Origin: Thioploca ingrica
Lineage (GTDB): Bacteria > Pseudomonadota > Gammaproteobacteria > Beggiatoales > Beggiatoaceae
DNA: 64,000 bases
Reading direction: 5' to 3'
Assembly (NCBI GenBank): GCA_000828835.1
Contig: AP014633.1
Span: 1,116,001 to 1,180,000 of the forward strand
Position numbers and translations under genes: made by a program. The stretch's first letter is position 1; every line of letters starts with the position of its first letter. A model generated the notes under the pieces. That model was not told where the DNA came from, made no database searches, and saw only the letters and a list, made by a program, of their open reading frames with translations. Shown in pieces: positions 1-64,000 of the stretch.

Positions 1-1623
1 TACTTAAACCAATTACAAGAACTTTCCTTAAGTAAAAACCAATTAAGTGGTTCCATTCCGGATTCTTTAGGTCAATTAAAGCGTTTAAAAATCCTGTATC
101 TAAGCGGTAATCACCTCGAGGGTTTTATTCCTAACTCGTTGGGTGACTTAATGAATTTACAAGGACTATATTTAAACAGTAATCAACTGAATGGTTCTAT
201 TCCAGAATCACTTGGAAACTTAGACTTATTGCAAACCCTATCTTTAAATAATAATCAACTGAATGCCGTTATTCCTGATTCATTAGGCAACTTAAGTCAT
301 TTACAAGGACTCGATTTAAGCCATAATCAAATTACCGGTTCTATTCCTCGTCCCCTAATCAATTTGAAAAAATTACAGCGGCTTAAGCTGGATCATAACC
401 AACTAAGCGGTGCTTTGCCTGACTGGCTAGAAAAGTTAAGCGATTTACAATGGCTGGTTTTAAATGATAATCAACTGAGCGGCTCTATTCCTGACTCATT
501 AGGAAATCTAAACTATTTGCAAGTACTGTATTTAGATAACAACCAATTAACGGGTTCCATTCCAGAATCGCTAGGAAATTTAGCTAATCTACAACAACTG
601 GTCCTAGAAAATAATCAACTCAGCGGTACTGTTCCGGAAACACTGGGAAACTTAAATAATTTGCAAGATCTCTATCTAAGCAATAATGAATTATGTGGAG
701 ATATTCCACCGACATTAATGAACTTAACGGGGCTTAGTTATTTAAGTTTAGACGATAACCATTTAACTTACGCTGATTCTAATTTATTTAACTGGATCAA
801 TAATTTAAATTCAGATTGGGCCAGTACTCAAACCCCTTGCTTGAAAAATTCACCGGCAAAATTAAATCCTCAGGTTACCGAACCCAATCCTCCAACCAAA
901 GAGAATTCAACCTGTTTACTTTACGCCTTACAAGATGAAGGTCTCAATAATACTCAATTCTTTACGGTTGATCCCCAAAAGAATTTTGCCGTTACGCCAT
1001 TAGGAAATGTTCATCCGGAGTATGATATTGAAGATATGGATATTCTTTCAGCAACTACCGAAATTTATGCTTCATCGGGTGATGATGCTCAAGCCAATCA
1101 TGAAAAAGGTTATATCTATCAAGTTAACCCAGCTAATGGTGAATTAACGCCGGTTTGCAGTACTGGATTAGGCAAAGTATCAGCTATCTCTTTCTATCCC
1201 AATAGTCAAGATTTATGGATATGGGCGGGAGGTAAAGGACTCTTTGTTATTGATCTGAAACAAATTAATAATGGTGTTTGTCACCCCCAAGAAATATTTC
1301 GTTATTCTGCCCAAGTAGAAGGGATTACTTGGGATCCTGAAGGTAAGATCCTTTATGGCGCTAAGGGAACCACTTTATATAAATATTTTCACGATACCGG
1401 TACAGTTGCAAAAGTTTGTGATAATTTCCCGAAGGGCGCCGAAGCCCTAGAAATGTCAACGGATGATTCACTTTTATTTGCTGTGCACCAGGCTAAAGAT
1501 ACTTCTATTCACTCATTTGATATTAACAGTTGTTCTATCGTTGATAAAGCTGATTTTCCCATTAAAACCCCTTATAACGATATTGAAGGTATGGCTTGGA
1601 CCTGTCATTCCAACTCAAAATGA
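1..1623 (+). CDS. Leucine-rich repeat protein, 5' end outside window
   Basis: The reading frame is open from base 1, so the gene starts upstream; the TTG at 139 is only an internal codon. About 12 LRRs of 24 residues are visible, with the pattern LxxLxxLxLxxNxLxGxIPxxLGNL, the so-called plant-type LRR, which builds a solenoid for protein binding. After roughly residue 260 of the visible part the repeats stop and a different domain of about 230 residues follows, rich in beta-type segments (for example GKGLFVIDL, GITWDPEGKILYG), which may be a small beta-propeller. The protein is probably exported, but its N-terminus is not visible. It ends 13 bases before the convergent ATPase gene. Ligand and role are unknown. 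Confidence 0.85.
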   Translation, partial: YLNQLQELSLSKNQLSGSIPDSLGQLKRLKILYLSGNHLEGFIPNSLGDLMNLQGLYLNSNQLNGSIPESLGNLDLLQTLSLNNNQLNAVIPDSLGNLSHLQGLDLSHNQITGSIPRPLINLKKLQRLKLDHNQLSGALPDWLEKLSDLQWLVLNDNQLSGSIPDSLGNLNYLQVLYLDNNQLTGSIPESLGNLANLQQLVLENNQLSGTVPETLGNLNNLQDLYLSNNELCGDIPPTLMNLTGLSYLSLDDNHLTYADSNLFNWINNLNSDWASTQTPCLKNSPAKLNPQVTEPNPPTKENSTCLLYALQDEGLNNTQFFTVDPQKNFAVTPLGNVHPEYDIEDMDILSATTEIYASSGDDAQANHEKGYIYQVNPANGELTPVCSTGLGKVSAISFYPNSQDLWIWAGGKGLFVIDLKQINNGVCHPQEIFRYSAQVEGITWDPEGKILYGAKGTTLYKYFHDTGTVAKVCDNFPKGAEALEMSTDDSLLFAVHQAKDTSIHSFDINSCSIVDKADFPIKTPYNDIEGMAWTCHSNSK

Positions 1624-1636
1624 CATCGATGTTATG

Positions 1637-3079
1637 TTATTGTAACAACCACCGTCGCATTAATTCTATTTGGAAACGATAACCTTGCTCGATAATTTCG
1701 ATTAATTCACGACGTAACAAGTGATCAATACTGGCTTTTAATGCTTCAAGATCTTGACCCTTTGAACGAGCATAATGAGCTAAAGTAGTTAATTTGACGA
1801 TTTTACCTTCACCTTGTAAAGCCAAAAATTTTAAAATTTGGCGATCCCAATGATTAAGTTGATTATGTAATATATCACTAAAATAGAATTTAACCCCTTC
1901 TAAACAACGGGGAATAGCAGCTTCAACCTCTTCAATTTGAGCTAAGCGGCGTTGCTCAGCGACTTGGGTATTTTTCAATTCGACTATTTCCGCACAGAGT
2001 AATTGAACTAGAGCCGGATGACAATGAGTGAGTTGCAACACCCGTTCACAAGCCGCTGGGGTATAACGTAAGGGAAAATTGTTAACCGGTTTTTCAATTA
2101 ACTGTCGCGCTTCACTCTCACTTAAATAACCAATGTGTAAAGTATGTACATTGACTAAATAACTCGACCACCGTTGCAATTCCTCAAAAGCATGTGAACC
2201 CGCTAAGAGAATTTTGAGACGTGGACGATGTTGAATTTGATGACGTAACAGGCTAAGTACCCACTGTTCATTTAAACGTCCAGAATCAAAAGCGTCTTCT
2301 AGATTGATAAACTCGTCTAATATTAATAGGATAATAGTGTCAGGCCAAGTTTGTTCTATCTCCGTTAACCATTCATCAAAACAAGCAAATGGATCAGCTT
2401 GTAATTCTTGACGAGTTAACGGGGGTAACTCAAGCTGACAACGTAGTTTAGCGGACAGACTCATGGCACGACTGAGATTATATAAAAATCCAACATGATC
2501 AATCGCTAAACCCGCCGGACCTTGTAAATCAACGAATAAAGGGATGATAGTACTGGGCAGTAATCGGCTGAGATTATAAAGTAAAGAAGTTTTACCCATC
2601 CGTCGCTGTCCATAAAGTAACAATGGTGGACAACGAGGACTCACTAAAAGTTGTTCTAATTTAGCGCTAAATTCTTGACGTCCCACAAAAATGGGTTGTT
2701 TATCATCTAAAGGAATGCCGGTGATATAGGGATTGGGAATCTCTTGTTGTAGTTCACTTTGATAAGTAAGATGTTTTTTATAAGCACTAATAAATTCAAG
2801 ACATTCTATTACTGGTGATTTAAACTGAACGTTATCAGGATCAGTATTCCACATTAATTCATTAAGCAATTCTTCTAAACGTTCCTCTATAGCAGTCAAA
2901 GCTAGCCGTTGATTATCCGTTCGTTCTAACCGCAATGCGGCTTCAATATCTTGATCAACATGGCTAAGATTGTGTAGTAAAATAGGTATCGTTCCACTCA
3001 ACTGCTCAGCAGCTAATTGAACTTCCTGAGTAAAGACATTAAATTTATGCAGTAAAGTCTCTGCTAGGGTGTTTTGCAT
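1637..3079 (-). CDS. STAND-like/AAA ATPase
   Basis: The product is a soluble P-loop ATPase of about 480 residues. Walker A is GQRRMGKTS (near residue 160), preceded by the NPYITG...FVGRQE linker typical of stand-alone STAND and archaeal-type ATPases; Walker B is LILDEF, about 95 residues later. The C-terminal 130 residues look like winged-helix modules (LARSKGQDLEAL region). The N-terminal 120 residues are helical and unrecognised. I prefer the ATG at 3079 to the TTG at 3100, although neither has a clear ribosome site. Proteins of this class act as NTP-driven switches in signalling or defence; the specific role here is unknown. It converges on the LRR gene. Confidence 0.75.
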   Translation of the reverse strand: MQNTLAETLLHKFNVFTQEVQLAAEQLSGTIPILLHNLSHVDQDIEAALRLERTDNQRLALTAIEERLEELLNELMWNTDPDNVQFKSPVIECLEFISAYKKHLTYQSELQQEIPNPYITGIPLDDKQPIFVGRQEFSAKLEQLLVSPRCPPLLLYGQRRMGKTSLLYNLSRLLPSTIIPLFVDLQGPAGLAIDHVGFLYNLSRAMSLSAKLRCQLELPPLTRQELQADPFACFDEWLTEIEQTWPDTIILLILDEFINLEDAFDSGRLNEQWVLSLLRHQIQHRPRLKILLAGSHAFEELQRWSSYLVNVHTLHIGYLSESEARQLIEKPVNNFPLRYTPAACERVLQLTHCHPALVQLLCAEIVELKNTQVAEQRRLAQIEEVEAAIPRCLEGVKFYFSDILHNQLNHWDRQILKFLALQGEGKIVKLTTLAHYARSKGQDLEALKASIDHLLRRELIEIIEQGYRFQIELMRRWLLQ

Positions 3080-3344
3080 GTTAGATGAAGTCTTTGACAA
3101 GACGAAATAGAAATAGCATATTATAATTTATGACTAACAGGAAATTGACGTAATTTTTACCTATTTTAAGATAGTATAGTTATAAAATAACTTAATTATT
3201 AATTAATCGATTTAATATTATGATTTCAAATTACTTAATTCTTTAGAGTAGCGCTTAAATTAAACTCTCGTTATAGATAGTCAAAGTCTATAAATAACCT
3301 TTCTCGCCAAGTTAACTGGTAGTTTTAGGTAGGAACTTTAAGAT

Positions 3345-4943
3345 ATGATTCAATTTTCTCTTCTGCCCAAAAAATGGCTTAATACTATACTAATCGTACT
3401 CTATATAATGGGTGCTATCTTCGTATTCACTTTAGCGTGGTTACCGGTTCAATTCGCAATTAACCATTTTTATTATGAAGATTTCTTTTACTATTTAAAA
3501 GTGGCGGAAAATATCGTTTCGGGTCAAGGTGTTTCATTAGATGGCGAGGCGACTACGAATGGATTTCATCCTTTATGGATGCTAGCCATTATCCTGATCC
3601 AGGCCATTACTAATCCTGATCTTGCTGTCCATATTACTCTGACTCTAGCTGCGCTACTTCACCTTGGGCAAGTTTACCTTATATTTCGTATTTTAGAGCA
3701 ATCTGCTAACGAAAAAATAGCGCATTTTGTAGCTATTTTCTATCTATTTAATTATAGAATTATTGCTTGTAATTTATGTGGTTTAGAAACCCCACTGATA
3801 GCTTTTTTCATACTTGGGGTTATTTACTTTTTAATCAAATACCACAACCTAACTAGCACTCGTTGGGCAATAAAGTTGGGTATTCTTTTAGGATTTGCCA
3901 TCTTGTCTCGTTTTGATATTCTGATTTTGATGGGAATTATCATCGCCTGGATTCTTATTGATTCACGCTTTGGGAAATATTATCAGCAAAGAATTTCCAC
4001 AGCATTCATCGTTAGCATCTCTAGTTGCATTATATTACTTCCATGGTTTATATGGAGTTCTATCAACTCAGCTACACTTTTACCTAACAGTCTCGCTGCT
4101 TTAAAAGTCTGGTCCTTTTCAGGGTTTAATTTGCAACAAGCTGGGGTAGATAGTGTCTTATCCTTATTGATAGGAAAAATGTTTACCGCCGCTTGGTGGT
4201 TAAGTGATACAGCTAATTTATTTGGGTTATGGCCTATTGTATTGCCTACTGCTTACAAAAATTGGCCGGCTTTTTTAGTTCTCATGGTGTTTATCACAAT
4301 TTTTCTTGGTCTTTGGCTAATACGCTCACCTCAATATACTGCATTTAGAAACGTATTATTTGTTTATGCTGTAGCACATCTTGGTTACTATAGTCTTTTT
4401 GCTAATGCTCGAGTTCGTTATCTAATACCATCTTCCATTATTATCATTGTATTAGCGGCGATGCTTATAGCCGAATTACTGCGACAAATTAACACTCAGA
4501 AGATGAAAAGAATGGCCTTATTTTTTTATGTTGTCATTCTAATAAATAGTTTATTAGCTGGTTTGTCAGCATGGCAACAACATCAAGGCGCAGCACGCAC
4601 CCATAAAGAACATACCCATTTATATCAGACTGCTTATTGGATTCATAACCATCTCCCTGAAAACGCAATTATTGGTAGTTGGAATGCAGGCATTTTAAGT
4701 TATTACTCGCACAGAACTGTAGTTAACCTAGATGGTGTCATGAACGACGCTGTCATTGAGGTACTTAAGCAAAAAAAATTAAGTTCCTATATCGAACATC
4801 GTCAGATCAGTTTTCTTATTGATCTAGAAAGTGAAATCAATAAATTTATGAATAAATTTAGTGGTCAAGTTAACTGGCGTGAGAATTACGTTGAACTTTA
4901 TAGACTAGGTCATATAGTGATATTGAAAAAAATTAGAGTTTAA
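3345..4943 (+). CDS. GT-C type membrane glycosyltransferase-like protein
   Basis: This is a polytopic inner-membrane protein of 532 residues with roughly ten hydrophobic segments. After the first segment comes a periplasmic loop with YEDFFYYLKVAENI and TTNGFHPLW. That acidic motif followed by an FHPLW element is what is seen in GT-C glycosyltransferases that use a lipid-phosphate sugar donor (RgtA/B/C/D and PMT-like proteins). The soluble C-terminal part (from about residue 420) faces the periplasm in this fold. The ATG has a good ribosome site (AGGTAGGA, ten bases upstream). The gene stands alone, so the acceptor (LPS, glycan or protein) cannot be told. Confidence 0.7.
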   Translation: MIQFSLLPKKWLNTILIVLYIMGAIFVFTLAWLPVQFAINHFYYEDFFYYLKVAENIVSGQGVSLDGEATTNGFHPLWMLAIILIQAITNPDLAVHITLTLAALLHLGQVYLIFRILEQSANEKIAHFVAIFYLFNYRIIACNLCGLETPLIAFFILGVIYFLIKYHNLTSTRWAIKLGILLGFAILSRFDILILMGIIIAWILIDSRFGKYYQQRISTAFIVSISSCIILLPWFIWSSINSATLLPNSLAALKVWSFSGFNLQQAGVDSVLSLLIGKMFTAAWWLSDTANLFGLWPIVLPTAYKNWPAFLVLMVFITIFLGLWLIRSPQYTAFRNVLFVYAVAHLGYYSLFANARVRYLIPSSIIIIVLAAMLIAELLRQINTQKMKRMALFFYVVILINSLLAGLSAWQQHQGAARTHKEHTHLYQTAYWIHNHLPENAIIGSWNAGILSYYSHRTVVNLDGVMNDAVIEVLKQKKLSSYIEHRQISFLIDLESEINKFMNKFSGQVNWRENYVELYRLGHIVILKKIRV

Positions 4944-5128
4944 AACTTCTTAAGTAACCCTTTTAGAAGTTGCTGATGATGATAGCCGCTGATTGCCAAA
5001 ACGAGATACTTAAAATCTGAATAAATTATAATGATATATTGTGCTATAATTATACTAAATTTTTAATACGGCTTTTAATTAGGTAAAACCGATTACCTGA
5101 TTAAAGAAATTAAAAATTTTTAAGGATC

Positions 5129-5272
5129 ACTCACGTTACGCACCCAACAATTTTTCTCCAATTCACTTTGAAAAATGGGAGTTAGAGGAGATTTACCGGT
5201 GGCCAATTTCCCAAAATTCCCTTATTTCTCCTTTGCCAAAGGAGAAGGAATTTAGCCGGGCGTAACCTGAGT
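5129..5272. repeat. MITE-like element with 13-bp terminal inverted repeats
   Basis: The 392-base gap between the glycosyltransferase and the sulfatase holds this 144-bp element. Its ends, ACTCACGTTACGC and GCGTAACCTGAGT, are inverted copies with one mismatch. Inside is a near-perfect hairpin at 5226-5246 (arms TTCTCCTTT/AAAGGAGAA). No coding potential is seen. The rest of the gap is AT-rich. Confidence 0.55.
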
Positions 5273-5318
5273 TATTAATGGGTTATATGATGTAGGAACT
5301 TATGACCGGAGGTTTTTT

Positions 5319-5339
5319 ATGGGAGGTAATGCTCTATGA
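5319..5339 (+). other. Six-codon leader ORF overlapping the sulfatase start
   Basis: ATG GGA GGT AAT GCT CTA TGA encodes MGGNAL. It has its own GGAGG at 5308-5312 and its stop overlaps the sulfatase ATG as ATGA. The second and third codons also form the GGGAGGT ribosome site of the sulfatase, so translation of the two may be coupled. Expression is inferred, not shown. Confidence 0.35.
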
Positions 5340-6787
5340 AGCGTCGAGACTTCCTAAAATTGGGGGCAGCGATAAGTGTTACGACCAGTAGTTGCCTGGG
5401 AAATTATAGGCAAAATTCACAGCAATATTGTGTTTTGCCCCAAAAAAAATGTGATTTTCCTAATATTCTTATTTTGATGACTGACCAGCAAACGCTTAAT
5501 GCTATGAGCAGCTACGGCAATCCTTGGGTTAATACGCCTTACATGGATTCACTTGCTGCTAAAGGAGTACGTTTCACCAAATCATACTGTTCTATGCCGA
5601 TTTGTGGACCTTCGCGAAGCAGTTTCATAACCGGACTTATGCCACATCAAACCGGTGTCAATTTTAATGAACGGCCAATTCAGGAAGGTCTACCTAACTT
5701 AGGTAAAGTATTTCAACAAGCTGGCTATAAAACGACCTATTTCGGTAAATGGCATCTTCCGGAAAGTTATCCTCGAGGTTGGTTTATTGATGTACCCGGT
5801 TTTGATTATGTTAGTCTACCGCCTGAAATCAAGGGCATGGGGTTAAGTTTAGGTGATGTCACTGATAATATTATTGCTGATCAAGCGATTGACTTTTTAC
5901 TTTGGAAAAGACCCCGTCATCAACCCTTTTTGTCGGTTGTATCGTTTCATAATCCCCATGACATTTGTTATTGGGTACGTGATAAACCGCTTCAGCATAT
6001 TAATTTGGACAAATATCCACCATTACCCCCTAATTTCACTTTTGATTCCAACGAACCAGAGTTTATTCAATGGTGTCGTGAACGTCAATGTTATGGACGC
6101 AAATGTTATGCAACAGAATTGCAATATACGAAAACCTGGAATGAAGAACAATGGCGCGCTTATTTACAAGCTTATTATCAAATGACCGAACAGGTTGACA
6201 AGGCGATTGGCCGTGTTCTCAATGCGTTGCAACAAGCCAAGCTCGAGGAGAATACACTCATTGTTTTTACGAGTGATCATGGTGACGGTGCAGCGGCTCA
6301 CCACTGGGTTGCTAAACTGATGCTCTATGAGGAAAGTATTGCGATTCCCCTGGTGATAGTGGGTAAGGGCATCCCTCAAGGAGTAGTTGATGATTCACAT
6401 TTAGTATCCAATATGGATCTATTGCCAACCTTAAGTGATTATGCGGGGATAGCCGCACCCCCAACGACCGGAATCAGCTTAAAACCATTGATTGAACAAC
6501 CCAAACAACAAACGGGGCGTGATCATTTTATTGTGGAATTATCAGTTGATCCCAAGCATCCGGAAATGATGGGTCGTGCTGTTCGTAGCCAGAGATATAA
6601 ATATATGGTTTTTTCTAGAGGACAACGTCCAGAAATGCTATTTGATATGGAAAATGATTTGGGAGAAACGCATAACTTGGCTTATGATCCCCATTTAAAA
6701 GATATTCTCGTGGCTCATCGTGAACAATTAACGACGTGGATAAAACAAACTCAAGACCATTTCGTTATCCCTAAAAATCTAGCTTAA
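5336..6787 (+). CDS. Tat-exported sulfatase (formylglycine type)
   Basis: The enzyme belongs to the alkaline phosphatase/sulfatase superfamily and should hydrolyse sulfate (or possibly phosphonate) esters outside the cytoplasm. The N-terminus MKRRDFLKLGAA is a twin-arginine signal. C90 sits in CGPSR, the C-x-P-S-R motif in which a formylglycine-generating enzyme oxidises Cys. D50 in LMTDQQ and the TSDHGD motif near residue 325 supply calcium ligands, and GKWH is present. At 483 residues it is full length. The start is fixed by GGGAGGT eight bases upstream. Substrate is unknown; choline sulfate and aryl sulfates are both possible. No maturase gene is in the window. Confidence 0.88.
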   Translation: MKRRDFLKLGAAISVTTSSCLGNYRQNSQQYCVLPQKKCDFPNILILMTDQQTLNAMSSYGNPWVNTPYMDSLAAKGVRFTKSYCSMPICGPSRSSFITGLMPHQTGVNFNERPIQEGLPNLGKVFQQAGYKTTYFGKWHLPESYPRGWFIDVPGFDYVSLPPEIKGMGLSLGDVTDNIIADQAIDFLLWKRPRHQPFLSVVSFHNPHDICYWVRDKPLQHINLDKYPPLPPNFTFDSNEPEFIQWCRERQCYGRKCYATELQYTKTWNEEQWRAYLQAYYQMTEQVDKAIGRVLNALQQAKLEENTLIVFTSDHGDGAAAHHWVAKLMLYEESIAIPLVIVGKGIPQGVVDDSHLVSNMDLLPTLSDYAGIAAPPTTGISLKPLIEQPKQQTGRDHFIVELSVDPKHPEMMGRAVRSQRYKYMVFSRGQRPEMLFDMENDLGETHNLAYDPHLKDILVAHREQLTTWIKQTQDHFVIPKNLA

Positions 6788-6829
6788 CATCATTAAACTT
6801 TTTTGAGCGAGCGACCTTTTTAAACGTCG

Positions 6830-6866
6830 ATAGGTAAGGTAAAGTGTGCCAGACTATCTTACCTAT
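6830..6866. terminator. Possible bidirectional terminator hairpin
   Basis: ATAGGTAAG (6830-6838) and CTTACCTAT (6858-6866) are perfect 9-bp inverted repeats with a 19-base loop. They lie between the convergent sulfatase and radC genes. No strong T-tract follows, so the terminator call is tentative. Confidence 0.35.
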
Positions 6867-6881
6867 TCTACAAATTGCTTC

Positions 6882-7556
6882 TTACACTAATCCACGTTCG
6901 GCTAAAGAAACACTATATCCATCTCCAATTACCAAGTGATCTAGTACCCTGACATCAATTAAACTCATGGCTTCTTTCAATCTTCTGGTAATGGCAATAT
7001 CCGCTTGACTCGGTTCGGCAATACCAGAAGGATGGTTGTGCGCCAAAATTAAAGCGGCAGCATTATGTTGTAAAGCCCGTCTAACGACTTCTCGTGGATA
7101 AACACTGGCACCATCTATCGTGCCATAAAATAGTTCTTCAAATTTTATAACTCTATGTTTATTATCTAAAAATAAGCAAGCAAATACTTCATAGGCGCGG
7201 CCACTGAGTTCTGACATTAAAAAATTACGGGTGTCCTCCGGACTGGATAGAACATCACCTCGTTCTAAACATTCGCGTAAATAGCGACGTGACATTTCAA
7301 CACACGCTTGTAATTGGACATATTTAGCATCTCCTAGTCCTTTTGCTTGACAGAATTGCACCTGATCAGCGCCAAGTAAACTGCGCAGATCACCAAATTC
7401 TCTGAGTAAATCTTGCGCTAAATCTAAAGCGGTTTTACCGCGTGTTCCAGTTCGCAAAAAGATAGCCAGTAATTCTACATTCGTTAAAGCTTGTGCACCG
7501 CGTTGTAACAGTTTTTCACGAGGACGATCTTCCAAAGGCATGTCAGTAATTTTCAC
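6882..7556 (-). CDS. radC: RadC family protein (JAB/MPN domain)
   Basis: A 224-residue RadC homologue of normal length. The N-terminus [17 protein letters not shown] and the helix-hairpin-helix-like part are followed by the JAB/MPN metalloprotease-like domain with the zinc motif HNHPSG near residue 172 and a downstream Asp (DHLVIGDG). RadC was named for DNA repair, but its biochemical activity is unsettled. The start is GTG at 7556: starting at the next ATG (7541) would remove conserved N-terminal residues. It is divergent from coaBC, the usual radC/coaBC arrangement in gammaproteobacteria. Confidence 0.93.
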
Positions 7557-7651
7557 ACTATCCCCATTAGTAACTTAAATAACCAACTCACTCGGTTGAT
7601 TTGAATTATTATAAGGGGTTCCTCCAAAAATTTTGCATTTTTTTATAGCAG

Positions 7652-8866
7652 ATGAATACATTAACTGATAAACACATTTTACTGGGTATTACCGGCAGCA
7701 TTGCCGCCTACAAAAGCGCTGACTTAGTCCGTCGTTTACGTGAACAAGGCGCACTAGTGCGGGTTATTATGACCGCCGCAGCGACTGAGTTTATCACCCC
7801 CTTGACTTTACAAGCCGTCTCTGGGCAACCCGTTCATACCCAATTATTAGACGCTGCCACCGAATCGGCAATGGGACATATTGAATTAGCACGTTGGGCT
7901 GAGGTGGTACTCATTGCACCAGCGAGTGCTGATTTTTTAGCCAAACTAGCAGGCGGTCATGCGGATGACCTATTAAGTACAGTTTGCTTAGCGACCAGCG
8001 CACCGATTGTGGTTGCGCCCGCCATGAACTTATTGATGTGGCAAGCGCCAGTGACTCAAGAAAATTGCCAACGTTTGCAACGATATGGTGTGAAATTTTT
8101 TGGTCCGGCCACTGGTTCTCAAGCTTGTGGTGAAATTGGCAAAGGACGGATGTTGGAACCGATTGAAGTAGTTTATCATGTGCAGGATCTGTTTCGAGCT
8201 AAATTCCTTTCAGGATACCAGGTATTGGTAACCGCCGGACCAACCCGCGAGGAGATTGATCCGGTTCGTTTTATTAGCAATCGCAGTTCCGGGCGGATGG
8301 GATATGCCATTGCTCAAGCTGCTCAAGCGGCGGGTGCCCAAGTGACTTTAATCAGTGGACCAGTGGCTTTATCACCTTTAACCGGTGTTCAACTGGTTTC
8401 AGTTTATAGTGCCCAAGAGATGTTGGCAGCGGTCATGACACAGGTTGCTACGGTGGATATTTTTATTGCGACTGCAGCAGTTGCTGATTATCGTCCTAGT
8501 CAACCACTGGGTCATAAATTCAAGAAGCACGAAGCCCATTGGCAAATTACTTTGGAACGCACCCCCGATATTCTCGCCACAGTGGCTAGCTTGCCCCATC
8601 CGCCTTTTACCGTTGGATTTGCAGCCGAAACAGATAATTTAATCGAATATGCTCGGGCAAAATTGCAACTAAAAAAATTAGATATGATAGTCGCTAATCC
8701 GGTTGGAATAGCCGGCATTGGCTTTGATAGTGAAGAAAATGAGTTAAGCATTTTGTGGGCAGAAGATAGTATTGAATTACCTCGTGCTGCTAAAACAGAG
8801 TTGGCAAAACAATTGCTTGAGGTTATTATTCAACGTTATCAAAAAAGTGGGCGCTTAACCCCATAA
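7652..8866 (+). CDS. coaBC: Bifunctional phosphopantothenoylcysteine decarboxylase / phosphopantothenate-cysteine ligase
   Basis: CoaBC (Dfp) carries out two steps of coenzyme A synthesis: CTP-dependent joining of cysteine to 4'-phosphopantothenate (CoaB) and FMN-dependent decarboxylation (CoaC). The N-terminal CoaC half has GSIAAYKSADLVR, the catalytic-His segment MGHIELARWAE, PAMN and the Cys motif ACGEIGKGRM. The CoaB half begins near residue 187 (TAGPTREEID) with FISNRSSGRMG and the lysine motif ADYRPSQPLGHKFKK. The length of 404 is normal. The usual downstream dut is absent; an unrelated DHH gene follows. Confidence 0.95.
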   Translation: MNTLTDKHILLGITGSIAAYKSADLVRRLREQGALVRVIMTAAATEFITPLTLQAVSGQPVHTQLLDAATESAMGHIELARWAEVVLIAPASADFLAKLAGGHADDLLSTVCLATSAPIVVAPAMNLLMWQAPVTQENCQRLQRYGVKFFGPATGSQACGEIGKGRMLEPIEVVYHVQDLFRAKFLSGYQVLVTAGPTREEIDPVRFISNRSSGRMGYAIAQAAQAAGAQVTLISGPVALSPLTGVQLVSVYSAQEMLAAVMTQVATVDIFIATAAVADYRPSQPLGHKFKKHEAHWQITLERTPDILATVASLPHPPFTVGFAAETDNLIEYARAKLQLKKLDMIVANPVGIAGIGFDSEENELSILWAEDSIELPRAAKTELAKQLLEVIIQRYQKSGRLTP

Positions 8867-8956
8867 GATTAGGTAGTTATTGAATTAAAGCAACCGATTT
8901 CCCCAGACCTAACCATAAGGAAAAGGCAAAATGACAACCAAGAGATATTTTTTACC

Positions 8957-8984
8957 AACTGATAACTGATAACTGATAACTGAT
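8957..8984. repeat. Heptamer tandem repeat (AACTGAT)x4
   Basis: Four perfect copies of AACTGAT (equivalently GATAACT) end directly before the ribosome site CAGGAGGT of the DHH-PKD gene. The same heptamer, in the same orientation relative to its gene, precedes the TPR glycosyltransferase at 36117. Confidence 0.9.
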
Positions 8985-8996
8985 CAGGAGGTTAGC

Positions 8997-11063
8997 ATGT
9001 CAGTGCAAGTATTACATAACAATCCAGCTAGAAAAAAACATCGCCTAATTACTCGTAACGACTTTGATGGACTGGTTTGTGCTGTTTTACTGAAAGAAAT
9101 TAATTTAATAGAAGAAATTTTATTTGTTAATCCCAAGGATATGCAAGAAAGTAAGGTAAATGTAACTGCTTATGATATTACAACTAATTTACCTTATGTA
9201 CCCGGTGCTTATCTTATCTTTGATCATCATTATAGCGAAACGTTAAAGTATCAAGAACGTCCAGCTAATTATATTATTGATGCTAATGCGCCATCCACCG
9301 CTCGGGTTATTTATAACTACTATGGTGGTAAAGAAATTTTTTTTAACATTAGTGAAGAAATGTTGGTGGCAGTAGATAAAGCGGATTCTGGTCATTTTAG
9401 TCGGGAAGACATTTTACATCCACAAGGATGGGTGCTATTAAATTATTTACTCGATCCGCGCAGTGGTTTAGGGCAATTTAGCGAATTTAGAATCTCTAAT
9501 TACAATTTAATGATGATGCTGATTGATTATTGCAAAAAACTCAGCATTAGTGAAATTCTAAAATTACCCGATATTAAAGAACGAGTTGATATCTACTTCA
9601 AACACCAAAAAATTTCGATGCATCAACTTGAAAGAAATGCCATCGTGTGTAATCAAGTGGTGGTGGTTGATTTTCGTGATGAAAAAGAAATTTTAGTCGC
9701 TAATCGCTTTATGATTTATGCGATGTATCCGGAATGTAATGTTTCGGTTCATCTGCTGAAGAACCAACCAAAAAATCAAACCATATTAGCGGTAGGTCGC
9801 TCTATTGTTAATTATTCTTCTACCGTGAATATCGGTGAATTAATATTACAATACGGTGGCGGTGGTCACGAAAAAGCCGGAACCTGTTCAGTCGCTAATG
9901 ATAGAGTTGAATCGATATTAGAAAAATTACTGGAACAACTCAATCTTGAACTCGTGTCAATGAAATTAATTGAAATAAACCAAGCCAATGAAAAAACTAA
10001 AGTAATCGTTGCTGAGGACCAAATTGTTCCCCAAAGAACACCCGCCCATCCAGTGGAAGTAACCACTATCCCGGTCAGCGGTTCTGCTTTGCCCACACCG
10101 GTCAATTCATCACCATTATTAGCTCAATTTGTGGCTACACCCAGTAGCACTAATCCATTACAAGTGAACTTGGATGCCTTTGCTTCTCGTGCCGGTAATG
10201 GCAAAAAAATTGTTAGTTATCAGTGGGAAAGCAATTGTGAAGCTTGCTTAATTGCGGAAGGGGTTACTTCCAGCGTACTTTTTCCTCAAGCTGGGGAATA
10301 TCAAATTACTTTGCGGATTACGGATAACTTTAATCAAACGGCAGAAGCAACTCAGACTATTAAGGTTATGGCTAAACGTCACCCACCACTCGCCGCTTTC
10401 ACTCTTTCACCTCGACAAGGACCCGCACCATTAACAGTGGTTTTAGATGCGAGTAATTCCGTCGAAAGTAATGAAGACGATGACTTTAATCATTATGATT
10501 GGTCTATCAATGGTCAACATCTAGCGGGTAAAGTAACCACGACGACTTTAACCCAGCCCGGGATTTACACCGTTATTCTTACCATAACCAATAGTGAAGG
10601 ACTCACCACCAGTAACATCCAAACCATTACAGTCAACGAATTAGAAACCACTCCATGGGTAAGTATTGGTAATCATATTAAAGCCGCTCTAAAATTTCTG
10701 GGCTTAAAAGAACATTATCAAGTGGGTGAATTTCTCAAAGTGGATTTGATGGAAAATTTACAAATTAACGATTCGCTACAACGAGTTGATTTATGGATTG
10801 CGGTTGAAACGCCGGATGGACAAACCTATTTTATGACCGGTTCACCGTTTCAACCGTTTTCACCAGAACCTAAACCATTTCGCCGCTCACTAGAGCAAAG
10901 ATCATTACAATACCGAATTTTGGAATTTGAAGTCCCTCCTAATATGGGAGGTAATTATAATTTTTATGCCATCTACAACAAAGAAGGGGCTGATTTAAGC
11001 CAACTCTTGTTTACCCAACGTTCTAACCTCGCTTTTGCGATGACTGTTCTGAGTGAACAATAG
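8997..11063 (+). CDS. DHH phosphoesterase domain fused to PKD domains
   Basis: Residues 1-320 form a DHH-family domain: TRNDFDG (D22, D24), DHH at 76-78 and the DHHA1 glycine motif GGGGHEKAGTC near 288. DHH proteins are manganese phosphodiesterases, usually acting on nucleotides or nucleic-acid ends. Residues about 375-460 and 465-555 are two PKD-like beta-sandwich domains (for example AAFTLSPRQGPAPLTV), and the last 110 residues are an unrecognised beta-rich domain with an NMGGNYNFYAIY segment. PKD domains are normally extracellular, but no signal peptide is present. CAGGAGGT supports the ATG. The N-terminal part is a close paralogue of the stand-alone gene at 21288. Confidence 0.75.
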   Translation: MSVQVLHNNPARKKHRLITRNDFDGLVCAVLLKEINLIEEILFVNPKDMQESKVNVTAYDITTNLPYVPGAYLIFDHHYSETLKYQERPANYIIDANAPSTARVIYNYYGGKEIFFNISEEMLVAVDKADSGHFSREDILHPQGWVLLNYLLDPRSGLGQFSEFRISNYNLMMMLIDYCKKLSISEILKLPDIKERVDIYFKHQKISMHQLERNAIVCNQVVVVDFRDEKEILVANRFMIYAMYPECNVSVHLLKNQPKNQTILAVGRSIVNYSSTVNIGELILQYGGGGHEKAGTCSVANDRVESILEKLLEQLNLELVSMKLIEINQANEKTKVIVAEDQIVPQRTPAHPVEVTTIPVSGSALPTPVNSSPLLAQFVATPSSTNPLQVNLDAFASRAGNGKKIVSYQWESNCEACLIAEGVTSSVLFPQAGEYQITLRITDNFNQTAEATQTIKVMAKRHPPLAAFTLSPRQGPAPLTVVLDASNSVESNEDDDFNHYDWSINGQHLAGKVTTTTLTQPGIYTVILTITNSEGLTTSNIQTITVNELETTPWVSIGNHIKAALKFLGLKEHYQVGEFLKVDLMENLQINDSLQRVDLWIAVETPDGQTYFMTGSPFQPFSPEPKPFRRSLEQRSLQYRILEFEVPPNMGGNYNFYAIYNKEGADLSQLLFTQRSNLAFAMTVLSEQ

Positions 11064-11065
11064 AC

Positions 11066-11701
11066 TTAAGGAATTTCTAACCATTTATGGGTTTGTAAAC
11101 TTAGACGCCATTGCGGATGCTTCAAACAATAATGCACTGCCAGTCGAGTATTTTCTACTTGTTGAGAATCCGCCAACGGTTGTAAAAAAAAATACTTAAA
11201 ATTAAGTTGTTGAAATTTATCCGGCAGTGCATCGACTTGTGGAAAAACTAACTTTAATTCATCGCCACTCTGCACAACCAATGGAGCCTGTGCCTTGGGG
11301 CTCACGCAAACCCAATCGATTCCCGGCGGTAACGGTAAAGTTCCATTGGTTTCCACTGCTACTTCTAAACCAGCTTGATGAAATGCCTCAATTAAAGCAT
11401 TATCCAATTGCAATAAAGGTTCGCCTCCGGTACAAACCACATAAGGATGTCCCGGTAATTGCCAAGGCCAATGCGCAACAACTTGCTCAACTAATGCCTG
11501 AGCCGAATTGAATTTACCGCCACCTTGTCCATCAATCCCAACAAAATCGGTATCACAAAATGGGCAAATAGCCTTAGCACGATCTAACTCACGACCTGAC
11601 CACAGATTACAACCACTAAACCGACAAAATACCGCCGCACGTCCAGTATGTAAACCTTCTCCCTGCAAGGTATAGAATATTTCCTTTACGATGTAAGTCA
11701 T
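11066..11701 (-). CDS. queE: 7-carboxy-7-deazaguanine synthase
   Basis: QueE is a radical-SAM enzyme that converts 6-carboxytetrahydropterin to 7-carboxy-7-deazaguanine in the queuosine pathway. The cluster cysteines C31, C46 and C49 have the CX14CX2C spacing found in one QueE subgroup rather than the classical CX3CX2C. The N-terminus (IFYTLQGEG) and TGGEPLLQ fit the family. The length of 211 is normal and the start is ATG. It converges on the DHH-PKD gene with a two-base gap. No queC, queD or queF is in the window. Confidence 0.93.
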   Translation of the reverse strand: MTYIVKEIFYTLQGEGLHTGRAAVFCRFSGCNLWSGRELDRAKAICPFCDTDFVGIDGQGGGKFNSAQALVEQVVAHWPWQLPGHPYVVCTGGEPLLQLDNALIEAFHQAGLEVAVETNGTLPLPPGIDWVCVSPKAQAPLVVQSGDELKLVFPQVDALPDKFQQLNFKYFFLQPLADSQQVENTRLAVHYCLKHPQWRLSLQTHKWLEIP

Positions 11702-11754
11702 AACAACAAATTCCGTCGGCGACTGGCCGCTTCGCCTTATCCGCTCGACGTGAG

Positions 11755-12142
11755 TTATTTCAACGCCTCAATATCCGTTGGTGTTAAACCAGTCATTGGT
11801 TGGATAAGCTCAATCGGTAAGCTATTTTGTTTCATCGTCCGAGCCACTGGTAATATTCCCTCTGGTCGTCCCTTCTGCCAACCTTCTTCTAAAGCTGTGT
11901 CAACCACCCCTTTTAATTCCCAATAAGTGAATAAACTTTTCTGGTATTGTTCCCGTTGTTCCGGACTTAAGTTGGTTTCTTCTAAGATTTTAGTTGAGAA
12001 TCGCCGAAATAGGGTCAAAGTTTTCCAAGTTCTGATGATGAGGCGGCAAAAGTTGATTGAGAAAATCTATCAGTAAATCTTTATTACCTTCTTCACCAAA
12101 GAGTTTTTTGAAACCAAACTCGGTATAGGGATTCAGATAACG
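11755..12142 (-). pseudogene. Broken Rpn/PD-(D/E)XK 'transposase-like' nuclease gene
   Basis: Two pieces of one family are visible in different frames. From 12142 the minus strand reads RYLNPYTEFGFKKLFGEEG..., the characteristic N-terminus of Rpn-type PD-(D/E)XK proteins, and stops at TAA after SAILN. Overlapping in another frame, 12018-11755 encodes RFSTKILEETNLSPEQREQY... and VVDTALEEGWQKGRPEG, the family's C-terminal region. The central nuclease core is missing. The gene has therefore suffered an internal deletion and frameshift and should be inactive. Confidence 0.7.
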
Positions 12143-12241
12143 GGACCTGGTGTTTGGATTAGTTCAACTCGGCAGTTGGGGAACAGGTTGTTTTATTTTA
12201 TTATTATAGCGTAAAATCATTTTTTTAGTTAGCCAACTGGA

Positions 12242-12276
12242 GTGGGTGAAGAAAGGCGCGTTAGCGCGAAACCCAC
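12242..12276. repeat. Palindromic intergenic repeat
   Basis: GTGGGT (12242-12247) pairs with ACCCAC (12271-12276), and an inner CGCG/CGCG pair surrounds TTAG. The result is a long imperfect stem-loop between the two pseudogenes. Confidence 0.5.
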
Positions 12277-12296
12277 CATTTATAGCGTGTGCTCTC

Positions 12297-12518
12297 GATG
12301 CGCAAGGGCGTTTTATTAGCCAACAATTAGGATTAGCTTTAGTGCGTTGGCCAGGTGTTTATTGGCAGGTGGAAACGACTTGATTACGGTGGTAAACTTT
12401 GGAAGGCACGTTATTACCGACTTTAGAAGAATTAGCCATGAAACAACAACAACGTCAACAAGCTGAACAATTAGCCGAAAAATTACGTGCATTGGGAATT
12501 AATCCAGAAGAACTTTAA
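12297..12518 (+). pseudogene. C-terminal remnant of a Uma2-family (DUF820) nuclease
   Basis: One frame reads QGRFISQQLGLALVRWPGVY then WQVETT, followed by an in-frame TGA at 12381 where the family usually has Trp, then LRW and a TAA at 12393, then TLEGTLLPTLEELAMKQQQ and the Q/E-rich tail ending LRALGINPEEL. This is the C-terminal third of a Uma2-type PD-(D/E)XK protein with two stop codons and no catalytic core. It ends two bases before the exonuclease-ATPase gene. An intact Uma2 relative is at 39038. Confidence 0.65.
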
Positions 12519-12520
12519 CG

Positions 12521-14932
12521 ATGGAAGCCGTAACTGATTTTATTGTGGTTGACACCGAGGGAAAAGATGAACTGAACGAAATAGCCATTATTAATAGCCA
12601 AGGTCAATTAATCTATGAAGCGTTTGTTAAGAATGAATTAAATGCTGAAACGGTTAAATTCAACACGAAACCGCGAGGAGAAATTCTGGCAGACTTGGTC
12701 AACCTAGCGCAGTCGAAATTGATTATTTGTCACTATGCCCATCACGATATTGAAGTCCTAAAAAATAGTTTTACCCAAGCCAACCTAACTTGGCCAAATT
12801 TACACTTTTCTTGTACTTTTGAACTGGCCAAATCGCTTTTTAAAAATTTAACCAGTTACTCTTTAGAATATCTCAGCCAATATTTAAATTTAAAAGTTAA
12901 TAATCAATTTTTTAATCAAAATTTTGCGCATAACGCCAGATATGATGCCCAGTTTACTTATCAACTTTATTGTCAGATTAAATCAGTACTTATGAAAGAA
13001 ACGCTGTCCCTGCAATCCAATCCCTTTGGAACGAGTCGAGTGGATACTCCTTTTCAAAATCATATTGATTTAGAAGAAATTTATCAAGAACAGTTTGAAT
13101 ACCTGAAATCTATTCTTAATGAAATTAAACAGGATCAAAATCATCAAAGTAAGGGTGCTGTGGTCATCGGGGAAGCTGGGAGTGGTAAAACCCATTTAAT
13201 GATGCGATTAGCAAAAGAATTACTGCCTCGACATCGGTTGTTATTCATTAGGCAACCGAATAATCCAGAAGCAATTCTATATCATATTTATAGTCGAATT
13301 TTGGAATCTTTGGTAGAAATCGTTCCTCATAGTGGTTATTCACAATTAGAATATTTATTAGCGCAAAGTTTTTCTAAAATTATTATCGAAATCTTAAGTA
13401 AAAAAGTGAATGTTACTCAGACGGGTGAAATGTTATTAAATACCCTGCCGCAAGACCCACTTAATATTTATAAAGTATTGGGTAACGATACTGAAAAAAA
13501 GCGCAAAAATTGGCAATTAATTGAAAAATTAACTTTAGAATGGTGGAATAGAAATTATGGGTTTGGTGGTTACGCCCCGGCTATCGTTAAAGGACTGATT
13601 CGATTTTGCAGTTATTCTGATCCCCAGAAAAGATATTGGGTGAGAAGATGGTTATCAGGACATCTTTTGGAAGCTCATGAATTAGAAAGTATTCGCTTAG
13701 ATAATTGGAGTGAAGAACTGAGCCAAGAGGATTTTTCTCTTGAAGCGATCGCCGTGTTTAGTAAACTGTCGATTGTTGATGAACCACTGCTCATTATTTT
13801 TGATCAATTAGAAGGATTAAAATACCACGAAGCCTTATTATTTCGCTTTGGCGAAGCGGTCAAAGAAATTTTCACTCATGTAGCCAATAGTTTAATTATT
13901 TTGAATTTATTTCCGGATAGATGGCAACATTTTAAGACTTTTTTTAATACGGCGATTATTGAGCGACTGTCACAATATGAAATCGTGTTAAATAAACCCT
14001 CAGAAGCGCAATTACAACAAATATTGGCTATTAAAGCGCAAGTTCAAGATCTCACTCTAGATACACTTTTTACTCCTGACGAATTAAAAGTAATTCTTGA
14101 ACGAAATTCAATTAGAAATGTTTTAAATTGGGCTTCTCATTATTATCGCCATAAAGTTGATAATATCGATTTACCGATTAAGATAAAAAGCTTTGAAGAA
14201 GAAATTCGAGCAGAACTACAAGGTTTGAAAGCGGATATCGCTTGGTTAAAACAGCAAATGCTTGCGGGTGAAAAACTACCCCCACTGCCAATGGTTAATC
14301 AGCAACCGCTTGAAGAAAATTCAACGCCGGTATCCAATCCAATTGAAAATGATGAACAACAACTTATCGTTTATTTAAATCAGCAACAAGCGTTACTTGA
14401 ACAAGCCTATCATGCTCATGTCATTATTAATGATTTTGACGATATTGGTAAAGTAAGGATTATTATTGAAGCTTTTAAAACTTTTAGGCGGTTAGAAACG
14501 GACCACTTAAGACTCGGAAAAAGAAAATTACCCGAACACCTTTTAATTAGAACACCAGAGCAAGCGTTTGTCGTGGCATTTTTACAAGTGAGTGGTCCGG
14601 CTTTTTCACCTCGAATTAAAAATTTCAATGAATTAGTGATTAACTATAAAGATATCCGTTTTGGTTTATTTAGAGATGTGAGGGAACCGATTGTCACCGG
14701 TCAGGTCAGTAAAATAGAAATAGATAAACTGAATAATGCGCCTAACGGTAAATTTATTGGTCTGGAAAAAGCCGATCGGATTACCCTCGAACTGATTTAT
14801 AAATTGATTATCGATATTCAAAATAAAGATTTGGAAATGGATTTAACCCTCGCTTTAACCTTTCTAGAAACGTATTTTAGTTCCTATTGGTTAATTAAAA
14901 TTATTAACAAGGCAGCACATATTGCAAAATAG
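12521..14932 (+). CDS. DnaQ-type (DEDDh) 3'-5' exonuclease fused to P-loop ATPase
   Basis: Residues 1-155 are a DEDDh exonuclease with all expected acidic/His positions: D11 and E13 (VVDTEG), D76 (CHYAHHDIEVL), H137 and D142 (HNARYD). After a linker, residues about 185-565 form an ATPase with Walker A GEAGSGKT (217-224) and a Walker B-like LLIIFDQ (D428). A helical segment (about 565-600) and a C-terminal domain of about 170 residues that I do not recognise follow. No membrane segment or signal is seen. The combination suggests a nuclease controlled or loaded by ATP hydrolysis, in DNA repair or defence; this is inference. The 3' end overlaps the convergent nudB by 29 bases. Confidence 0.75.
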   Translation: MEAVTDFIVVDTEGKDELNEIAIINSQGQLIYEAFVKNELNAETVKFNTKPRGEILADLVNLAQSKLIICHYAHHDIEVLKNSFTQANLTWPNLHFSCTFELAKSLFKNLTSYSLEYLSQYLNLKVNNQFFNQNFAHNARYDAQFTYQLYCQIKSVLMKETLSLQSNPFGTSRVDTPFQNHIDLEEIYQEQFEYLKSILNEIKQDQNHQSKGAVVIGEAGSGKTHLMMRLAKELLPRHRLLFIRQPNNPEAILYHIYSRILESLVEIVPHSGYSQLEYLLAQSFSKIIIEILSKKVNVTQTGEMLLNTLPQDPLNIYKVLGNDTEKKRKNWQLIEKLTLEWWNRNYGFGGYAPAIVKGLIRFCSYSDPQKRYWVRRWLSGHLLEAHELESIRLDNWSEELSQEDFSLEAIAVFSKLSIVDEPLLIIFDQLEGLKYHEALLFRFGEAVKEIFTHVANSLIILNLFPDRWQHFKTFFNTAIIERLSQYEIVLNKPSEAQLQQILAIKAQVQDLTLDTLFTPDELKVILERNSIRNVLNWASHYYRHKVDNIDLPIKIKSFEEEIRAELQGLKADIAWLKQQMLAGEKLPPLPMVNQQPLEENSTPVSNPIENDEQQLIVYLNQQQALLEQAYHAHVIINDFDDIGKVRIIIEAFKTFRRLETDHLRLGKRKLPEHLLIRTPEQAFVVAFLQVSGPAFSPRIKNFNELVINYKDIRFGLFRDVREPIVTGQVSKIEIDKLNNAPNGKFIGLEKADRITLELIYKLIIDIQNKDLEMDLTLALTFLETYFSSYWLIKIINKAAHIAK

Positions 14933-15374
14933 CTTCGCGGTTAGTATAAGAAGTCACTTTTTCTAGCGCTTCCGCGCGAGATAACCAGCAATAAGCGCTG
15001 TGTTCATGAGGATTAAGTTGAATTGGTTGGCAACGGGATAATACTAACGTAAAGACGTGTTCGATGTTATGAGTTACCTCTGGCGCATAACGAATTTTCC
15101 AAGGCGGTTTAATCTCAAACCGATTTTGCTGCTGACGATCTTGTAAATTGGAGTCGGTCATTAAGCCGGTTTCTTCCCAGACCTCTCGTTTAGCTGCCGA
15201 TAAAGGCGTTTCATCTTTTTGTAAACTACCCGTGACTGATTGCCAAAAAGTCGGTATATCACCACGCTGCAGCAAGAGAACTTGCGCATCGACAGTGTAA
15301 ATAACGACTAAAACTGATTCGGGTCGCTTATAAGGTCTATTTAAGTAATTCAATCCATTATCCGGTTTTGACAC
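14904..15374 (-). CDS. nudB: Dihydroneopterin triphosphate diphosphatase (Nudix)
   Basis: A Nudix hydrolase with the complete box Gx5Ex7REVWEETGL (from G in GSLQKDE). The flanking FWQSVTGSLQ and the C-terminal SAYCWLSRAEAL resemble NudB, which removes pyrophosphate from dihydroneopterin triphosphate in folate synthesis; another Nudix substrate cannot be excluded. The only plausible start is GTG at 15374. It overlaps the exonuclease-ATPase gene tail to tail. Confidence 0.82.
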   Translation of the reverse strand: MSKPDNGLNYLNRPYKRPESVLVVIYTVDAQVLLLQRGDIPTFWQSVTGSLQKDETPLSAAKREVWEETGLMTDSNLQDRQQQNRFEIKPPWKIRYAPEVTHNIEHVFTLVLSRCQPIQLNPHEHSAYCWLSRAEALEKVTSYTNREAILQYVLPC

Positions 15375-15404
15375 CCGGTTTTAAATAAAGTTAACAATTC
15401 GTCT

Positions 15405-15791
15405 TTATATTAATTGCCAATGCGTTAACACCGCTTGCAAATCTTCAATTTTAAAAGGTTTAGAAATATAATCATCCATTCCGGCATTAAAACAAGATTC
15501 ACGATCTTCCTGCGAGCTATGGGCTGTCATTGCAATAATGGGAATATGTTGTCCATTGCTTTGCTCACGAGAACGGATTTGATTAGTCGCTTCAAAACCA
15601 TTCATCTTAGGCATTTCACAATCCATCAGTATCAAGGCATAGCTTTTTTGTGAAACTTTCTCTAATACTTCTAAACCATTACTCGCAACCTCTGTCACCA
15701 AACCCAATTTTTTAAGCATGGCTACAGTTACCTTTTGATTAAATAAGTTATCTTCTGCTAATAAGATACAGTTCTCAGATTGAATTGCCAT
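15405..15791 (-). CDS. Single-domain response regulator (CheY-like receiver)
   Basis: The 128-residue protein is a receiver domain only. E13/D14 (AEDN), the phospho-acceptor D57 (LMDCEMPKMNG), the Thr/Ser switch (AMTAHS) and the Lys in YISKPF are all present. The sequence resembles receivers at the C-terminus of hybrid kinases. With no output domain it should act through protein contacts or as a phosphorelay intermediate. No kinase is adjacent. Confidence 0.88.
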   Translation of the reverse strand: MAIQSENCILLAEDNLFNQKVTVAMLKKLGLVTEVASNGLEVLEKVSQKSYALILMDCEMPKMNGFEATNQIRSREQSNGQHIPIIAMTAHSSQEDRESCFNAGMDDYISKPFKIEDLQAVLTHWQLI

Positions 15792-15949
15792 ATTTTTTCA
15801 TTCCCAATAAGAAGATAAAATTTTTTATCGCAAAATACTAAATGATTATTTATTTTATTTGGCTCGACGAGATAATATTTTTTGTTTAATATCATATTGT
15901 CAAATATTTAACAATACCGGCACCCTTGTTTATAACTGGTTGATTTTAG

Positions 15950-16026
15950 GTAGAGTGCGTTAACGCGGCGTCACGCACCAGAGTCTTTAACAACGGTGCA
16001 TTATAGCTATCGTCTAACGCACCCTA
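15950..16026. repeat. 77-bp palindromic element, GTAGGGTGCGTTA family
   Basis: The ends GTAGAGTGCGTTA and TAACGCACCCTAC are 13-bp inverted repeats with one mismatch. It occupies the centre of the 349-base gap before the methyltransferase; the rest of the gap is AT-rich with nothing recognised. Related copies are at 36364 and 60504. Confidence 0.7.
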
Positions 16027-16140
16027 CGTTCTCAGCTTGGCTAATTTATTTCGCCAATTGCTCAAGTTTAACTCGCATTCCCCGATTTTACTTGAAAACG
16101 AAATCCTGAAATTTTTCAAGAAATTGAGTTAATTTATGCC

Positions 16141-17715
16141 ATGACAACCCATACCTACGATGATTTTCCCTATCGGTGCTTAATTCGTCCAGACATCCAA
16201 CCTCGGCATTTAGCGACTTTAGCAGCCCTATTTAATTTACAACCACCTTCATTAACCACCGCTCGGATATTGGAGTTAGGTTGTGGTAATGGAATTAATC
16301 TCCTGGCGACGGCTCAAAGTTGGCCACAAGCAGATTGTTTGGGGATTGACTATTCAGCTCGACAAATCGCTGCTGGCCAAAAAATAATCCAGGCAGTTGG
16401 TTTAAATAATATTGTTCTTAAACAATTAGATATTCTGGATATTGATGACTCTTTGGGTCAATTTGATTATATTATTATTCATGGCGTTTATTCTTGGGTT
16501 ACTCCCCGCGTTCAAAATAAACTCTTAAATATTTGCCAACATCATTTAGTACCTAACGGTATTGCTTATATCAGTTATAATACCTATCCAGGTTGGTATT
16601 TGAATCAGATAATGCGAGACATGATACAGTATTATCATGTTCACCAATTTACAGATAAGATCATTCGTCCTTTAGAAACGAAGCAATTGTTACAATGGGT
16701 TATTGATCGCAATCAACACCATCAGGATGCTTATACTTTGCTATTACAAGAACAATTAACCCGTTTACAAAAACCAGATGGGGATAATTACTTATATCAT
16801 GATTTGTTAGAAGAAGAAAATCATCCTATTTATTTTTATCAATTTATCGAACAAGCTAAACAATATAATTTAGAATACGTGACGGACATTAAATTTCGAG
16901 AAGGTTTATCTGCTTGGCAAACGCTTAAACCGAGGTTTAGCGGTGATTTCGTGACTCAGGAACAATATATGGATTTTTTTTCCAATCGCAAATTGCGGAT
17001 GACGTTACTCTGTCATCAAGGTTTAACTGTTAATCGGCAGTTGGAGCCAAAATTGATGTCACGTTTTTATGTTGCGGCGATGCCATTTTTACAACCAACT
17101 GATTTACCAGTTGATATTAATTCTTCGGCCACGATTTATTTTCAAAAACCGAATAGTCATCCGGTTCCTATCAATCATCCTTTAATCAAATCAGCATTGC
17201 TCTATCTGATTGATATTTATCCGAGTAATATTTTTTTCGCGGATTTAGTGGCTTACCTTTATTCGCAGCAATTAAATGCTATTTTAGCAATCAATGAATT
17301 AAGCAAGAATTTAGCCGAGGAATTATTAGCTTTGTTTTGCCAAGAATTAATTAACTTAGATCGGCATGCCATTCCACGGTTGCCTACCCAGAGTAGTGAT
17401 TATCCAACCGTGATTCCTTTGGCACGTTGGCAAGCGACTCAAGGACAAACGACCGTGGTTAATTCACTGGGTCAATTAGGGCAACTGGATGAATTTACTT
17501 GTCAATTACTACCTCATTTAAATGGCCAAAATAATCGAGCCGCGTTATTAAAGGTAATGAAGAGATTGGTTGAACAGCAGCATGTCACGGTCATTCTGAA
17601 TGAACAAGAAGTACTTTGTAGTCAGTTAGCAGAGCCAGAATTGTTGCACATTCTCAATTTATATTTAGATGAAACCTTACAGATTATTACTCGTCATGCC
17701 TTACTTGTCGCTTGA
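16141..17715 (+). CDS. SAM-dependent methyltransferase with methyltransferase regulatory domain
   Basis: The N-terminal class I methyltransferase fold has the SAM-binding motif LELGCGNG near residue 46 and GIDYS 25 residues later, then IIIHGVYSWV. The middle section (about 215-300) matches the methyltransferase regulatory domain that follows this fold in a family including rickettsial protein-lysine methyltransferases, and the C-terminal 200 residues are a helical extension. The length of 524 fits. The substrate is unknown; protein lysine is one possibility. The start ATG has only a weak ribosome site. psd follows 41 bases downstream and could be cotranscribed. Confidence 0.72.
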   Translation: MTTHTYDDFPYRCLIRPDIQPRHLATLAALFNLQPPSLTTARILELGCGNGINLLATAQSWPQADCLGIDYSARQIAAGQKIIQAVGLNNIVLKQLDILDIDDSLGQFDYIIIHGVYSWVTPRVQNKLLNICQHHLVPNGIAYISYNTYPGWYLNQIMRDMIQYYHVHQFTDKIIRPLETKQLLQWVIDRNQHHQDAYTLLLQEQLTRLQKPDGDNYLYHDLLEEENHPIYFYQFIEQAKQYNLEYVTDIKFREGLSAWQTLKPRFSGDFVTQEQYMDFFSNRKLRMTLLCHQGLTVNRQLEPKLMSRFYVAAMPFLQPTDLPVDINSSATIYFQKPNSHPVPINHPLIKSALLYLIDIYPSNIFFADLVAYLYSQQLNAILAINELSKNLAEELLALFCQELINLDRHAIPRLPTQSSDYPTVIPLARWQATQGQTTVVNSLGQLGQLDEFTCQLLPHLNGQNNRAALLKVMKRLVEQQHVTVILNEQEVLCSQLAEPELLHILNLYLDETLQIITRHALLVA

Positions 17716-17756
17716 CGGTGATCAGTTATCGGAGTGATTGAATTTTATAAGTTATT

Positions 17757-18638
17757 ATGAGTTTCTATTTCGCTAAATCTGAGTTGTTTGATCGGTTGTT
17801 GACTTCAATACAGTATGTTATTCCCCAACAGGGGTTGTCACGATTGGTTTTTAAAATCACTCGGTTAGCCATGGGACCGCTGACTTATTGGTTGATAAAG
17901 GGATTTATCAAATTTTATCAGGTGGATATGAGCAGTGCCCAATTTACAGAGGTACGCCACTATGCGACTTTTAATCAATTTTTTACCCGTGCGCTTAAAC
18001 CGACAACGCGTCCGTTATCGAACCAAGCCGAGATTATTAGCCCAGTCGATGGCGAAATTAGCCAAATGGGTCAAATTGAGCAGGGTCAGTTATTGCAAGC
18101 CAAAGGTCATTATTTTCAATTAGAAGATTTATTGGCAAAACAAGCCGATATAGTGACCTGCTTTGAACGAGGTTTATTTTGTACTTGCTATTTGTCACCT
18201 CGAGATTATCATCGTATTCATATGCCCATAACTGGACAATTAACGGATATGATTTATGTCCCCGGACGCTTATTTAGTGTCAACCAGCGCACCAGTCGGG
18301 TTGTTCCCAATCTATTTGCGCGCAATGAGCGAGTTATTTGTTTATTTACAACAGCCGTTGGCCCAATGGCTTTAATTTTAGTGGGCGCACTTCTCGTGGG
18401 AAGTATAGAAACGGTTTGGGCTGGTGTGATTATTCCCAATCAGTTATCTCAAGTGCAACGTTGGCATTATCCTGCTGCTAGTGCACCGGTTTTATCCCAA
18501 GGTGCTGAATTAGGTCGTTTTAATATGGGATCAACGGTCATTTTGTTATTCGATGCCAATCAGGTGAGTTGGTTATCGGAGATTACTGTACCTCATAAAC
18601 AAATTATGGGGCAATCTTTGGCACGAAGTTTGCGGTAA
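17757..18638 (+). CDS. psd: Phosphatidylserine decarboxylase proenzyme
   Basis: Psd makes phosphatidylethanolamine from phosphatidylserine at the inner membrane. The self-cleavage site lies in RFNMGSTVILLF near residue 262: the chain is cut between Gly and Ser and the Ser becomes the pyruvoyl group. The usual LGST reads MGST, a tolerated change at the position before Gly. The catalytic segments SPVDGEIS and RDYHRIHMP are present. The length of 293 is normal for the type I enzyme. It may be in one unit with the upstream methyltransferase. Confidence 0.94.
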   Translation: MSFYFAKSELFDRLLTSIQYVIPQQGLSRLVFKITRLAMGPLTYWLIKGFIKFYQVDMSSAQFTEVRHYATFNQFFTRALKPTTRPLSNQAEIISPVDGEISQMGQIEQGQLLQAKGHYFQLEDLLAKQADIVTCFERGLFCTCYLSPRDYHRIHMPITGQLTDMIYVPGRLFSVNQRTSRVVPNLFARNERVICLFTTAVGPMALILVGALLVGSIETVWAGVIIPNQLSQVQRWHYPAASAPVLSQGAELGRFNMGSTVILLFDANQVSWLSEITVPHKQIMGQSLARSLR

Positions 18639-18718
18639 AATTAGTTATTGCCACAAGCTAGGTTACTCATTAATTTTTATGGAGATTTTTAATAAAAACA
18701 ACTTAAGGATTGATTTTT

Positions 18719-18751
18719 ATGCCAAACTTACATAGCATTGCGCCTCTATGA
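18719..18751 (+). other. Ten-codon leader ORF overlapping the transglycosylase start
   Basis: ATG at 18719 encodes MPNLHSIAPL and ends with TGA overlapping the downstream ATG as ATGA. It has a good ribosome site (AAGGAT, eight bases upstream), whereas the transglycosylase start itself has none. This suggests coupled translation. It is not proven to be translated. Confidence 0.4.
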
Positions 18752-20781
18752 ATACGCATATTTTACTTCTACCGGTTGTAATGATAGTAAGCCTAGTTGG
18801 CTGTAGTAATACCTTAGCTACCAAACCGAGTTCTGGTAGGGAGAAGTTATCTCAACAGCAAGTACTCGAGGCTGTGGCGGATAATAATTCTACCCAGAAT
18901 TCATCGTCTGCTGATTCTACTTATCGAATTGAGACTGAACCAACCGCCTTAGCTTTTGCGTTCTTTGATAAAGCTTTTCCACCAGAGCGGAGTAACTTGT
19001 TTGCCACTCAATGGGCAGTTGAAGATGAACCACAACAGGACTCGATGAAAAAGGTCTCACCCACTTCACGCCTTGTCCAGCGTTTGCCGCAAACACTTCC
19101 GGAACGAATACTGCAGATGTCCTCAACCATTCAGTTGAATACCACTCCAACCGCAACCAGTCAATCCAATAAGCACCAGCAAAGTATCTCTGCAACTGAA
19201 TCTAAGCAACCCGCTACTCCAAGAATTATCAATTCGTTTGCTCCAGTTAAATCTCAAACTACCTCTACTGGGAAAGCTCAGTTGGCTTTGGTTAAGCCAT
19301 TAAATTCCAACCAAGACTTCAAACAATCGAGTCAAAGTAACCGTTCAATGGCTCATAAGCCATCTTCACTAAAACAACGGTCTGAAATTCCTTCTCGTCA
19401 AGTGCCTCAGAAGAAGAAAGTTCTTGCATCGATTACTAACAATAAACACCAAAAAAATCGTTTTACTTCGGTAACCGATCGTGACCTATGGGATCATATT
19501 CGCCAAGGTTATCAATTACCACCGATCGAACATGCTGAAATTCAACGTTTTGTCGATAAATATACACAATATCCATCTTATTTCAACCGAATTTCTACTA
19601 AGGCTCGCCCTTATCTTTATCACATTGTTCAAGAACTAGAAAAACGGGGTATGCCCTTAGAACTGGCTTTATTACCCGCGATTGAAAGTGCTTATGAACC
19701 GATGGCGTTGTCACATAAAAGTGCTGCCGGATTGTGGCAATTTGTATCGTCTACAGCCGACGACTATGGATTAAAGCAAAACATTTGGTATGATGCGCGT
19801 CGTGATATTATGGCGTCTACTTCAGCGGCTTTAAATTATTTACAACAACTGTATAAAACTTTTGATCAAGATTGGCTACTCGCACTCGCGGCTTACAATT
19901 ATGGTCAGGGAAATCTACGCAAAGTCATGAATAAAAATTTAGAGCAAGAAAAACCAACCGACTTTTGGTCATTAGAATTACCTACCGAAACCCGTGAGTA
20001 TGTTCCCAAATTATTTGCTCTCGCTAAGATTGTGGCTCACCCTGAGGAATATGGCATGAAACTAAGTGCGATTGCTGACCAACCTTATTTACAAAAAGTC
20101 AAGATTGACTATCCGATTGATTTATCTTTGGCTGCTAATTTAGCGGGTTTATCACTCAGTGAATTTAAACGGTTGAATGCCGCTTTTCGCCGCGAGGCAC
20201 CGGATCCAGAAGGTCCTTATCATTTGACTTTACCGATCCATGTTGCCGAAAGCTTTAAACAACGTCTGGCTAAACTTCCCCTAGAACAACGTTTATTTAC
20301 TTATGTTGACACTAAACCGGAAGATATACTGGTAGCCACTTCACCTAGTCAAGTTCCAGAACCAACTCCATTAGCGTCGGTTAATATGGCTCTGCAACAA
20401 CACCAAGTTAATAATGGCGAGAATTTGTGGAGTATTGCCAAACAATATAATACCACGGTGGCTCAATTGCGAGAGTTAAATGATCTTAAAGTTGATCAGG
20501 CGTTATATGTAGGCAAACGGTTAAAAGTGCCAACTAACGTATTGCCTTCTCAACCCACTATAATAGCCAATAACTCAGAATCTCAAGAAGAAACTCAACA
20601 ACATCGAGTTCAAGAAGGTGAAACGTTATGGAATATTGCTAAGCGTTATCAAACGACAGTGGCTGTACTTCGTAAACTTAATGAATTAAAAGATAATTCA
20701 GTGATGGTTGGTAAATCTTTGATAGTTCCAACGACCATAGCCACTTTTCAAAAATCAGTCAAGTCTATTCAATCATTTTGA
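18748..20781 (+). CDS. mltD: MltD-like membrane-bound lytic transglycosylase, SLT plus two LysM
   Basis: The enzyme cleaves peptidoglycan glycan strands to 1,6-anhydro products. The N-terminus is a lipoprotein signal with lipobox LVGC (C19). Residues 30-235 are a low-complexity Ser/Gln/Thr/Pro-rich linker longer than in E. coli MltD. The SLT domain follows with catalytic E313 in PAIESAYEP, then SHKSAAGLWQF and AAYNYGQGN. Two LysM domains (about 548-592 and 625-668, GENLWSIAKQYNTTVAQL and GETLWNIAKRYQTTVAVL) bind glycan. Its ATG lacks a ribosome site and overlaps the stop of a leader ORF. Confidence 0.9.
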   Translation: MNTHILLLPVVMIVSLVGCSNTLATKPSSGREKLSQQQVLEAVADNNSTQNSSSADSTYRIETEPTALAFAFFDKAFPPERSNLFATQWAVEDEPQQDSMKKVSPTSRLVQRLPQTLPERILQMSSTIQLNTTPTATSQSNKHQQSISATESKQPATPRIINSFAPVKSQTTSTGKAQLALVKPLNSNQDFKQSSQSNRSMAHKPSSLKQRSEIPSRQVPQKKKVLASITNNKHQKNRFTSVTDRDLWDHIRQGYQLPPIEHAEIQRFVDKYTQYPSYFNRISTKARPYLYHIVQELEKRGMPLELALLPAIESAYEPMALSHKSAAGLWQFVSSTADDYGLKQNIWYDARRDIMASTSAALNYLQQLYKTFDQDWLLALAAYNYGQGNLRKVMNKNLEQEKPTDFWSLELPTETREYVPKLFALAKIVAHPEEYGMKLSAIADQPYLQKVKIDYPIDLSLAANLAGLSLSEFKRLNAAFRREAPDPEGPYHLTLPIHVAESFKQRLAKLPLEQRLFTYVDTKPEDILVATSPSQVPEPTPLASVNMALQQHQVNNGENLWSIAKQYNTTVAQLRELNDLKVDQALYVGKRLKVPTNVLPSQPTIIANNSESQEETQQHRVQEGETLWNIAKRYQTTVAVLRKLNELKDNSVMVGKSLIVPTTIATFQKSVKSIQSF

Positions 20782-21287
20782 CGGTGGAGCAGTGAACCAA
20801 CTTCTTATAACGAGTAAATTTTTTATTACTAAGATGTAATTGGACTTGCTTCTCCGGCAAGAGGTTGAAATAATGCTCTGTGTTTTAAACTAAAGTCAAT
20901 TGGAATAGGGGTAAAATACCTATAAAATATCCCCATTATCCCAGGTGAATTGGAATCTTTAAGTCATTTTCTTACAAAAGATTCTCGTTTCATTAACTGA
21001 ATAATGATGGTTTAAATGAAGGTGACCGGTATTTTTATGTCGACTAACACTATAATAGGTAACTTATCATTTTTAAATGAGTTATTGAATTATCAACATT
21101 GCACTAGGTTAATGAATGTCATCTTGATGATAGATAACATCGCGTGGTAACTAACAGGTGAGATTTTTTAACACAATGATAATATGGATTTTATTACAAT
21201 GCGTTCACACACGTCATCACCTAGTACAGAAACATCGTTTTTGTCTATAAAATATTAGCTATTTTTAATAGTTGGAGGAGCTAACGT
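20782..21287. other. 506-base gap without a recognised gene
   Basis: The gap between the transglycosylase and the DHH gene is AT-rich. A 37-codon frame from the ATG near 21036 has no recognisable product. The last bases carry the strong ribosome site GGAGGAG of the DHH gene. I see no repeat family member or RNA gene here. Confidence 0.4.
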
Positions 21288-22223
21288 ATGTCAGGACAAA
21301 AATATCGCTTGGTGACACGCAGTGATTTTGACGGTTTAATTTGCGCGGTGTTGTTAAAAGAACTGGATTTAATTGAAAATATTAAATTTGTTCATCCTAA
21401 AGATATGCAAGATGGTAAAATTGAAATTAATTCCAATGATATTACCACCAACTTGCCCTATGTCCCGGGAGCACATTTAGTATTTGATCATCACCTAAGT
21501 GAAACTTATCGAATATTAGGCAAAAAGCCCGATAATTATGTGATTGATCCAGATGCACCTTCTGCTTCGAGGGTCGTTTATAATTATTATGGTGGCAAAG
21601 AAGCTTTTCCCAACGTCAGTGAGGAAATGATTATAGCGGTAGACAAAGCTGATTCAGCCCAATTTACGCGCGAAGATATTTTGTCACCGAATGGGTGGGT
21701 ACTCTTAAATTACCTCATGGATCCGCGCAGTGGCTTAGGTCGTTTTAAACAATTTCGGATTTCCAATTATGATTTGATGATGGTATTAATTGATTATTGT
21801 AAAAATCACACGATTGAGCAAATTTTAGAGTTGCCCGATGTGAAAGAACGGATCGATTTATATTTTCAACATCAGCAAGCTTCCATGAAGCAAATTGAAA
21901 AATGCTCTAAGGTATATAAAAATGTGGTGATATTAGATTTACGTAACGAAAAAGAAATTTTTACAGCTAACCGCTTTGTTATTTATGCGTTGTATCCGGA
22001 ATGCAATATTTCTATTCATGTTTTATGGGGTTTACAAAAGCAAAACACGGTATTCGCCGTTGGGAAATCCATTATTGATCGTTCTGCGAAAACGAATATT
22101 GGTGCTTTGATGTTAAAATATGGTGGTGGTGGTCACGAAAAAGCCGGTACCTGTCAAATACCCAATGATCAGGCAGAAGCGGTGTTACAAGAAGTGATTG
22201 CCCAACTCAATGAAAAGAGTTAA
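21288..22223 (+). CDS. DHH-family phosphoesterase, stand-alone paralogue
   Basis: A 311-residue soluble protein with TRSDFDG (D13, D15), DHH near 67-69, and GGGGHEKAGTC near residue 275. It matches residues 14-325 of the protein at 8997 along its full length, including YNYYGGKE, DKADS and LDPRSGLG-like segments. The variant motif DFDGL with DHH and a glycine-rich DHHA1 motif places it near nanoRNase/RecJ-like phosphodiesterases; the substrate is unknown. GGAGGAG fixes the start. The secreted hydrolase follows after 40 bases. Confidence 0.78.
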   Translation: MSGQKYRLVTRSDFDGLICAVLLKELDLIENIKFVHPKDMQDGKIEINSNDITTNLPYVPGAHLVFDHHLSETYRILGKKPDNYVIDPDAPSASRVVYNYYGGKEAFPNVSEEMIIAVDKADSAQFTREDILSPNGWVLLNYLMDPRSGLGRFKQFRISNYDLMMVLIDYCKNHTIEQILELPDVKERIDLYFQHQQASMKQIEKCSKVYKNVVILDLRNEKEIFTANRFVIYALYPECNISIHVLWGLQKQNTVFAVGKSIIDRSAKTNIGALMLKYGGGGHEKAGTCQIPNDQAEAVLQEVIAQLNEKS

Positions 22224-22263
22224 TCAATTCAGATCAGATCTTAGCTGAGTGGAGTGAAACAAA

Positions 22264-23082
22264 ATGTATCATCGTTATGTAATCATTTTATGGTTAACTG
22301 GCTTATTGTTCAGTGCCTTTAGCTATGCTGGACAAACGGTGGTATTGGTGCACGGTTATTTAGCCGATGAGAGTGATTGGCGGTTTAGTGGTATTGTCCC
22401 AGCTTTACAAGTATGGGGTTGGCAAGACGGAGGTAATTGGTTTCCTCAAGCTCCACCCCCACCAATACTACCTTACCAATCAAAACGTTATGTCTATACA
22501 GTTACCCTTCCCTCCGAAGCACCTCTATCGGTTCAAGCCCAGTGGTTAGAGTTCTACTTACAACGGATTAAACATCGACATCCCAATAATGATCTGATTT
22601 TGGTTGGGCATTCAGCGGGGGGTGTAGTGGCTCGGCTGGTCATGGTGTCTAGTAACATCCCAGTACAAGGTTTAATTACCATTGCCAGTCCTCACTTAGG
22701 AACAGATAAAGCTGAAGTGGGAACTCAATTGAGTAATAGCCCCTTAAGTTGGATTGCGCCTTTTCTGGGTCTGGATACGATTAACCGTTCTGAAGGACTT
22801 TACTGGGATTTAGTCAGAGAATACCCCGCTACCCCTTTATTTTGGCTTAATCGTCAACCGCATCCAGAAAATGCTTTTTATGCTTCTATTGTCAGAGTGA
22901 GTGATGATCAATGGGTACCTCCCTATAGCCAAGATATGAACAATGTGCCCGCATTACAAGGTAAGTCACTCACTATTACCACGGGAGGAACTCATAGTTT
23001 GCATCCGGCTGATGGTCCTTTATTAGGTTCCTTATTAGATCGTTTATTAACAAAACCAAATAATAGATTAAAGAAAGAATGA
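22264..23082 (+). CDS. Secreted alpha/beta hydrolase, lipase/PGAP1-like
   Basis: Residues 1-22 form a signal peptide (cleavage near SYAG), so the product is periplasmic or exported. VVLVHGYLADE contributes the oxyanion region, GHSAGG (near residue 116) holds the nucleophile Ser, DDQW an Asp and GGTHSLHP the His of a catalytic triad. It is likely an esterase or lipase acting on lipids or lipid-linked substrates. GGAG lies before the ATG. It could be cotranscribed with the DHH gene, though no functional link is apparent. Confidence 0.78.
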   Translation: MYHRYVIILWLTGLLFSAFSYAGQTVVLVHGYLADESDWRFSGIVPALQVWGWQDGGNWFPQAPPPPILPYQSKRYVYTVTLPSEAPLSVQAQWLEFYLQRIKHRHPNNDLILVGHSAGGVVARLVMVSSNIPVQGLITIASPHLGTDKAEVGTQLSNSPLSWIAPFLGLDTINRSEGLYWDLVREYPATPLFWLNRQPHPENAFYASIVRVSDDQWVPPYSQDMNNVPALQGKSLTITTGGTHSLHPADGPLLGSLLDRLLTKPNNRLKKE

Positions 23083-23152
23083 GTTAGAATTTCAAAACTC
23101 GGTGAATTTGGGAATGTCAAAGGGATGTATCTGGTTGAATTTTACCTTCAAT

Positions 23153-23791
23153 TTAAGGTTCCAGTAATCCCTCTCGAATAGCAATTCGAGTCAGCTCAGC
23201 CACACTAGAAACTTTCAGTTTACTTTTAACGTGAGTGTAATGATGCCCGACGGTTTTAGGACTTAGATTGAGTATTTCAGCAATATCGTTTACGGTTCTG
23301 CCTTGGGCAAGCAGCAGAAATACTTCAAATTCCCGTGGGGATAAACTATCCCGTAAAGGATTAACAGAAGGTGATTTTTTGTTGACTAAATAAGATTGCA
23401 TTTCTTGCCCAATAAAAGGTTTACCTTGAGCAACTTGTCGTACTGCGTCAATCATGACTTTAGCCGCACTTCGTTTAGTGATATATCCCAGTACACCTTC
23501 TTCTAAAGCACGACTGAGAAATATTTCATTTTCATAAACACTAAAAATTAAAATCCGCGCTTTTTTATCATAAGCTCGAATTTTTCTAATCGCACCAAAA
23601 CCGTCCATTCCGGGCATAGATAAGTCCATAATAACGACATCGGGTTGGTTTTTAACGTAACCAATATAAGCTTCATCACCATCGGCTGCTTCCGCTATAA
23701 CCCTAATATCCAAGGTATTTTCCAGTAAGCGTCGATATCCGGCTCGTACTACTTCGTGATCATCAGCCAACAATACTTGAATAGTGCTCAT
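23153..23791 (-). CDS. NarL/UvrY-type response regulator (REC-LuxR HTH)
   Basis: The receiver domain has ADDHEVVRAG, the phospho-acceptor Asp in VVIMDLSMPGMDG (near residue 56) and the Lys in YITKRS. The C-terminal LuxR-type helix-turn-helix (about 147-205, LSPREFEVFLLLAQGRTV) binds DNA. Its start overlaps the stop of the kinase gene as ATGA, so the two are translationally coupled and form a two-component system. Target genes are unknown. Confidence 0.93.
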   Translation of the reverse strand: MSTIQVLLADDHEVVRAGYRRLLENTLDIRVIAEAADGDEAYIGYVKNQPDVVIMDLSMPGMDGFGAIRKIRAYDKKARILIFSVYENEIFLSRALEEGVLGYITKRSAAKVMIDAVRQVAQGKPFIGQEMQSYLVNKKSPSVNPLRDSLSPREFEVFLLLAQGRTVNDIAEILNLSPKTVGHHYTHVKSKLKVSSVAELTRIAIREGLLEP

Positions 23792-25995
23792 GTTAATTTC
23801 TCATACTTTTCTAATAATTTTTTCGCAATTTCCTCATCTTTTCGTTCCCACCGGCCATGTTTATATAAATTTTCTTCCGTAATTGGAATAGTGACAACAA
23901 TTCTCACACCTTGTCCCGGAGCACTTTCTAACAGCCATTGACCGTCTAAAGCTTGAACACGTTCACGCATTCCGATTAATCCTAATCCTCGTTTACGCCG
24001 ATTAAGATTCATTCCTTGACCATCATCTTGAATACCAACGATGAGTTGTTGTGTTACTGGGTCAGCATTTAACGTGATAGTCACTTGAAGTGCTTGCGCA
24101 TATTTTCTTACATTGGTTAAACATTCTTGCGCAATGCGATAAATTGAGATCATAATCACTTCATGTCTATGTAAGGCTTGGTGATCTAAATTACCATGGG
24201 CTTCAAAAGCGCAAGTCGTTTGTGGATGACGAGTCTGCCAGGTGTTAACAAGTTCTCGCAACGCTTCCACTAAACCTAATTGGTCCAAACTACTGGGATG
24301 TAATTCTTGCATTCGTGAATGGACTACATTATATACCCGGGTAGAAACTGCCATGATAGCCTCGGTACTAAAGATAATCTTTCCTGAACAAGGCGATTGA
24401 GTATCTTGGGCAAGATTGGCTATCGTAGCAGCATCTGCCTGAATTGCTGTAATACATTGACCAAATTCATCGTGCAATTCTCGTGCTAATTTTCTATGTT
24501 CCTCTTCTCGGATAGCGAGCAGGCGATGAACCAAAAAACGATTTTCTTCTAGTAATTGTAAAGTTTGTTGTTGAATGAGGTGACGTTCAGTAATATCCTG
24601 TACAGTACCGATGATATGTATCACTTGACCCATCTCATCTTTAATTTTTTCGCCACGGGTATGAATGTAACGTATAGTGCCATTGCGTTGCATAATCCGA
24701 TGCTCAACACTATAGAGCTGATCCTCACTCATCGCTTTATTAATATGGCTTGAAACTAAATTGCGATCATCCGGATGAACTGCGGTTAAAAATAACTCAT
24801 AATTAGGCTCTACGGAGCGAGGACGCAGTCCAAATATTCGATAAATCTCGTCTGAGCAATGAAAAGTATTGTGAATAATATCCCAATCCCAATTGCCCAG
24901 ATGCGCAATTCGCTGTGCCTCGGCCAGACTTGCTTCGCTTCGCCGCAGGCGTTCATGATAAATATCTGCTTGTTCTAACATATTATTAATAGCCATTGCT
25001 AACCTAGAAAGTTCATCTTGTCCAATTACGGTGACTGTTGATAAATTGCCAGTGGTGTCTATTTGCATCACTTCATGGCTTAGTAAGGCTAGTCGAGCCA
25101 GCACTAACCGCTCAAATAGCCATAAAATCAAGCCGGATAAGAGTATAGCGAATACCAACACAATCCCACTTAAATACCACAAACTCGTTAATCCATGTTG
25201 ATAAATTTCCCTCGGCATTTCTACTCTTAATAGAGCGGCGGGTTGTTGGTAAATATCCTTCAACAGAGCATAACCGGCAATACGGTTATCATTTAAAATT
25301 TGAGTGACGGGTGGTTGATTTTCTACTTCAGTCACTTGAACTAACGTAGTGGGAAAAGTTTGATGATGAAGTGGTTGTATATTGATAGCCAGTTGCGTTA
25401 AGTCATTTAATTTTTGGATTGCCGCCGCATCTAACAAGCGTCCCATTATTAAAGTACCTCGACTTGGACCTTGTTTGAGGCTAGTTAAAATAGGATGACT
25501 AGCAACCAACAGGACTTGCTTTTGTAGTAATAGTAAACCGGTCATTTGATTGTTAGTATCAGGATGATATCTAAATAAACTTTGTTCCCCTAGATGCGTC
25601 TTAAGATTGGACGAAATAGATTCTAATTGAGGTTGATTAGTATTATAAGCTCGACCAAACTGAATTTCACCTTTGAGATTTAACAGTACCAGCATATTCA
25701 AATTCAAAGTTTCAAAAGTATTCGGGGTGAAATGAGATGCAGCATAAGCGGCATCGTTACTCGTCATATAGGCGTAGATATCATCTCCAATCGCATAACT
25801 TGCTGCTATTACACCTAATTCAGTTAATTCATGAGCTAAAATATTAACCGTGCTATTCACATTTGCTTTAATATTATTACTCTCAAAAGCAATAAATCCT
25901 TTTAATAAAATGCTTGAAGAAACGATCAATAATAATAATAGTAACCCAATAAGTGCGCTTCCTATAATTAATAATGTCTTTTTACGTAATGTCAT
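23788..25995 (-). CDS. NarX/UhpB-type sensor histidine kinase (CHASE4-HAMP-PAS-HisKA_3)
   Basis: Order from the ATG at 25995 (residue 28 of the longer GTG frame): membrane segment; periplasmic CHASE4-like sensor domain of about 220 residues; second membrane segment (IVLVFAILLSGLILWLF); HAMP; PAS with PAC (AHLGNWDWDIIHNTF); HisKA_3 with the phospho-His in ARELHDEFGQ; and a HATPase domain (DDGQGMN, GLGLIGMRERV). The kinase should phosphorylate the overlapping response regulator. The longer GTG start at 26076 is possible but lacks a ribosome site and would delay the signal anchor. The ligand is unknown. Confidence 0.88.
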   Translation of the reverse strand: MTLRKKTLLIIGSALIGLLLLLLIVSSSILLKGFIAFESNNIKANVNSTVNILAHELTELGVIAASYAIGDDIYAYMTSNDAAYAASHFTPNTFETLNLNMLVLLNLKGEIQFGRAYNTNQPQLESISSNLKTHLGEQSLFRYHPDTNNQMTGLLLLQKQVLLVASHPILTSLKQGPSRGTLIMGRLLDAAAIQKLNDLTQLAINIQPLHHQTFPTTLVQVTEVENQPPVTQILNDNRIAGYALLKDIYQQPAALLRVEMPREIYQHGLTSLWYLSGIVLVFAILLSGLILWLFERLVLARLALLSHEVMQIDTTGNLSTVTVIGQDELSRLAMAINNMLEQADIYHERLRRSEASLAEAQRIAHLGNWDWDIIHNTFHCSDEIYRIFGLRPRSVEPNYELFLTAVHPDDRNLVSSHINKAMSEDQLYSVEHRIMQRNGTIRYIHTRGEKIKDEMGQVIHIIGTVQDITERHLIQQQTLQLLEENRFLVHRLLAIREEEHRKLARELHDEFGQCITAIQADAATIANLAQDTQSPCSGKIIFSTEAIMAVSTRVYNVVHSRMQELHPSSLDQLGLVEALRELVNTWQTRHPQTTCAFEAHGNLDHQALHRHEVIMISIYRIAQECLTNVRKYAQALQVTITLNADPVTQQLIVGIQDDGQGMNLNRRKRGLGLIGMRERVQALDGQWLLESAPGQGVRIVVTIPITEENLYKHGRWERKDEEIAKKLLEKYEKLT

Positions 25996-26293
25996 GGCTT
26001 CAGGTAAGGATTTAATTTTCGGTAGTGCTAAACTAAGAGTGATATCCGCTCTGTCGCAACCAGGGATTGCAATCACCGGTTACATTAAAATCACTACCGT
26101 ATTTTCATTTGTGGTTTTAACATCGTAATCTTGTTGAGATTTGAAGCGAAACCGCGAACAAAAATCATACCTTATTCAATGATCAACTATTATAGTCACC
26201 GAAAATAAACACAGTCGATATATTAATTTCTATAAATATTTTTATAGACTTACCTATTGGGTTTCATTTAAATAAATTGCTTAATTTAAGATT

Positions 26294-26743
26294 ATGTCTG
26301 ACTTTACTGTTCCCATTTGTCTTGAACCGAGTTTTTCTAAACGGTTGGCGTTGGTATTAATGGTATTACATAATGGAGCATTGTTATTATTATTTACTCT
26401 CACCTTATCTTCATTTATTAAATTCGGTATTGGGTTATTCATACTAGTGAGTTCATGGTATACCACCCGCCGACACTTATTATTTATCAATCACTCATTA
26501 TATGGATGTATTTTATACTATGACCAACTATCCCACTGTATCAAAGTCAAATTACTTTCAGGACCAGAAACACAAATTGCATCAGGAAGTTATAGTCATC
26601 CACTCTTAGTCATATTAAGGGTAAAGGGTCAAAGGCATGCGCTAGTTCTTTTTGCTGATGCTTTAGATCAACCAACCTTCCGTCATTTACGGGTTCACAT
26701 CCGTCATGCCAATTTCGAGTGTCATCATGGAGTTAGCTATTAA
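26294..26743 (+). CDS. YgfX/CptA-like inner-membrane protein
   Basis: A 149-residue protein with the pattern of the YgfX family: a short basic N-terminal strand with PICLEPSFSKRLALVL, two close hydrophobic segments (about 20-55), and a beta-rich cytoplasmic tail ending with a conserved-looking HLRVHIRH. YgfX in E. coli (CptA) is reported to affect cytoskeletal proteins and lies next to sdhE; here no sdhE is adjacent. The family assignment is moderate, based on layout and the LEPS segment only. Confidence 0.5.
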   Translation: MSDFTVPICLEPSFSKRLALVLMVLHNGALLLLFTLTLSSFIKFGIGLFILVSSWYTTRRHLLFINHSLYGCILYYDQLSHCIKVKLLSGPETQIASGSYSHPLLVILRVKGQRHALVLFADALDQPTFRHLRVHIRHANFECHHGVSY

Positions 26744-26765
26744 TTTAGCCTAACTCCATTGATTG

Positions 26766-27485
26766 CTAACAATTCTTTTCCAGATAATTACTGTTAACCC
26801 AGCCGTTTATTCCTTTATAACTGACAGGTACCCAACGTGATTTATCAATTTCTTTTTCCGCCCCGGTGATTTCGACTTCAGTTCCATCATAAGGAATACC
26901 ACCGACTCGTTGCGACTTGACATCCGGTTCGGAACGTACCCAGAGCATATCATTGACCTTGACCTTAATGACTCGATAGAAACAGGTTGGTGAGGAGACT
27001 CGTAAAGATTGACCCGCCGACAAATTGTAAGGGGGTTTTAATTCGTTCCATTGCGCCATTTCTTCAACAGTCGCACCATACCTTTGTGAAAGACTAAATA
27101 AGGTTTCTCCTTCAACCACGGTATGATAATCTGGAATCGATTCGGAATTCGTTGTTGCCGCTGTCGCTGCTGCTGACGTAGTTACGGGACAATCTGATTC
27201 GAGATAACCTTGATTAACCCAACCGGTGATTCCCTGGTATTCGATGGGGATCCAATACGATTTACCCACTGCTAATTCGGGACCGGTGATTTTGATTTTA
27301 GTACCATCATGTGGGATAGAACCCAGTTTTTTATATTTGACATGGGGTCCAAACCGAATTAGGAGACTATCCTTTTCTTTAACTTTAACCACATGATAAG
27401 AACACTCCTCAGCGGCAAGCGCTAGTTGTTGCCACAGAGCGACTATGCCTATTACACTGATTAACAATTTTTTCCCTTGCTGCAT
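26766..27485 (-). CDS. Secreted SH3b-LysM-SH3b protein
   Basis: Signal peptide (residues 1-24, ending LALAAEE). SH3b domain 1 (about 28-98), LysM (about 119-163, GETLFSLSQRYGATVEEM) and SH3b domain 2 (about 168-239). The two SH3b copies align throughout, from C-Y-H-V-V-K-V to GWVNQGYLE / GWVNSNYLE, with paired cysteines at their ends, so they arose by internal duplication. All three are peptidoglycan-binding modules; no catalytic domain is present. AAGGAGG gives a strong start. Confidence 0.85.
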   Translation of the reverse strand: MQQGKKLLISVIGIVALWQQLALAAEECSYHVVKVKEKDSLLIRFGPHVKYKKLGSIPHDGTKIKITGPELAVGKSYWIPIEYQGITGWVNQGYLESDCPVTTSAAATAATTNSESIPDYHTVVEGETLFSLSQRYGATVEEMAQWNELKPPYNLSAGQSLRVSSPTCFYRVIKVKVNDMLWVRSEPDVKSQRVGGIPYDGTEVEITGAEKEIDKSRWVPVSYKGINGWVNSNYLEKNC

Positions 27486-27686
27486 TTTATCCTCCTTATT
27501 TCAGGTTAAGTAAATCGGGTAACCAACGATAAATTGTTTAATGCTACAACACAATTATTCGAATATCTAGTCATGCTCAGCATTATTTAAGGTAATTTTA
27601 ATATATATTAGTAAGTTACATAAATAAATCAGTAATACTCACTATTTAAAAAAATTGACGGGCTCATTGGATAATAGGATATTACT

Positions 27687-27848
27687 ATGAACACAAAACT
27701 ATTAGTAATCATAGGTTGGGCATTGCTACACATATCCGACAACTTTACCGCTACCGATTTTTCAATCAGTGTTATGTGGTTTCAATGGATAAAGGCAATG
27801 ATTTTAAAGAGGTTGGTGTGGTTTGTTGGACGCGTTGTGCTTAGATAG
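27687..27848 (+). CDS. Possible small 53-residue protein
   Basis: Within the 371-base gap before the peptidase gene, ATG at 27687 opens a 53-codon frame with TAGGA seven bases upstream. The N-terminus (MNTKLLVIIGWALLH) is hydrophobic, like a signal or membrane segment, and the C-terminus is basic. It has no recognised relative and may be a fragment; the end of a shifted frame reads EVGVVCWTRCA. The rest of the gap is AT-rich. Confidence 0.3.
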   Translation: MNTKLLVIIGWALLHISDNFTATDFSISVMWFQWIKAMILKRLVWFVGRVVLR

Positions 27849-27856
27849 ATTCCAAA

Positions 27857-28690
27857 TCAGGTGGCTCTTGACCACTCACTGGGATCGACGTGATAATAAT
27901 TGCGTAATTGTTCATATAATTGACCATATTCATCTTTTAACAACCGTGGTTTTTCAAAAAAGACTTCTGTAGCTACCGCAAAAAACTCGGCCGGATTTTT
28001 AGCGCCATAATAATCCATTACCGTACTTTCGCCACGTGCTGCTTTACTACAATGTTGTTGGTAAGCTTGACTAAAAACTTTTGCCCAAGTGATATAACTG
28101 GCTTTACTGTCCAGTAGCGGTACACCATTCGTACTGCCTTGCTCGTGATCGAGTTGGTGAGCAAATTCGTGTAAGACTACATTGGCTCCACTTCCAAAAG
28201 AATCGGTATCTTGTTTAACGTCTTCCCAAGACAGAATGATTTTTCCAATAGCCCAAGATTCTCCTTCCAAGACTTGTCTTTCTTGGCTATACACCCCGGC
28301 ATTATCTTTGACTTCTCGAGGTACGATAAAAGCGGTAGGATACACTAAGATGACACTCAAATCTTTATAATATAATGTGTTACGATTTAATAATAACAGA
28401 CAAGCTTGTGCAGCAATCGTTAATTTCATTTCTTCAGTTATATCCAATCCCCCACAACCGATAAATTGCTTTTCCGCCAAAAAAACTTGAATATGACTTT
28501 GCAATTGTTGCTTTAATAAAAAGGGCAAGTGACGATAAATCGGAACATTTTGTTCCAAAAATTGTTGCCATCGTGTTGAAAACGGTTGACGACGCCAATG
28601 TTCTCGACGCAAGTCGTTGATAATGGGGTTACCTATAATAATCGCTATGATCACACCCCCTATCGTGAGCAGGATTGTCAGGAACATCAT
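27857..28690 (-). CDS. mtfA: MtfA-like zinc-dependent peptidase (M90)
   Basis: The metal motif HEFAHQLDH (HExxH plus following His/Asp) and the preceding region (RWQQFLEQNVPIY, FIGCGGLDITEEMK, IAAQACLLLL) match MtfA, a cytoplasmic peptidase linked in E. coli to the Mlc glucose repressor. Here the N-terminus is a membrane segment (FLTILLTIGGVIIAIIIG). I take the ATG at 28690, giving 278 residues, near the family length; a TTG at 28819 gives 320 residues with a non-conserved extension. Its real substrate here is unknown. Confidence 0.82.
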   Translation of the reverse strand: MMFLTILLTIGGVIIAIIIGNPIINDLRREHWRRQPFSTRWQQFLEQNVPIYRHLPFLLKQQLQSHIQVFLAEKQFIGCGGLDITEEMKLTIAAQACLLLLNRNTLYYKDLSVILVYPTAFIVPREVKDNAGVYSQERQVLEGESWAIGKIILSWEDVKQDTDSFGSGANVVLHEFAHQLDHEQGSTNGVPLLDSKASYITWAKVFSQAYQQHCSKAARGESTVMDYYGAKNPAEFFAVATEVFFEKPRLLKDEYGQLYEQLRNYYHVDPSEWSRAT

Positions 28691-28874
28691 TTGGTGCTGG
28701 TTAACACTAATATTATTAATTGTAAAAGCAAATTTAACTTGGGCATAGCGTTTAATTCCAAAGAACGACCTGGTTGCTTCTTCTGAAATTAAACCTAATA
28801 CGATAATATATTGTTTCAATTTCTCATTTTCTTATAGATGAGGAACTTTAACTTTATTTTTTAAATCCTAAATA

Positions 28875-30251
28875 ATGATTGACACTATCCACAAAATCCA
28901 CAAAATTGGTTTTATTTCATTAGGTTGTCCAAAAGCAACCGTTGATTCGGAACGAATTCTTACTCAATTACGTGCCGAAGGCTATTTAATCAGTGCCAGC
29001 TATGAAGAAGCTGATCTAGTTGTCGTGAATACCTGCGGATTTATTGAAGCGGCTGTCACTGAATCTTTAGACGCGATTGGTGAAGCATTAGCTAACAATG
29101 GTCAAGTGATTGTTACCGGTTGCTTAGGTGCACAAAGTGATGTGGTTAAAGCAACTTTTCCAGAAGTCCTCGCAGTAACGGGTCCGGCTGCCTTAACCGA
29201 AGTCATGGCCATTATTCACGCGCAGTTGCCACCACCCTCTGATCCACGTCTGGATTTATTACCACCGGGTGGTATCAAATTGACACCACGCCATTATGCG
29301 TATTTGAAAATTGCTGAAGGTTGTAATCAGCAGTGTAGTTTTTGCATAATTCCGCAATTACGCGGACCCTTAATCAGTCGTCCCATTGGCGAAATACTCA
29401 CTGAAGCGGAACAGTTAGTCAGTGCCGGCGTAAAAGAATTACTGATCGTTTCTCAAGATACAGCGGCTTATGGCGTAGATACGCGCTACCGGCTTGATTT
29501 TTGGCAAGGTCGTCCGCTCAAAACGCGTATTACCGAACTGAGTCGTGCTTTAGGTCAACTCGGTATCTGGGTACGATTACACTATGTTTATCCCTATCCT
29601 CATGTGGATCAACTGGTGGAATTAATGGCGGAAGGACTTATTTTGCCTTATTTAGATGTGCCACTGCAACATAGCAGCCCCGCTATTTTGCAAGCCATGC
29701 GACGTCCTGCCAATAGTGACAATCTGTTACGTCGGCTTGACCATTGGCGTTCAATTTGCCCAGAGTTAACGGTGCGTAGCACCTTTATTGTTGGGTTTCC
29801 TGGGGAAACCGCCGCTGATTTTGAGCACTTACTGGCTTTTATTCAAGCCGCTCGTTTGGATCGAGTTGGTGCTTTTACTTATTCGCCGATTGCTGGAGCT
29901 GCCGCTAATCATTTGCCCGGCGCTATTCCAGAAGAAATTAAGGAAGAACGCCTCAGCCGATTGATGTCCACTCAAAGCGCCATCAGTGCCCAAAAACTGC
30001 AAGCTCGAATGGGTCAAACGGTTACCGTGTTGATAGACGAAATAACGCCAACGACTATCTATGCCCACAGTGCCGCCGAGGCACCTGAAATTGATGGTGT
30101 TATTATCATTGAAGCCCAAGCCAAACAGTTATCGCCAGGTGAATTTATTCAAGCCAAGATTATTGACGCCGATGAACACGACCTCTATGCTAAAAATCTT
30201 GCCACTCACCCTCGTCATCATCAGCATCATCGGGTAAAGGCTCAGAAATAG
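28875..30251 (+). CDS. rimO: Ribosomal protein S12 methylthiotransferase
   Basis: RimO adds a methylthio group to an Asp of ribosomal protein S12. The N-terminal UPF0004 domain has auxiliary cluster cysteines C18 ([12 protein letters not shown]), C54 (NTCGFI) and C83 (TGCLG). The radical-SAM motif is C150, C154, C157 (CNQQCSFC) followed by IIPQLRG. A C-terminal TRAM domain covers about 375-440. The length of 458 is normal. The His-rich end ([10 protein letters not shown]) overlaps the 3' end of the convergent chemoreceptor by 62 bases. Confidence 0.95.
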
Positions 30252-32913
30252 TTTGAGTTTTATAAACCAAGTTGGGGCGATTAATAATGGCTTTGGTTTT
30301 TTTGCTTTGAGGTTGCTCTAATTGTCGCTCGATCTTAAACAGCATAACTTGTTCTTTGAGCATTTGCGCCTGTTCTCTCATGGCATCACTCGCCGCTATG
30401 GCTTCCCCTACCAGAGCTGCATTTTTTTGAGTCATTTCATCCATTTGGGTGATGGCGGTATTGATCTGCTGAATACCCCCTGATTGTTCCTTACTCGCTG
30501 CCGCCATTTCTGAAATGATATCATTGACTTTTTTTACTGAGATCACAATCGCTTCTAAGCTTTCTCCAGATTGATTGGCTAATTGAGTTCCTTCTTCAAC
30601 TTTAGTCACACTATCTTTGATGAGAGATTTAATTTCTTTAGCGGCTTCAGCACTGCGTTGTGCTAAGTTACGGACTTCCGCAGCGACCACGGCAAAACCA
30701 CGTCCTTGCTCACCCGCACGTGCTGATTCCACAGCGGCATTCAAAGCTAGTAAATTGGTTTGAAAAGCAATCTCATCAATAACGCCAATGATATCCGTGA
30801 TTTTTTGACTACTCTTGTTGATTTCGATTATGGCTTTGATAGCCGCATTCACGACTTTACCACCGCGCACGGCTTGTTCGGTGGCACTTAAGGCTAATTG
30901 ACTGGCTTGTTGAGCATTATCCGCATTTTGTTGGACCGTACTGGTCATTTGTTCCATACTGGCGGCGGTTTCTTCTAACGAAGCGGCTTGTTGTTCAGTC
31001 CGTTGACTTAAGTTGATATTTCCCTGAGAAAGCTCTTCGGCAGCATCATTGACGACAGCGGCTGATTGTGCAATGACTGCCACCATTTCGGTTAATTTTT
31101 CAATCGTCGCATTGATATCATTTTTTAATTGTTCAAAAGCACCACGATAATTATTTTCAATTTGTTGCGTTAAATCACCTTGTGCCAGTGCAGTTAAGAT
31201 CCGCATGATGTCTTCAATGGCGAGTTGATTGAAATTAAGGACTTGGTTAATTCCTTCGCTAAACGTGTAGAAAAATCCAGTTTTTCCTTCTAAATCGATA
31301 CGTTGTTGAAAGTCACTTTGTGAAGCTGCATGAATAACGGCATTAATTTCCTGTTCGGTAGCGATTTCCAAAGTGCGATTATTGAACTCAATAACTATTC
31401 CTAACCGCTCACCATTTTTATTAAACACCGGGGTAATAATATGATCTAAAGTTAACTCGCCTATCGTCACTCGAGCGCGGCGAGTATCGGCTAATTGAGC
31501 TAAGATTTGACGTTGGTAAGTGGGATTTTTATGGAAAGTATCGAGATTTTTACCGAGTAATTGATTAGCATCAAAGTGAGGTAAATCTTGGCGAATTTTA
31601 TTTTCTTCGGTTTTAAACAAGCAGTGTGCCGATTCATTCAAATAAATAATATTATAATCAACATCAGTAATCATAACACTCGTCGTAGCCTTTTCTAAAG
31701 CACGATTCACCCGTAAAGCCGATTCTGCAGTACGTTGTTCTTCCTCAATACGTTCTTGTAATTGATGCTGAGTTTTATTGAGTTCTTGGATACGTTCCCG
31801 CAGTTGGGTTTGCATATCCAACATCGAAGCAAATAAACCAGTCGGTTGTTGCTTCGATTCAAACTGAGTAGACAGATCGCCACTGGCAATCTTTTTGGCC
31901 ATTTCAGCCACCAAAGCGGGTTCACCACCCAATTGCCGCATAATACCACGAGAAATAAGCCAACCGAGGATAAGACTCACCATAATAGCAATTCCTATCG
32001 TTATCAATAACCAGCTGCGGGTATGAATAACGGTGGTTTTAGTGGTATCATTGGCTTTATTAAAATCAGCTATTACGCTTTCAAAAATTTGTGACCCGAG
32101 TTCACGTGCCCGTGGTCCAAGCACATCCAGTTGATCATTCTTAATTTGCTGTTGTTGGATATACTTATCATGAATTTGGTTGAATCCTTGGTAATAAGCC
32201 GTTACTGCTTCGGCAACTTCCTGAATGGATTGATGCTGAGTCGGATCTGCAAATCCCGGAATCGCTTGCTCAAAAGCAACTTTAGCCTGTTGGTAATGTT
32301 CTTCAAATTTTTGTGCCCATTTTTCCTCACCATTATCTAAATACTTAAACAGATTGATTCGCATCAATAAAAAAGCGCTCTGACAATTGCCCACCGAGTA
32401 GGAACCGGCCCCATCATTCGCTTGAAAGGCCTGTTTACGTAATTGTTCTAGTTTGTCTTCTGCCAAAGGTCCTTGAATATCCAGTATCTCAGTTATGATT
32501 TGGTCCCGTTGCGCGATTAATTGGATTATTTCTTCAAAATGAGTTTTATATTCTTGAATAAGTTGTTTAAATTGCTCCAGTAATGGCGCACGTTCAGTAC
32601 TATTAGAGATAGAACTTACATTTTCCTTAGTAAAAAACACCTCTTCTAGTTCAGTCCAGATTTCATTGAAGCGATCCAAGTTAGCCTGATTTTGATTAAG
32701 AATGTATTGGTTAGCATGAAGACGGAGTTGCAGTAATTTTGCAACGACTTCTCCAACCAGTTGTTGTTCTACTGCCCATTGATTGACTTTAACAAAAGTA
32801 CTGTTAATTTGGTTGAGCCGAACTAACGCCACCCCACCCACCACCATTGTTAATATTAAAACAATTGAATAGCCTATCGTAATTTGGGTACTAAATTTAA
32901 AATTTTTGACCAT
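30190..32913 (-). CDS. Methyl-accepting chemotaxis protein with HAMP and PAS
   Basis: First membrane segment (residues about 11-31), a periplasmic four-helix type sensor of about 270 residues, second membrane segment ([20 protein letters not shown]), HAMP (about 335-385), PAS (about 405-520, with NIIYLNESA and a TFHKNPTYQ element), then HAMP-like linker and the cytoplasmic signalling hairpin with the conserved tip [20 protein letters not shown]. The extreme C-terminus EWQDF matches the xWxxF pentapeptide that tethers CheR/CheB. GAGGAA precedes the ATG. No che genes lie nearby; the ligand is unknown. Confidence 0.92.
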
Positions 32914-33156
32914 ATTAGAAGTTCCTCACTGGTTAAGCAAAGAAATGTCAATGCATTAATTAAACCGATTTTAAGTTGGTAGGTGAAGTAGTGGTCTTAC
33001 TTTTACCCATCTTATTGGCAAAAACAGTTTCAAAATAAAACTATAGCCTTTTTAGAATTGGTGATGATTATGGCAAAATAAAGTGGTGAATCGCCATTTT
33101 ATATGGTTTATAATGGCAGGTCTGTTCAGAAAGCGCAAATACAGCGTTGCCTATTT

Positions 33157-33546
33157 TCAAGCAGAATAAATCGCACTCGGATCTTTCAACACCGGTTCAA
33201 CAGTAATCCATTGTTCATTTTGTAATTGTTGAAAAAAGCAGTGATGACGTCCGGTATGACAAGCGATGCCACCAATTTGTTCCACTTCTAATAAAATGAC
33301 ATCGTTATCGCAATCTAAACGAATGTCTAACACTTTTTGCACATGTCCAGATTCCTCACCTTTAAACCATAATTTTCCTCGGGAACGTGACCAATAAACC
33401 GCTCGTTGTTGTTGCATCGTTAACTGTAAAGCGGCTCGATTCATCCAAGCTAACATGAGAATTTGGCGAGTACCCGTTTCTTGTGCAATAACCGGTACCA
33501 GTCCCTCTTTATTCCAGGCAATTTGATCTAGCCATTGTTCATTCAT
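33157..33546 (-). CDS. hisI: Phosphoribosyl-AMP cyclohydrolase
   Basis: HisI opens the purine ring of PR-AMP in histidine synthesis. [18 protein letters not shown], the metal motif LDCDND and [10 protein letters not shown] are the family signature, with Cys ligands to zinc. The protein of 129 residues has only the cyclohydrolase domain; the HisE pyrophosphatase found fused in E. coli is absent and must be encoded elsewhere. It stands alone, not in a his operon. Confidence 0.95.
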
Positions 33547-33675
33547 AGATAAGTACTTTAGTAGAATTAAAATTAATTGTTTCTCATGAAAAATAAGTTA
33601 TCTTAATCTAAATTATTTTAACTCCTGACTTTCAAGAAGCGGGTGATTGTCTAGAAAAAGTTGACCGCGATCATA

Positions 33676-34644
33676 TTAAAAATCAATGCAACGACCTTTC
33701 CTTTCCCAATCGCCATAACGAGTGGGTTCCAACCCGGGTGGACCACCGATTTCAATTGGAGTTTGAGGTGAAGTAGTTGATTGTGGCTGATTATCATTCA
33801 ACAGTTGTTGCTGTACCGATTGAATAACCGCTGCTGTGTTGGGTTTTAAGCCGCGCCATAAATAAAAAGATTCAGCGGCTTGCTCTACTAACATCCCTAA
33901 ACCATCCAAAACTTGAAGCGCTCCCTGAGATTGTGCCCATTGCATAAAGGGAGTTGGGGTCCGAGCATACATCATATCGTAACACCAAGTATCTGGCATT
34001 ATTAAGCCAGCGGGCAGTGGCGGTAATTGACCGTGTAAACTGGCAGAAGTGCCATTAATAATTAAATCGAAAGATTGGCCGGCTAAAGACGCATAGGTAG
34101 AAGCGATTATCTGGCCAAAATGATTGAATGAGGTGGCCAATATTTCTGCTTTCGAGACGGTTCGATTAGCAATAACACATTGAATCGGTTTTGCTTGCAG
34201 TAAGGTTTCTAACACGCCATGAACCGCACCACCAGCACCCAGTATCAATACCCGTTTACCAGCGATTTGACCACCGTGATTGTTTATTAAATCGCGTACT
34301 AAGCCAATACCATCAGTATTATCACCGAGTCGCTGTCCCCGTTCATCAAACCAGAGCGTATTGACTGCGCCAGCACGCTCCGCCCGTTGACTCCGTTTAT
34401 CAGCTAACCTCCAAGCATCTTGTTTAAAAGGAATGGTAATATTCAATCCCTTACCCCCGGCGGATTGAAAAGCTGCGACCGCCTTAGCAAATTCACCCGC
34501 TTGAGTACTAACCAACCGTGCTTCATATTGCATTGCTTGCCCGGTTTGTTGCGCAAACTGGGTATGAATGAAAGGTGACTTACTATGAGCGATGGGATTC
34601 CCCATGACAGCATAACGATCCAGAGTGGGTTGAGAATCAGTCAT
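33676..34644 (-). CDS. aroE: Shikimate dehydrogenase with C-terminal DUF1674 (SdhAF4-like) tail
   Basis: Residues 1-277 are AroE, which reduces 3-dehydroshikimate with NADPH: shikimate site GNPIAHSKSP, catalytic Lys in NITIPFKQDA, DNTDGIG and the nucleotide loop GAGGAVHGVL. After QQQLLN the family normally ends. Here about 45 residues follow, finishing GGPPGLEPTRYGDWERKG then RCIDF, the signature of DUF1674, the family of the succinate dehydrogenase assembly factor SdhAF4. No separate start codon with a ribosome site is seen, so the sequence predicts a fusion. Confidence 0.88.
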   Translation of the reverse strand: MTDSQPTLDRYAVMGNPIAHSKSPFIHTQFAQQTGQAMQYEARLVSTQAGEFAKAVAAFQSAGGKGLNITIPFKQDAWRLADKRSQRAERAGAVNTLWFDERGQRLGDNTDGIGLVRDLINNHGGQIAGKRVLILGAGGAVHGVLETLLQAKPIQCVIANRTVSKAEILATSFNHFGQIIASTYASLAGQSFDLIINGTSASLHGQLPPLPAGLIMPDTWCYDMMYARTPTPFMQWAQSQGALQVLDGLGMLVEQAAESFYLWRGLKPNTAAVIQSVQQQLLNDNQPQSTTSPQTPIEIGGPPGLEPTRYGDWERKGRCIDF

Positions 34645-34728
34645 AAGATAAATCTCATTAGGTCATTAGGGTAAGAAAATAATTTGAAAAATCTTAAGGT
34701 TAAAATAAGCATCCTCTTTTCCTCATGA

Positions 34729-36117
34729 TTACAAAGTCAGTTCAGCTAAAACTTGACTAAACACGCTATCCCAATCCCCTGGTGTGGGTTGTCGAAACAG
34801 GCGCATCGTAGGATACCAAGGTGTGTCTTCTCGTGCTACTAACCAACGCCAGTCAGAGTTAAAATGTAACAATACCCACACCGGTTGACTGATGGCACCC
34901 GCGAGATGAGCAACAGCGGTATCCACTGAAATAATTAAGTCTAAATTAGCAATGATTGCCGCAGTATCGCTAAAATCCTTTAAAAATGGAGTGAGTGAAA
35001 CTAAATTCATCTCCTGGGGAACGGGTTGATTAGCGGCAGCACCGGTTTGCAAACTAAATAAAGTGACATGCGGTAATTTTGCCAGTTTAGCAAAATAAGT
35101 TAAAGAACAGGAACGATTGCGATCATCTTGATGATTGGGATTACCTGCCCAGACAATACCGATTTTAAAATGATTTTGAGCGAATCGCTGATGCCATTGT
35201 TCAACTTTGAATAAATCTGGATATAAGTAAGGCACCGCCGCCGGAATGTTATCTAAAGTCGTTGCAAAATGCTGGGGTAAACTTAACAGCGGAATCCAAA
35301 TATCATAGCTAATATCGGGCTCTTTATCTAATTGATCGTGGGTAATAATGGTATTGACTTGCGGCAAATTTTTTAGTAAGGAGGCTAATACTGAAGGAAT
35401 AACTAAAATCAGTTTACCCCCGGTGAGAAGAGTCAAATAACGACTAAATTGGATAGTGTCGCCAAAACCTTGTTCCCAATGAATTAACAGGGTTCGATCG
35501 GCTAGCGGGGTACCGTCCCAGCGAGGTTGTTTAAGTTGAGGAGTACTGACCTCATTATTTTTGAGCCGCCATTCATATTCTTGCCAACCTAAAATAAACT
35601 CACCTTTCTTTAACAAAGTTAATGAGTAACCTAAATGTGCCGTTGGCCAATCCGGTTTTAAGGCAATGGCTCGTTGAAAATAAGTGATAGCGAGTTCGAG
35701 TTGACCTTGAGCTTTGAAAATATTACCTAAATTATTATAGGCTTCTATTGAATGTGGATCTAAACAAAGAACTTGCTGATAACATTGAAAGGCTTCTGCT
35801 AAATTACCCTGCTTTTTTAATAAATTACCTAAGTTACCCTGAAAAGCCGTTACCGTTGGATTGATAAAAATGGCTTGTTTAAGCAAATTGATAGCTTCCT
35901 CCGGTTGTCCCATTTTATCGGCAATCAACCCTAACAAATATAAAGCCACACTATTTTGGGAATCCGTTTGTAATATTTTTCGACACAGCGTTTCAGCTTC
36001 AACCAATTGGTTTGCTTTATAGTATTGATTAGCCAGTTGAACAGCTTGCTGAAGAGTTAATGTTGGGGATGAAGTTTTTGAAGTTTTATCAGTAGATTTT
36101 GATGACTTTTTTGCCAT
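34729..36117 (-). CDS. TPR protein with C-terminal GT9/heptosyltransferase-like domain
   Basis: A Lys/Ser/Thr-rich start is followed by four to five TPRs (about 24-185, for example AYNNLGNIFKAQGQLELAI). Residues about 205-460 resemble a family 9 (heptosyltransferase-like) GT-B domain: FGDTIQFSRYL near the N-terminal side and IISVDTAVAHLAGAISQPVW near the nucleotide-sugar site. Such proteins are common in proteobacteria and are thought to glycosylate proteins or surface glycans; the acceptor is unknown. Four GATAACT heptamers lie directly before its ATG. Confidence 0.8.
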   Translation of the reverse strand: MAKKSSKSTDKTSKTSSPTLTLQQAVQLANQYYKANQLVEAETLCRKILQTDSQNSVALYLLGLIADKMGQPEEAINLLKQAIFINPTVTAFQGNLGNLLKKQGNLAEAFQCYQQVLCLDPHSIEAYNNLGNIFKAQGQLELAITYFQRAIALKPDWPTAHLGYSLTLLKKGEFILGWQEYEWRLKNNEVSTPQLKQPRWDGTPLADRTLLIHWEQGFGDTIQFSRYLTLLTGGKLILVIPSVLASLLKNLPQVNTIITHDQLDKEPDISYDIWIPLLSLPQHFATTLDNIPAAVPYLYPDLFKVEQWHQRFAQNHFKIGIVWAGNPNHQDDRNRSCSLTYFAKLAKLPHVTLFSLQTGAAANQPVPQEMNLVSLTPFLKDFSDTAAIIANLDLIISVDTAVAHLAGAISQPVWVLLHFNSDWRWLVAREDTPWYPTMRLFRQPTPGDWDSVFSQVLAELTL

Positions 36118-36123
36118 AGGGTT

Positions 36124-36151
36124 AGTTATCAGTTATCAGTTATCAGTTATC
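36124..36151. repeat. Heptamer tandem repeat (AGTTATC)x4
   Basis: Four perfect copies; on the minus strand they read GATAACT and end six bases before the ATG of the TPR glycosyltransferase. It is the same unit and relative orientation as the array at 8957. Confidence 0.9.
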
Positions 36152-36216
36152 AGTGAATGCTAAACTATTAACTAACTATAATAACTGAATAATGGTTAAC
36201 TGAATGGGAGATCAAT

Positions 36217-36558
36217 ATGAAAATAATGTATGACCAAGATTTTCATGCTTGGACAGTGGAAAATGCTAAATTACTAAGGGCAGGTCACTTTGCCGAAATT
36301 GATGTGCTACATATTGCGGAGGAATTAGAAAGCATGGGAGCACGTGAGCGAAGAGAAGTCAACGTAGGATGCGTTGTTAACGCACCGTTAACAAAAAAAG
36401 GTTTTTGGTGCGTTACAACGCACCCTACTTGGTTACATTGATCCCGGGCCAGGCTACGTTCGCTTAAGCCAAATGGTGTATGACGCTTCGCTTATACACC
36501 CTACGCGGGTTTAATGGCATTGATCCTACATTTGCTCTGGTTAGCTAGAAAAAAGTAG
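36217..36558 (+). pseudogene. DUF29 gene interrupted by repeat DNA
   Basis: The first 45 codons (YDQDFHAWTVENAKLLRAG, then HIAEELESMGARERREV) are the N-terminus of a DUF29 protein. The frame then runs into a palindromic repeat (36364-36428) and stops at 36439. About 70 bases further, GLMALILHLLW (36508-36540) resembles the next DUF29 segment (xLLxHLLKW), and the gene is then lost in the convergent VWA gene. It looks like a DUF29 gene disrupted by repeat insertion and truncated. Confidence 0.6.
36364..36428. repeat. 65-bp palindromic element, GTAGGGTGCGTTGT family
   Basis: Ends GTAGGATGCGTTGT and ACAACGCACCCTAC are 14-bp inverted repeats with one mismatch; an inner GTTAACGCACCGTTAAC-like palindrome is present. 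It lies inside the DUF29 remnant. A second palindrome-rich tract (GTGTATGACGC...TATACACCC) follows at about 36475-36503. Confidence 0.75.
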
Positions 36559-38197
36559 AAATCTCCAAAAAGACTTTTTCAATGTCTTGTACCGTTCCTG
36601 GGTAAACTTTGGTTTTGGTCTCATTAGCGATGTTTGCTAACACCGTTTTATCAGCATCCTCACCATAGCCAATGGGGAAAATGAGGATAGAAGTCGCTTC
36701 GGTCAACTGAATCTGTTTGAGCAATTCTTCCAGTTTTAGTTGACTTGAAGTATCTTGACCGTCGCTGAGAACCACAACCGCCGCAATTTTCTCTGCTTGA
36801 GGATTCTTCTTTAGATATTGATATGCCTCGGTGATGGCGTCGTAGAGGGCAGTATTACCACTGGCGAACAGGTTGTTGATTTTCTTTTCGATAAATTGGC
36901 GTTCGGTTTTGAGGGGCAACTGCTTGGCTAACCAATTGATTTCATGATTGAAAGTCAAGAGTGAAACATTATCGGAATCGCCTAAAGCCTGCAAAAATTT
37001 CAAGGCACCTTGTCGCGCATGGTTTAATTTGTCACCCATCATACTGCCTGATATATCTAGCGCTAGTACCACATTGGCATTTTTTTTCCTCTCGTTCCAA
37101 AGAGTTAGAATCTCGCGGATAATGTAGGCTGGTGGAACTTCTAACAAGGTCGTTGGTTCGGTTGGATTGACGCCATGTGCCTCATCAATCGGAGCCGTCA
37201 ACTGAATGTTGTTATCTGCTGGGCGAAAGCCATACGAGATAGCTTTTTCTTGTTGCGGTTTAGCCAACAAGTAGTCTATATAAACTTTCGCCGCTTGACG
37301 ATGTTCTTCTGTAACCCATTCGCGTTCTACTACGCCAATCGGATGATCACTCCAAAAAGTGCCTTCTTGAGGATAGATAGTAACGATAGGAAACGGTAAT
37401 TTATATTGAGGGTTGTACGAATCAATCACCAGATTTTCATACAAAACGGCGGCACTTAAAAATGCTGGCCCGTAAGTGAACATCTTGTCGCCAAAAAAGC
37501 CAGTGGAACTCCCATAGTGAACGACCGATTTTTCAATCGTTTCAATGTAATGTCGTACATCGGAATTGTTAACATCGGCTGCGGTCAGATTCTTAGTTTT
37601 GCCAGAGCCGGCATAAACCTCGGCTAACAAGGAAATTAAACCGCTGTTACTAAATTTGGGATGCGTATGACCAAATTTGAACTTTCCCCACTCCGGATTG
37701 TCATAAGCTGCCCATCCCTCGGGTTGGTTAGCCATATTGAATATTTCTGCCCAACCCAGCGGTTTTTTTCCCCAGCCTAAGGCTTCTGCCATGGGTTTCC
37801 ACATAGCAATAACGACCGGAGAACGTACCAGCGACTGGGTAGGACCAATGAGATTTTTACCGCCTTGGTCGGCAGACTCGGCATTCGCCAGTTCAATGAA
37901 AGCCGCCGACGCTGGACTACAAAGATGGGCTTGGCGTTTACCTTCCAGTAATTCTTGCGTGGCTTCTCCAGATCCCATCGGAATAGCGGTTACTTGGATA
38001 ACTTTGCCACTGGTTATCTTAAAGTGACCTTGATTGAAGGTTTTAGTTACCGCTGTTATCCAATTTTCTTTTTCCGATCCGTAGGTAAACACGAGTTCAA
38101 TCTGGTCATTAGCCAACAATGTGTGCGACATCAAACAAGTCAGTATGAACAACTTGACTGTTATTAGCGGGTAGATAAGTTTGAAAAGAACTTTCAT
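36545..38197 (-). CDS. Secreted solute-binding-like protein fused to a VWA domain
   Basis: Signal peptide (about residues 1-30, ending LLAND), then about 330 residues resembling an ABC-type extracellular solute-binding protein (IELVFTYGSEKENWI, FSNSGLISLLAEVY, KVYIDYLLAKPQQEKAI). From about 365 a von Willebrand A domain follows with an intact MIDAS (DISGSM, the later Thr in GNTALYDAI, and SDGQD). VWA domains bind proteins through a metal ion. No transporter genes are adjacent, so the protein may be a receptor or scaffold. ATG at 38197 with GGGAGAA; the TTG three bases earlier is less likely. Confidence 0.8.
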   Translation of the reverse strand: MKVLFKLIYPLITVKLFILTCLMSHTLLANDQIELVFTYGSEKENWITAVTKTFNQGHFKITSGKVIQVTAIPMGSGEATQELLEGKRQAHLCSPASAAFIELANAESADQGGKNLIGPTQSLVRSPVVIAMWKPMAEALGWGKKPLGWAEIFNMANQPEGWAAYDNPEWGKFKFGHTHPKFSNSGLISLLAEVYAGSGKTKNLTAADVNNSDVRHYIETIEKSVVHYGSSTGFFGDKMFTYGPAFLSAAVLYENLVIDSYNPQYKLPFPIVTIYPQEGTFWSDHPIGVVEREWVTEEHRQAAKVYIDYLLAKPQQEKAISYGFRPADNNIQLTAPIDEAHGVNPTEPTTLLEVPPAYIIREILTLWNERKKNANVVLALDISGSMMGDKLNHARQGALKFLQALGDSDNVSLLTFNHEINWLAKQLPLKTERQFIEKKINNLFASGNTALYDAITEAYQYLKKNPQAEKIAAVVVLSDGQDTSSQLKLEELLKQIQLTEATSILIFPIGYGEDADKTVLANIANETKTKVYPGTVQDIEKVFLEISTFF

Positions 38198-38264
38198 CAA
38201 TTTCTCCCTTAATTATAAAATTTTAAGTTTACCATTAGAACATGACAACAACATGACAACGAAT

Positions 38265-38852
38265 TTAATTAGGCTTATCATTAGTCCATTGCCCCTCATA
38301 AACTAGGGTACCGTCAGGTGCGGTCATTTTCCCTTGACCATGACGTTTACCGCTCCGAAATTCTCCTTGATAGAGGGTACCATCCTTAAACCGAAGGAAA
38401 CCATTGCCATAGAATTGACCGTCTTGAAATTGACCCTCATAGCATTCGTTACCTTGATAGGTAAGCAAAAAACCTTGACCCTGGTATTTTTGCCGCAATT
38501 CACCGGAGTAACATTGACCCTCAACTGTCAAAATTCCTTGACACTTGAATTGACCAAAATGGGCTTGGCATTCCTCATATTGGCTATTAAGAGGAGGTGA
38601 GCGTGATGGGAGTGAAGGTGGTGAGAGTGAGTGACATTGACTGAGCGAATCAATGCCCAAAAAACATCTCATTTGTTGGAAACAGGCGGGTGATGAGCAC
38701 ACACTTGAGGAATCAATGCCAAGACAACATCTAATTTCTGGGGTAAATAGGTTAATGGCTATTCCTAACGAGGTAGTTACTGCTGCTAGAATTGCGCCTA
38801 TTAGACCTTTTAACCAAACTGGAGTTTTTTTATAGTCGCTCTCCATACTCAT
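38265..38852 (-). CDS. Membrane-anchored MORN-repeat protein
   Basis: One membrane segment near the N-terminus (WLKGLIGAILAAVTTSLGIA), a segment with a duplicated cysteine motif (RCCLGIDSSS / RCFLGIDSLS), a Ser/Pro linker, then MORN repeats (YEGQFQDGQFYGNGFLRF, YQGEFRSGKRHGQG, YEGQWTNDKPN). MORN repeats are short beta-hairpins, known to mediate protein or lipid contacts. I start at the ATG at 38852, six bases after GAGGA; the longer TTG frame is unlikely. Function unknown. Confidence 0.7.
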   Translation of the reverse strand: MSMESDYKKTPVWLKGLIGAILAAVTTSLGIAINLFTPEIRCCLGIDSSSVCSSPACFQQMRCFLGIDSLSQCHSLSPPSLPSRSPPLNSQYEECQAHFGQFKCQGILTVEGQCYSGELRQKYQGQGFLLTYQGNECYEGQFQDGQFYGNGFLRFKDGTLYQGEFRSGKRHGQGKMTAPDGTLVYEGQWTNDKPN

Positions 38853-38985
38853 GACCATTCCTCGTAAATGTAGGATCACTGCTATCAATTTAAGCGATTA
38901 TTCTCCCCCTTTCATTGAGTGAAAGTAAAGGAGATTCGCTTTTTTATCAACCAATTAAATTCCTTTTTCACCTCCATTAGTTAAA

Positions 38986-39000
38986 GTGGGCAATGCCCAC
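38986..39000. repeat. Short perfect hairpin GTGGGCA/TGCCCAC
   Basis: A 7-bp perfect inverted repeat with a one-base centre, followed by CACCCTAC. It is another member of the GTAGGGTG-type intergenic repeats and lies downstream of the Uma2 gene. Confidence 0.45.
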
Positions 39001-39037
39001 CCTACTTGGCTACTTGGCTTGGCTCGCTATGCTTTTT

Positions 39038-39625
39038 TCAGGTAAACAATTCTGCTACGGGCACTTGAAAACCGGGCAAGACTTCACCGCCGGTCAGGGT
39101 ATCTTGAGCGGTCAATATCTCTAAGTCTGTGAGAGAACGATAGATATGAAGCCTTTGCCGACGCGGATCAACCACCCAAATCAGTTGGGCACCGACCGCA
39201 AAATATTCTTCTAATTTCTCGTGAACTTCGCTCCAAGCGTCATCGGGAGACATGACTTCCACAATCAGTTCTGGACACACATCTAGAAAACTTTTGGATT
39301 GAACTTGAGCTAAGCGCTCGTGAGAAATAAAAGCGACATCGGCACCACGCACGGTATCGGGTTGACGATGGGTATAAATACCCACTTCGCCTCCTAACAC
39401 TCGTCCCAGTTGGTGTGTTCGTACAAACACATTCAGGAAGGTGGCCAGATTAACTTCATAAAAACCATGTGGATGTCCAGTGGGCATAAGATGAATGATT
39501 TCTCCTTTGACTAATTCGGTACGTCCGATGTTTCCCATAGCCGCTAGTTCTTCACCCGTAATCAGCGAAGGAAGGGATGAAGAGGACACTTTAACCGGAG
39601 TAATAGCAGTAGTTTCAGTTAACAT
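39038..39625 (-). CDS. Uma2 family (DUF820) PD-(D/E)XK endonuclease-like protein
   Basis: The fold is recognised by ELVKGEIIHLMPTG, GGEVGIY, VRGADVAFISHERL, LIVEVMSPDDAWSEVHEKL, VGAQLIWVVDP and GGEVLPGF, in the family order. The Asp of GADVAF, Glu of IVEV and the Lys of EKLEEY form the expected PD-(D/E)XK site. The ATG at 39625 has GGAG eight bases upstream; the longer TTG frame from 39682 is less likely. These genes are multicopy in cyanobacteria and sulfur bacteria, with unknown role. A dead relative is at 12297. Confidence 0.85.
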   Translation of the reverse strand: MLTETTAITPVKVSSSSLPSLITGEELAAMGNIGRTELVKGEIIHLMPTGHPHGFYEVNLATFLNVFVRTHQLGRVLGGEVGIYTHRQPDTVRGADVAFISHERLAQVQSKSFLDVCPELIVEVMSPDDAWSEVHEKLEEYFAVGAQLIWVVDPRRQRLHIYRSLTDLEILTAQDTLTGGEVLPGFQVPVAELFT

Positions 39626-39746
39626 GAGGATTTCTCCAACCAATTTTTGAATGGCCAAAATAGTAGCATGATGTACAAACAAACACTAACCCCCATTGGC
39701 TAAATCTTCCAAAGTTGGCGATTTTTAAACACTTAGGAGAATGAAT

Positions 39747-39794
39747 ATGAATAAATCAAGATATTTAAAAGTTTTACTATCGTTAACATATTAA
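39747..39794 (+). pseudogene. Possible truncated signal-peptide remnant
   Basis: ATG with AGGAGA six bases upstream begins MNKSRYLKVLLSLTY and stops after 15 codons. The good ribosome site and basic-hydrophobic start look like the beginning of an exported protein whose remainder has been lost. Weak evidence. Confidence 0.25.
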
Positions 39795-39877
39795 CCGGTT
39801 GGGTTATTGTGTCACTTCATAAAATCAAGAAAAATGGTGGCACCGCTGCCTACCCGACTTGGCTACATCGATTTTCA

Positions 39878-40474
39878 TCAAGGCGGAAACGGCAAAAATT
39901 TCATAGGCGTCATCATTCTGTCAGCATCATGCCCCATTATCCCAAGTGTACGGTTGACTCCTACCACTTGCTCTCCCATTCTTGCCAAATCAATGCTCAT
40001 ATTATTCAAAGGATATCTGATTGCGGTGACATCGGAACTGAGGGTTCCCATGTTCTGATTCAAGTTCCCCATATCCTGACTGATTTTACTTATGGCTGTA
40101 TTCATAATGGGCATAATTTCAAGGGAGGTATTTAGACCTTCTACAGATTGTTCCATTTGTTCTACCGACAAATTTATTTTCTGTATATTTGTGGCTATGA
40201 ACGCTACATTTTGATTGACAGTTTGCATCCGTGTTCCGATTTCTTCCAAGTGTACAGTCATATGGCTCATTTTTGAGGTCAAGATGTAAAGAAGCATGAT
40301 GATAGCCGCCATCAACAAGACTATTCCAAACATGCTAAAGCGGATAATTTGAGTAGTCCGTTTCCCAATTCTAATACTTAAATCTTCACGATATTTCATT
40401 GCAGAATTAAAATCCCGCATTGCACTCCCTACGATTTCCGCTATTTCCATTGAACTTTTTTCGATTTCTGCCAT
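39878..40474 (-). CDS. Single-pass membrane protein with long coiled coil
   Basis: A 198-residue protein not matching a family I can name. Residues 1-42 are cytoplasmic and charged, about 45-68 form a membrane segment (FGIVLLMAAIIMLLYIL), and about 70-180 a Met/Asn/Gln-rich heptad region (LEEIGTRMQTVNQNV; repeated IxxIxxDMGNLNQNMGTL), predicted coiled coil in the periplasm. It begins with ATG preceded by TAGGGTAA. It resembles the membrane-proximal part of chemoreceptors without their signalling domain. Function unknown. Confidence 0.6.
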   Translation of the reverse strand: MAEIEKSSMEIAEIVGSAMRDFNSAMKYREDLSIRIGKRTTQIIRFSMFGIVLLMAAIIMLLYILTSKMSHMTVHLEEIGTRMQTVNQNVAFIATNIQKINLSVEQMEQSVEGLNTSLEIMPIMNTAISKISQDMGNLNQNMGTLSSDVTAIRYPLNNMSIDLARMGEQVVGVNRTLGIMGHDADRMMTPMKFLPFPP

Positions 40475-40529
40475 AAATTACCCTACCGGTATCAAAAATT
40501 TTAAATAATAATCAATATATTAAGCCAAC

Positions 40530-40560
40530 GTAGCCCAGATGGAACGTAGTAAAATCTGGG
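40530..40560. repeat. Palindromic repeat, GTAGCC(T/C)GGATG family (half element)
   Basis: GTAGCCCAGATGG begins a hairpin with CCCAGAT (40534-40540) pairing with ATCTGGG (40554-40560). A fuller copy of this family, with both ends, is at 62749. It lies just downstream of the truncated PIN toxin. Confidence 0.55.
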
Positions 40561-40588
40561 AATGAGGTAGCTTCCCCGACTGTTCCCG

Positions 40589-40690
40589 CTACTTGCTTTG
40601 GTTTAGATTAATAAAATCAGCAGTTCCTTGATTACCACGTGATAGGTCAATCAATACGGTGGTATCCAATAATAAACCCTTTATGTCCAT
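40589..40690 (-). pseudogene. Truncated VapC/PIN-domain toxin
   Basis: Starting at an ATG that overlaps the end of the antitoxin gene, the minus strand reads MDIKGLLLDTTVLIDLSRG and 14 more codons to TAG. LLLDTTVLIDL carries the first conserved Asp of PIN ribonucleases, but the remaining acidic residues are missing. Only 33 of the usual ~130 residues remain, with a palindromic repeat at the break, so the toxin should be inactive. Confidence 0.65.
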
Positions 40691-40920
40691 TGTTGCTGCC
40701 GTAATTGATTCAACCATTCCCGTGAAGAACCCTTCATATCCATCCACATGCCAAAAGCGGGGTTTTCTCGTATAGATCGGTTAAGCGATGATTTTGTTTC
40801 AAGCAGTTGTTGTGACTTAAGTTGTTGGTGTTCAAGAAATTGAATGAAATCTAGAATTTCCTGTTGCCTCTCTTCTGGCAAGTAACGGCTGTGAGAGATA
40901 ATCTGTTCTAATAGGTTCAT
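40681..40920 (-). CDS. DUF2281-like antitoxin
   Basis: A 79-residue protein with the segment LPEERQQEILDFIQFLEHQQ, typical of DUF2281 antitoxins, and a C-terminal tail (WMDMKGSSREWLNQLRQQQW) that would bind a PIN toxin. The overlapping toxin gene is truncated, so this is probably an orphan antitoxin. It starts with ATG at 40920. Confidence 0.65.
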   Translation of the reverse strand: MNLLEQIISHSRYLPEERQQEILDFIQFLEHQQLKSQQLLETKSSLNRSIRENPAFGMWMDMKGSSREWLNQLRQQQWT

Positions 40921-41146
40921 ATTCAGAGAATTTTAATTGTTACAATACGTAAGGCGTAATGGTTAAGGTTACTATTTTAATAGACATTGATAAACATGAC
41001 ATCATTTTTAGTCATACCTTCAATCGGATATTAAGAATGCAACCAATCCGATATCTCCTCGCCCACTTTCCCGACCCAGTCGAAGAAAGAGAACTTTGGC
41101 TCGTTACCAAGTTCTACTGGGTAGAGCCAGTAACTCATTGGTTTTG

Positions 41147-42247
41147 TTAGGCTGAAATAGCTAACATTTGTTCCAGTGCCACCCGCGCTGGTTGAGCTTC
41201 CTCAATTGGAACTTTAATTTGATTAACAACTTGACCGGCAACTAGATTTTCCAATGTCCAGAGTAAATGTTGCGGATCAATACGAAACATAGTCGAACAC
41301 ATACAAATTGTTGGTGACATAAAGTGCACCAGTTTACCTTCTGCTTGGCCAATTTTGGCTAACCGATTAACTAAATTGAGTTCGGTACCGATAAGCCAAC
41401 GAGTTCCAGGCGGTGAAGCGTTAACGGTTTTAATGATATATTCAGTTGAACCAACCTCATCCGATTTTTGACACACTTCAAAGGATGCCTCGGGATGAGA
41501 AATCACTTTAGCATCAGGATAAATGGCTCGAAACCGATCAATATGTTCTGGTTGAAATACCTGATGTACCGAACAAAAACCATCCCAGAGAATCAGTTTG
41601 GCTTGGTGAATTTGGGCGGCAGTTAAACCACCATTGGGTTGGTCAAAATCCCATACCACCATTTGTTCCAAAGGAATTCCCATTCGATAGCCGGTATTAC
41701 GACCTAAATGTTGATCGGGAAAAAATAATACTTGTTCTCGTTGGTTTAAAGCCCATTCTAAAACCGCTCTGGCATTACCAGAAGTACAAACAATCCCGCC
41801 ATGACGACCACAAAATGCTTTCAAATTCGCCGCTGAATTGATATAAGTGACCGGAGTAATCTGGTTATCCGCGTCTAATATCAGCGACAATTCTTGCCAA
41901 GCTCGCTCTACTTTGTCTAAACTAGCCATATCTGCCATCGAACAACCAGCGGCTAAGTCCGGTAAAATCGCTTTTTGTTCTGGACCGGAAAGGATATCAG
42001 CGACTTCAGCCATAAAATGAACGCCACAAAACACGATGTACTCTGCACCCGATTGTGCCGCTTGTCGAGATAGTTTAAGAGAATCACCGGAGAAATCAGC
42101 GTGTCTAAAAACTTCTTCCCGTTGATAATGGTGACCTAAAATAATCAGACGATTACCGAGTTTAGCTTTAGCAGCGATAATACGTTCTTCGCATTGTTCA
42201 TCGGTTAAAGCTAAAAAAGATTCGATAGCTAATTCATGAATGCCCAT
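41147..42247 (-). CDS. nadA: Quinolinate synthase A
   Basis: NadA condenses iminoaspartate with dihydroxyacetone phosphate to quinolinate in NAD synthesis, using a 4Fe-4S cluster. LGHHYQREEVF, GDSLKLSRQA, the Cys in VFCGVHFMAE, VCTSGNA and the C-terminal MCSTMFRIDPQ fit the family, giving three cluster cysteines. The length of 366 is as in the long NadA form. No nadB or nadC is nearby. Confidence 0.95.
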   Translation of the reverse strand: MGIHELAIESFLALTDEQCEERIIAAKAKLGNRLIILGHHYQREEVFRHADFSGDSLKLSRQAAQSGAEYIVFCGVHFMAEVADILSGPEQKAILPDLAAGCSMADMASLDKVERAWQELSLILDADNQITPVTYINSAANLKAFCGRHGGIVCTSGNARAVLEWALNQREQVLFFPDQHLGRNTGYRMGIPLEQMVVWDFDQPNGGLTAAQIHQAKLILWDGFCSVHQVFQPEHIDRFRAIYPDAKVISHPEASFEVCQKSDEVGSTEYIIKTVNASPPGTRWLIGTELNLVNRLAKIGQAEGKLVHFMSPTICMCSTMFRIDPQHLLWTLENLVAGQVVNQIKVPIEEAQPARVALEQMLAISA

Positions 42248-42342
42248 GATAATGACCTCATTCTAAGGAATAAAATGTGCGCATTAGTATAACGCATTGG
42301 TAGCAAAGCAATTCCTTTCCAAGTAATTCATAGCAAAATTAA

Positions 42343-43839
42343 ATGACCGTACCCGATCCTGATATTTCTAAACAATCACATTACGCCCCTTTTCAAGGCG
42401 AGACCGAATCAGTCCCACGAGCTTATTTTGATGGCGGTACCCTTGTTCTCGATAAGATTGACGCCACCACTGCAGTGCCAACCCCTTTTCGTTGGCTTCA
42501 AGGGAAGTGGCGTTGTCGCGCCGTTGATTATCGCTTAATTCGCCCTTGGCTTGATGAGCAAAATATCCGCAATACGATTCCGCGTTGGCAAAAGCTAGCG
42601 CTTCACTTTCAAGAACAATGGGAACTCCATGCTTATCAACTCGAAGCTTTAAATGCGTGGCTAGCGGCTAATCGTTGGGGAAGTGTCGTTTTGCCCACCG
42701 GTGCTGGTAAAACGCTGTTAGCGTTACGGGCGATGGTTGAAACGGGTGTGAGTACTTTAATCGTTGTCCCCACGATTGATTTGTTACATCAATGGTATGC
42801 GCGTTTGGAAAATGCTTTTGAAATGCCGATTGGAACTTGGTATGGTTTAGAAAAACAAGCCCAGCCGATTACCGTAACCACTTATCCGAGTGCGTGGTCA
42901 CATGCGGAAACGTTAGGTAATTTATTTAAATTATTAATTTTTGATGAAATACATCACCTACCGGCGCCTTCCTGGCATGAAATTGCCTTAATGTGTGCAG
43001 CACCCTATCGACTGGGTTTAACAGCAACTTATCCTCACCAGGATAATTTAATCCGTTCACCAGCGACTCAATCGAGAAAAGCAAACACTTCCCAGCAACT
43101 TAATCTCTTGAGTTCGCCCACTTCGTTAGAACCGGTGGCTTTACTCAATGAATTAGTCGGTCCGGTGGTTTATCGTAAACGGATTGATGACTTGACTGGA
43201 GAACAATTAGCTGAGTATCGCACTCAACGAATTCGCGTTAATTTATCGGCAGAAGAACAACCCGCTTATGATGCGGCTTATGCCACTTACATTGGTTATG
43301 TCCGTGAGAGCCGTTTGCGAGAAAGTCATGGTCCCGCTTGGTGGCATGAATTTACTCGTCGCAGTGCCTATCAGGTACAAGCACGGCGTGCCAAAGTCGC
43401 TGAGTTAAAGTGGAAGGAAATTATTTATCAAGCTCAAGGTAAATTAGAGGTGTTAGAGCAATTATTACGCGAACACGCTCAGCAATCCATGCTCATTTTT
43501 ACCGCCCATAACCGCTTTGCTTATCGTATTTCTCGACGCTACCTTATTCCGGTCATTACCCACCAAACTAAAGCAGCCGAACGGAAAGCAATTTTAGATA
43601 AATTTCGGCAACGCCAATATCGCGCTATTGTCACTTCGCGGGTTTTAAATGAAGGAATTGATGTCCCGCAAGCTAAAATCGCGGTTATTTTAGGGGGGAG
43701 TGCGAGTGATCGGGAATATGTGCAACGGTTAGGACGGGTATTACGTAAACAAGGTAACGCCGAAGCCATTTTATATGAAGTCATTGTCCGTAATACCGCT
43801 GATGAACGAATTGCCGAGCGGCGACAGCCCCGTCTATAA
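42343..43839 (+). CDS. XPB-like superfamily 2 DNA helicase
   Basis: A damage-recognition-like N-terminal part (PFRWLQGKWRCRAVDY) and the RecA pair follow: motif I LPTGAGKT (117-124), motif II DEIHH (201-205), motif III LTATYPH, motif V NEGIDVPQ and motif VI QRLGRVLRK. This order and the DEIHH box fit archaeal and bacterial XPB/RadD-like helicases that unwind DNA in repair or transcription. A Ser/Asn-rich insert of about 25 residues (SRKANTSQQLNLL) interrupts the region after motif III. The usual archaeal partner nuclease Bax1 is not visible. Alone in its strand. Confidence 0.85.
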   Translation: MTVPDPDISKQSHYAPFQGETESVPRAYFDGGTLVLDKIDATTAVPTPFRWLQGKWRCRAVDYRLIRPWLDEQNIRNTIPRWQKLALHFQEQWELHAYQLEALNAWLAANRWGSVVLPTGAGKTLLALRAMVETGVSTLIVVPTIDLLHQWYARLENAFEMPIGTWYGLEKQAQPITVTTYPSAWSHAETLGNLFKLLIFDEIHHLPAPSWHEIALMCAAPYRLGLTATYPHQDNLIRSPATQSRKANTSQQLNLLSSPTSLEPVALLNELVGPVVYRKRIDDLTGEQLAEYRTQRIRVNLSAEEQPAYDAAYATYIGYVRESRLRESHGPAWWHEFTRRSAYQVQARRAKVAELKWKEIIYQAQGKLEVLEQLLREHAQQSMLIFTAHNRFAYRISRRYLIPVITHQTKAAERKAILDKFRQRQYRAIVTSRVLNEGIDVPQAKIAVILGGSASDREYVQRLGRVLRKQGNAEAILYEVIVRNTADERIAERRQPRL

Positions 43840-44446
43840 TGCTATATTAACGTTTTCTTATTTTATTATTAACTAATAGCATTAAATTATTTATCACTCA
43901 TGGATAAAAATATAAAATATTATTAGTTTTTTTTAGAAAATTATAAAATAAAGATATTTTACATAAAAATATTTTTTTATTAACTCATCAATTTTGATTA
44001 TTAGAACAATCATTATAATAATTTATTTATTTTATAATTCAATTATTTATAATAAATATTATTCAGTTATATTAGAATATAATAATACTTTTTGTAGAAA
44101 ACTGCTGATGTTTAATTGTTGACTTTTTATTTTAGCCTGTTAGACTCACTTCCCGTTGTCTCGGATAGGCAATTTATGAATTAAATGCAGTAGATTGCAA
44201 AAATTAATTAACTGAAATATATTGTCTTTATTAGGTAATAGCTGAAGTTAAAGCAGCTTGACAATAAAGAATTTATAGTTTTATAAAACAATTTAATTCA
44301 CTGCATTTACTTTATAATTTTCTAAATTAACCATCAACATCTCTTATTATTAAAATAGTGTTATTTTTACAACATTTCCTTATTAATGAGAGCATCCGGA
44401 TAAAATTTTATTGGCTATGAGTAATCAATAGCGGGAGATTTTTATT
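43840..44446. other. 607-base AT-rich gap upstream of the globin
   Basis: The first 260 bases are extremely AT-rich without a reading frame. The second half holds a good promoter (44258-44287) and an inverted pair AAATGCAGT (44183-44191) / ACTGCATTT (44300-44308). No gene is seen. Confidence 0.5.
44258..44287 (+). promoter_or_regulatory. Sigma-70 type promoter of the globin gene
   Basis: TTGACA (44258-44263) is followed after 18 bases by TATAAA (44282-44287), an almost consensus promoter. The transcript would carry an untranslated leader of about 150 bases. Oppositely oriented AAATGCAGT sites flank it, one near the expected start of transcription, and may be operators. Confidence 0.6.
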
Positions 44447-44857
44447 ATGAATACAGAACTGATTGGCAAATCTTGGGATAAATTAGCCGGTAGACATGAA
44501 GAAGTGATGACTAAATTTTATGCCCGCTTTTTTGAAGAATACCCTGATTATAGACGTTTCTTTCCAGAAAACCTGGATCGGCAGATGAAGAAAATGGTGG
44601 AAACCATGGCACTGGTTGCTCGCGTTTCCGATGAAACTGAAGTAGCCCATCCTCACCTCGTCAAGATGGGCAACAAACATACTGGTTATCAACTCCGTGC
44701 CGAAGATTTAGAAAGATTTAAAAAGGTGTTTTTAACAGTGGTGGGGGAATATTGTGGTAATGACTGGAATGGTGAATGTCAAAAAGCTTGGGTAGACGTT
44801 TTTGACAATCACATTATTCCTTATATGGTGCAAGGTTTAGGACACACCAGTCACTAA
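44447..44857 (+). CDS. Single-domain globin
   Basis: A 136-residue globin: FYARFFEEYPDYRRFFP is the B/C helix with the conserved Phe/Tyr, and GNKHTGYQL contains the proximal His (about residue 78). The fold is of the single-domain hemoglobin type also seen in Vitreoscilla and in the N-terminal part of flavohemoglobins; there is no reductase domain. It probably binds oxygen or nitric oxide. Ribosome site GGGAGA is nine bases upstream. A strong promoter lies 160 bases upstream. Confidence 0.88.
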   Translation: MNTELIGKSWDKLAGRHEEVMTKFYARFFEEYPDYRRFFPENLDRQMKKMVETMALVARVSDETEVAHPHLVKMGNKHTGYQLRAEDLERFKKVFLTVVGEYCGNDWNGECQKAWVDVFDNHIIPYMVQGLGHTSH

Positions 44858-44931
44858 CCGGAGTCTATTCTATCGCTCGATTTTAGCAATCAAGCAACAA
44901 TAATACTGGATTAGAATGACCCCAGCATTTT

Positions 44932-47900
44932 CTACTGTCTTTTGGCGGCAAGTGCACTACTATCTCCATAGACGACAAAGGGTGCCCAATAAAATGGATG
45001 GCGATAGTAGGGTTGATTAGCTTTGCCGCTGATCATTTTCAACTTAATTTGCCGTAGTGCTTCAGCCGCTTTGTGACCCTGAGTTAGGTTTTCAAAAATA
45101 CCTACACTCATATTTTCAGCGGAGGAAGATTCAACTGACCAGAGTGTCACCCCAATTGCTGAGGTCCCCGCATACATAAAAGCGCGAGTCAGTCCCATTA
45201 CCCCTTCACCGTTAATTTTTTCACCACCCCCAGTATTACAAGCCGATAAATTAATAAAATCCGCATTCAGTTGTAACATAAAAGCTTTAGCTGTGGTGAG
45301 ATAACCCTCGGTTTCGGGATGAGAAAGTACCAATGCGGCTTGAGCTAAACCATCCACTTCATAGGGCAAAAGACCATGAGTAGCAAAAAGTACATAACGG
45401 TAATCGCTCAGTTGGTTAGCCTGATTCAATTGAAACAGCGTTTTTAAGTTAGCGGCTTTACCTAAATATAAATCATTGTCAGTCGAGTTAAATAAAGCGG
45501 CAATGGCATTGGCTTCAGCAGCGGTCTCTGGTAATGAGGGAAAACAAACGGCACCCAGTACATCTCGATACGCTTTGGTACGAACTTGAGAGACCGTTCG
45601 TGCTCGTGCTACTGTTCTACTGGTGGCACTTTCTTGACAAGAGGAGTAAGCCGGATCAGCAAAAGCCAGTAACTTTTTATTCGGTTGGATTTGCCGGCGA
45701 CTTTGCACCTCACGAAGAATTTTTAGCAAAGACGCTGAGGATAAATAAGAAATTGAATATTTTTCAACCAGATAATGGGGTATATTTGCTTCGGTGGTAT
45801 GGGTGACCAGTGTTTCAAACGGGAGCATATATAAAGGACCCGTTGGGACCACGTAAAGCGTATGTGCTTGAGCTAACAGGGGCTGAACTGATTCCGGCAA
45901 TAATAGCTGGTACAGTGGCTCACTTTCTTCCACGAATTCGGGTAGGCGATTAATGATAACATCTCGAATATAAGCGACGAGTTCTCTCAGTTTATCTTCT
46001 CCTAGCGGTAAGGTAAAAATCGCCAATTGCTGTGGTCCAACTACCCATAAAATAGTTTGATGTGCCATTACAGCATAAATAAGCAAGCGTTCATCGGGTT
46101 GGAGTACTTCATTTTGTAATGCCGTAACACTCGCCGGTTGTGGATATTTAAGCGCATAATAATCGGGGTAGTGTTGCTGAATATCATTCTGTAAATGGGT
46201 TTGCTCAGCAGTGAGCGTCGCCAACTGTTGAGTGAAGGTTTTAATCCGAGCTTGATCTTGTTCGAGAAGCGGTTTATTCCGCGCCGCGACTAAATCAGCT
46301 TGGGTAATGCTATATTGTTCAGTTAATGAGCGTTCTTGCTGAGTAATCGTCTCCGGTAAGCGTCCAAATCGCGTCGCACCACTTTTACCAATTTCTTCTA
46401 AAAAAATCCGTCCTTGTTTACGTTCAAAGATTTCTAACGCTTTACGATCATAGCCTTGGTTGGGATGTTCTTGGTGAAGTGCTTGTAATAATGTGATAAA
46501 TTCATCATACACATAAAGTTTATCGCTGATAAAAGCCAATTTATCGGTTTTATCTTGCAAATTCGTACGTAACTTCTCAATGATATCAATAGCCTGTTCA
46601 TATTGAGTTAGTGCTGCTTCGTTTTGATTGAGTTGAACTTGAATAGTCGCTAAGCCGCGGTGTGCATACCAACGTTTATCGGTTCCCAATTCGTCAAGTT
46701 GCTTAACACTCTCTTGTAAAGCCGTATAGGCTTGTTGAAGTTGACCCAATTTTTGATAGATCAAGCCCATATTCGCCAAATCAGCACCTTCACCTTGACG
46801 ATCGCCTAATTCACGATCGATTTGTAAAGCGGGTTGAAAATGTTCTAAGGCAGCTGGGTAGTTTCCCAAATTAGCATATAATGCACCGAGATGAGACAAA
46901 ACGATTTCTTCGCCACGTTTATCTTTTAAAGCTTGTTTGCTGGCTAAAGCTTGTTGATAGGTGGTTAAGGCTTTGGCAGACAAATCCAAACTATCATAAA
47001 CAACCCCGAGGTGACCTAAATCAGTACTTTCACCGACTTTATCACCGATTTCACGTCTTATCGTTAAAGCTTGAAGTAAATAGCCTAAGGCGGGTTCTGA
47101 TTGTCCTAGGTTATAGTAGAGTACGCCCAGATTACTGAAATTATTGCCTATTCGCTGTTTATCACCGAGCGCTTGTTGAATTTCTAAAGCATCTGAATAA
47201 TGAACTAACGCTTGGGGATATTGACCTTGGCTGTTATAAACCACACCCAGATTGGTTAAAGTATTGGCTTCACCGGCTTTGTCACCCAAATCACGTTGGA
47301 TTTTCAGTGCCTGTTGATAGTGAGTTAAAGCTGAGGAAAAATCACCTAAATTTTGGTAAACAATACCGAGATTACTTAAAGTTTGACCGACACCTTGCTG
47401 ATCACCTATCGCTGTTTGGATATCTAAAGATTTTTGATAATAAGTTAGGGCTGATTGATATTGTCCAAGATTATCGTATACGACACCGATATTAGCTAAA
47501 TTACTGGCTAAGCTGGCTTGATCACCGAGTTTAGTATGGATCAATAAGGCTTGTTGATAATATTCGAGTGCCTGCGGGTATTGTCCCAAACTATCAGCTA
47601 TTGTACCTAAATTAGTGAGCGTCTTGCCCATTCCACCTTGATCATCGACTTCTTTTTGTATTTCCAAAGCTTGTTGGTAATAGTTTAGAGCCTCTGGATA
47701 ATTGCTTACTTTTTGATAGGCAGTACCTAGATTAGCCAAGCTATTAGCCATGCCATAACGATCACCTAATTCTTTTCTAATAGCAAAAGCTTGTTGATAA
47801 TAATTTAAGGCCTGAGTATATTCGCCTAAATTATCGTAAACCATACCTAAGTTCGAAAGATCATCGCCTATGGCTTGCTGATCATGATGTTCCCGATGTA

Positions 47901-48426
47901 GGGCTAAGGCTTGCTCACCATAAGTTACCGCCGCAGGATATTCTCCTAAGCTATTGTACACTAAGCTTATATTACCCAAAATATTGCCTTTACCGAGTTG
48001 ATCACCGCTAGCGGCTTGGAGAGTTAGGGCTTGTTGGTAATAATCCAAGGCGACTTGATACTGTCCCAAACTATAATTAACTAAACCAATATTAACGAGA
48101 TCAGCACTTTGGGCACTTTTATCTTGGCGTTCCCGATCAATGGCTAATGCTTGTTGGTAATGATGCAAAGCCGGTTGATAATGACCCTGCTGATAATGGA
48201 TAACGCCTAAATTAACCAGAAATTTACTGATATATTCCGGTTGATTCAGTAGTCGGGCTTGATTTAATGCGGATTGCCATTTTGTTAACGCCGTTGGATA
48301 ATCCGCAGCAACAAAGGCTTGTTTGGCTTCTTCATGTAATTGATCCAGCATTTTAGTTTGCTCAATGGCTTCTCCCTTGGCGAGCCCAACCATGAGCATC
48401 AATCCACATAACCAAAAATATCTCAT
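44932..48426 (-). CDS. Secreted TPR-CHAT domain protein
   Basis: From ATG at 48426 (GGAGG seven bases upstream): signal peptide (ends near AKGEA), then about 14 TPRs of 40 residues with the repeated pattern GDxxGxGxxLxNLGxVYxxLGQYxxAL, a helical linker (about 610-790), and a CHAT domain (about 820-1160). The CHAT domain is a caspase-like protease fold. The catalytic pair is seen as His in ATHG (about 1017) and Cys in SACNTG (about 1063). With a signal peptide it should act in the periplasm or outside. Its target is unknown. Confidence 0.88.
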   Translation of the reverse strand: MRYFWLCGLMLMVGLAKGEAIEQTKMLDQLHEEAKQAFVAADYPTALTKWQSALNQARLLNQPEYISKFLVNLGVIHYQQGHYQPALHHYQQALAIDRERQDKSAQSADLVNIGLVNYSLGQYQVALDYYQQALTLQAASGDQLGKGNILGNISLVYNSLGEYPAAVTYGEQALALHREHHDQQAIGDDLSNLGMVYDNLGEYTQALNYYQQAFAIRKELGDRYGMANSLANLGTAYQKVSNYPEALNYYQQALEIQKEVDDQGGMGKTLTNLGTIADSLGQYPQALEYYQQALLIHTKLGDQASLASNLANIGVVYDNLGQYQSALTYYQKSLDIQTAIGDQQGVGQTLSNLGIVYQNLGDFSSALTHYQQALKIQRDLGDKAGEANTLTNLGVVYNSQGQYPQALVHYSDALEIQQALGDKQRIGNNFSNLGVLYYNLGQSEPALGYLLQALTIRREIGDKVGESTDLGHLGVVYDSLDLSAKALTTYQQALASKQALKDKRGEEIVLSHLGALYANLGNYPAALEHFQPALQIDRELGDRQGEGADLANMGLIYQKLGQLQQAYTALQESVKQLDELGTDKRWYAHRGLATIQVQLNQNEAALTQYEQAIDIIEKLRTNLQDKTDKLAFISDKLYVYDEFITLLQALHQEHPNQGYDRKALEIFERKQGRIFLEEIGKSGATRFGRLPETITQQERSLTEQYSITQADLVAARNKPLLEQDQARIKTFTQQLATLTAEQTHLQNDIQQHYPDYYALKYPQPASVTALQNEVLQPDERLLIYAVMAHQTILWVVGPQQLAIFTLPLGEDKLRELVAYIRDVIINRLPEFVEESEPLYQLLLPESVQPLLAQAHTLYVVPTGPLYMLPFETLVTHTTEANIPHYLVEKYSISYLSSASLLKILREVQSRRQIQPNKKLLAFADPAYSSCQESATSRTVARARTVSQVRTKAYRDVLGAVCFPSLPETAAEANAIAALFNSTDNDLYLGKAANLKTLFQLNQANQLSDYRYVLFATHGLLPYEVDGLAQAALVLSHPETEGYLTTAKAFMLQLNADFINLSACNTGGGEKINGEGVMGLTRAFMYAGTSAIGVTLWSVESSSAENMSVGIFENLTQGHKAAEALRQIKLKMISGKANQPYYRHPFYWAPFVVYGDSSALAAKRQ

Positions 48427-48524
48427 GACACCCTCCAAAATAGACTCAGGTAAAAAAAAGAAAAAGTGATCTCACTGTATGGGCTATTATCGTCAGGATT
48501 TAAGTAGTTAACCAACTTTCATCA

Positions 48525-48555
48525 TAAAAAATACACCCGTTTGCCAAGGCGGGTG
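48525..48555 (-). terminator. Rho-independent terminator of the DUF2147 gene
   Basis: On the minus strand CACCCG (48555-48550) pairs with CGGGTG; wobble pairs extend the stem to nine, around a 4-base loop. It is followed by TATTTTTT. It lies 50 bases after the DUF2147 stop codon and before the TPR-CHAT gene, so the two are probably separate transcripts. Confidence 0.7.
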
Positions 48556-48603
48556 AATTAACTAACGGAATACCTACTTATCTAGTTTAGTTGAAAAAAG
48601 GAA

Positions 48604-49041
48604 TTATTTTACTCGTTGCCAAGTTTGAGTGCGGAAAAACAAACCTAAATAACCTCTCACTTTTAACTGATCTTGTTCTAACCAAATTTTGCAATCGTAA
48701 ATTTTGCCATTAGCCGGATCGAGAATTTTACCCCCTGACCATTCCTTGTTTTTCGGTTCTAGTTGTTCTAAAATGACCATACCAATCACCTTCTGGTTTT
48801 TACGGTAATCCGTACACTTATGGCAAACCGGATTGGGATCTTCTTCAGGTTTCCGAAAGAGTTGCACAATTTTGCCGTAAACTTTGCCCGCCTGCTCATC
48901 AATTTGCACAATGGACTTGGGTTTACCGGTCTCATCATCGATAGTTTGCCATTGACCGATTATGGCCGCGTTTTGAGCACAAGCATTTCCTGTTATTATA
49001 AATAATAATAGCAAAAATAAATTAATTACTGGTTTTAGCAT
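48604..49041 (-). CDS. DUF2147 secreted protein
   Basis: Signal peptide (residues 1-22, ends CAQNA), then a single DUF2147 domain: IGQWQTIDDETGKPKSIVQI, YGKIVQLFRKP, GMVILEQL, GGKILDPANGKIYDCK and VRGYLG. It forms a small beta-barrel-like domain of unknown function, about 145 residues as usual. The extra pair PVCHKC is in the middle. It ends in a strong terminator. Confidence 0.88.
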   Translation of the reverse strand: MLKPVINLFLLLLFIITGNACAQNAAIIGQWQTIDDETGKPKSIVQIDEQAGKVYGKIVQLFRKPEEDPNPVCHKCTDYRKNQKVIGMVILEQLEPKNKEWSGGKILDPANGKIYDCKIWLEQDQLKVRGYLGLFFRTQTWQRVK

Positions 49042-49231
49042 AAAGTTGCTTCCTTGACATGAAAAAAAAGTATACTACATTACTGAGTGATGAAAACCAA
49101 TTGGGAATACCACCTTTCTTAATCAAGCTCATCTGGTTAACCAGCCACTGATTAACAGAATTTTATCTGTGCCTATTGAAGAATATTTATTCTTAAACAG
49201 CTACTGTCATTTTTTCCCCAGTTCTCTACTT

Positions 49232-50026
49232 ATGCAATTAGAAATTATCAGTCGATTGCCGTCAACGAAATCCACTAAACCACCTATTTTATGTATACAT
49301 GGCGCCTATAATCGTGCTTGGTGTTGGGATAAATATTTTTTACCTTATTTTGCGCAAGCGGGTTATCCGGCTTATGCTTTAAGTTTGCGTGGTCATGGTA
49401 ACAGTGCGGGTGCCAACCGATTATATTGGGCTAGTTTAGCGGATTATGTGCATGATGTCGCCCAAGTGAGTCAGAATTTAGCACAACCCCCTATCCTCAT
49501 TGGTCACTCCATGGGGGGTATGATTGTACAAAAATACTGGGAGGCACATCATTCTCACCCAGCGGCTATCCTGATGGCTTCTGTTCCTCCCTGTGGTTTA
49601 TGGAGTCCCTCTATTTATTTAGCTTGTCAAGATCCTGAGTTACTTTGGCAACTCAATCTCATTCAATTCTTCGGGCTACGTTTTGTTACCCCCTCATTGC
49701 TGAAGAAAGCACTATTTTCTGAACCGACCACGGCTGAAATCATCCAAAATTATTTAGCCCAGTTACAACCGGAATCTCAACGTGTTATCTTAGACATGTT
49801 ATGGTTAGATTTACCGACTTTACATTCGCAACCAACTTCACCCTTGTTAGTATTAGGTGCCGCCAACGATAAGGTTTTTCCTCAATTCTTAGTCAATTGG
49901 ACCGCTAAAATCTATGATACCCAAGCGCATATTTTTCCCAACATGGCTCATACCATGATGTTAGAACCTGCCTGGCAAAAAGTGGCCGATTATATTTTGT
50001 CTTGGCTTCAAGAACGAAAGCTATAA
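49232..50026 (+). CDS. Alpha/beta hydrolase
   Basis: Catalytic features are ILCIHGAYNRAWCW (oxyanion), GHSMGG with the nucleophile Ser (near residue 95), an Asp in GAANDKV and the C-terminal HTMM histidine. It is cytoplasmic, with no signal. I take ATG at 49232; a GTG frame from 49169 adds a poorly conserved 21 residues. The substrate is unknown; esters or peptides are possible. It is divergent from the DUF2147 gene. Confidence 0.78.
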   Translation: MQLEIISRLPSTKSTKPPILCIHGAYNRAWCWDKYFLPYFAQAGYPAYALSLRGHGNSAGANRLYWASLADYVHDVAQVSQNLAQPPILIGHSMGGMIVQKYWEAHHSHPAAILMASVPPCGLWSPSIYLACQDPELLWQLNLIQFFGLRFVTPSLLKKALFSEPTTAEIIQNYLAQLQPESQRVILDMLWLDLPTLHSQPTSPLLVLGAANDKVFPQFLVNWTAKIYDTQAHIFPNMAHTMMLEPAWQKVADYILSWLQERKL

Positions 50027-50143
50027 ACTCGTTTAAATACGAGACACACACTTTAGTAAATAATGAATTAAGGCAGTGAAAAAGTGACTAATGAATGAAG
50101 CACTTTTATAAAAAGTATAGAATTTTAAATACTTTCAAGCGCA

Positions 50144-50818
50144 ATGACGCTTGTTGGTTGGGAAACAATGACTATGAATGCGATTACTACTTATCAACCG
50201 ATTGTATTCATCGTGGATGATAATAAACAAATCCATGTATACATCACTAAATTAATGGAATCAATTCATCTTAATGTTATTTCTTACTACTGCGCTAAAG
50301 ACTTTTTAGAAAACTTTCAACCGAATCAACCCGGTTGTTTATTACTGGATCTACGGATGCCAGATATGAGTGGTCTTGAGCTTTATGAACGGATGAGAAT
50401 ACAAGATATTTGCTTACCGGTTATTATGCTGACTTCTTATGGTGATGTGGCTACTGTAAAACGAGCTTTCATTGGAAAAATCTTTGATTTTATTGAAAAG
50501 CCATTTTCTCAACAATATTTACTTGAACAAGTTCAAAAAGCCATTAAACAAGATACGATTTGTCGTGAAGAAAAACAGAAACGACAAGAATTACAAGCTC
50601 GATTAGATACACTGACGCTCAAAGAACGTGAAGTGATGATGAAATTAGTACAAGGTCAATCGATTAAAGCGATCGCTTATGAACTCAGTATTACCCATAA
50701 AACCGTTGATAACCATAAAGCCAGCATCATGAAAAAAATGCAGGTTCATAACCTAGTTGAGTTAGTCCATATTGCCTCATTTTGTAATTTACTACCCCCC
50801 CCTTATAATCTAATTTAA
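50144..50818 (+). CDS. FixJ-type response regulator (REC-LuxR HTH)
   Basis: Receiver: VDDNKQIHVY, phospho-Asp in LLLDLRMPDMSG, FIEKPF. A LuxR-type helix-turn-helix follows (LTLKEREVMMKLVQGQSI, KTVDNHKASIMKK). The FixJ/NarL subgroup with LRMP is typical for regulators controlled by soluble PAS or heme kinases. No sensor kinase is adjacent. ATG at 50144; ATGs 24 and 30 bases later are alternative starts. Confidence 0.88.
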   Translation: MTLVGWETMTMNAITTYQPIVFIVDDNKQIHVYITKLMESIHLNVISYYCAKDFLENFQPNQPGCLLLDLRMPDMSGLELYERMRIQDICLPVIMLTSYGDVATVKRAFIGKIFDFIEKPFSQQYLLEQVQKAIKQDTICREEKQKRQELQARLDTLTLKEREVMMKLVQGQSIKAIAYELSITHKTVDNHKASIMKKMQVHNLVELVHIASFCNLLPPPYNLI

Positions 50819-51241
50819 GGTTGTCATTTAAATTTTGCATTAACTTAACTCTATTGAACTAAAACTAAGAAGAAGGTTACCATCACTTCATTTCCTTCGG
50901 TTAGCTTAAAAAATAGGAACTTTTCCTAAGTTGCTGTGACTTTTTCCTATTTTTCTCCGCTTTTTTTCCTATTTTTCCTATTTATCTGGGTAGTTATTCC
51001 CGTAGTCAACCGCTTTATTATCGATATAATTTTAAGCAAAAAAAATTCAGCAAGCGTCTCTTATAGATTGAATTATCCTCATCTAAGATATCGGTTGAAA
51101 CCCTGGCGCTGCGCGCTGGTCGATGATATACCTAACAGCGACGCAGCGTTTTTCGCTGCGCTTTGTCATTGCAAAAGCGTAGCGTCCTTATATAATTATT
51201 ATCAGTAACCCGGTTAACAATTCGACATTGCTGATAACGAT
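50819..51241. other. 423-base gap with GC-rich palindromic repeat
   Basis: The gap has a T-rich first half. A repetitive GC-rich tract at about 51103-51183 contains a perfect hairpin CGCAGCG-TTTTT-CGCTGCG (51142-51160). It stands out in base composition from its surroundings. I see no convincing gene. Confidence 0.45.
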
Positions 51242-53338
51242 TTACTGTTCATTGATAACGGCTAGTTGTTCACTGATAACGGCTAACTGTTTTTGCAGTT
51301 GATTTTCATAGCGGTTTGAAGTGGTAGCAATTTGTTTTTGAACGAGTTCAAGTAATTGATCGCGACTATAACTTTCTTTCTGAAAAATGGTGTCTACATA
51401 ACCATGAAGATGGGCTTGATCTTCGGTACTTAGCTTGGTAGAGGTTAATACCACCACCGGAAGAGAACGCCATTTGGGGTTTTCTCGTAAATGAGCAACA
51501 AATTCAAAACCGTCCATTTCTGGCATCAGCAAATCTAAAATAATCAGCGAAGGCTTCTTATCCTCAAGATGTTCTAAGGCAACTTTGCCGTTTTCAGCTT
51601 TAAACACTCGCCAGCCTTCATTTTTAAGCATGGTTGCCATGACCTCACGAGTAATCACATCATCTTCAACAATCATAACCAGGCGTTGCGAATCGTCTCC
51701 AATTCGATATTTATTTAACACGGATGCTAATTGATCCCGTCCCACTGGTTTAACCAGATAATCGGTAGCACCCATAGCAGAACCCATATTTTTATGTTCT
51801 TCAATTGAAGTCATGATAACGGGAATATCGAACAAGACCGGATCGGCTTTTAACCGCGATAATACTCGCCAACCGTCCATACCTGGCATTTGAACATCCA
51901 GAATAATGGCATCTGGACGCAGTTTATTGGCTAACTTAAGTCCTTCTTCACCCTCTGCGGTGACCGCAACTGAGTAACCTAATTTACTCAGGTAGTTCTT
52001 AAATAGGTCACGCATAATTTTATCGTCATCAATAACTAAAATAATCTTACTCCCTTCTTTAGCGATATTGGCTTCGCTGCCGGTCGAGTCTTCATCCCTC
52101 ACCGGTTCTTCAATGCGAACTTGAGTGGGTAGATGAATAATAAAGGTACTTCCTTGTCCAAATTCACTTTCAACCCGGATTGATCCACCCATCATTTCGG
52201 CAAATTCTTTAGTAATGGCTAAACCTAAACCGGTGCCGCCAAAACGACGGGTGGTAGACGCATCCACTTGAGTAAAAGGTTGAAACAATTTTTTCTGTTG
52301 TTCTAGTGTCATGCCAATCCCTTCATCTTTAATACTAAAACAAATGGCTTCTTTTTTATCAATATCGGTATGACGAGTCACTTCAAGATAAATACGACCA
52401 TTTTCAGTGAATTTAGCGGCATTAGTTAATAAATTAAATAAAATTTGCCGGGTTTTAGTCAAATCAGCATAAATATGACCTAACCTATTCGTAATATTGA
52501 CTTCTAATTGATTCGATTTTTTATCGGCAAGCGGTTGAATAGTGACAACCACTTCATTCAGCAACGTTTCAACTTCAAACGTTTCCAAGTAAAGCTCCAT
52601 TTTACCTGATTCAATTTTAGAGAGATCAAGTATGTCATTGATCAGTCCAAGTAAATGCTTACCGGCAGCGTGAATTTTTTCTAAATCAGCAACAAAATCA
52701 AGGATGCCTAAATCTTCCGCATCTTCTCTTAGCATTTCACTATAGCCAATAATGGCATTCATGGGGGTGCGCAACTCATGGCTCATATTGGCTAAAAATT
52801 GGCTTTTAGCCAAATTAGCTGCTTCTGCCATTTCTTTCGCGGTATTAAGTTCAGTCGTTCGTTCTTCAACCTTGTTCTCTAATTCATTGGCATAAGCTAA
52901 TATTTCCTGATCGCGCAGAGCGATTTCCTGTTCTAGCTTTTCGCGCAAGCGGTACAATTCAACATGGGTTCGTACCCTGGCTAGAAGTTCTTCTTCCTGA
53001 AAAGGCTTATGCACATAATCAACACCACCGGTAGCAAAGGCGCGTAATTTATCTTCCGCATTCGCCAATGCGGATAAGAATAACACCGGAATCTGTGCTA
53101 AATTGTTATCCATTTTCAGGCGGCGGCAAGTTTCATAACCATCCCAGCCGGGCATTGCTACATCTAATAAAATCAAATCGGGTCGTTCTTGCTTAGCTAT
53201 TTCAAACGCTTTTTCACCGCTTTTCGCTAAAAGCACTTGAAATCCTTCTTGTTGTAGGATTGCATTTAACAAAGCGAGATTAGTTAAGGTATCGTCTACG
53301 ACTAAAATGACGGGTTTATTAAAACTCACATCGATCAC
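51242..53338 (-). CDS. Soluble hybrid histidine kinase, REC-HK-REC-REC
   Basis: Receiver (residues 1-125, DVAMPGWDG), coiled coil (130-175), HisKA with phospho-His in [15 protein letters not shown], HATPase ([12 protein letters not shown]), then receivers two and three ([22 protein letters not shown]). No membrane segment is present, so the input is a phosphoryl group or protein contact. The start is GTG at 53338. The C-terminus is two 7-residue copies, LAVISEQ and LAVINEQ, encoded by a DNA repeat ending at the stop codon. Confidence 0.92.
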
Positions 53339-53423
53339 CTATCAATCAATCTTTTGCTGTTAGGGGCATTGGAATTATTGGGCAGCATTTTCTCAAAGAG
53401 AAATTTTGTTTAACTGCATGACT

Positions 53424-55403
53424 TTATATTAACAATGATTTTTTAGTCAATTCATTAAAATTTTGTAACCAAGTTTCGACTTGTTTGCTGAAACTTTCTT
53501 GTTCTGGTGGCGTGATACCTTGCGGATCAAAACGGTAACGTTGATGTAACCCCAACAAAGTTTGCAAGTGAGCCGGTGACCATAGTGGTGCTTGAATTCG
53601 CTTAACCCAAGTCGTTATGGTTTCTCCTGGCAAGCGGACATAACCGGCTGTTTGTAATTGTGCTATTATTTGGTAAAAAGGCGAATCGGCACCGGGATTA
53701 AGCGTTTGGTTATCGACAGCAGCGACCGCTGGTCGGGAACGTGCTATTTTTTGCCTAGAATACAGCCGCCATATTAATATTAAACCCAAAGGTGGAATTA
53801 ACCAAATCAGCCAATCAGAAGTCCCGGCTGACTCACGCCAGCGCCATTGGAAAAATTGATAAGTCAACCAGGAGCCCAAATCATAAAGCGGTTGCCACCA
53901 AGCAGTCTGCTCTTCTTCTAAATCCAACCACCCACTAGGGGTCGTATCCACTTCCACCCAACGTCCTTCAATATAAGCCAATGCCCAAGCATGAGCATGA
54001 CGTTTACGCACCACATAAGCCTTTTCAAGTTCACTAAATTCTTCGACCATATAACCAGCCGCATAACGCGATGGAATTCCCGCAGCACGCAATAGTAACA
54101 CGGTTGCTGTCGCAAAGTATTCACAATGCCCCGCACGACTATGATATAAAAAGTACTCCAGTGGTTGGATATCAGTTGAGGTTGTCAACTGCAGTGAATA
54201 GTGGAAATGTTGCTTAAAAAATCGGGCTAAAGTGAGTAGCACTTCCTGCGGGCGCTGCTGTGGTAAACCTAATTCATTTGATAAATTAATGATATATTTT
54301 TTTTCAGCTGCTGGCAAATCTTGATCGAGCTGAGTTGGAGGACTATCTAAAGGGGTATCTTGACTAAAATCAGCTTGATATCTTATTAATCCCGGACCTT
54401 GTTCCACTTTCACGGCACCGAATGGATTTTGTTGTACAATAGGGACTATTAAATGCGAAACTTGATAAGTACCATGAGGCAAAGTGAGTATGCCATTCCC
54501 TCTGGGTAGATAAGCAGCAATCTTGACTATAGCAGAGTGAGCTTGAAGAGTTGAGGGTGGTAAAGCCCAAGGCGTGAAAACCCAAGTCCCTTCTTGACTA
54601 GCGGTTATGGGCGTAAAATGGGCTGATTTAGCTCGCCAAGTGGTTTGAAAATAAGAATTATAGCTGGCTTGACGTAAGCGCATGGGAACGGGTGCCTCAA
54701 CTCGAAGAATAATGCGGTCAGATTGTTTAAGTTTGCCAATATCACCAATCGCGGTACTTTGTCGATAAGTGTCTCGGTCTTGCCAAAGCATACCCAAGAT
54801 AAATTCCTCTATCTCCGATTGTAAGCGAAACAGTCCTTGCTGGCTTAAATAGGCTACCGCGATGGTCAGCATCCATACCACTCCCCAAACCACGACGTGG
54901 TGATGGCGAGGACGTGTTACCCATAATCCCCAAGTGACTAACCAGCACATGCCGGTGAAAAACCAAGCTGCACGACTGGTACTCGCTGACAAGAGACACA
55001 TCAGCATATAGGGATAAGACAGATCAATACGGGTATGAGAATCGGTTTTTCCTTGGGCTTCGTAGCGGCGTAGCGACAGAAATAAGCTACTTAATTTAAT
55101 CGAACCCTGCGTACTATAAATTTGAGTCGTGATTAATAAAAAAAATACGATGGGTAACCATTTTAATAAAGTCATTAACCCATAGATAGAATCTTGACTT
55201 AAAAGATATAGACTGATGATGACTAAAGTAAAAGAAGTAAAATCAGTGACTCGGTTAAAATCTTTATCGACGAGTGCCCAGCGCCAATTAACCCAACGTG
55301 CTCCTTCTAAAATCAATGCCATCGGTAGCGCCCATGAGGATAATTGGCTTTGCCATCCCCAGAATAGAAGGATACAACCGAGGAGAAAAGGAGGACTATT
55401 CAT
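53424..55403 (-). CDS. tgpA: TgpA-like transmembrane transglutaminase-fold protein
   Basis: Five to six N-terminal membrane segments (about 1-190), a periplasmic transglutaminase-like domain with the catalytic Cys in AGHCEYFATATVLLLRAAG, His in RHAHAWALAYIEGRWVEVD and Asp in VDTTPSGW, then another membrane segment and a C-terminal cytoplasmic DUF4129-like part. TgpA is essential in Pseudomonas and acts in the envelope; its substrate is unknown. Its ATG overlaps the DUF58 stop (ATGA), the usual moxR-DUF58-tgpA order. Confidence 0.88.
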   Translation of the reverse strand: MNSPPFLLGCILLFWGWQSQLSSWALPMALILEGARWVNWRWALVDKDFNRVTDFTSFTLVIISLYLLSQDSIYGLMTLLKWLPIVFFLLITTQIYSTQGSIKLSSLFLSLRRYEAQGKTDSHTRIDLSYPYMLMCLLSASTSRAAWFFTGMCWLVTWGLWVTRPRHHHVVVWGVVWMLTIAVAYLSQQGLFRLQSEIEEFILGMLWQDRDTYRQSTAIGDIGKLKQSDRIILRVEAPVPMRLRQASYNSYFQTTWRAKSAHFTPITASQEGTWVFTPWALPPSTLQAHSAIVKIAAYLPRGNGILTLPHGTYQVSHLIVPIVQQNPFGAVKVEQGPGLIRYQADFSQDTPLDSPPTQLDQDLPAAEKKYIINLSNELGLPQQRPQEVLLTLARFFKQHFHYSLQLTTSTDIQPLEYFLYHSRAGHCEYFATATVLLLRAAGIPSRYAAGYMVEEFSELEKAYVVRKRHAHAWALAYIEGRWVEVDTTPSGWLDLEEEQTAWWQPLYDLGSWLTYQFFQWRWRESAGTSDWLIWLIPPLGLILIWRLYSRQKIARSRPAVAAVDNQTLNPGADSPFYQIIAQLQTAGYVRLPGETITTWVKRIQAPLWSPAHLQTLLGLHQRYRFDPQGITPPEQESFSKQVETWLQNFNELTKKSLLI

Positions 55404-56764
55404 AAATTGATTAATTTTTCTGCTAATTGATCAATCAGTAACACCTGGACTTCAGGAAATTTTTGCCGATCGATTTCGAGTTCCGTTTCACTGACGATTA
55501 CCACTAACAGAGAAATACCTTTGTTTTTCAATGATTGTATCAACCGTTGCCGCTCGGTATCCCAATTGAGTAACACACATAGACTACCACTTAGAGAGGG
55601 GGTATGTTCCATGACTAAGGAATAAAGTTGGGTGAAAGGCTGATCGGTACAGACTTCCACACAAGCTAGAATTTCTAACAATTGATCCGTTTGAGATAAT
55701 CCTCGACCACTGGTAAAACAATAAGCTTGGGTACCCACTAACATCAGATCTAACAAAATTTCTTGACTACGAGGTGCACAAGCAAAAGAAGCCGCTACCG
55801 CTACCGCTGACTCAAACAATTCTCCGACGACTTGCATCGTAAAAGTATCTAAAATCAAGGCATGACGGACAAAAAATTCATCTTGAAATTCTTTGACAAC
55901 CGGTTTACCGATTTTGGCCCAACTTTTCCAATGAATATGACGTAATGGATCACCGGGACGATATTCGCGTAACCCGACAAATTCTTCGGCTTCTCCCACT
56001 GACAAGGCTAATTGGACCCCACCACGTTGATATCTTCGGGAACTAGAAAGAAAAAGGGGAGATACCGGATAACGCTTAGGTAAAACTAATAACTTTTCTG
56101 GAAGAGGCAACGTATATAACGCATTAAACAATCCTAATGGATCAGAACGAGCAAAGCTCATACCAGTGAATTGGATATATCCCCTCCGCAAGGGAGTGAG
56201 ATTCATGGTTATCGTTATATTTTGACTGGTTGACGGGCGAGATAATTTGGAATCGGTTGGTGGCAAAGGCGGTAAACTGGACTCAATACTATCCGCACCT
56301 TTATTCAGATTAACTAACCACAGCCAACGGGGGTAGCCTACATAATTATCGAACCAATTACGTTGTTCATGACCGGGTTCTTTGGCGCGTAAGAATAATT
56401 CAAAACTCGGTTGTTGGCGTTGAATATTTTCTCGTAATATTAAACCGCGTTGCCAGCGAGGCGTTTTATTTTGCACCCCAATACGATAGTGTAAAGTTTC
56501 ACCCACGGTCGCAAATTGAGGTAACTCCCGTTGAGCAGTTAAACGAATCCGCCCCCACCAACTGGTTAAAATCGCTAATAATATCAGCGCCAATAACAGA
56601 GAAAATAATTGATAAGCCCAAGTTTGTCGAGTATCAATTCCAAAAACCCCGGCTGCAATTAATCCGCCTAATACTAATTGACCCGCTTTAGTAAACCGTT
56701 GTCGTATCCAATTATCTAAAGCCAATACAATCCGAAAATTACGAAATAAAACCCGTCTAAGCAT
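55400..56764 (-). CDS. DUF58 domain protein
   Basis: Two membrane segments near the N-terminus (LVLGGLIAAGVFG, LFSLLLALILLAILTSW), then a DUF58 domain (about 245-320) with FVGLREYRPGDPLRHIHWK and the linked VWA-like part. The DUF58 motif R-Y-P-G-D-x-x-R-x-I-x-W is clear. It lies between moxR and tgpA with 7-base and ATGA junctions. The operon is known for complex assembly and envelope roles. Confidence 0.88.
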   Translation of the reverse strand: MLRRVLFRNFRIVLALDNWIRQRFTKAGQLVLGGLIAAGVFGIDTRQTWAYQLFSLLLALILLAILTSWWGRIRLTAQRELPQFATVGETLHYRIGVQNKTPRWQRGLILRENIQRQQPSFELFLRAKEPGHEQRNWFDNYVGYPRWLWLVNLNKGADSIESSLPPLPPTDSKLSRPSTSQNITITMNLTPLRRGYIQFTGMSFARSDPLGLFNALYTLPLPEKLLVLPKRYPVSPLFLSSSRRYQRGGVQLALSVGEAEEFVGLREYRPGDPLRHIHWKSWAKIGKPVVKEFQDEFFVRHALILDTFTMQVVGELFESAVAVAASFACAPRSQEILLDLMLVGTQAYCFTSGRGLSQTDQLLEILACVEVCTDQPFTQLYSLVMEHTPSLSGSLCVLLNWDTERQRLIQSLKNKGISLLVVIVSETELEIDRQKFPEVQVLLIDQLAEKLINL

Positions 56765-56771
56765 TTTTTAT

Positions 56772-57713
56772 TTAAAAAGGTACTGGAATCTGACGTAAAA
56801 TATCAATTACCACCGATTTATCGCTGACTCCACTAAATCGTGCTTGTGAATCAACTTTGAGACGATGAGCAATCACCGGAACCGCAATTTCTTGAATATG
56901 TTCTGGTGTAACAAATTCCATACCATCAAACAAAGCCAGTGCTTGTGCTGTTTTCATCAAAGTGAGAGAAGCACGTGGACTGGCGCCAATTTGCACTCCC
57001 GTGGCATGACGAGTCTCCCTCACAATATCAACAATATAGCGTTTTAACTCGGCACTAATGCGTATGTCCTGAGCTGATTTTCTTAACGTATAAATATCTT
57101 CTCTACTCGCACAGGAGATTAACGGTTTCGGCGGTTGTTGGTGATTAGACAGAATCGTAACTTCTTCTTCAGCACTGACGTAACCTAAATTAAAACGCAT
57201 GGCAAAGCGATCCATTTGCGCTTCGGGTAACGGATAAGTGCCGTGAAATTCCAAAGGATTTTGCGTAGCCACGACGAAAAATAATTCCCCAAGAGAATAT
57301 CTCGTGCCATCTAAACTCACTTGTTTTTCTCCCATCGCTTCTAATAAAGCCGACTGAGTTCGAGGAGAAGCCCGGTTAATTTCATCCGCCAATAAAATAT
57401 CAGTAAAAATCGGGCCTTTATGAAAGCGAAAATTGTGTTCATGTTGATCAAAAATAGATACGCCCAAAATATCTGAAGGTAATAAATCTGGCGTAAATTG
57501 AATCCGCTGAAAATGGAGTTGCAGAGATTGAGCTAATGCTTTCGCTAAAGTGGTTTTACCGGTACCGGGTAAATCTTCCAGCAAAATATGTCCACCACTC
57601 GCAAAAGCCGCTAAGAGTTTTCTAATCGCATTCGTTTGACCGGTAATGACTTTTTCAAGATTAGCCACAATATTTTGGTAAATCGTAACTGGAGAACGTA
57701 TATTGATATCCAT
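56772..57713 (-). CDS. moxR: MoxR-family AAA+ ATPase
   Basis: Walker A DLPGTGKTT, Walker B LLADEINRASPRTQ, sensor ATQNPLEFHGTYPLPEAQMD and GASPRASL are the MoxR signature. MoxR proteins are chaperone-like ATPases that assemble metal or complex cofactors. I start at ATG 57713 (313 residues); the longer TTG frame adds 31 unconserved residues. First gene of the moxR-DUF58-tgpA unit. Confidence 0.92.
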   Translation of the reverse strand: MDINIRSPVTIYQNIVANLEKVITGQTNAIRKLLAAFASGGHILLEDLPGTGKTTLAKALAQSLQLHFQRIQFTPDLLPSDILGVSIFDQHEHNFRFHKGPIFTDILLADEINRASPRTQSALLEAMGEKQVSLDGTRYSLGELFFVVATQNPLEFHGTYPLPEAQMDRFAMRFNLGYVSAEEEVTILSNHQQPPKPLISCASREDIYTLRKSAQDIRISAELKRYIVDIVRETRHATGVQIGASPRASLTLMKTAQALALFDGMEFVTPEHIQEIAVPVIAHRLKVDSQARFSGVSDKSVVIDILRQIPVPF

Positions 57714-57962
57714 ATCTTTAGCTGAAATAAGTGATGAATAAAACAGTAGCACCAGTGTATTGTTTTTTTTTAGTTCAGGCAAAGAGGTTAAAACAAATCT
57801 TGTCAATACTCATCACCCTAATTCAGTCCATTGTTGATAAATCGTAGGTTTGACCAGATGTTAGCGTAGCCAACAAAATTTTTATCCAATGGCTGTAGGG
57901 GCAACCCTTGCGGTTGCTAGATAATGAATAATAATCAAAAGTTAAATATCAATAACAACCGA

Positions 57963-58991
57963 TTAATTTGATAATAACTCTTGTAATGCTTCCCAAACCT
58001 TATCGACTGATAAATCCTGATAGCAAGCTGGAAAGACAGTCACTGAACCTCGGTAAATACATTTCTTCTTTAAACAGGGTGCGCAAGGAAAATGGGCTTG
58101 CAAATGCCGCTGTTGGCTACCATAAGTACCGGTGCGTGCCGGTTGAGTGGCACCATATAACGTCAAGGTTGGTACTGCTAAAGCTGCCGCAAGATGCGCT
58201 AGTCCAGTATCAACCCCGATGACCGCTTGTGCTTGCAGTAATTCACTCGCCAGATTTTGTAAATCCCCTTTGGGAATGAGACTCACTTGCCGGTGAATAG
58301 CGGCTATTCGTTGAGCACGTGCGTATTCATGAGAATTACCCCAGGGTAACCGAATTTGGTAACCAGCCGCAACCGCACGTTTTGCTAAACCCACCCAATA
58401 ATCATCTGGCCAATGTTTAGTTACCCAAGTCGTCCCATGTAAAAAGATCAGCGTCGGTGCAGTAGTTGTAATCAACGATTGAGATTGGAAATAAGGGATA
58501 ATTCCATAATCAGGTGGAGTTTGAGGTAAAGGATAATTCAAGATAGCCGCGAATAACTGTCTTAAACGGGTGACCGCATGTTGATTTTTCGGAATTGGAT
58601 AACGTTGTTGATAAACTAAACTCGCTAAAGCTTCTCGTGCAGAACGATAATCAAAACCACAACGCTGACCACGAGCAAAATAGGTTAAAAAAGCACTTTT
58701 TAGTAACCCTTGAGCGTCAATAACCCGATCATACTGCTGTTGAGTTAATTGCTGAATAAATTGATGCCAGGTTCCACTCGACCCAGTTTGCCAAGGTTGC
58801 TTACGCCACTTCCTCAAGGCGACGGGAATGACTTGCCGAACGACCGGATGCCAACGAGGAATCTCAGCGAAATGCTCTTCTACAACCCAATCACATTGTA
58901 AATGCGGAACCTGTTGTTGAACATCAGTCAGCGCCGGCAGTGTGTGAATCACATCACCCAGTGAAGAAGTTTTTATCAGCAGGATGTGCAT
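57963..58991 (-). CDS. waaC: ADP-heptose:LPS heptosyltransferase I
   Basis: WaaC adds the first heptose to Kdo of the LPS core. The N-terminus MHILLIKTSSLGDVIHTLPA, DAQGLLKSA, FLHGTTWVTKHWPDDYW and GVDTGLAHLAAALAVPTLTL match the family, with the usual LSSLGD and acidic/His sites. The length of 342 is normal. Gene is divergent from rluB, with two palindromes between them. Confidence 0.93.
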   Translation of the reverse strand: MHILLIKTSSLGDVIHTLPALTDVQQQVPHLQCDWVVEEHFAEIPRWHPVVRQVIPVALRKWRKQPWQTGSSGTWHQFIQQLTQQQYDRVIDAQGLLKSAFLTYFARGQRCGFDYRSAREALASLVYQQRYPIPKNQHAVTRLRQLFAAILNYPLPQTPPDYGIIPYFQSQSLITTTAPTLIFLHGTTWVTKHWPDDYWVGLAKRAVAAGYQIRLPWGNSHEYARAQRIAAIHRQVSLIPKGDLQNLASELLQAQAVIGVDTGLAHLAAALAVPTLTLYGATQPARTGTYGSQQRHLQAHFPCAPCLKKKCIYRGSVTVFPACYQDLSVDKVWEALQELLSN

Positions 58992-59052
58992 GTTTTATCT
59001 GTTATTAAGGCTTGCATTGGTTGATAATATTCCTGGTGACTCGTTTTGAGGT

Positions 59053-59096
59053 TTGATGCCGGCATCAATTTAAGAAACTAGGGTATATTCTAGTTT
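59053..59096. promoter_or_regulatory. Paired palindromes between waaC and rluB
   Basis: TTGATGCCGGCATCAA (59053-59068) is a perfect 16-bp palindrome. Six bases on, AAACTAG (59075-59081) and CTAGTTT (59090-59096) form a 7-bp perfect inverted pair around an 8-base centre. Both lie in the 171-base divergent intergenic region and look like operators for dimeric regulators. No known consensus is recognised. Confidence 0.5.
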
Positions 59097-59162
59097 GGAG
59101 CTATACTTTACTTATGCAGATCTTTAAAATCAATCTAACGTTTTCGCCAGCTTTAGGAATAA

Positions 59163-59954
59163 TTGAGTAAAATGAATCGTAAACCCACTACCACACTTGC
59201 TTCTCCCACCACCGAAAAATTACAAAAAGTATTAGCCCGAATTGGACTCGGTTCACGACGGCAAATTGAAGACTGGATTCGTCAAGGACGAGTCAAAATT
59301 AATCGCCAGATTGCGACTATCGGTGACCGAATTAGCTCGGCTGATGAAATTTGGCTAGATGGTCGTAAATTAAACCGATTTCATTTACAAGCTCCACCGC
59401 AACAAATTTTGTGTTATCACAAACCGATTGGCGAAGTCTGTACCCGCCATGATCCTGATGGACGCCCAACTTTATTTGACAATTTACCTCATTTGCGTCA
59501 TGGACGTTGGGTTACCATCGGTCGTTTAGATCTCAACACCGCCGGTTTAGTGTTACTGACCACCGACGGCGAATTAGCTCATCGTCTTATGCACCCCTCC
59601 TATGTGATTGAACGTGAGTATGCCGTGCGAATTTTAGGAAAAATAGATGATACCATCTTGAAAAATTTACAAGAAGGGGTATTGCTTGAAGATGGCAGAG
59701 CACGATTTAACCGAATTATTGATGCGGGTGGTTTAGGTGCTAATCATTGGTACCATGTGACCCTGAGTGAAGGTCGTAAACATGAAGTAAAACGCTTGTG
59801 GGAATCACAAGGTTTAATAGTGAGTCGCTTAATTAGGATCCGGTTTGGACCGATTGTTTTACCCAAAGGTTTACGAGCCGGTCATGCGGTCGAATTAGAT
59901 CAACCGGGCAAAAAAGCCTTGTTACAAATGGTCAATTTACCGAAAACCCAGTAG
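59163..59954 (+). CDS. rluB: 23S rRNA pseudouridine(2605) synthase
   Basis: RluB converts a uridine of helix 93-type loop in 23S rRNA to pseudouridine. The S4 RNA-binding domain comes first (KLQKVLARIGLGSRRQIEDW), then the RsuA-type catalytic domain with the catalytic Asp in GRLDLNTAGLVLL and EGRKHEVKRLW. Starts are TTG 59163 (AGGA four bases upstream) or ATG 59172. The extended C-terminal Arg tail of E. coli RluB is short here. RluE/RluF are less likely by length. Confidence 0.88.
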   Translation: MSKMNRKPTTTLASPTTEKLQKVLARIGLGSRRQIEDWIRQGRVKINRQIATIGDRISSADEIWLDGRKLNRFHLQAPPQQILCYHKPIGEVCTRHDPDGRPTLFDNLPHLRHGRWVTIGRLDLNTAGLVLLTTDGELAHRLMHPSYVIEREYAVRILGKIDDTILKNLQEGVLLEDGRARFNRIIDAGGLGANHWYHVTLSEGRKHEVKRLWESQGLIVSRLIRIRFGPIVLPKGLRAGHAVELDQPGKKALLQMVNLPKTQ

Positions 59955-59972
59955 GGCATTAACGAGTCAGCG

Positions 59973-60467
59973 TTGCTCACCTTACCTGGCTATTGGGCTT
60001 GCCTTTCGTACCTTAACTGGGAATTAGTAAAAGGTTATTGTACGGGTTGCCATTCGGCTATGAAATTTACCCAACAAAAATTAACCAGAGACAGATGGCA
60101 AGAACTTCTCGTGTGGATGCAAAAAGAACAAGGATTAAAAGGACTGTTTGCTGAAGATGAAGTCAAAGTTCTCGATTACCTTTCCCGACATTACACCACA
60201 GAAGAAGAAAAGAGAAAACAATTAGTTAAACGACACAAGCTTGACGAAGAAACTGGCTTAATTGTCGCTGATAACTGGATATTAGTGAAAGGTAATTGTA
60301 CCGGTTGCCATTCTGCCCGCAAATTTTTACAGCAAAGATTAAGCAGAGAAAGATGGCAAGAAGTGATTCAATGGATGCAAAAAAATCAAGGACTGGTGAA
60401 ATTTGATAGCGATACCGAAAACAAAATACTTAATTATTTGGAAGCTTATTATTCACCTCAAGGTTAA
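59973..60467 (+). CDS. Diheme cytochrome c-like ORF, 5' end probably lost
   Basis: Two domains of about 75 residues, each with a CTGCH heme-binding motif and a matching body (WELVKGYCTGCHSAMKF, WILVKGNCTGCHSARKF, RWQELLVWMQK, RWQEVIQWMQK), are tandem duplicates. Heme is attached to such motifs only in the periplasm, yet there is no signal peptide. The frame continues from the rluB stop and has no ATG before the first motif, so the true start or leader is missing. It may be a truncated gene. Confidence 0.6.
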   Translation: MLTLPGYWACLSYLNWELVKGYCTGCHSAMKFTQQKLTRDRWQELLVWMQKEQGLKGLFAEDEVKVLDYLSRHYTTEEEKRKQLVKRHKLDEETGLIVADNWILVKGNCTGCHSARKFLQQRLSRERWQEVIQWMQKNQGLVKFDSDTENKILNYLEAYYSPQG

Positions 60468-60503
60468 TCACGATGGCTTGGTCAAATTTATTTTGAGGCA
60501 AGA

Positions 60504-60526
60504 GTAGGGTGCGTTGTTAACGCACC
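60504..60526. repeat. Half copy of the GTAGGGTGCGTTGTTAACGCACC repeat
   Basis: The 23-bp stretch begins GTAGGGTGCGTTGTTAACG and ends in CACC, with an inner palindrome GGTGCGTT-GTT-AACGCACC. The second end of the element is not seen. It is related to 15950 and 36364. Confidence 0.7.
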
Positions 60527-60611
60527 ATTAACCTAAATTTTCCAACAATCGAATTTGATAAGTAGTTTGTTAATGGGGCACATCAAGGTTAATCATTGAA
60601 ATCGCTCCGTC

Positions 60612-61211
60612 TCAGTTCTGAATCCCAGCACTTAAAATTCCCAATATCTGGTCAATTTCAGAGATGTAGTATTCTTTCAAGTCAATTTCTACCTGATAGT
60701 CAGTCAATTTTAAAAATTTCCAGTTGGTACCGGTCGTAACTACACCATAAATCGTGGTGATAGGATTTTGTTCGCGTTGATTAAATAGTTGGGCGGCGAC
60801 CATTTCTGCCACACATTGTCCTAATCCATTGTTAATATTTTCATTCTTCGCTTCTACTAACATGACAACGGGTGCTGCGACAAACAGTTTTTCTGGAGAG
60901 CGGCTTAAAATAAAATCACAGTAACCAGTTAGACCTTGGTCTGGTTCGACATCAAATTCAACGCCTGAAAATAGATTAAAACCTGCATTTAACTGCTTTC
61001 TTGCCTCAATTAAAATAGGGGTAATGATCATTTCTGAACGGGCTTTTTCCGTGTTACTGGCGAGGGCAAGTGGAATGTTGTATTGTAGCGTTTCGGTCAA
61101 ATAATCACTACATTTGAGGGTGGATATATCGGCAAAAATATCTACCTCTTCAGAAGTTATCAAATGAAATGTTTTCTTAACGGTAGCTAAAGTGAATTGA
61201 CTATATGACAT
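60612..61211 (-). CDS. PD-(D/E)XK nuclease-like protein (copy 2)
   Basis: A 199-residue protein with D99 (GYCDF) and E120-x-K122 (VEAKNEN), the spacing of a PD-(D/E)XK site, plus E60 in TEKARSEM. It is a close paralogue of the next gene; their start and stop share one base (TAATG) so they are translationally coupled. Similar genes are frequent in cyanobacteria and sulfur bacteria. The family likely cuts or binds DNA, but the function is unknown. Confidence 0.7.
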   Translation of the reverse strand: MSYSQFTLATVKKTFHLITSEEVDIFADISTLKCSDYLTETLQYNIPLALASNTEKARSEMIITPILIEARKQLNAGFNLFSGVEFDVEPDQGLTGYCDFILSRSPEKLFVAAPVVMLVEAKNENINNGLGQCVAEMVAAQLFNQREQNPITTIYGVVTTGTNWKFLKLTDYQVEIDLKEYYISEIDQILGILSAGIQN

Positions 61212-61816
61212 TATTTTTTGTTTTGAATCCCAGCACTTAAAATTCCCAATATTTGGTCAATTTCAGATAAATAGTATTCTCTTAAATCAATTTCTACTTG
61301 ATGGTTAGTCAGTCTTAAAAATTTCCAGTTGGTGCCCGTTGTAACCACGCCATAAATCGTGGTGATGGGATTTTGTTCGCGTTGGTTAAATAATTGGGCG
61401 GCAAGCATTTCGGCGACACATTGTCCTAATCCGTTTTTAATATTTTCGTTTTTAGCTTCTACCAACATCACGACAGGGGCTTTAACAAACAATTGTTCAG
61501 ATGATTGACTGATAATAAAATCGCAGTAGCCCATCAGTCCAGTTTCTTCTTCTACATTAAATTCAGCACCAGAAAATAGACTCATCTGATTAGGCAGTTG
61601 TCGTTTAAGTTCAATCAAAACGGGCGCAATAATCATTTCGGAACGAGCTTTTTCGGTATTATTAGCAAGCGCTAAAGGCACATTGCAGTTAAGAATTTCC
61701 GTCAGCAGTGGTGAACTAGGCAATAGGGGCGTATTGGTAAAGAGGGCAACTTTCTCAACTATCGTGAGATAAAAAGTCTTTTCAAGGCTTGCTAAGGTAA
61801 ATTGGCTGTATGACAT
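61211..61816 (-). CDS. PD-(D/E)XK nuclease-like protein (copy 1)
   Basis: 201 residues with D99, E120 and K122 in the same positions as the downstream copy, and the shared C-terminal half (GLGQCVAEM, AAQLFNQREQNPITTIYG, VVTTGTNWKFL). The two diverge more in the first 50 residues, which may hold the specificity part. The gene is first in a short unit of two. Confidence 0.7.
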   Translation of the reverse strand: MSYSQFTLASLEKTFYLTIVEKVALFTNTPLLPSSPLLTEILNCNVPLALANNTEKARSEMIIAPVLIELKRQLPNQMSLFSGAEFNVEEETGLMGYCDFIISQSSEQLFVKAPVVMLVEAKNENIKNGLGQCVAEMLAAQLFNQREQNPITTIYGVVTTGTNWKFLRLTNHQVEIDLREYYLSEIDQILGILSAGIQNKK

Positions 61817-61947
61817 AACTCTCTAATATTTAATAAAAATAACCTGAGTTCGACGTAATTTTTTAGCCTGTTAGATCAAACAATTAAACCGGTGAATAAG
61901 TATACTCTAAATTTATAAAAACTTAATTTATAATAAATTGTATATTT

Positions 61948-62571
61948 TTATATCGAACTCAGGGTTCCTAAAATTGCTATCAAGATTCTCAATAACTCTT
62001 CCAAATCGGCTGGCACCCGAAACAGATTTAAGTCTTGAATGACCGTTTTCGTCGCCCGTTCTAAAATTCCGAATCGCCAAATTTCACCGGTGGAGACTGC
62101 ACCATACAGGTGAGGTGTGACACCGTCAGTCCATTTATCCAACGCAATGAGTTCCACCGCCAACTGCATAAAGCCTCTTTCTAAATCACTATTTTTCGCT
62201 TCAATCACTAAGAGATTTTGTTGAGACTGCAAATAATAATCTAAAGTGCCTTTTAGTTGGTCATTGACCATCAATGGAAACTCGACTTTAATTTTGGCAT
62301 GAGTATAATCCACCAGTTCCAGTAAAATGGGGGCTATCAAAAATTCACGCTTGGCAGTTTCATTTGTGAGACTGATATAAGGAAGAGTTCTGCTTAGCCG
62401 CGCTTTGAGTTCAGCTAAATTGGCCAAGGGTTCGAGATGACGAGGTAACTCATAGTGTTGTTTAGCAAAAACGTAAGAAAAATAGGCCAGGATGTCTTCT
62501 AGGTAATCAACCCATTTAAAATAGTCAGAAAAATTATAAGCCGTGTTTTCGGAAAGAATCGTCGATTTCAT
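61948..62571 (-). CDS. PD-(D/E)XK nuclease-like protein, distant paralogue
   Basis: 207 residues; D111 (GTLDYYL), E124 and K126 (VIEAKNSD), then MQLAVELIALDKW and HLYGAVSTGEIWRF correspond to the motifs in the two genes downstream. The family is the same but the sequence is far more diverged. It is 131 bases upstream, in the same direction, so the three may form a cluster. The start ATG has AGGATACC. Confidence 0.65.
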   Translation of the reverse strand: MKSTILSENTAYNFSDYFKWVDYLEDILAYFSYVFAKQHYELPRHLEPLANLAELKARLSRTLPYISLTNETAKREFLIAPILLELVDYTHAKIKVEFPLMVNDQLKGTLDYYLQSQQNLLVIEAKNSDLERGFMQLAVELIALDKWTDGVTPHLYGAVSTGEIWRFGILERATKTVIQDLNLFRVPADLEELLRILIAILGTLSSI

Positions 62572-62748
62572 GGCAAGGTATCCTCTACTTGGTAAAGGTT
62601 GCTAGTTGCATAGTGGTTTCCTTTTTTGGGGTAACGGGTGATGATTTTCTACTTTTTAGAATAACGCACCTGATGGTATGACGCTATCGCGTTATCGATC
62701 CGACGCAGGCTGGTAGCAACTTCGTATTCTTCGGGGTCAAAAGTGAGT

Positions 62749-62827
62749 GTAGTCTGGATGAAGCGTAGCGGAATCCAGGGATACCCTAATTTCTCTCCTA
62801 GATTTCACCTCGTTTCATCCAGGCTAC
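62749..62827. repeat. 79-bp palindromic element, GTAGCCTGGATGAA family
   Basis: GTAGTCTGGATGAA (62749-62762) and TTCATCCAGGCTAC (62814-62827) are 14-bp inverted repeats with one mismatch. An inner CTGGAT...ATCCAG hairpin is typical of this repeat. It ends three bases before the stop of the next gene. Confidence 0.75.
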
Positions 62828-62830
62828 TTG

Positions 62831-64000
62831 CTAATTCGGTGCTAACCGTTGAGCCAAACACACGCCGTCCAGCTTAGATTCATTGCAAAGTGCTCTGGCT
62901 TTAGCATTGAGTTCATTCAATTCTGCGCCCGCGATGCTATTCTCATCACCGATAACAACCGTCTTGAGGTGCTCACAATGGAGCGTGCACTGACCACCGG
63001 CATCGATATCTTCTAACGTACAATGTTGAATACCCAATTTTAGGTGCGTGTTGATCGCCGGATAGTCGGCTGAGGAGTAGGATGCCCCAAACTGAGGTAA
63101 AATGGCTTTGGTTGGAATGAGTTGGCTATTGAGTTGAGTAATGCCCTCGAATTGATTCTCTGCCAGTTGCGCACACCAGAGGTTCATTCCCAGGTTATTG
63201 ATTTCAGAAGCCGTGTCCCACTGGATAACCAGTTGATTTTCTAGCGTTGATACTGTCAAATTAGCTAAAGTCACCGGTAAGTATTCTTGAACCTCACCAC
63301 AAGTTCCACCCGCCCAACACATCTCGGCTGTCGCTTGATTCACTTGACCCCATTTAAATTGAGTTGCCCCAGCATCCCGGGCTAATTTTTTACATTCTTC
63401 AAAAGGATATGAACCTAAAGACGCATCACAGGAAGTGGTACCATCACCGCGAGTATAACTACAACAATAAAATTCTTTAGCGGGTTGTTGGCAGTTGGCG
63501 CAACGGAGGATGCCTCCGTCACCGAGAACAAAAACATCACCTTCTGGGCTGCCCCAAATAGCATAGAGAGAGAGTGGAACTGTGGTATTTGCCTTCCAAT
63601 TATCGCCATCGTAGTGGAGAATAGCACCTTCGTATCCGATCGCAAACACATTGGTGTTAGAATTACCCCAGATATCGAGAAGATCATTATAAATGTTACT
63701 GTTCTCGCTGTTCCATTGAGTGTTCCACTGATTACCATCGTAGTGGAGAATCGTACCCATTTGGGATAGGGGCCAAAACAATCCAACTGCAAATACATCC
63801 GTGCTAGAAGTACCCCAGATACCTCTAAGATCATAATAAGTCCCACCACTGTTCATAGGCGTCCATTGGTTACCATCGTAGTGGATAATCGTACCCCCCA
63901 TACCAACCGCAAATACATCCGTGCTAGAAGTACCCCAGATGCCTCTAAGATCATAACGAGTCCCACTGCTCATGGAGTTCCATTGATTCCCATCGTAGTG
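62831..64000 (-). CDS. WGTSSTDVFAVG-repeat beta-propeller-like protein, 5' end outside window
   Basis: The frame is open past 63973 to the window end (upstream codons read HYDGNQWNS), so the ATG at 63973 is internal. About four repeats of 40 residues (LRGIWGTSSTDVFAVG ... GTIIHYDGNQW) are seen at the N-terminal side; these often form a beta-propeller. A cysteine-rich zone and an FnIII-like domain with WDTASEINNLGMNLW follow, then a C-terminal Cys-containing domain. Probably secreted, but the start is not visible. The function is unknown. Confidence 0.8.
   Translation of the reverse strand, partial: HYDGNQWNSMSSGTRYDLRGIWGTSSTDVFAVGMGGTIIHYDGNQWTPMNSGGTYYDLRGIWGTSSTDVFAVGLFWPLSQMGTILHYDGNQWNTQWNSENSNIYNDLLDIWGNSNTNVFAIGYEGAILHYDGDNWKANTTVPLSLYAIWGSPEGDVFVLGDGGILRCANCQQPAKEFYCCSYTRGDGTTSCDASLGSYPFEECKKLARDAGATQFKWGQVNQATAEMCWAGGTCGEVQEYLPVTLANLTVSTLENQLVIQWDTASEINNLGMNLWCAQLAENQFEGITQLNSQLIPTKAILPQFGASYSSADYPAINTHLKLGIQHCTLEDIDAGGQCTLHCEHLKTVVIGDENSIAGAELNELNAKARALCNESKLDGVCLAQRLAPN
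63789..63940. repeat. 120-bp internal DNA repeat
   Basis: A 32-base identical stretch occurs at 63789-63820 and 63909-63940, exactly 120 bases apart, with high similarity around it. It encodes a repeat unit of 40 residues and implies recent duplication inside the gene. Confidence 0.8.

What the first reader, a model, noticed from the sequence alone, without database searches (positions are those of the whole stretch)
12521..14932. DnaQ-type exonuclease fused to a P-loop ATPase, a possible new nuclease system
A complete DEDDh site (D11/E13/D76/H137/D142) is joined in one chain to an ATPase (GEAGSGKT; LLIIFDQ) and a 170-residue C-terminal domain I cannot place. I know of no standard repair enzyme with this order. 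Its neighbours are two dead PD-(D/E)XK genes, which suggests an accessory patch. An ATP-gated exonuclease could act in phage defence or in DNA or RNA clearance.
Basis: partly seen in the sequence, partly recalled or inferred. Interest (0 to 1): 0.72.

Follow-up and report, generated by a model that had tools for sequence, protein, structure and literature searches.

The report
Exonuclease-ATPase fusion on mobile DNA
A single bacterial protein joins a DNA- or RNA-chewing enzyme, an ATP-driven switch-like domain and what looks like a disarmed restriction-enzyme fold; it is shared by relatives of the sulfur bacterium Thioploca and by plasmids of cyanobacteria, where it sits among virus-defence genes, so it may be an undescribed defence enzyme, but this has not been tested.

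Summary
The ORF 12521-14932 is real, intact and under purifying selection (dN/dS 0.11 against a Thioploca relative). Residues 1-160 are a DEDDh 3'-5' exonuclease (five residues complete in 17 of 18 copies). Residues 161-560 are an AAA+ ATPase with the Orc/Cdc6/TnsC fold and a STAND-like Walker B (FDQLE). The family is narrow: clear matches in 15 of 25 genomes of the window's own family, no full-length copy reported elsewhere in class (369) or phylum (398) samples, yet full-length on plasmids of Nostoc, Calothrix, Tolypothrix and Synechococcus elongatus. In 6 of 6 distinct full-length plasmid loci it lies close to known or candidate defence genes (DISARM, DUF262, HerA-NurA, Thoeris, type IIG RM); no background rate was measured. 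In the window's family it sits mostly among housekeeping genes. The ATPase plus C-terminal core is shared with distant proteins that pair it with a small upstream gene instead of the exonuclease; one clade has no exonuclease. Most likely a mobile, ATP-controlled exonuclease against foreign nucleic acid; plasmid or chromosome maintenance is not excluded.

The parts
12521..14932 (+). whole gene: exonuclease - AAA+ ATPase - helix/linker - C-terminal REase-like domain (803 aa)
   Evidence: homologues; dN/dS 0.106
12521..13000 (+). residues 1-160: DEDDh 3'-5' exonuclease domain (D11, E13, D76, H137, D142)
   Evidence: Pfam RNase_T; PADLOC DEDDh E 1.6e-12; VIA Z 17.8 to PolC, 16.9 to a DnaQ domain; catalytic residues
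13001..14200 (+). residues 161-560: AAA+ ATPase of Orc/Cdc6/TnsC fold
   Evidence: Pfam AAA_16; VIA Z 16.4 to Orc (7jgr_G), 15.7 to archaeal Orc2 (1w5s_A), 14.4 to TnsC (7mcs_F)
13169..13192 (+). Walker A, residues 217-224 GEAGSGKT
   Evidence: sequence; G217, G220, G222, K223, T224 invariant in alignment A2
13787..13813 (+). Walker B, residues 423-431 LLIIFDQLE
   Evidence: D428 and E431 invariant in 18 of 18 rows
14192..14353 (+). residues 558-611: long helix (558-581) then low-confidence, faster-changing linker
   Evidence: AF2 model; dN/dS 0.262 for 561-611
14354..14929 (+). residues 612-803: C-terminal domain, probably PD-(D/E)XK-like fold without the (D/E)xK residues
   Evidence: AF2 pLDDT 91.5; VIA Z 5-7 to PD-(D/E)XK nucleases; alignments
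14672..14683 (+). RDxR motif (R718, D719, R721)
   Evidence: R718 and D719 invariant in 18 of 18 rows; R721 in 16 of 18, not in the two S. elongatus rows; RDxR in 5 of 6 distant relatives, TDxR in L043

Best explanation
The gene encodes a single-protein, ATP-controlled 3'-5' exonuclease carried as a mobile, accessory unit, most likely aimed at foreign nucleic acid (phage or competing plasmid DNA). Proposed working: the Orc/TnsC-type ATPase assembles on DNA when ATP is bound (inferred from the fold); the C-terminal disarmed PD-(D/E)XK-like domain contacts DNA or another trigger (inferred); the tethered DEDDh domain is thereby brought to a 3' end and degrades it (activity inferred from complete catalytic residues). 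Shown: architecture, conservation, presence in two phyla, plasmid location close to defence genes, one exonuclease-less clade. Not shown: substrate, ATP control, any defence phenotype.
For: Complete DEDDh site in 17 of 18 copies and an intact P-loop lysine in 18 of 18 rows. Purifying selection on each domain (exonuclease 0.144, ATPase 0.082, C-terminal 0.094). Patchy presence, clear matches in 15 of 25 family members. Nine cyanobacterial plasmid records match, 7 over at least 80% of the query; three of the nine are typed conjugative, one of these with only a fragment. 6 of 6 distinct full-length plasmid loci have known or candidate defence genes close by: DUF262 (PADLOC candidate HEC-05, E 4.2e-47) 33 nt downstream in Nostoc HK-01; its orthologue, split by a transposase, 30 nt downstream in Nostoc C057; DrmABC plus a DUF262-type gene upstream in Calothrix; HerA and NurA upstream in Tolypothrix; Thoeris ThsB/ThsA downstream in S. 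elongatus PCC 11801; type IIG RM 45 nt downstream in S. elongatus IITB3. In G006 the exonuclease is a separate ORF overlapping the ATPase by 11 nt, which suggests that the two parts act together.
Against: In the window's family the copies lie mostly beside housekeeping genes; PADLOC on 10 chosen neighbours gave no match for 8 and only domain-level matches for 2. No background rate of defence genes on these plasmids was computed, and such plasmids hold many. HerA-NurA is also a repair pair (recalled). Five copies in the tree lack the exonuclease. Three plasmids carry a close DUF262 copy without this gene, so that link is loose. No phage record matches, the pattern-limited scan of viral contigs found no relative, and PADLOC and PHROGs give only domain-level hits. 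In S. elongatus it lies next to ParA on two plasmids, which also suits a maintenance role.
Confidence: 0.45

Rival explanations
1. A maintenance or repair nuclease: the Orc-like ATPase binds replication or recombination structures of the plasmid or chromosome and the exonuclease trims 3' ends.
For: Orc/Cdc6 fold; ParA next door, divergently, on both S. elongatus plasmid types; HerA-NurA beside the Tolypothrix copy; copies in the window's family mostly beside housekeeping genes, in G006 tightly packed between two other genes.
Against: No or only weak match in 10 of 25 family genomes, so hardly essential; the two S. elongatus plasmids fetched whole have their own CyRepA1 replication protein; neighbours differ between the Nostocales plasmids.
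Confidence: 0.25
2. A STAND-type abortive-infection protein: the C-terminal domain senses a phage product, the ATPase oligomerises, and the exonuclease acts as a toxic effector on host nucleic acid.
For: STAND-like Walker B FDQLE (resemblance recalled); weak library hits to nSTAND families and, around the P-loop, to Avs2; order N-terminal effector, ATPase, C-terminal domain; a distant relative (L043) weakly matches the anti-phage protein model DS41_1 (24.6 bits, cut-off 370).
Against: No long repeat sensor; the C-terminal part is a small alpha/beta domain; DEDDh exonucleases are not usual abortive effectors (recalled); the ATPase rows listed by VIA are Orc/Cdc6 and TnsC.
Confidence: 0.15
3. 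The ATPase plus C-terminal domain is the working unit (a DNA-bound switch or recruiter, as TnsC-type ATPases are) and the exonuclease is an optional attachment.
For: Distant relatives have the same core without exonuclease and with a small upstream gene; five exonuclease-less copies form one clade (96/94 support) and keep the core.
Against: Where present, the exonuclease active site is kept in 17 of 18 copies and its dN/dS is 0.144.
Confidence: 0.15

Closest known systems
DEDDh exonucleases of the PolC / DnaQ / RNase T / Exo X / Cap18 group
   Same: fold (VIA Z 14-18) and the five catalytic residues
   Different: here joined to an AAA+ ATPase; scores far below the NCBIfam cut-offs
DnaQ-DinG fusions (S. 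aureus DinG, PMC12345164; only the abstract start in a search listing seen)
   Same: N-terminal 3'-5' exonuclease domain followed by an ATP-driven domain
   Different: DinG is a superfamily 2 helicase; here the ATPase is AAA+ of Orc/TnsC type with a further C-terminal domain
Orc/Cdc6 and TnsC AAA+ ATPases
   Same: ATPase fold over 237-266 residues, Z 13.9-16.4
   Different: sequence similarity marginal; no winged-helix domain identified after the ATPase
PD-(D/E)XK nucleases (VC1899, XisH, Can2, EndoMS, Bax1, FokI, McrBC)
   Same: core order of strands and helices (my reading of the DSSP string) and weak structural matches, Z 5-7
   Different: (D/E)xK positions occupied by invariant F-L and Q/H/Y; RD motif instead
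Avs and other STAND defence ATPases
   Same: effector - ATPase - C-terminal domain order, FDQLE Walker B (recalled)
   Different: no large repeat sensor; only P-loop-level matches
Unnamed ATPases with a small upstream gene in other Pseudomonadota (alignment A6)
   Same: ATPase + C-terminal core homologous, hhalign 99.8%, E 2.7e-28
   Different: no exonuclease; a separate upstream gene

Membership tests
DEDDh 3'-5' exonucleases | D, E, D, H, D catalytic residues in three Exo motifs | tested here: met
   17 of 18 copies complete, one D76E
DEDDh 3'-5' exonucleases | RNase H-like exonuclease fold | tested here: met
   VIA Z 17.8, rmsd 3.2, 153 aligned to PolC; Z 16.9, rmsd 3.2, 149 aligned to a DnaQ domain
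DEDDh 3'-5' exonucleases | measured 3'-5' exonuclease activity | not testable with these tools
   needs a bench assay
Housekeeping PolC, DinG, DnaQ epsilon, RNase T, Exo X | NCBIfam cut-off reached | tested here: not met
   39.2 bits against 873 (PolC), 31.6 against 789 (DinG), 16.7 against 246.2 (RNase T), 23.5 against 202 (Exo X)
Orc/Cdc6/TnsC-type AAA+ ATPase | AAA+ fold of this type with Walker A and B | tested here: met
   Z 16.4, rmsd 3.4, 244 aligned to Orc (7jgr_G); Z 15.7, rmsd 3.9, 266 aligned to 1w5s_A; K223, D428, E431 invariant
Orc/Cdc6/TnsC-type AAA+ ATPase | C-terminal winged-helix domain (Orc/Cdc6) | tested here: inconclusive
   none identified by library searches; the C-terminal domain models otherwise
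PD-(D/E)XK superfamily | core fold | tested here: inconclusive
   by title and recall nearly all of the first 31 VIA rows have this fold, but Z is only 5-7 (VC1899 Z 7.0, rmsd 4.0, 120 aligned), about 11 of the 50 rows are other proteins, Foldseek has no match under E 0.001 and a mixed list, and there is no sequence match
PD-(D/E)XK superfamily | (D/E)xK catalytic residues | tested here: not met
   F687-L688-Q/H/Y689 in 18 of 18 rows; the position was mapped from secondary structure, an inference
STAND/Avs defence proteins | large C-terminal repeat sensor | tested here: not met
   the C-terminal part is a 192-residue alpha/beta domain
Known PADLOC defence systems | whole-protein match to a system component | tested here: not met
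   only domain-level hits (DEDDh, PDC-S48, mad8)

The most novel reading that the evidence does not exclude
An undescribed class of one-gene immune or anti-plasmid enzyme: an Orc/TnsC-like ATPase that loads on DNA through a disarmed restriction-enzyme fold and delivers a tethered 3'-5' exonuclease. It would have arisen when an older ATPase + RD-motif core exchanged its small partner protein for an exonuclease, and then have moved between sulfur bacteria of the Thioploca family and cyanobacterial plasmids.
Probability: 0.33. Interest if true: 0.72.

Novelty: new variant of a known kind. Interest (0 to 1): 0.52.

Why it matters
It would add a nuclease-ATPase architecture that the libraries searched here (Pfam, NCBIfam, PADLOC, PHROGs) do not recognise as a whole, and it points to a module exchange on a little-studied ATPase core. 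It also gives a concrete gene present in both sulfur bacteria and cyanobacteria. Gene exchange of such filamentous bacteria with distant lineages has been reported (PMC6390638, PMC5108060; only titles and abstract starts in a search listing seen, where the partner lineage was cut off; cyanobacteria as partner is recalled). The S. elongatus PCC 11801 plasmid copy makes a defence-or-maintenance test practicable in a cultured strain.

Tried and rejected
Known housekeeping enzyme: rejected on NCBIfam cut-offs. Plasmid replication initiator: unlikely, since both S. elongatus plasmids fetched whole carry CyRepA1 and the window copy lies in a single 4.8 Mb contig. Phage gene: no match in phages; the viral-contig scan used two short peptide patterns and found no relative. 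Obligate partner of DUF262: rejected, since three plasmids with close DUF262 copies are not among the records with this gene. Tie to the downstream NUDIX gene: shared with G001 and with the exonuclease-less copy in G018, but in G010 the NUDIX gene is far away; read as adjacency only. Exonuclease remnants upstream of exonuclease-less copies: none convincing (two short hits, E 0.02 and 0.05) in six distinct places, of which only four have over 1 kb of upstream sequence; the ten loci given to the script overlap. A 62-residue exonuclease piece lies on another G020 contig (L088). Sequence search of the C-terminal profile against the PDB: nothing up to E 10. Of the 61 genomes outside the family matched, almost all hits are in the exonuclease range and were set aside as generic DnaQ-type; G065's is PriA by eye; G197 and G052 proved to be the distant relatives L075 and L080. 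A second match in G022 (L081) is a NACHT-like protein by eye. The deep branches of the tree are unreliable (long branches, odd composition). Folds not listed by VIA are not excluded. Promoter and terminator scans were no better than shuffles. Paper searches (15 of 23 listed; 6 of 7; 5 of 5; 6 of 6) listed no paper whose title or abstract start describes this architecture; passages of PMC12458937 and PMC13092281 were seen; most subscription papers are not in the library.

The G023 copy is cut by a contig end. One search's output was cut. In one search the ATPase and its upstream partner family were both listed in 4 of 8 loci (partner in 6, ATPase in 6): in L105 and L096 a longer overlapping frame displaced the ATPase; L106 and L109 show no partner. 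The small partner gene had no Pfam match in the two cases tested (one an uninformative E 0.087); 'winged-helix-like' would be only my reading. Housekeeping neighbours were named by eye; only 10 were scanned with PADLOC.

Full report
The gene. The ORF at 12521-14932 (+) is intact, 803 codons plus stop. It lies in a 4.8 Mb single-contig genome at G000:C1:1128521-1130929. Its nearest relative is 92% identical, in a Thioploca metagenome genome. Between these two, dN/dS is 0.106 over the gene and low in each domain (exonuclease 0.144, ATPase 0.082, C-terminal 0.094; linker 0.262), so all three parts appear to be maintained.

Domains. AlphaFold2 on a 12-row alignment gave mean pLDDT 80. Residues 1-160 match PolC and DnaQ exonucleases (VIA Z 17.8 and 16.9), with the DEDDh residues complete in 17 of 18 copies. 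Residues 161-560 match Orc (7jgr_G, Z 16.4), archaeal Orc2 (1w5s_A, Z 15.7) and TnsC (7mcs_F, Z 14.4); K223, D428 and E431 do not vary in 18 rows. Residues 612-803, folded alone, gave pLDDT 91.5. Foldseek found nothing under E 0.001, and its list is mixed (Cap4, EcoT38I, Bax1, but also APOBECs and small GTPases). The VIA list starts with proteins that by title and recall nearly all have the PD-(D/E)XK fold through row 31: VC1899 Z 7.0, XisH 6.2, Can2 5.5, EndoMS 5.4, Bax1 5.3, FokI 5.0, McrBC 4.9; about 11 of the 50 rows are other proteins. Scores of this size can mean only a common arrangement; the agreement of the list is the argument. Mapped by secondary structure, the (D/E)xK place is filled by F687-L688 and Q/H/Y689 in 18 of 18 rows, so the domain is probably not a nuclease of the usual kind. 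D640, D641, K644, R698, R718, D719 and R753 are invariant.

Relatives. Of 40 related genomes 17 match, all within the window's family (25 of the 40); two of these matches are weak (G004, G005), leaving 15 of 25, and 0 of 15 outside. G000, G001, G008, G009, G010, G013, G017, G021, G022 and G024 have exonuclease and ATPase in one chain; G006 has two ORFs overlapping by 11 nt; in G012, G018 and G020 only exonuclease-less copies were seen; G008 has a second, exonuclease-less copy; G023 is cut off. Among 369 genomes of the class only 4 have the full protein, all in the family, one of them new (G306); among 398 of the phylum only the window's own. The plasmid collection gave 9 records, all cyanobacterial, 7 covering at least 80% of the query. 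In a tree of the ATPase and C-terminal parts the six cyanobacterial rows form one group (100/99) and the five exonuclease-less rows another (96/94), which suggests one loss; deep branches are unsure.

Older core. Proteins in other genomes (L043, L075, L076, L077, L078, L080) share the ATPase and C-terminal core without exonuclease. hhalign of alignment A5 against A6 gives 99.8%, E 2.7e-28, over model columns 2-625. For the C-terminal part alone the score is 42.3 (probability 79.9%, E 1.4e-5), against at most 15.2 in 20 column-shuffled controls. tblastn of L080 finds the Tolypothrix fusion at 24.8% identity, E 2e-6. These ATPases have a small gene directly upstream in the 5 loci of this kind and in L043, in L075 and L076 overlapping by 4 nt. 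In a further genus partner and ATPase were both listed in 4 of 8 loci. Alignment A6 found 18 of 299 genomes at E 1e-6, the window's own among them and 10 from that one genus. The partner stands where the exonuclease ORF stands in G006, which reads as a module exchange (inference; the partners of different genera were not shown to be related).

Neighbourhood. In the window's family the flanks differ from genome to genome. Shared flanking families among 18 loci are few: a receiver-domain cluster in 6, NUDIX in 3, and RadC, QueE and an ABC ATPase cluster in 2 each (names by eye except RadC). Most neighbours look like housekeeping genes. A few conflict-type genes were seen by eye: HicB- and HigBA-like genes near the exonuclease-less G008 copy, Rpn-type genes near the G009 and G021 copies, a CHAT-like piece near the G017 copy, a STAND-like ATPase near the G009 copy. 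Of 10 chosen neighbours PADLOC matched 2, at domain level only. On plasmids, 6 of 6 distinct full-length loci have known or candidate defence genes at hand: Nostoc HK-01, DUF262 33 nt downstream (candidate system HEC-05, E 4.2e-47); Nostoc C057, its orthologue 30 nt downstream, split by a transposase (80-90% identical pieces; not itself scanned); Calothrix NIES-22, DrmA, DrmB, DrmC and a DUF262-type gene upstream; Tolypothrix PCC 7910, HerA and NurA upstream with one small gene between; S. elongatus PCC 11801, Thoeris ThsB and ThsA downstream; S. elongatus IITB3, type IIG RM 45 nt downstream. The neighbours scanned were chosen by me, and HerA-NurA is also a repair pair (recalled), so one of the six is ambiguous. 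The IITB5 and IITB8 plasmids have the same length as IITB3's and were not counted apart. The fragment in Nostoc 5183 (an 85-codon match, followed by a transposase gene, with a NucS-domain gene and DNA methyltransferases near) was left out of the count. No background rate was measured; the Tolypothrix and IITB3 plasmids hold many nuclease or restriction genes. Three plasmids carry the DUF262 gene without ours; on one of them it lies near DrmC.

Mechanism. Most likely the ATPase assembles on DNA, the C-terminal domain provides binding or a trigger, and the exonuclease works on a 3' end. The parts and their conservation are shown; the sequence of events is inferred. Defence (0.45) is favoured over maintenance (0.25) because of the plasmid context, patchiness and presence in two phyla, while the chromosomal copies keep the question open.

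Novelty. The Pfam, NCBIfam, PADLOC and PHROGs matches are to single domains only, and four paper searches listed no paper on the architecture. Each module is of a known kind, so I rate it a new variant of a known kind.

Noticed in passing
window 8997-11063 (+): 688-aa protein with a DHH-phosphoesterase-like N-terminus (DHHA1 match, E 0.0018, below cut-off) followed by two PKD domains; an odd mix of a cytosolic-type enzyme and surface-type repeats.
   Followed up: no
window 11755-12163 (-): Broken PDDEXK_2 (transposase-like nuclease) remnant upstream of the gene; not seen by blastn in the Thioploca relative.
   Followed up: partly
L038 1492-3171 (-): A second exonuclease-less copy in G018 is followed by a frame with many near-identical 21-residue repeats (KALEEKITAKGVEPVALTEQL and variants) before the C-terminal domain, like an expansion of the linker region.
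   Followed up: no
L105-L111, L075-L080: A recurring two-gene unit (small upstream gene + Orc-like ATPase with RD-motif domain) in other Pseudomonadota, frequent in one genus, with otherwise variable neighbours; function unknown.
   Followed up: partly
L013 (G022 copy): The exonuclease has E in place of the second catalytic D (position 76).
   Followed up: no
L091, L092 (S. elongatus plasmids): Two plasmids share ParA and the exonuclease-ATPase as neighbours, but carry different defence genes right behind it (Thoeris in one, type IIG RM in the other), which looks like an insertion hotspot.
   Followed up: partly
L032 5058-6999 (+): Two tandem Rpn-type (PD-(D/E)XK transposase-like, by eye) genes close to the G009 copy.
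   Followed up: no
L043 7434-9659 (-): This distant relative weakly matches the NCBIfam anti-phage model DS41_1 (24.6 bits, cut-off 370); DS-41 is named among validated systems in a passage of PMC13092281.
   Followed up: no
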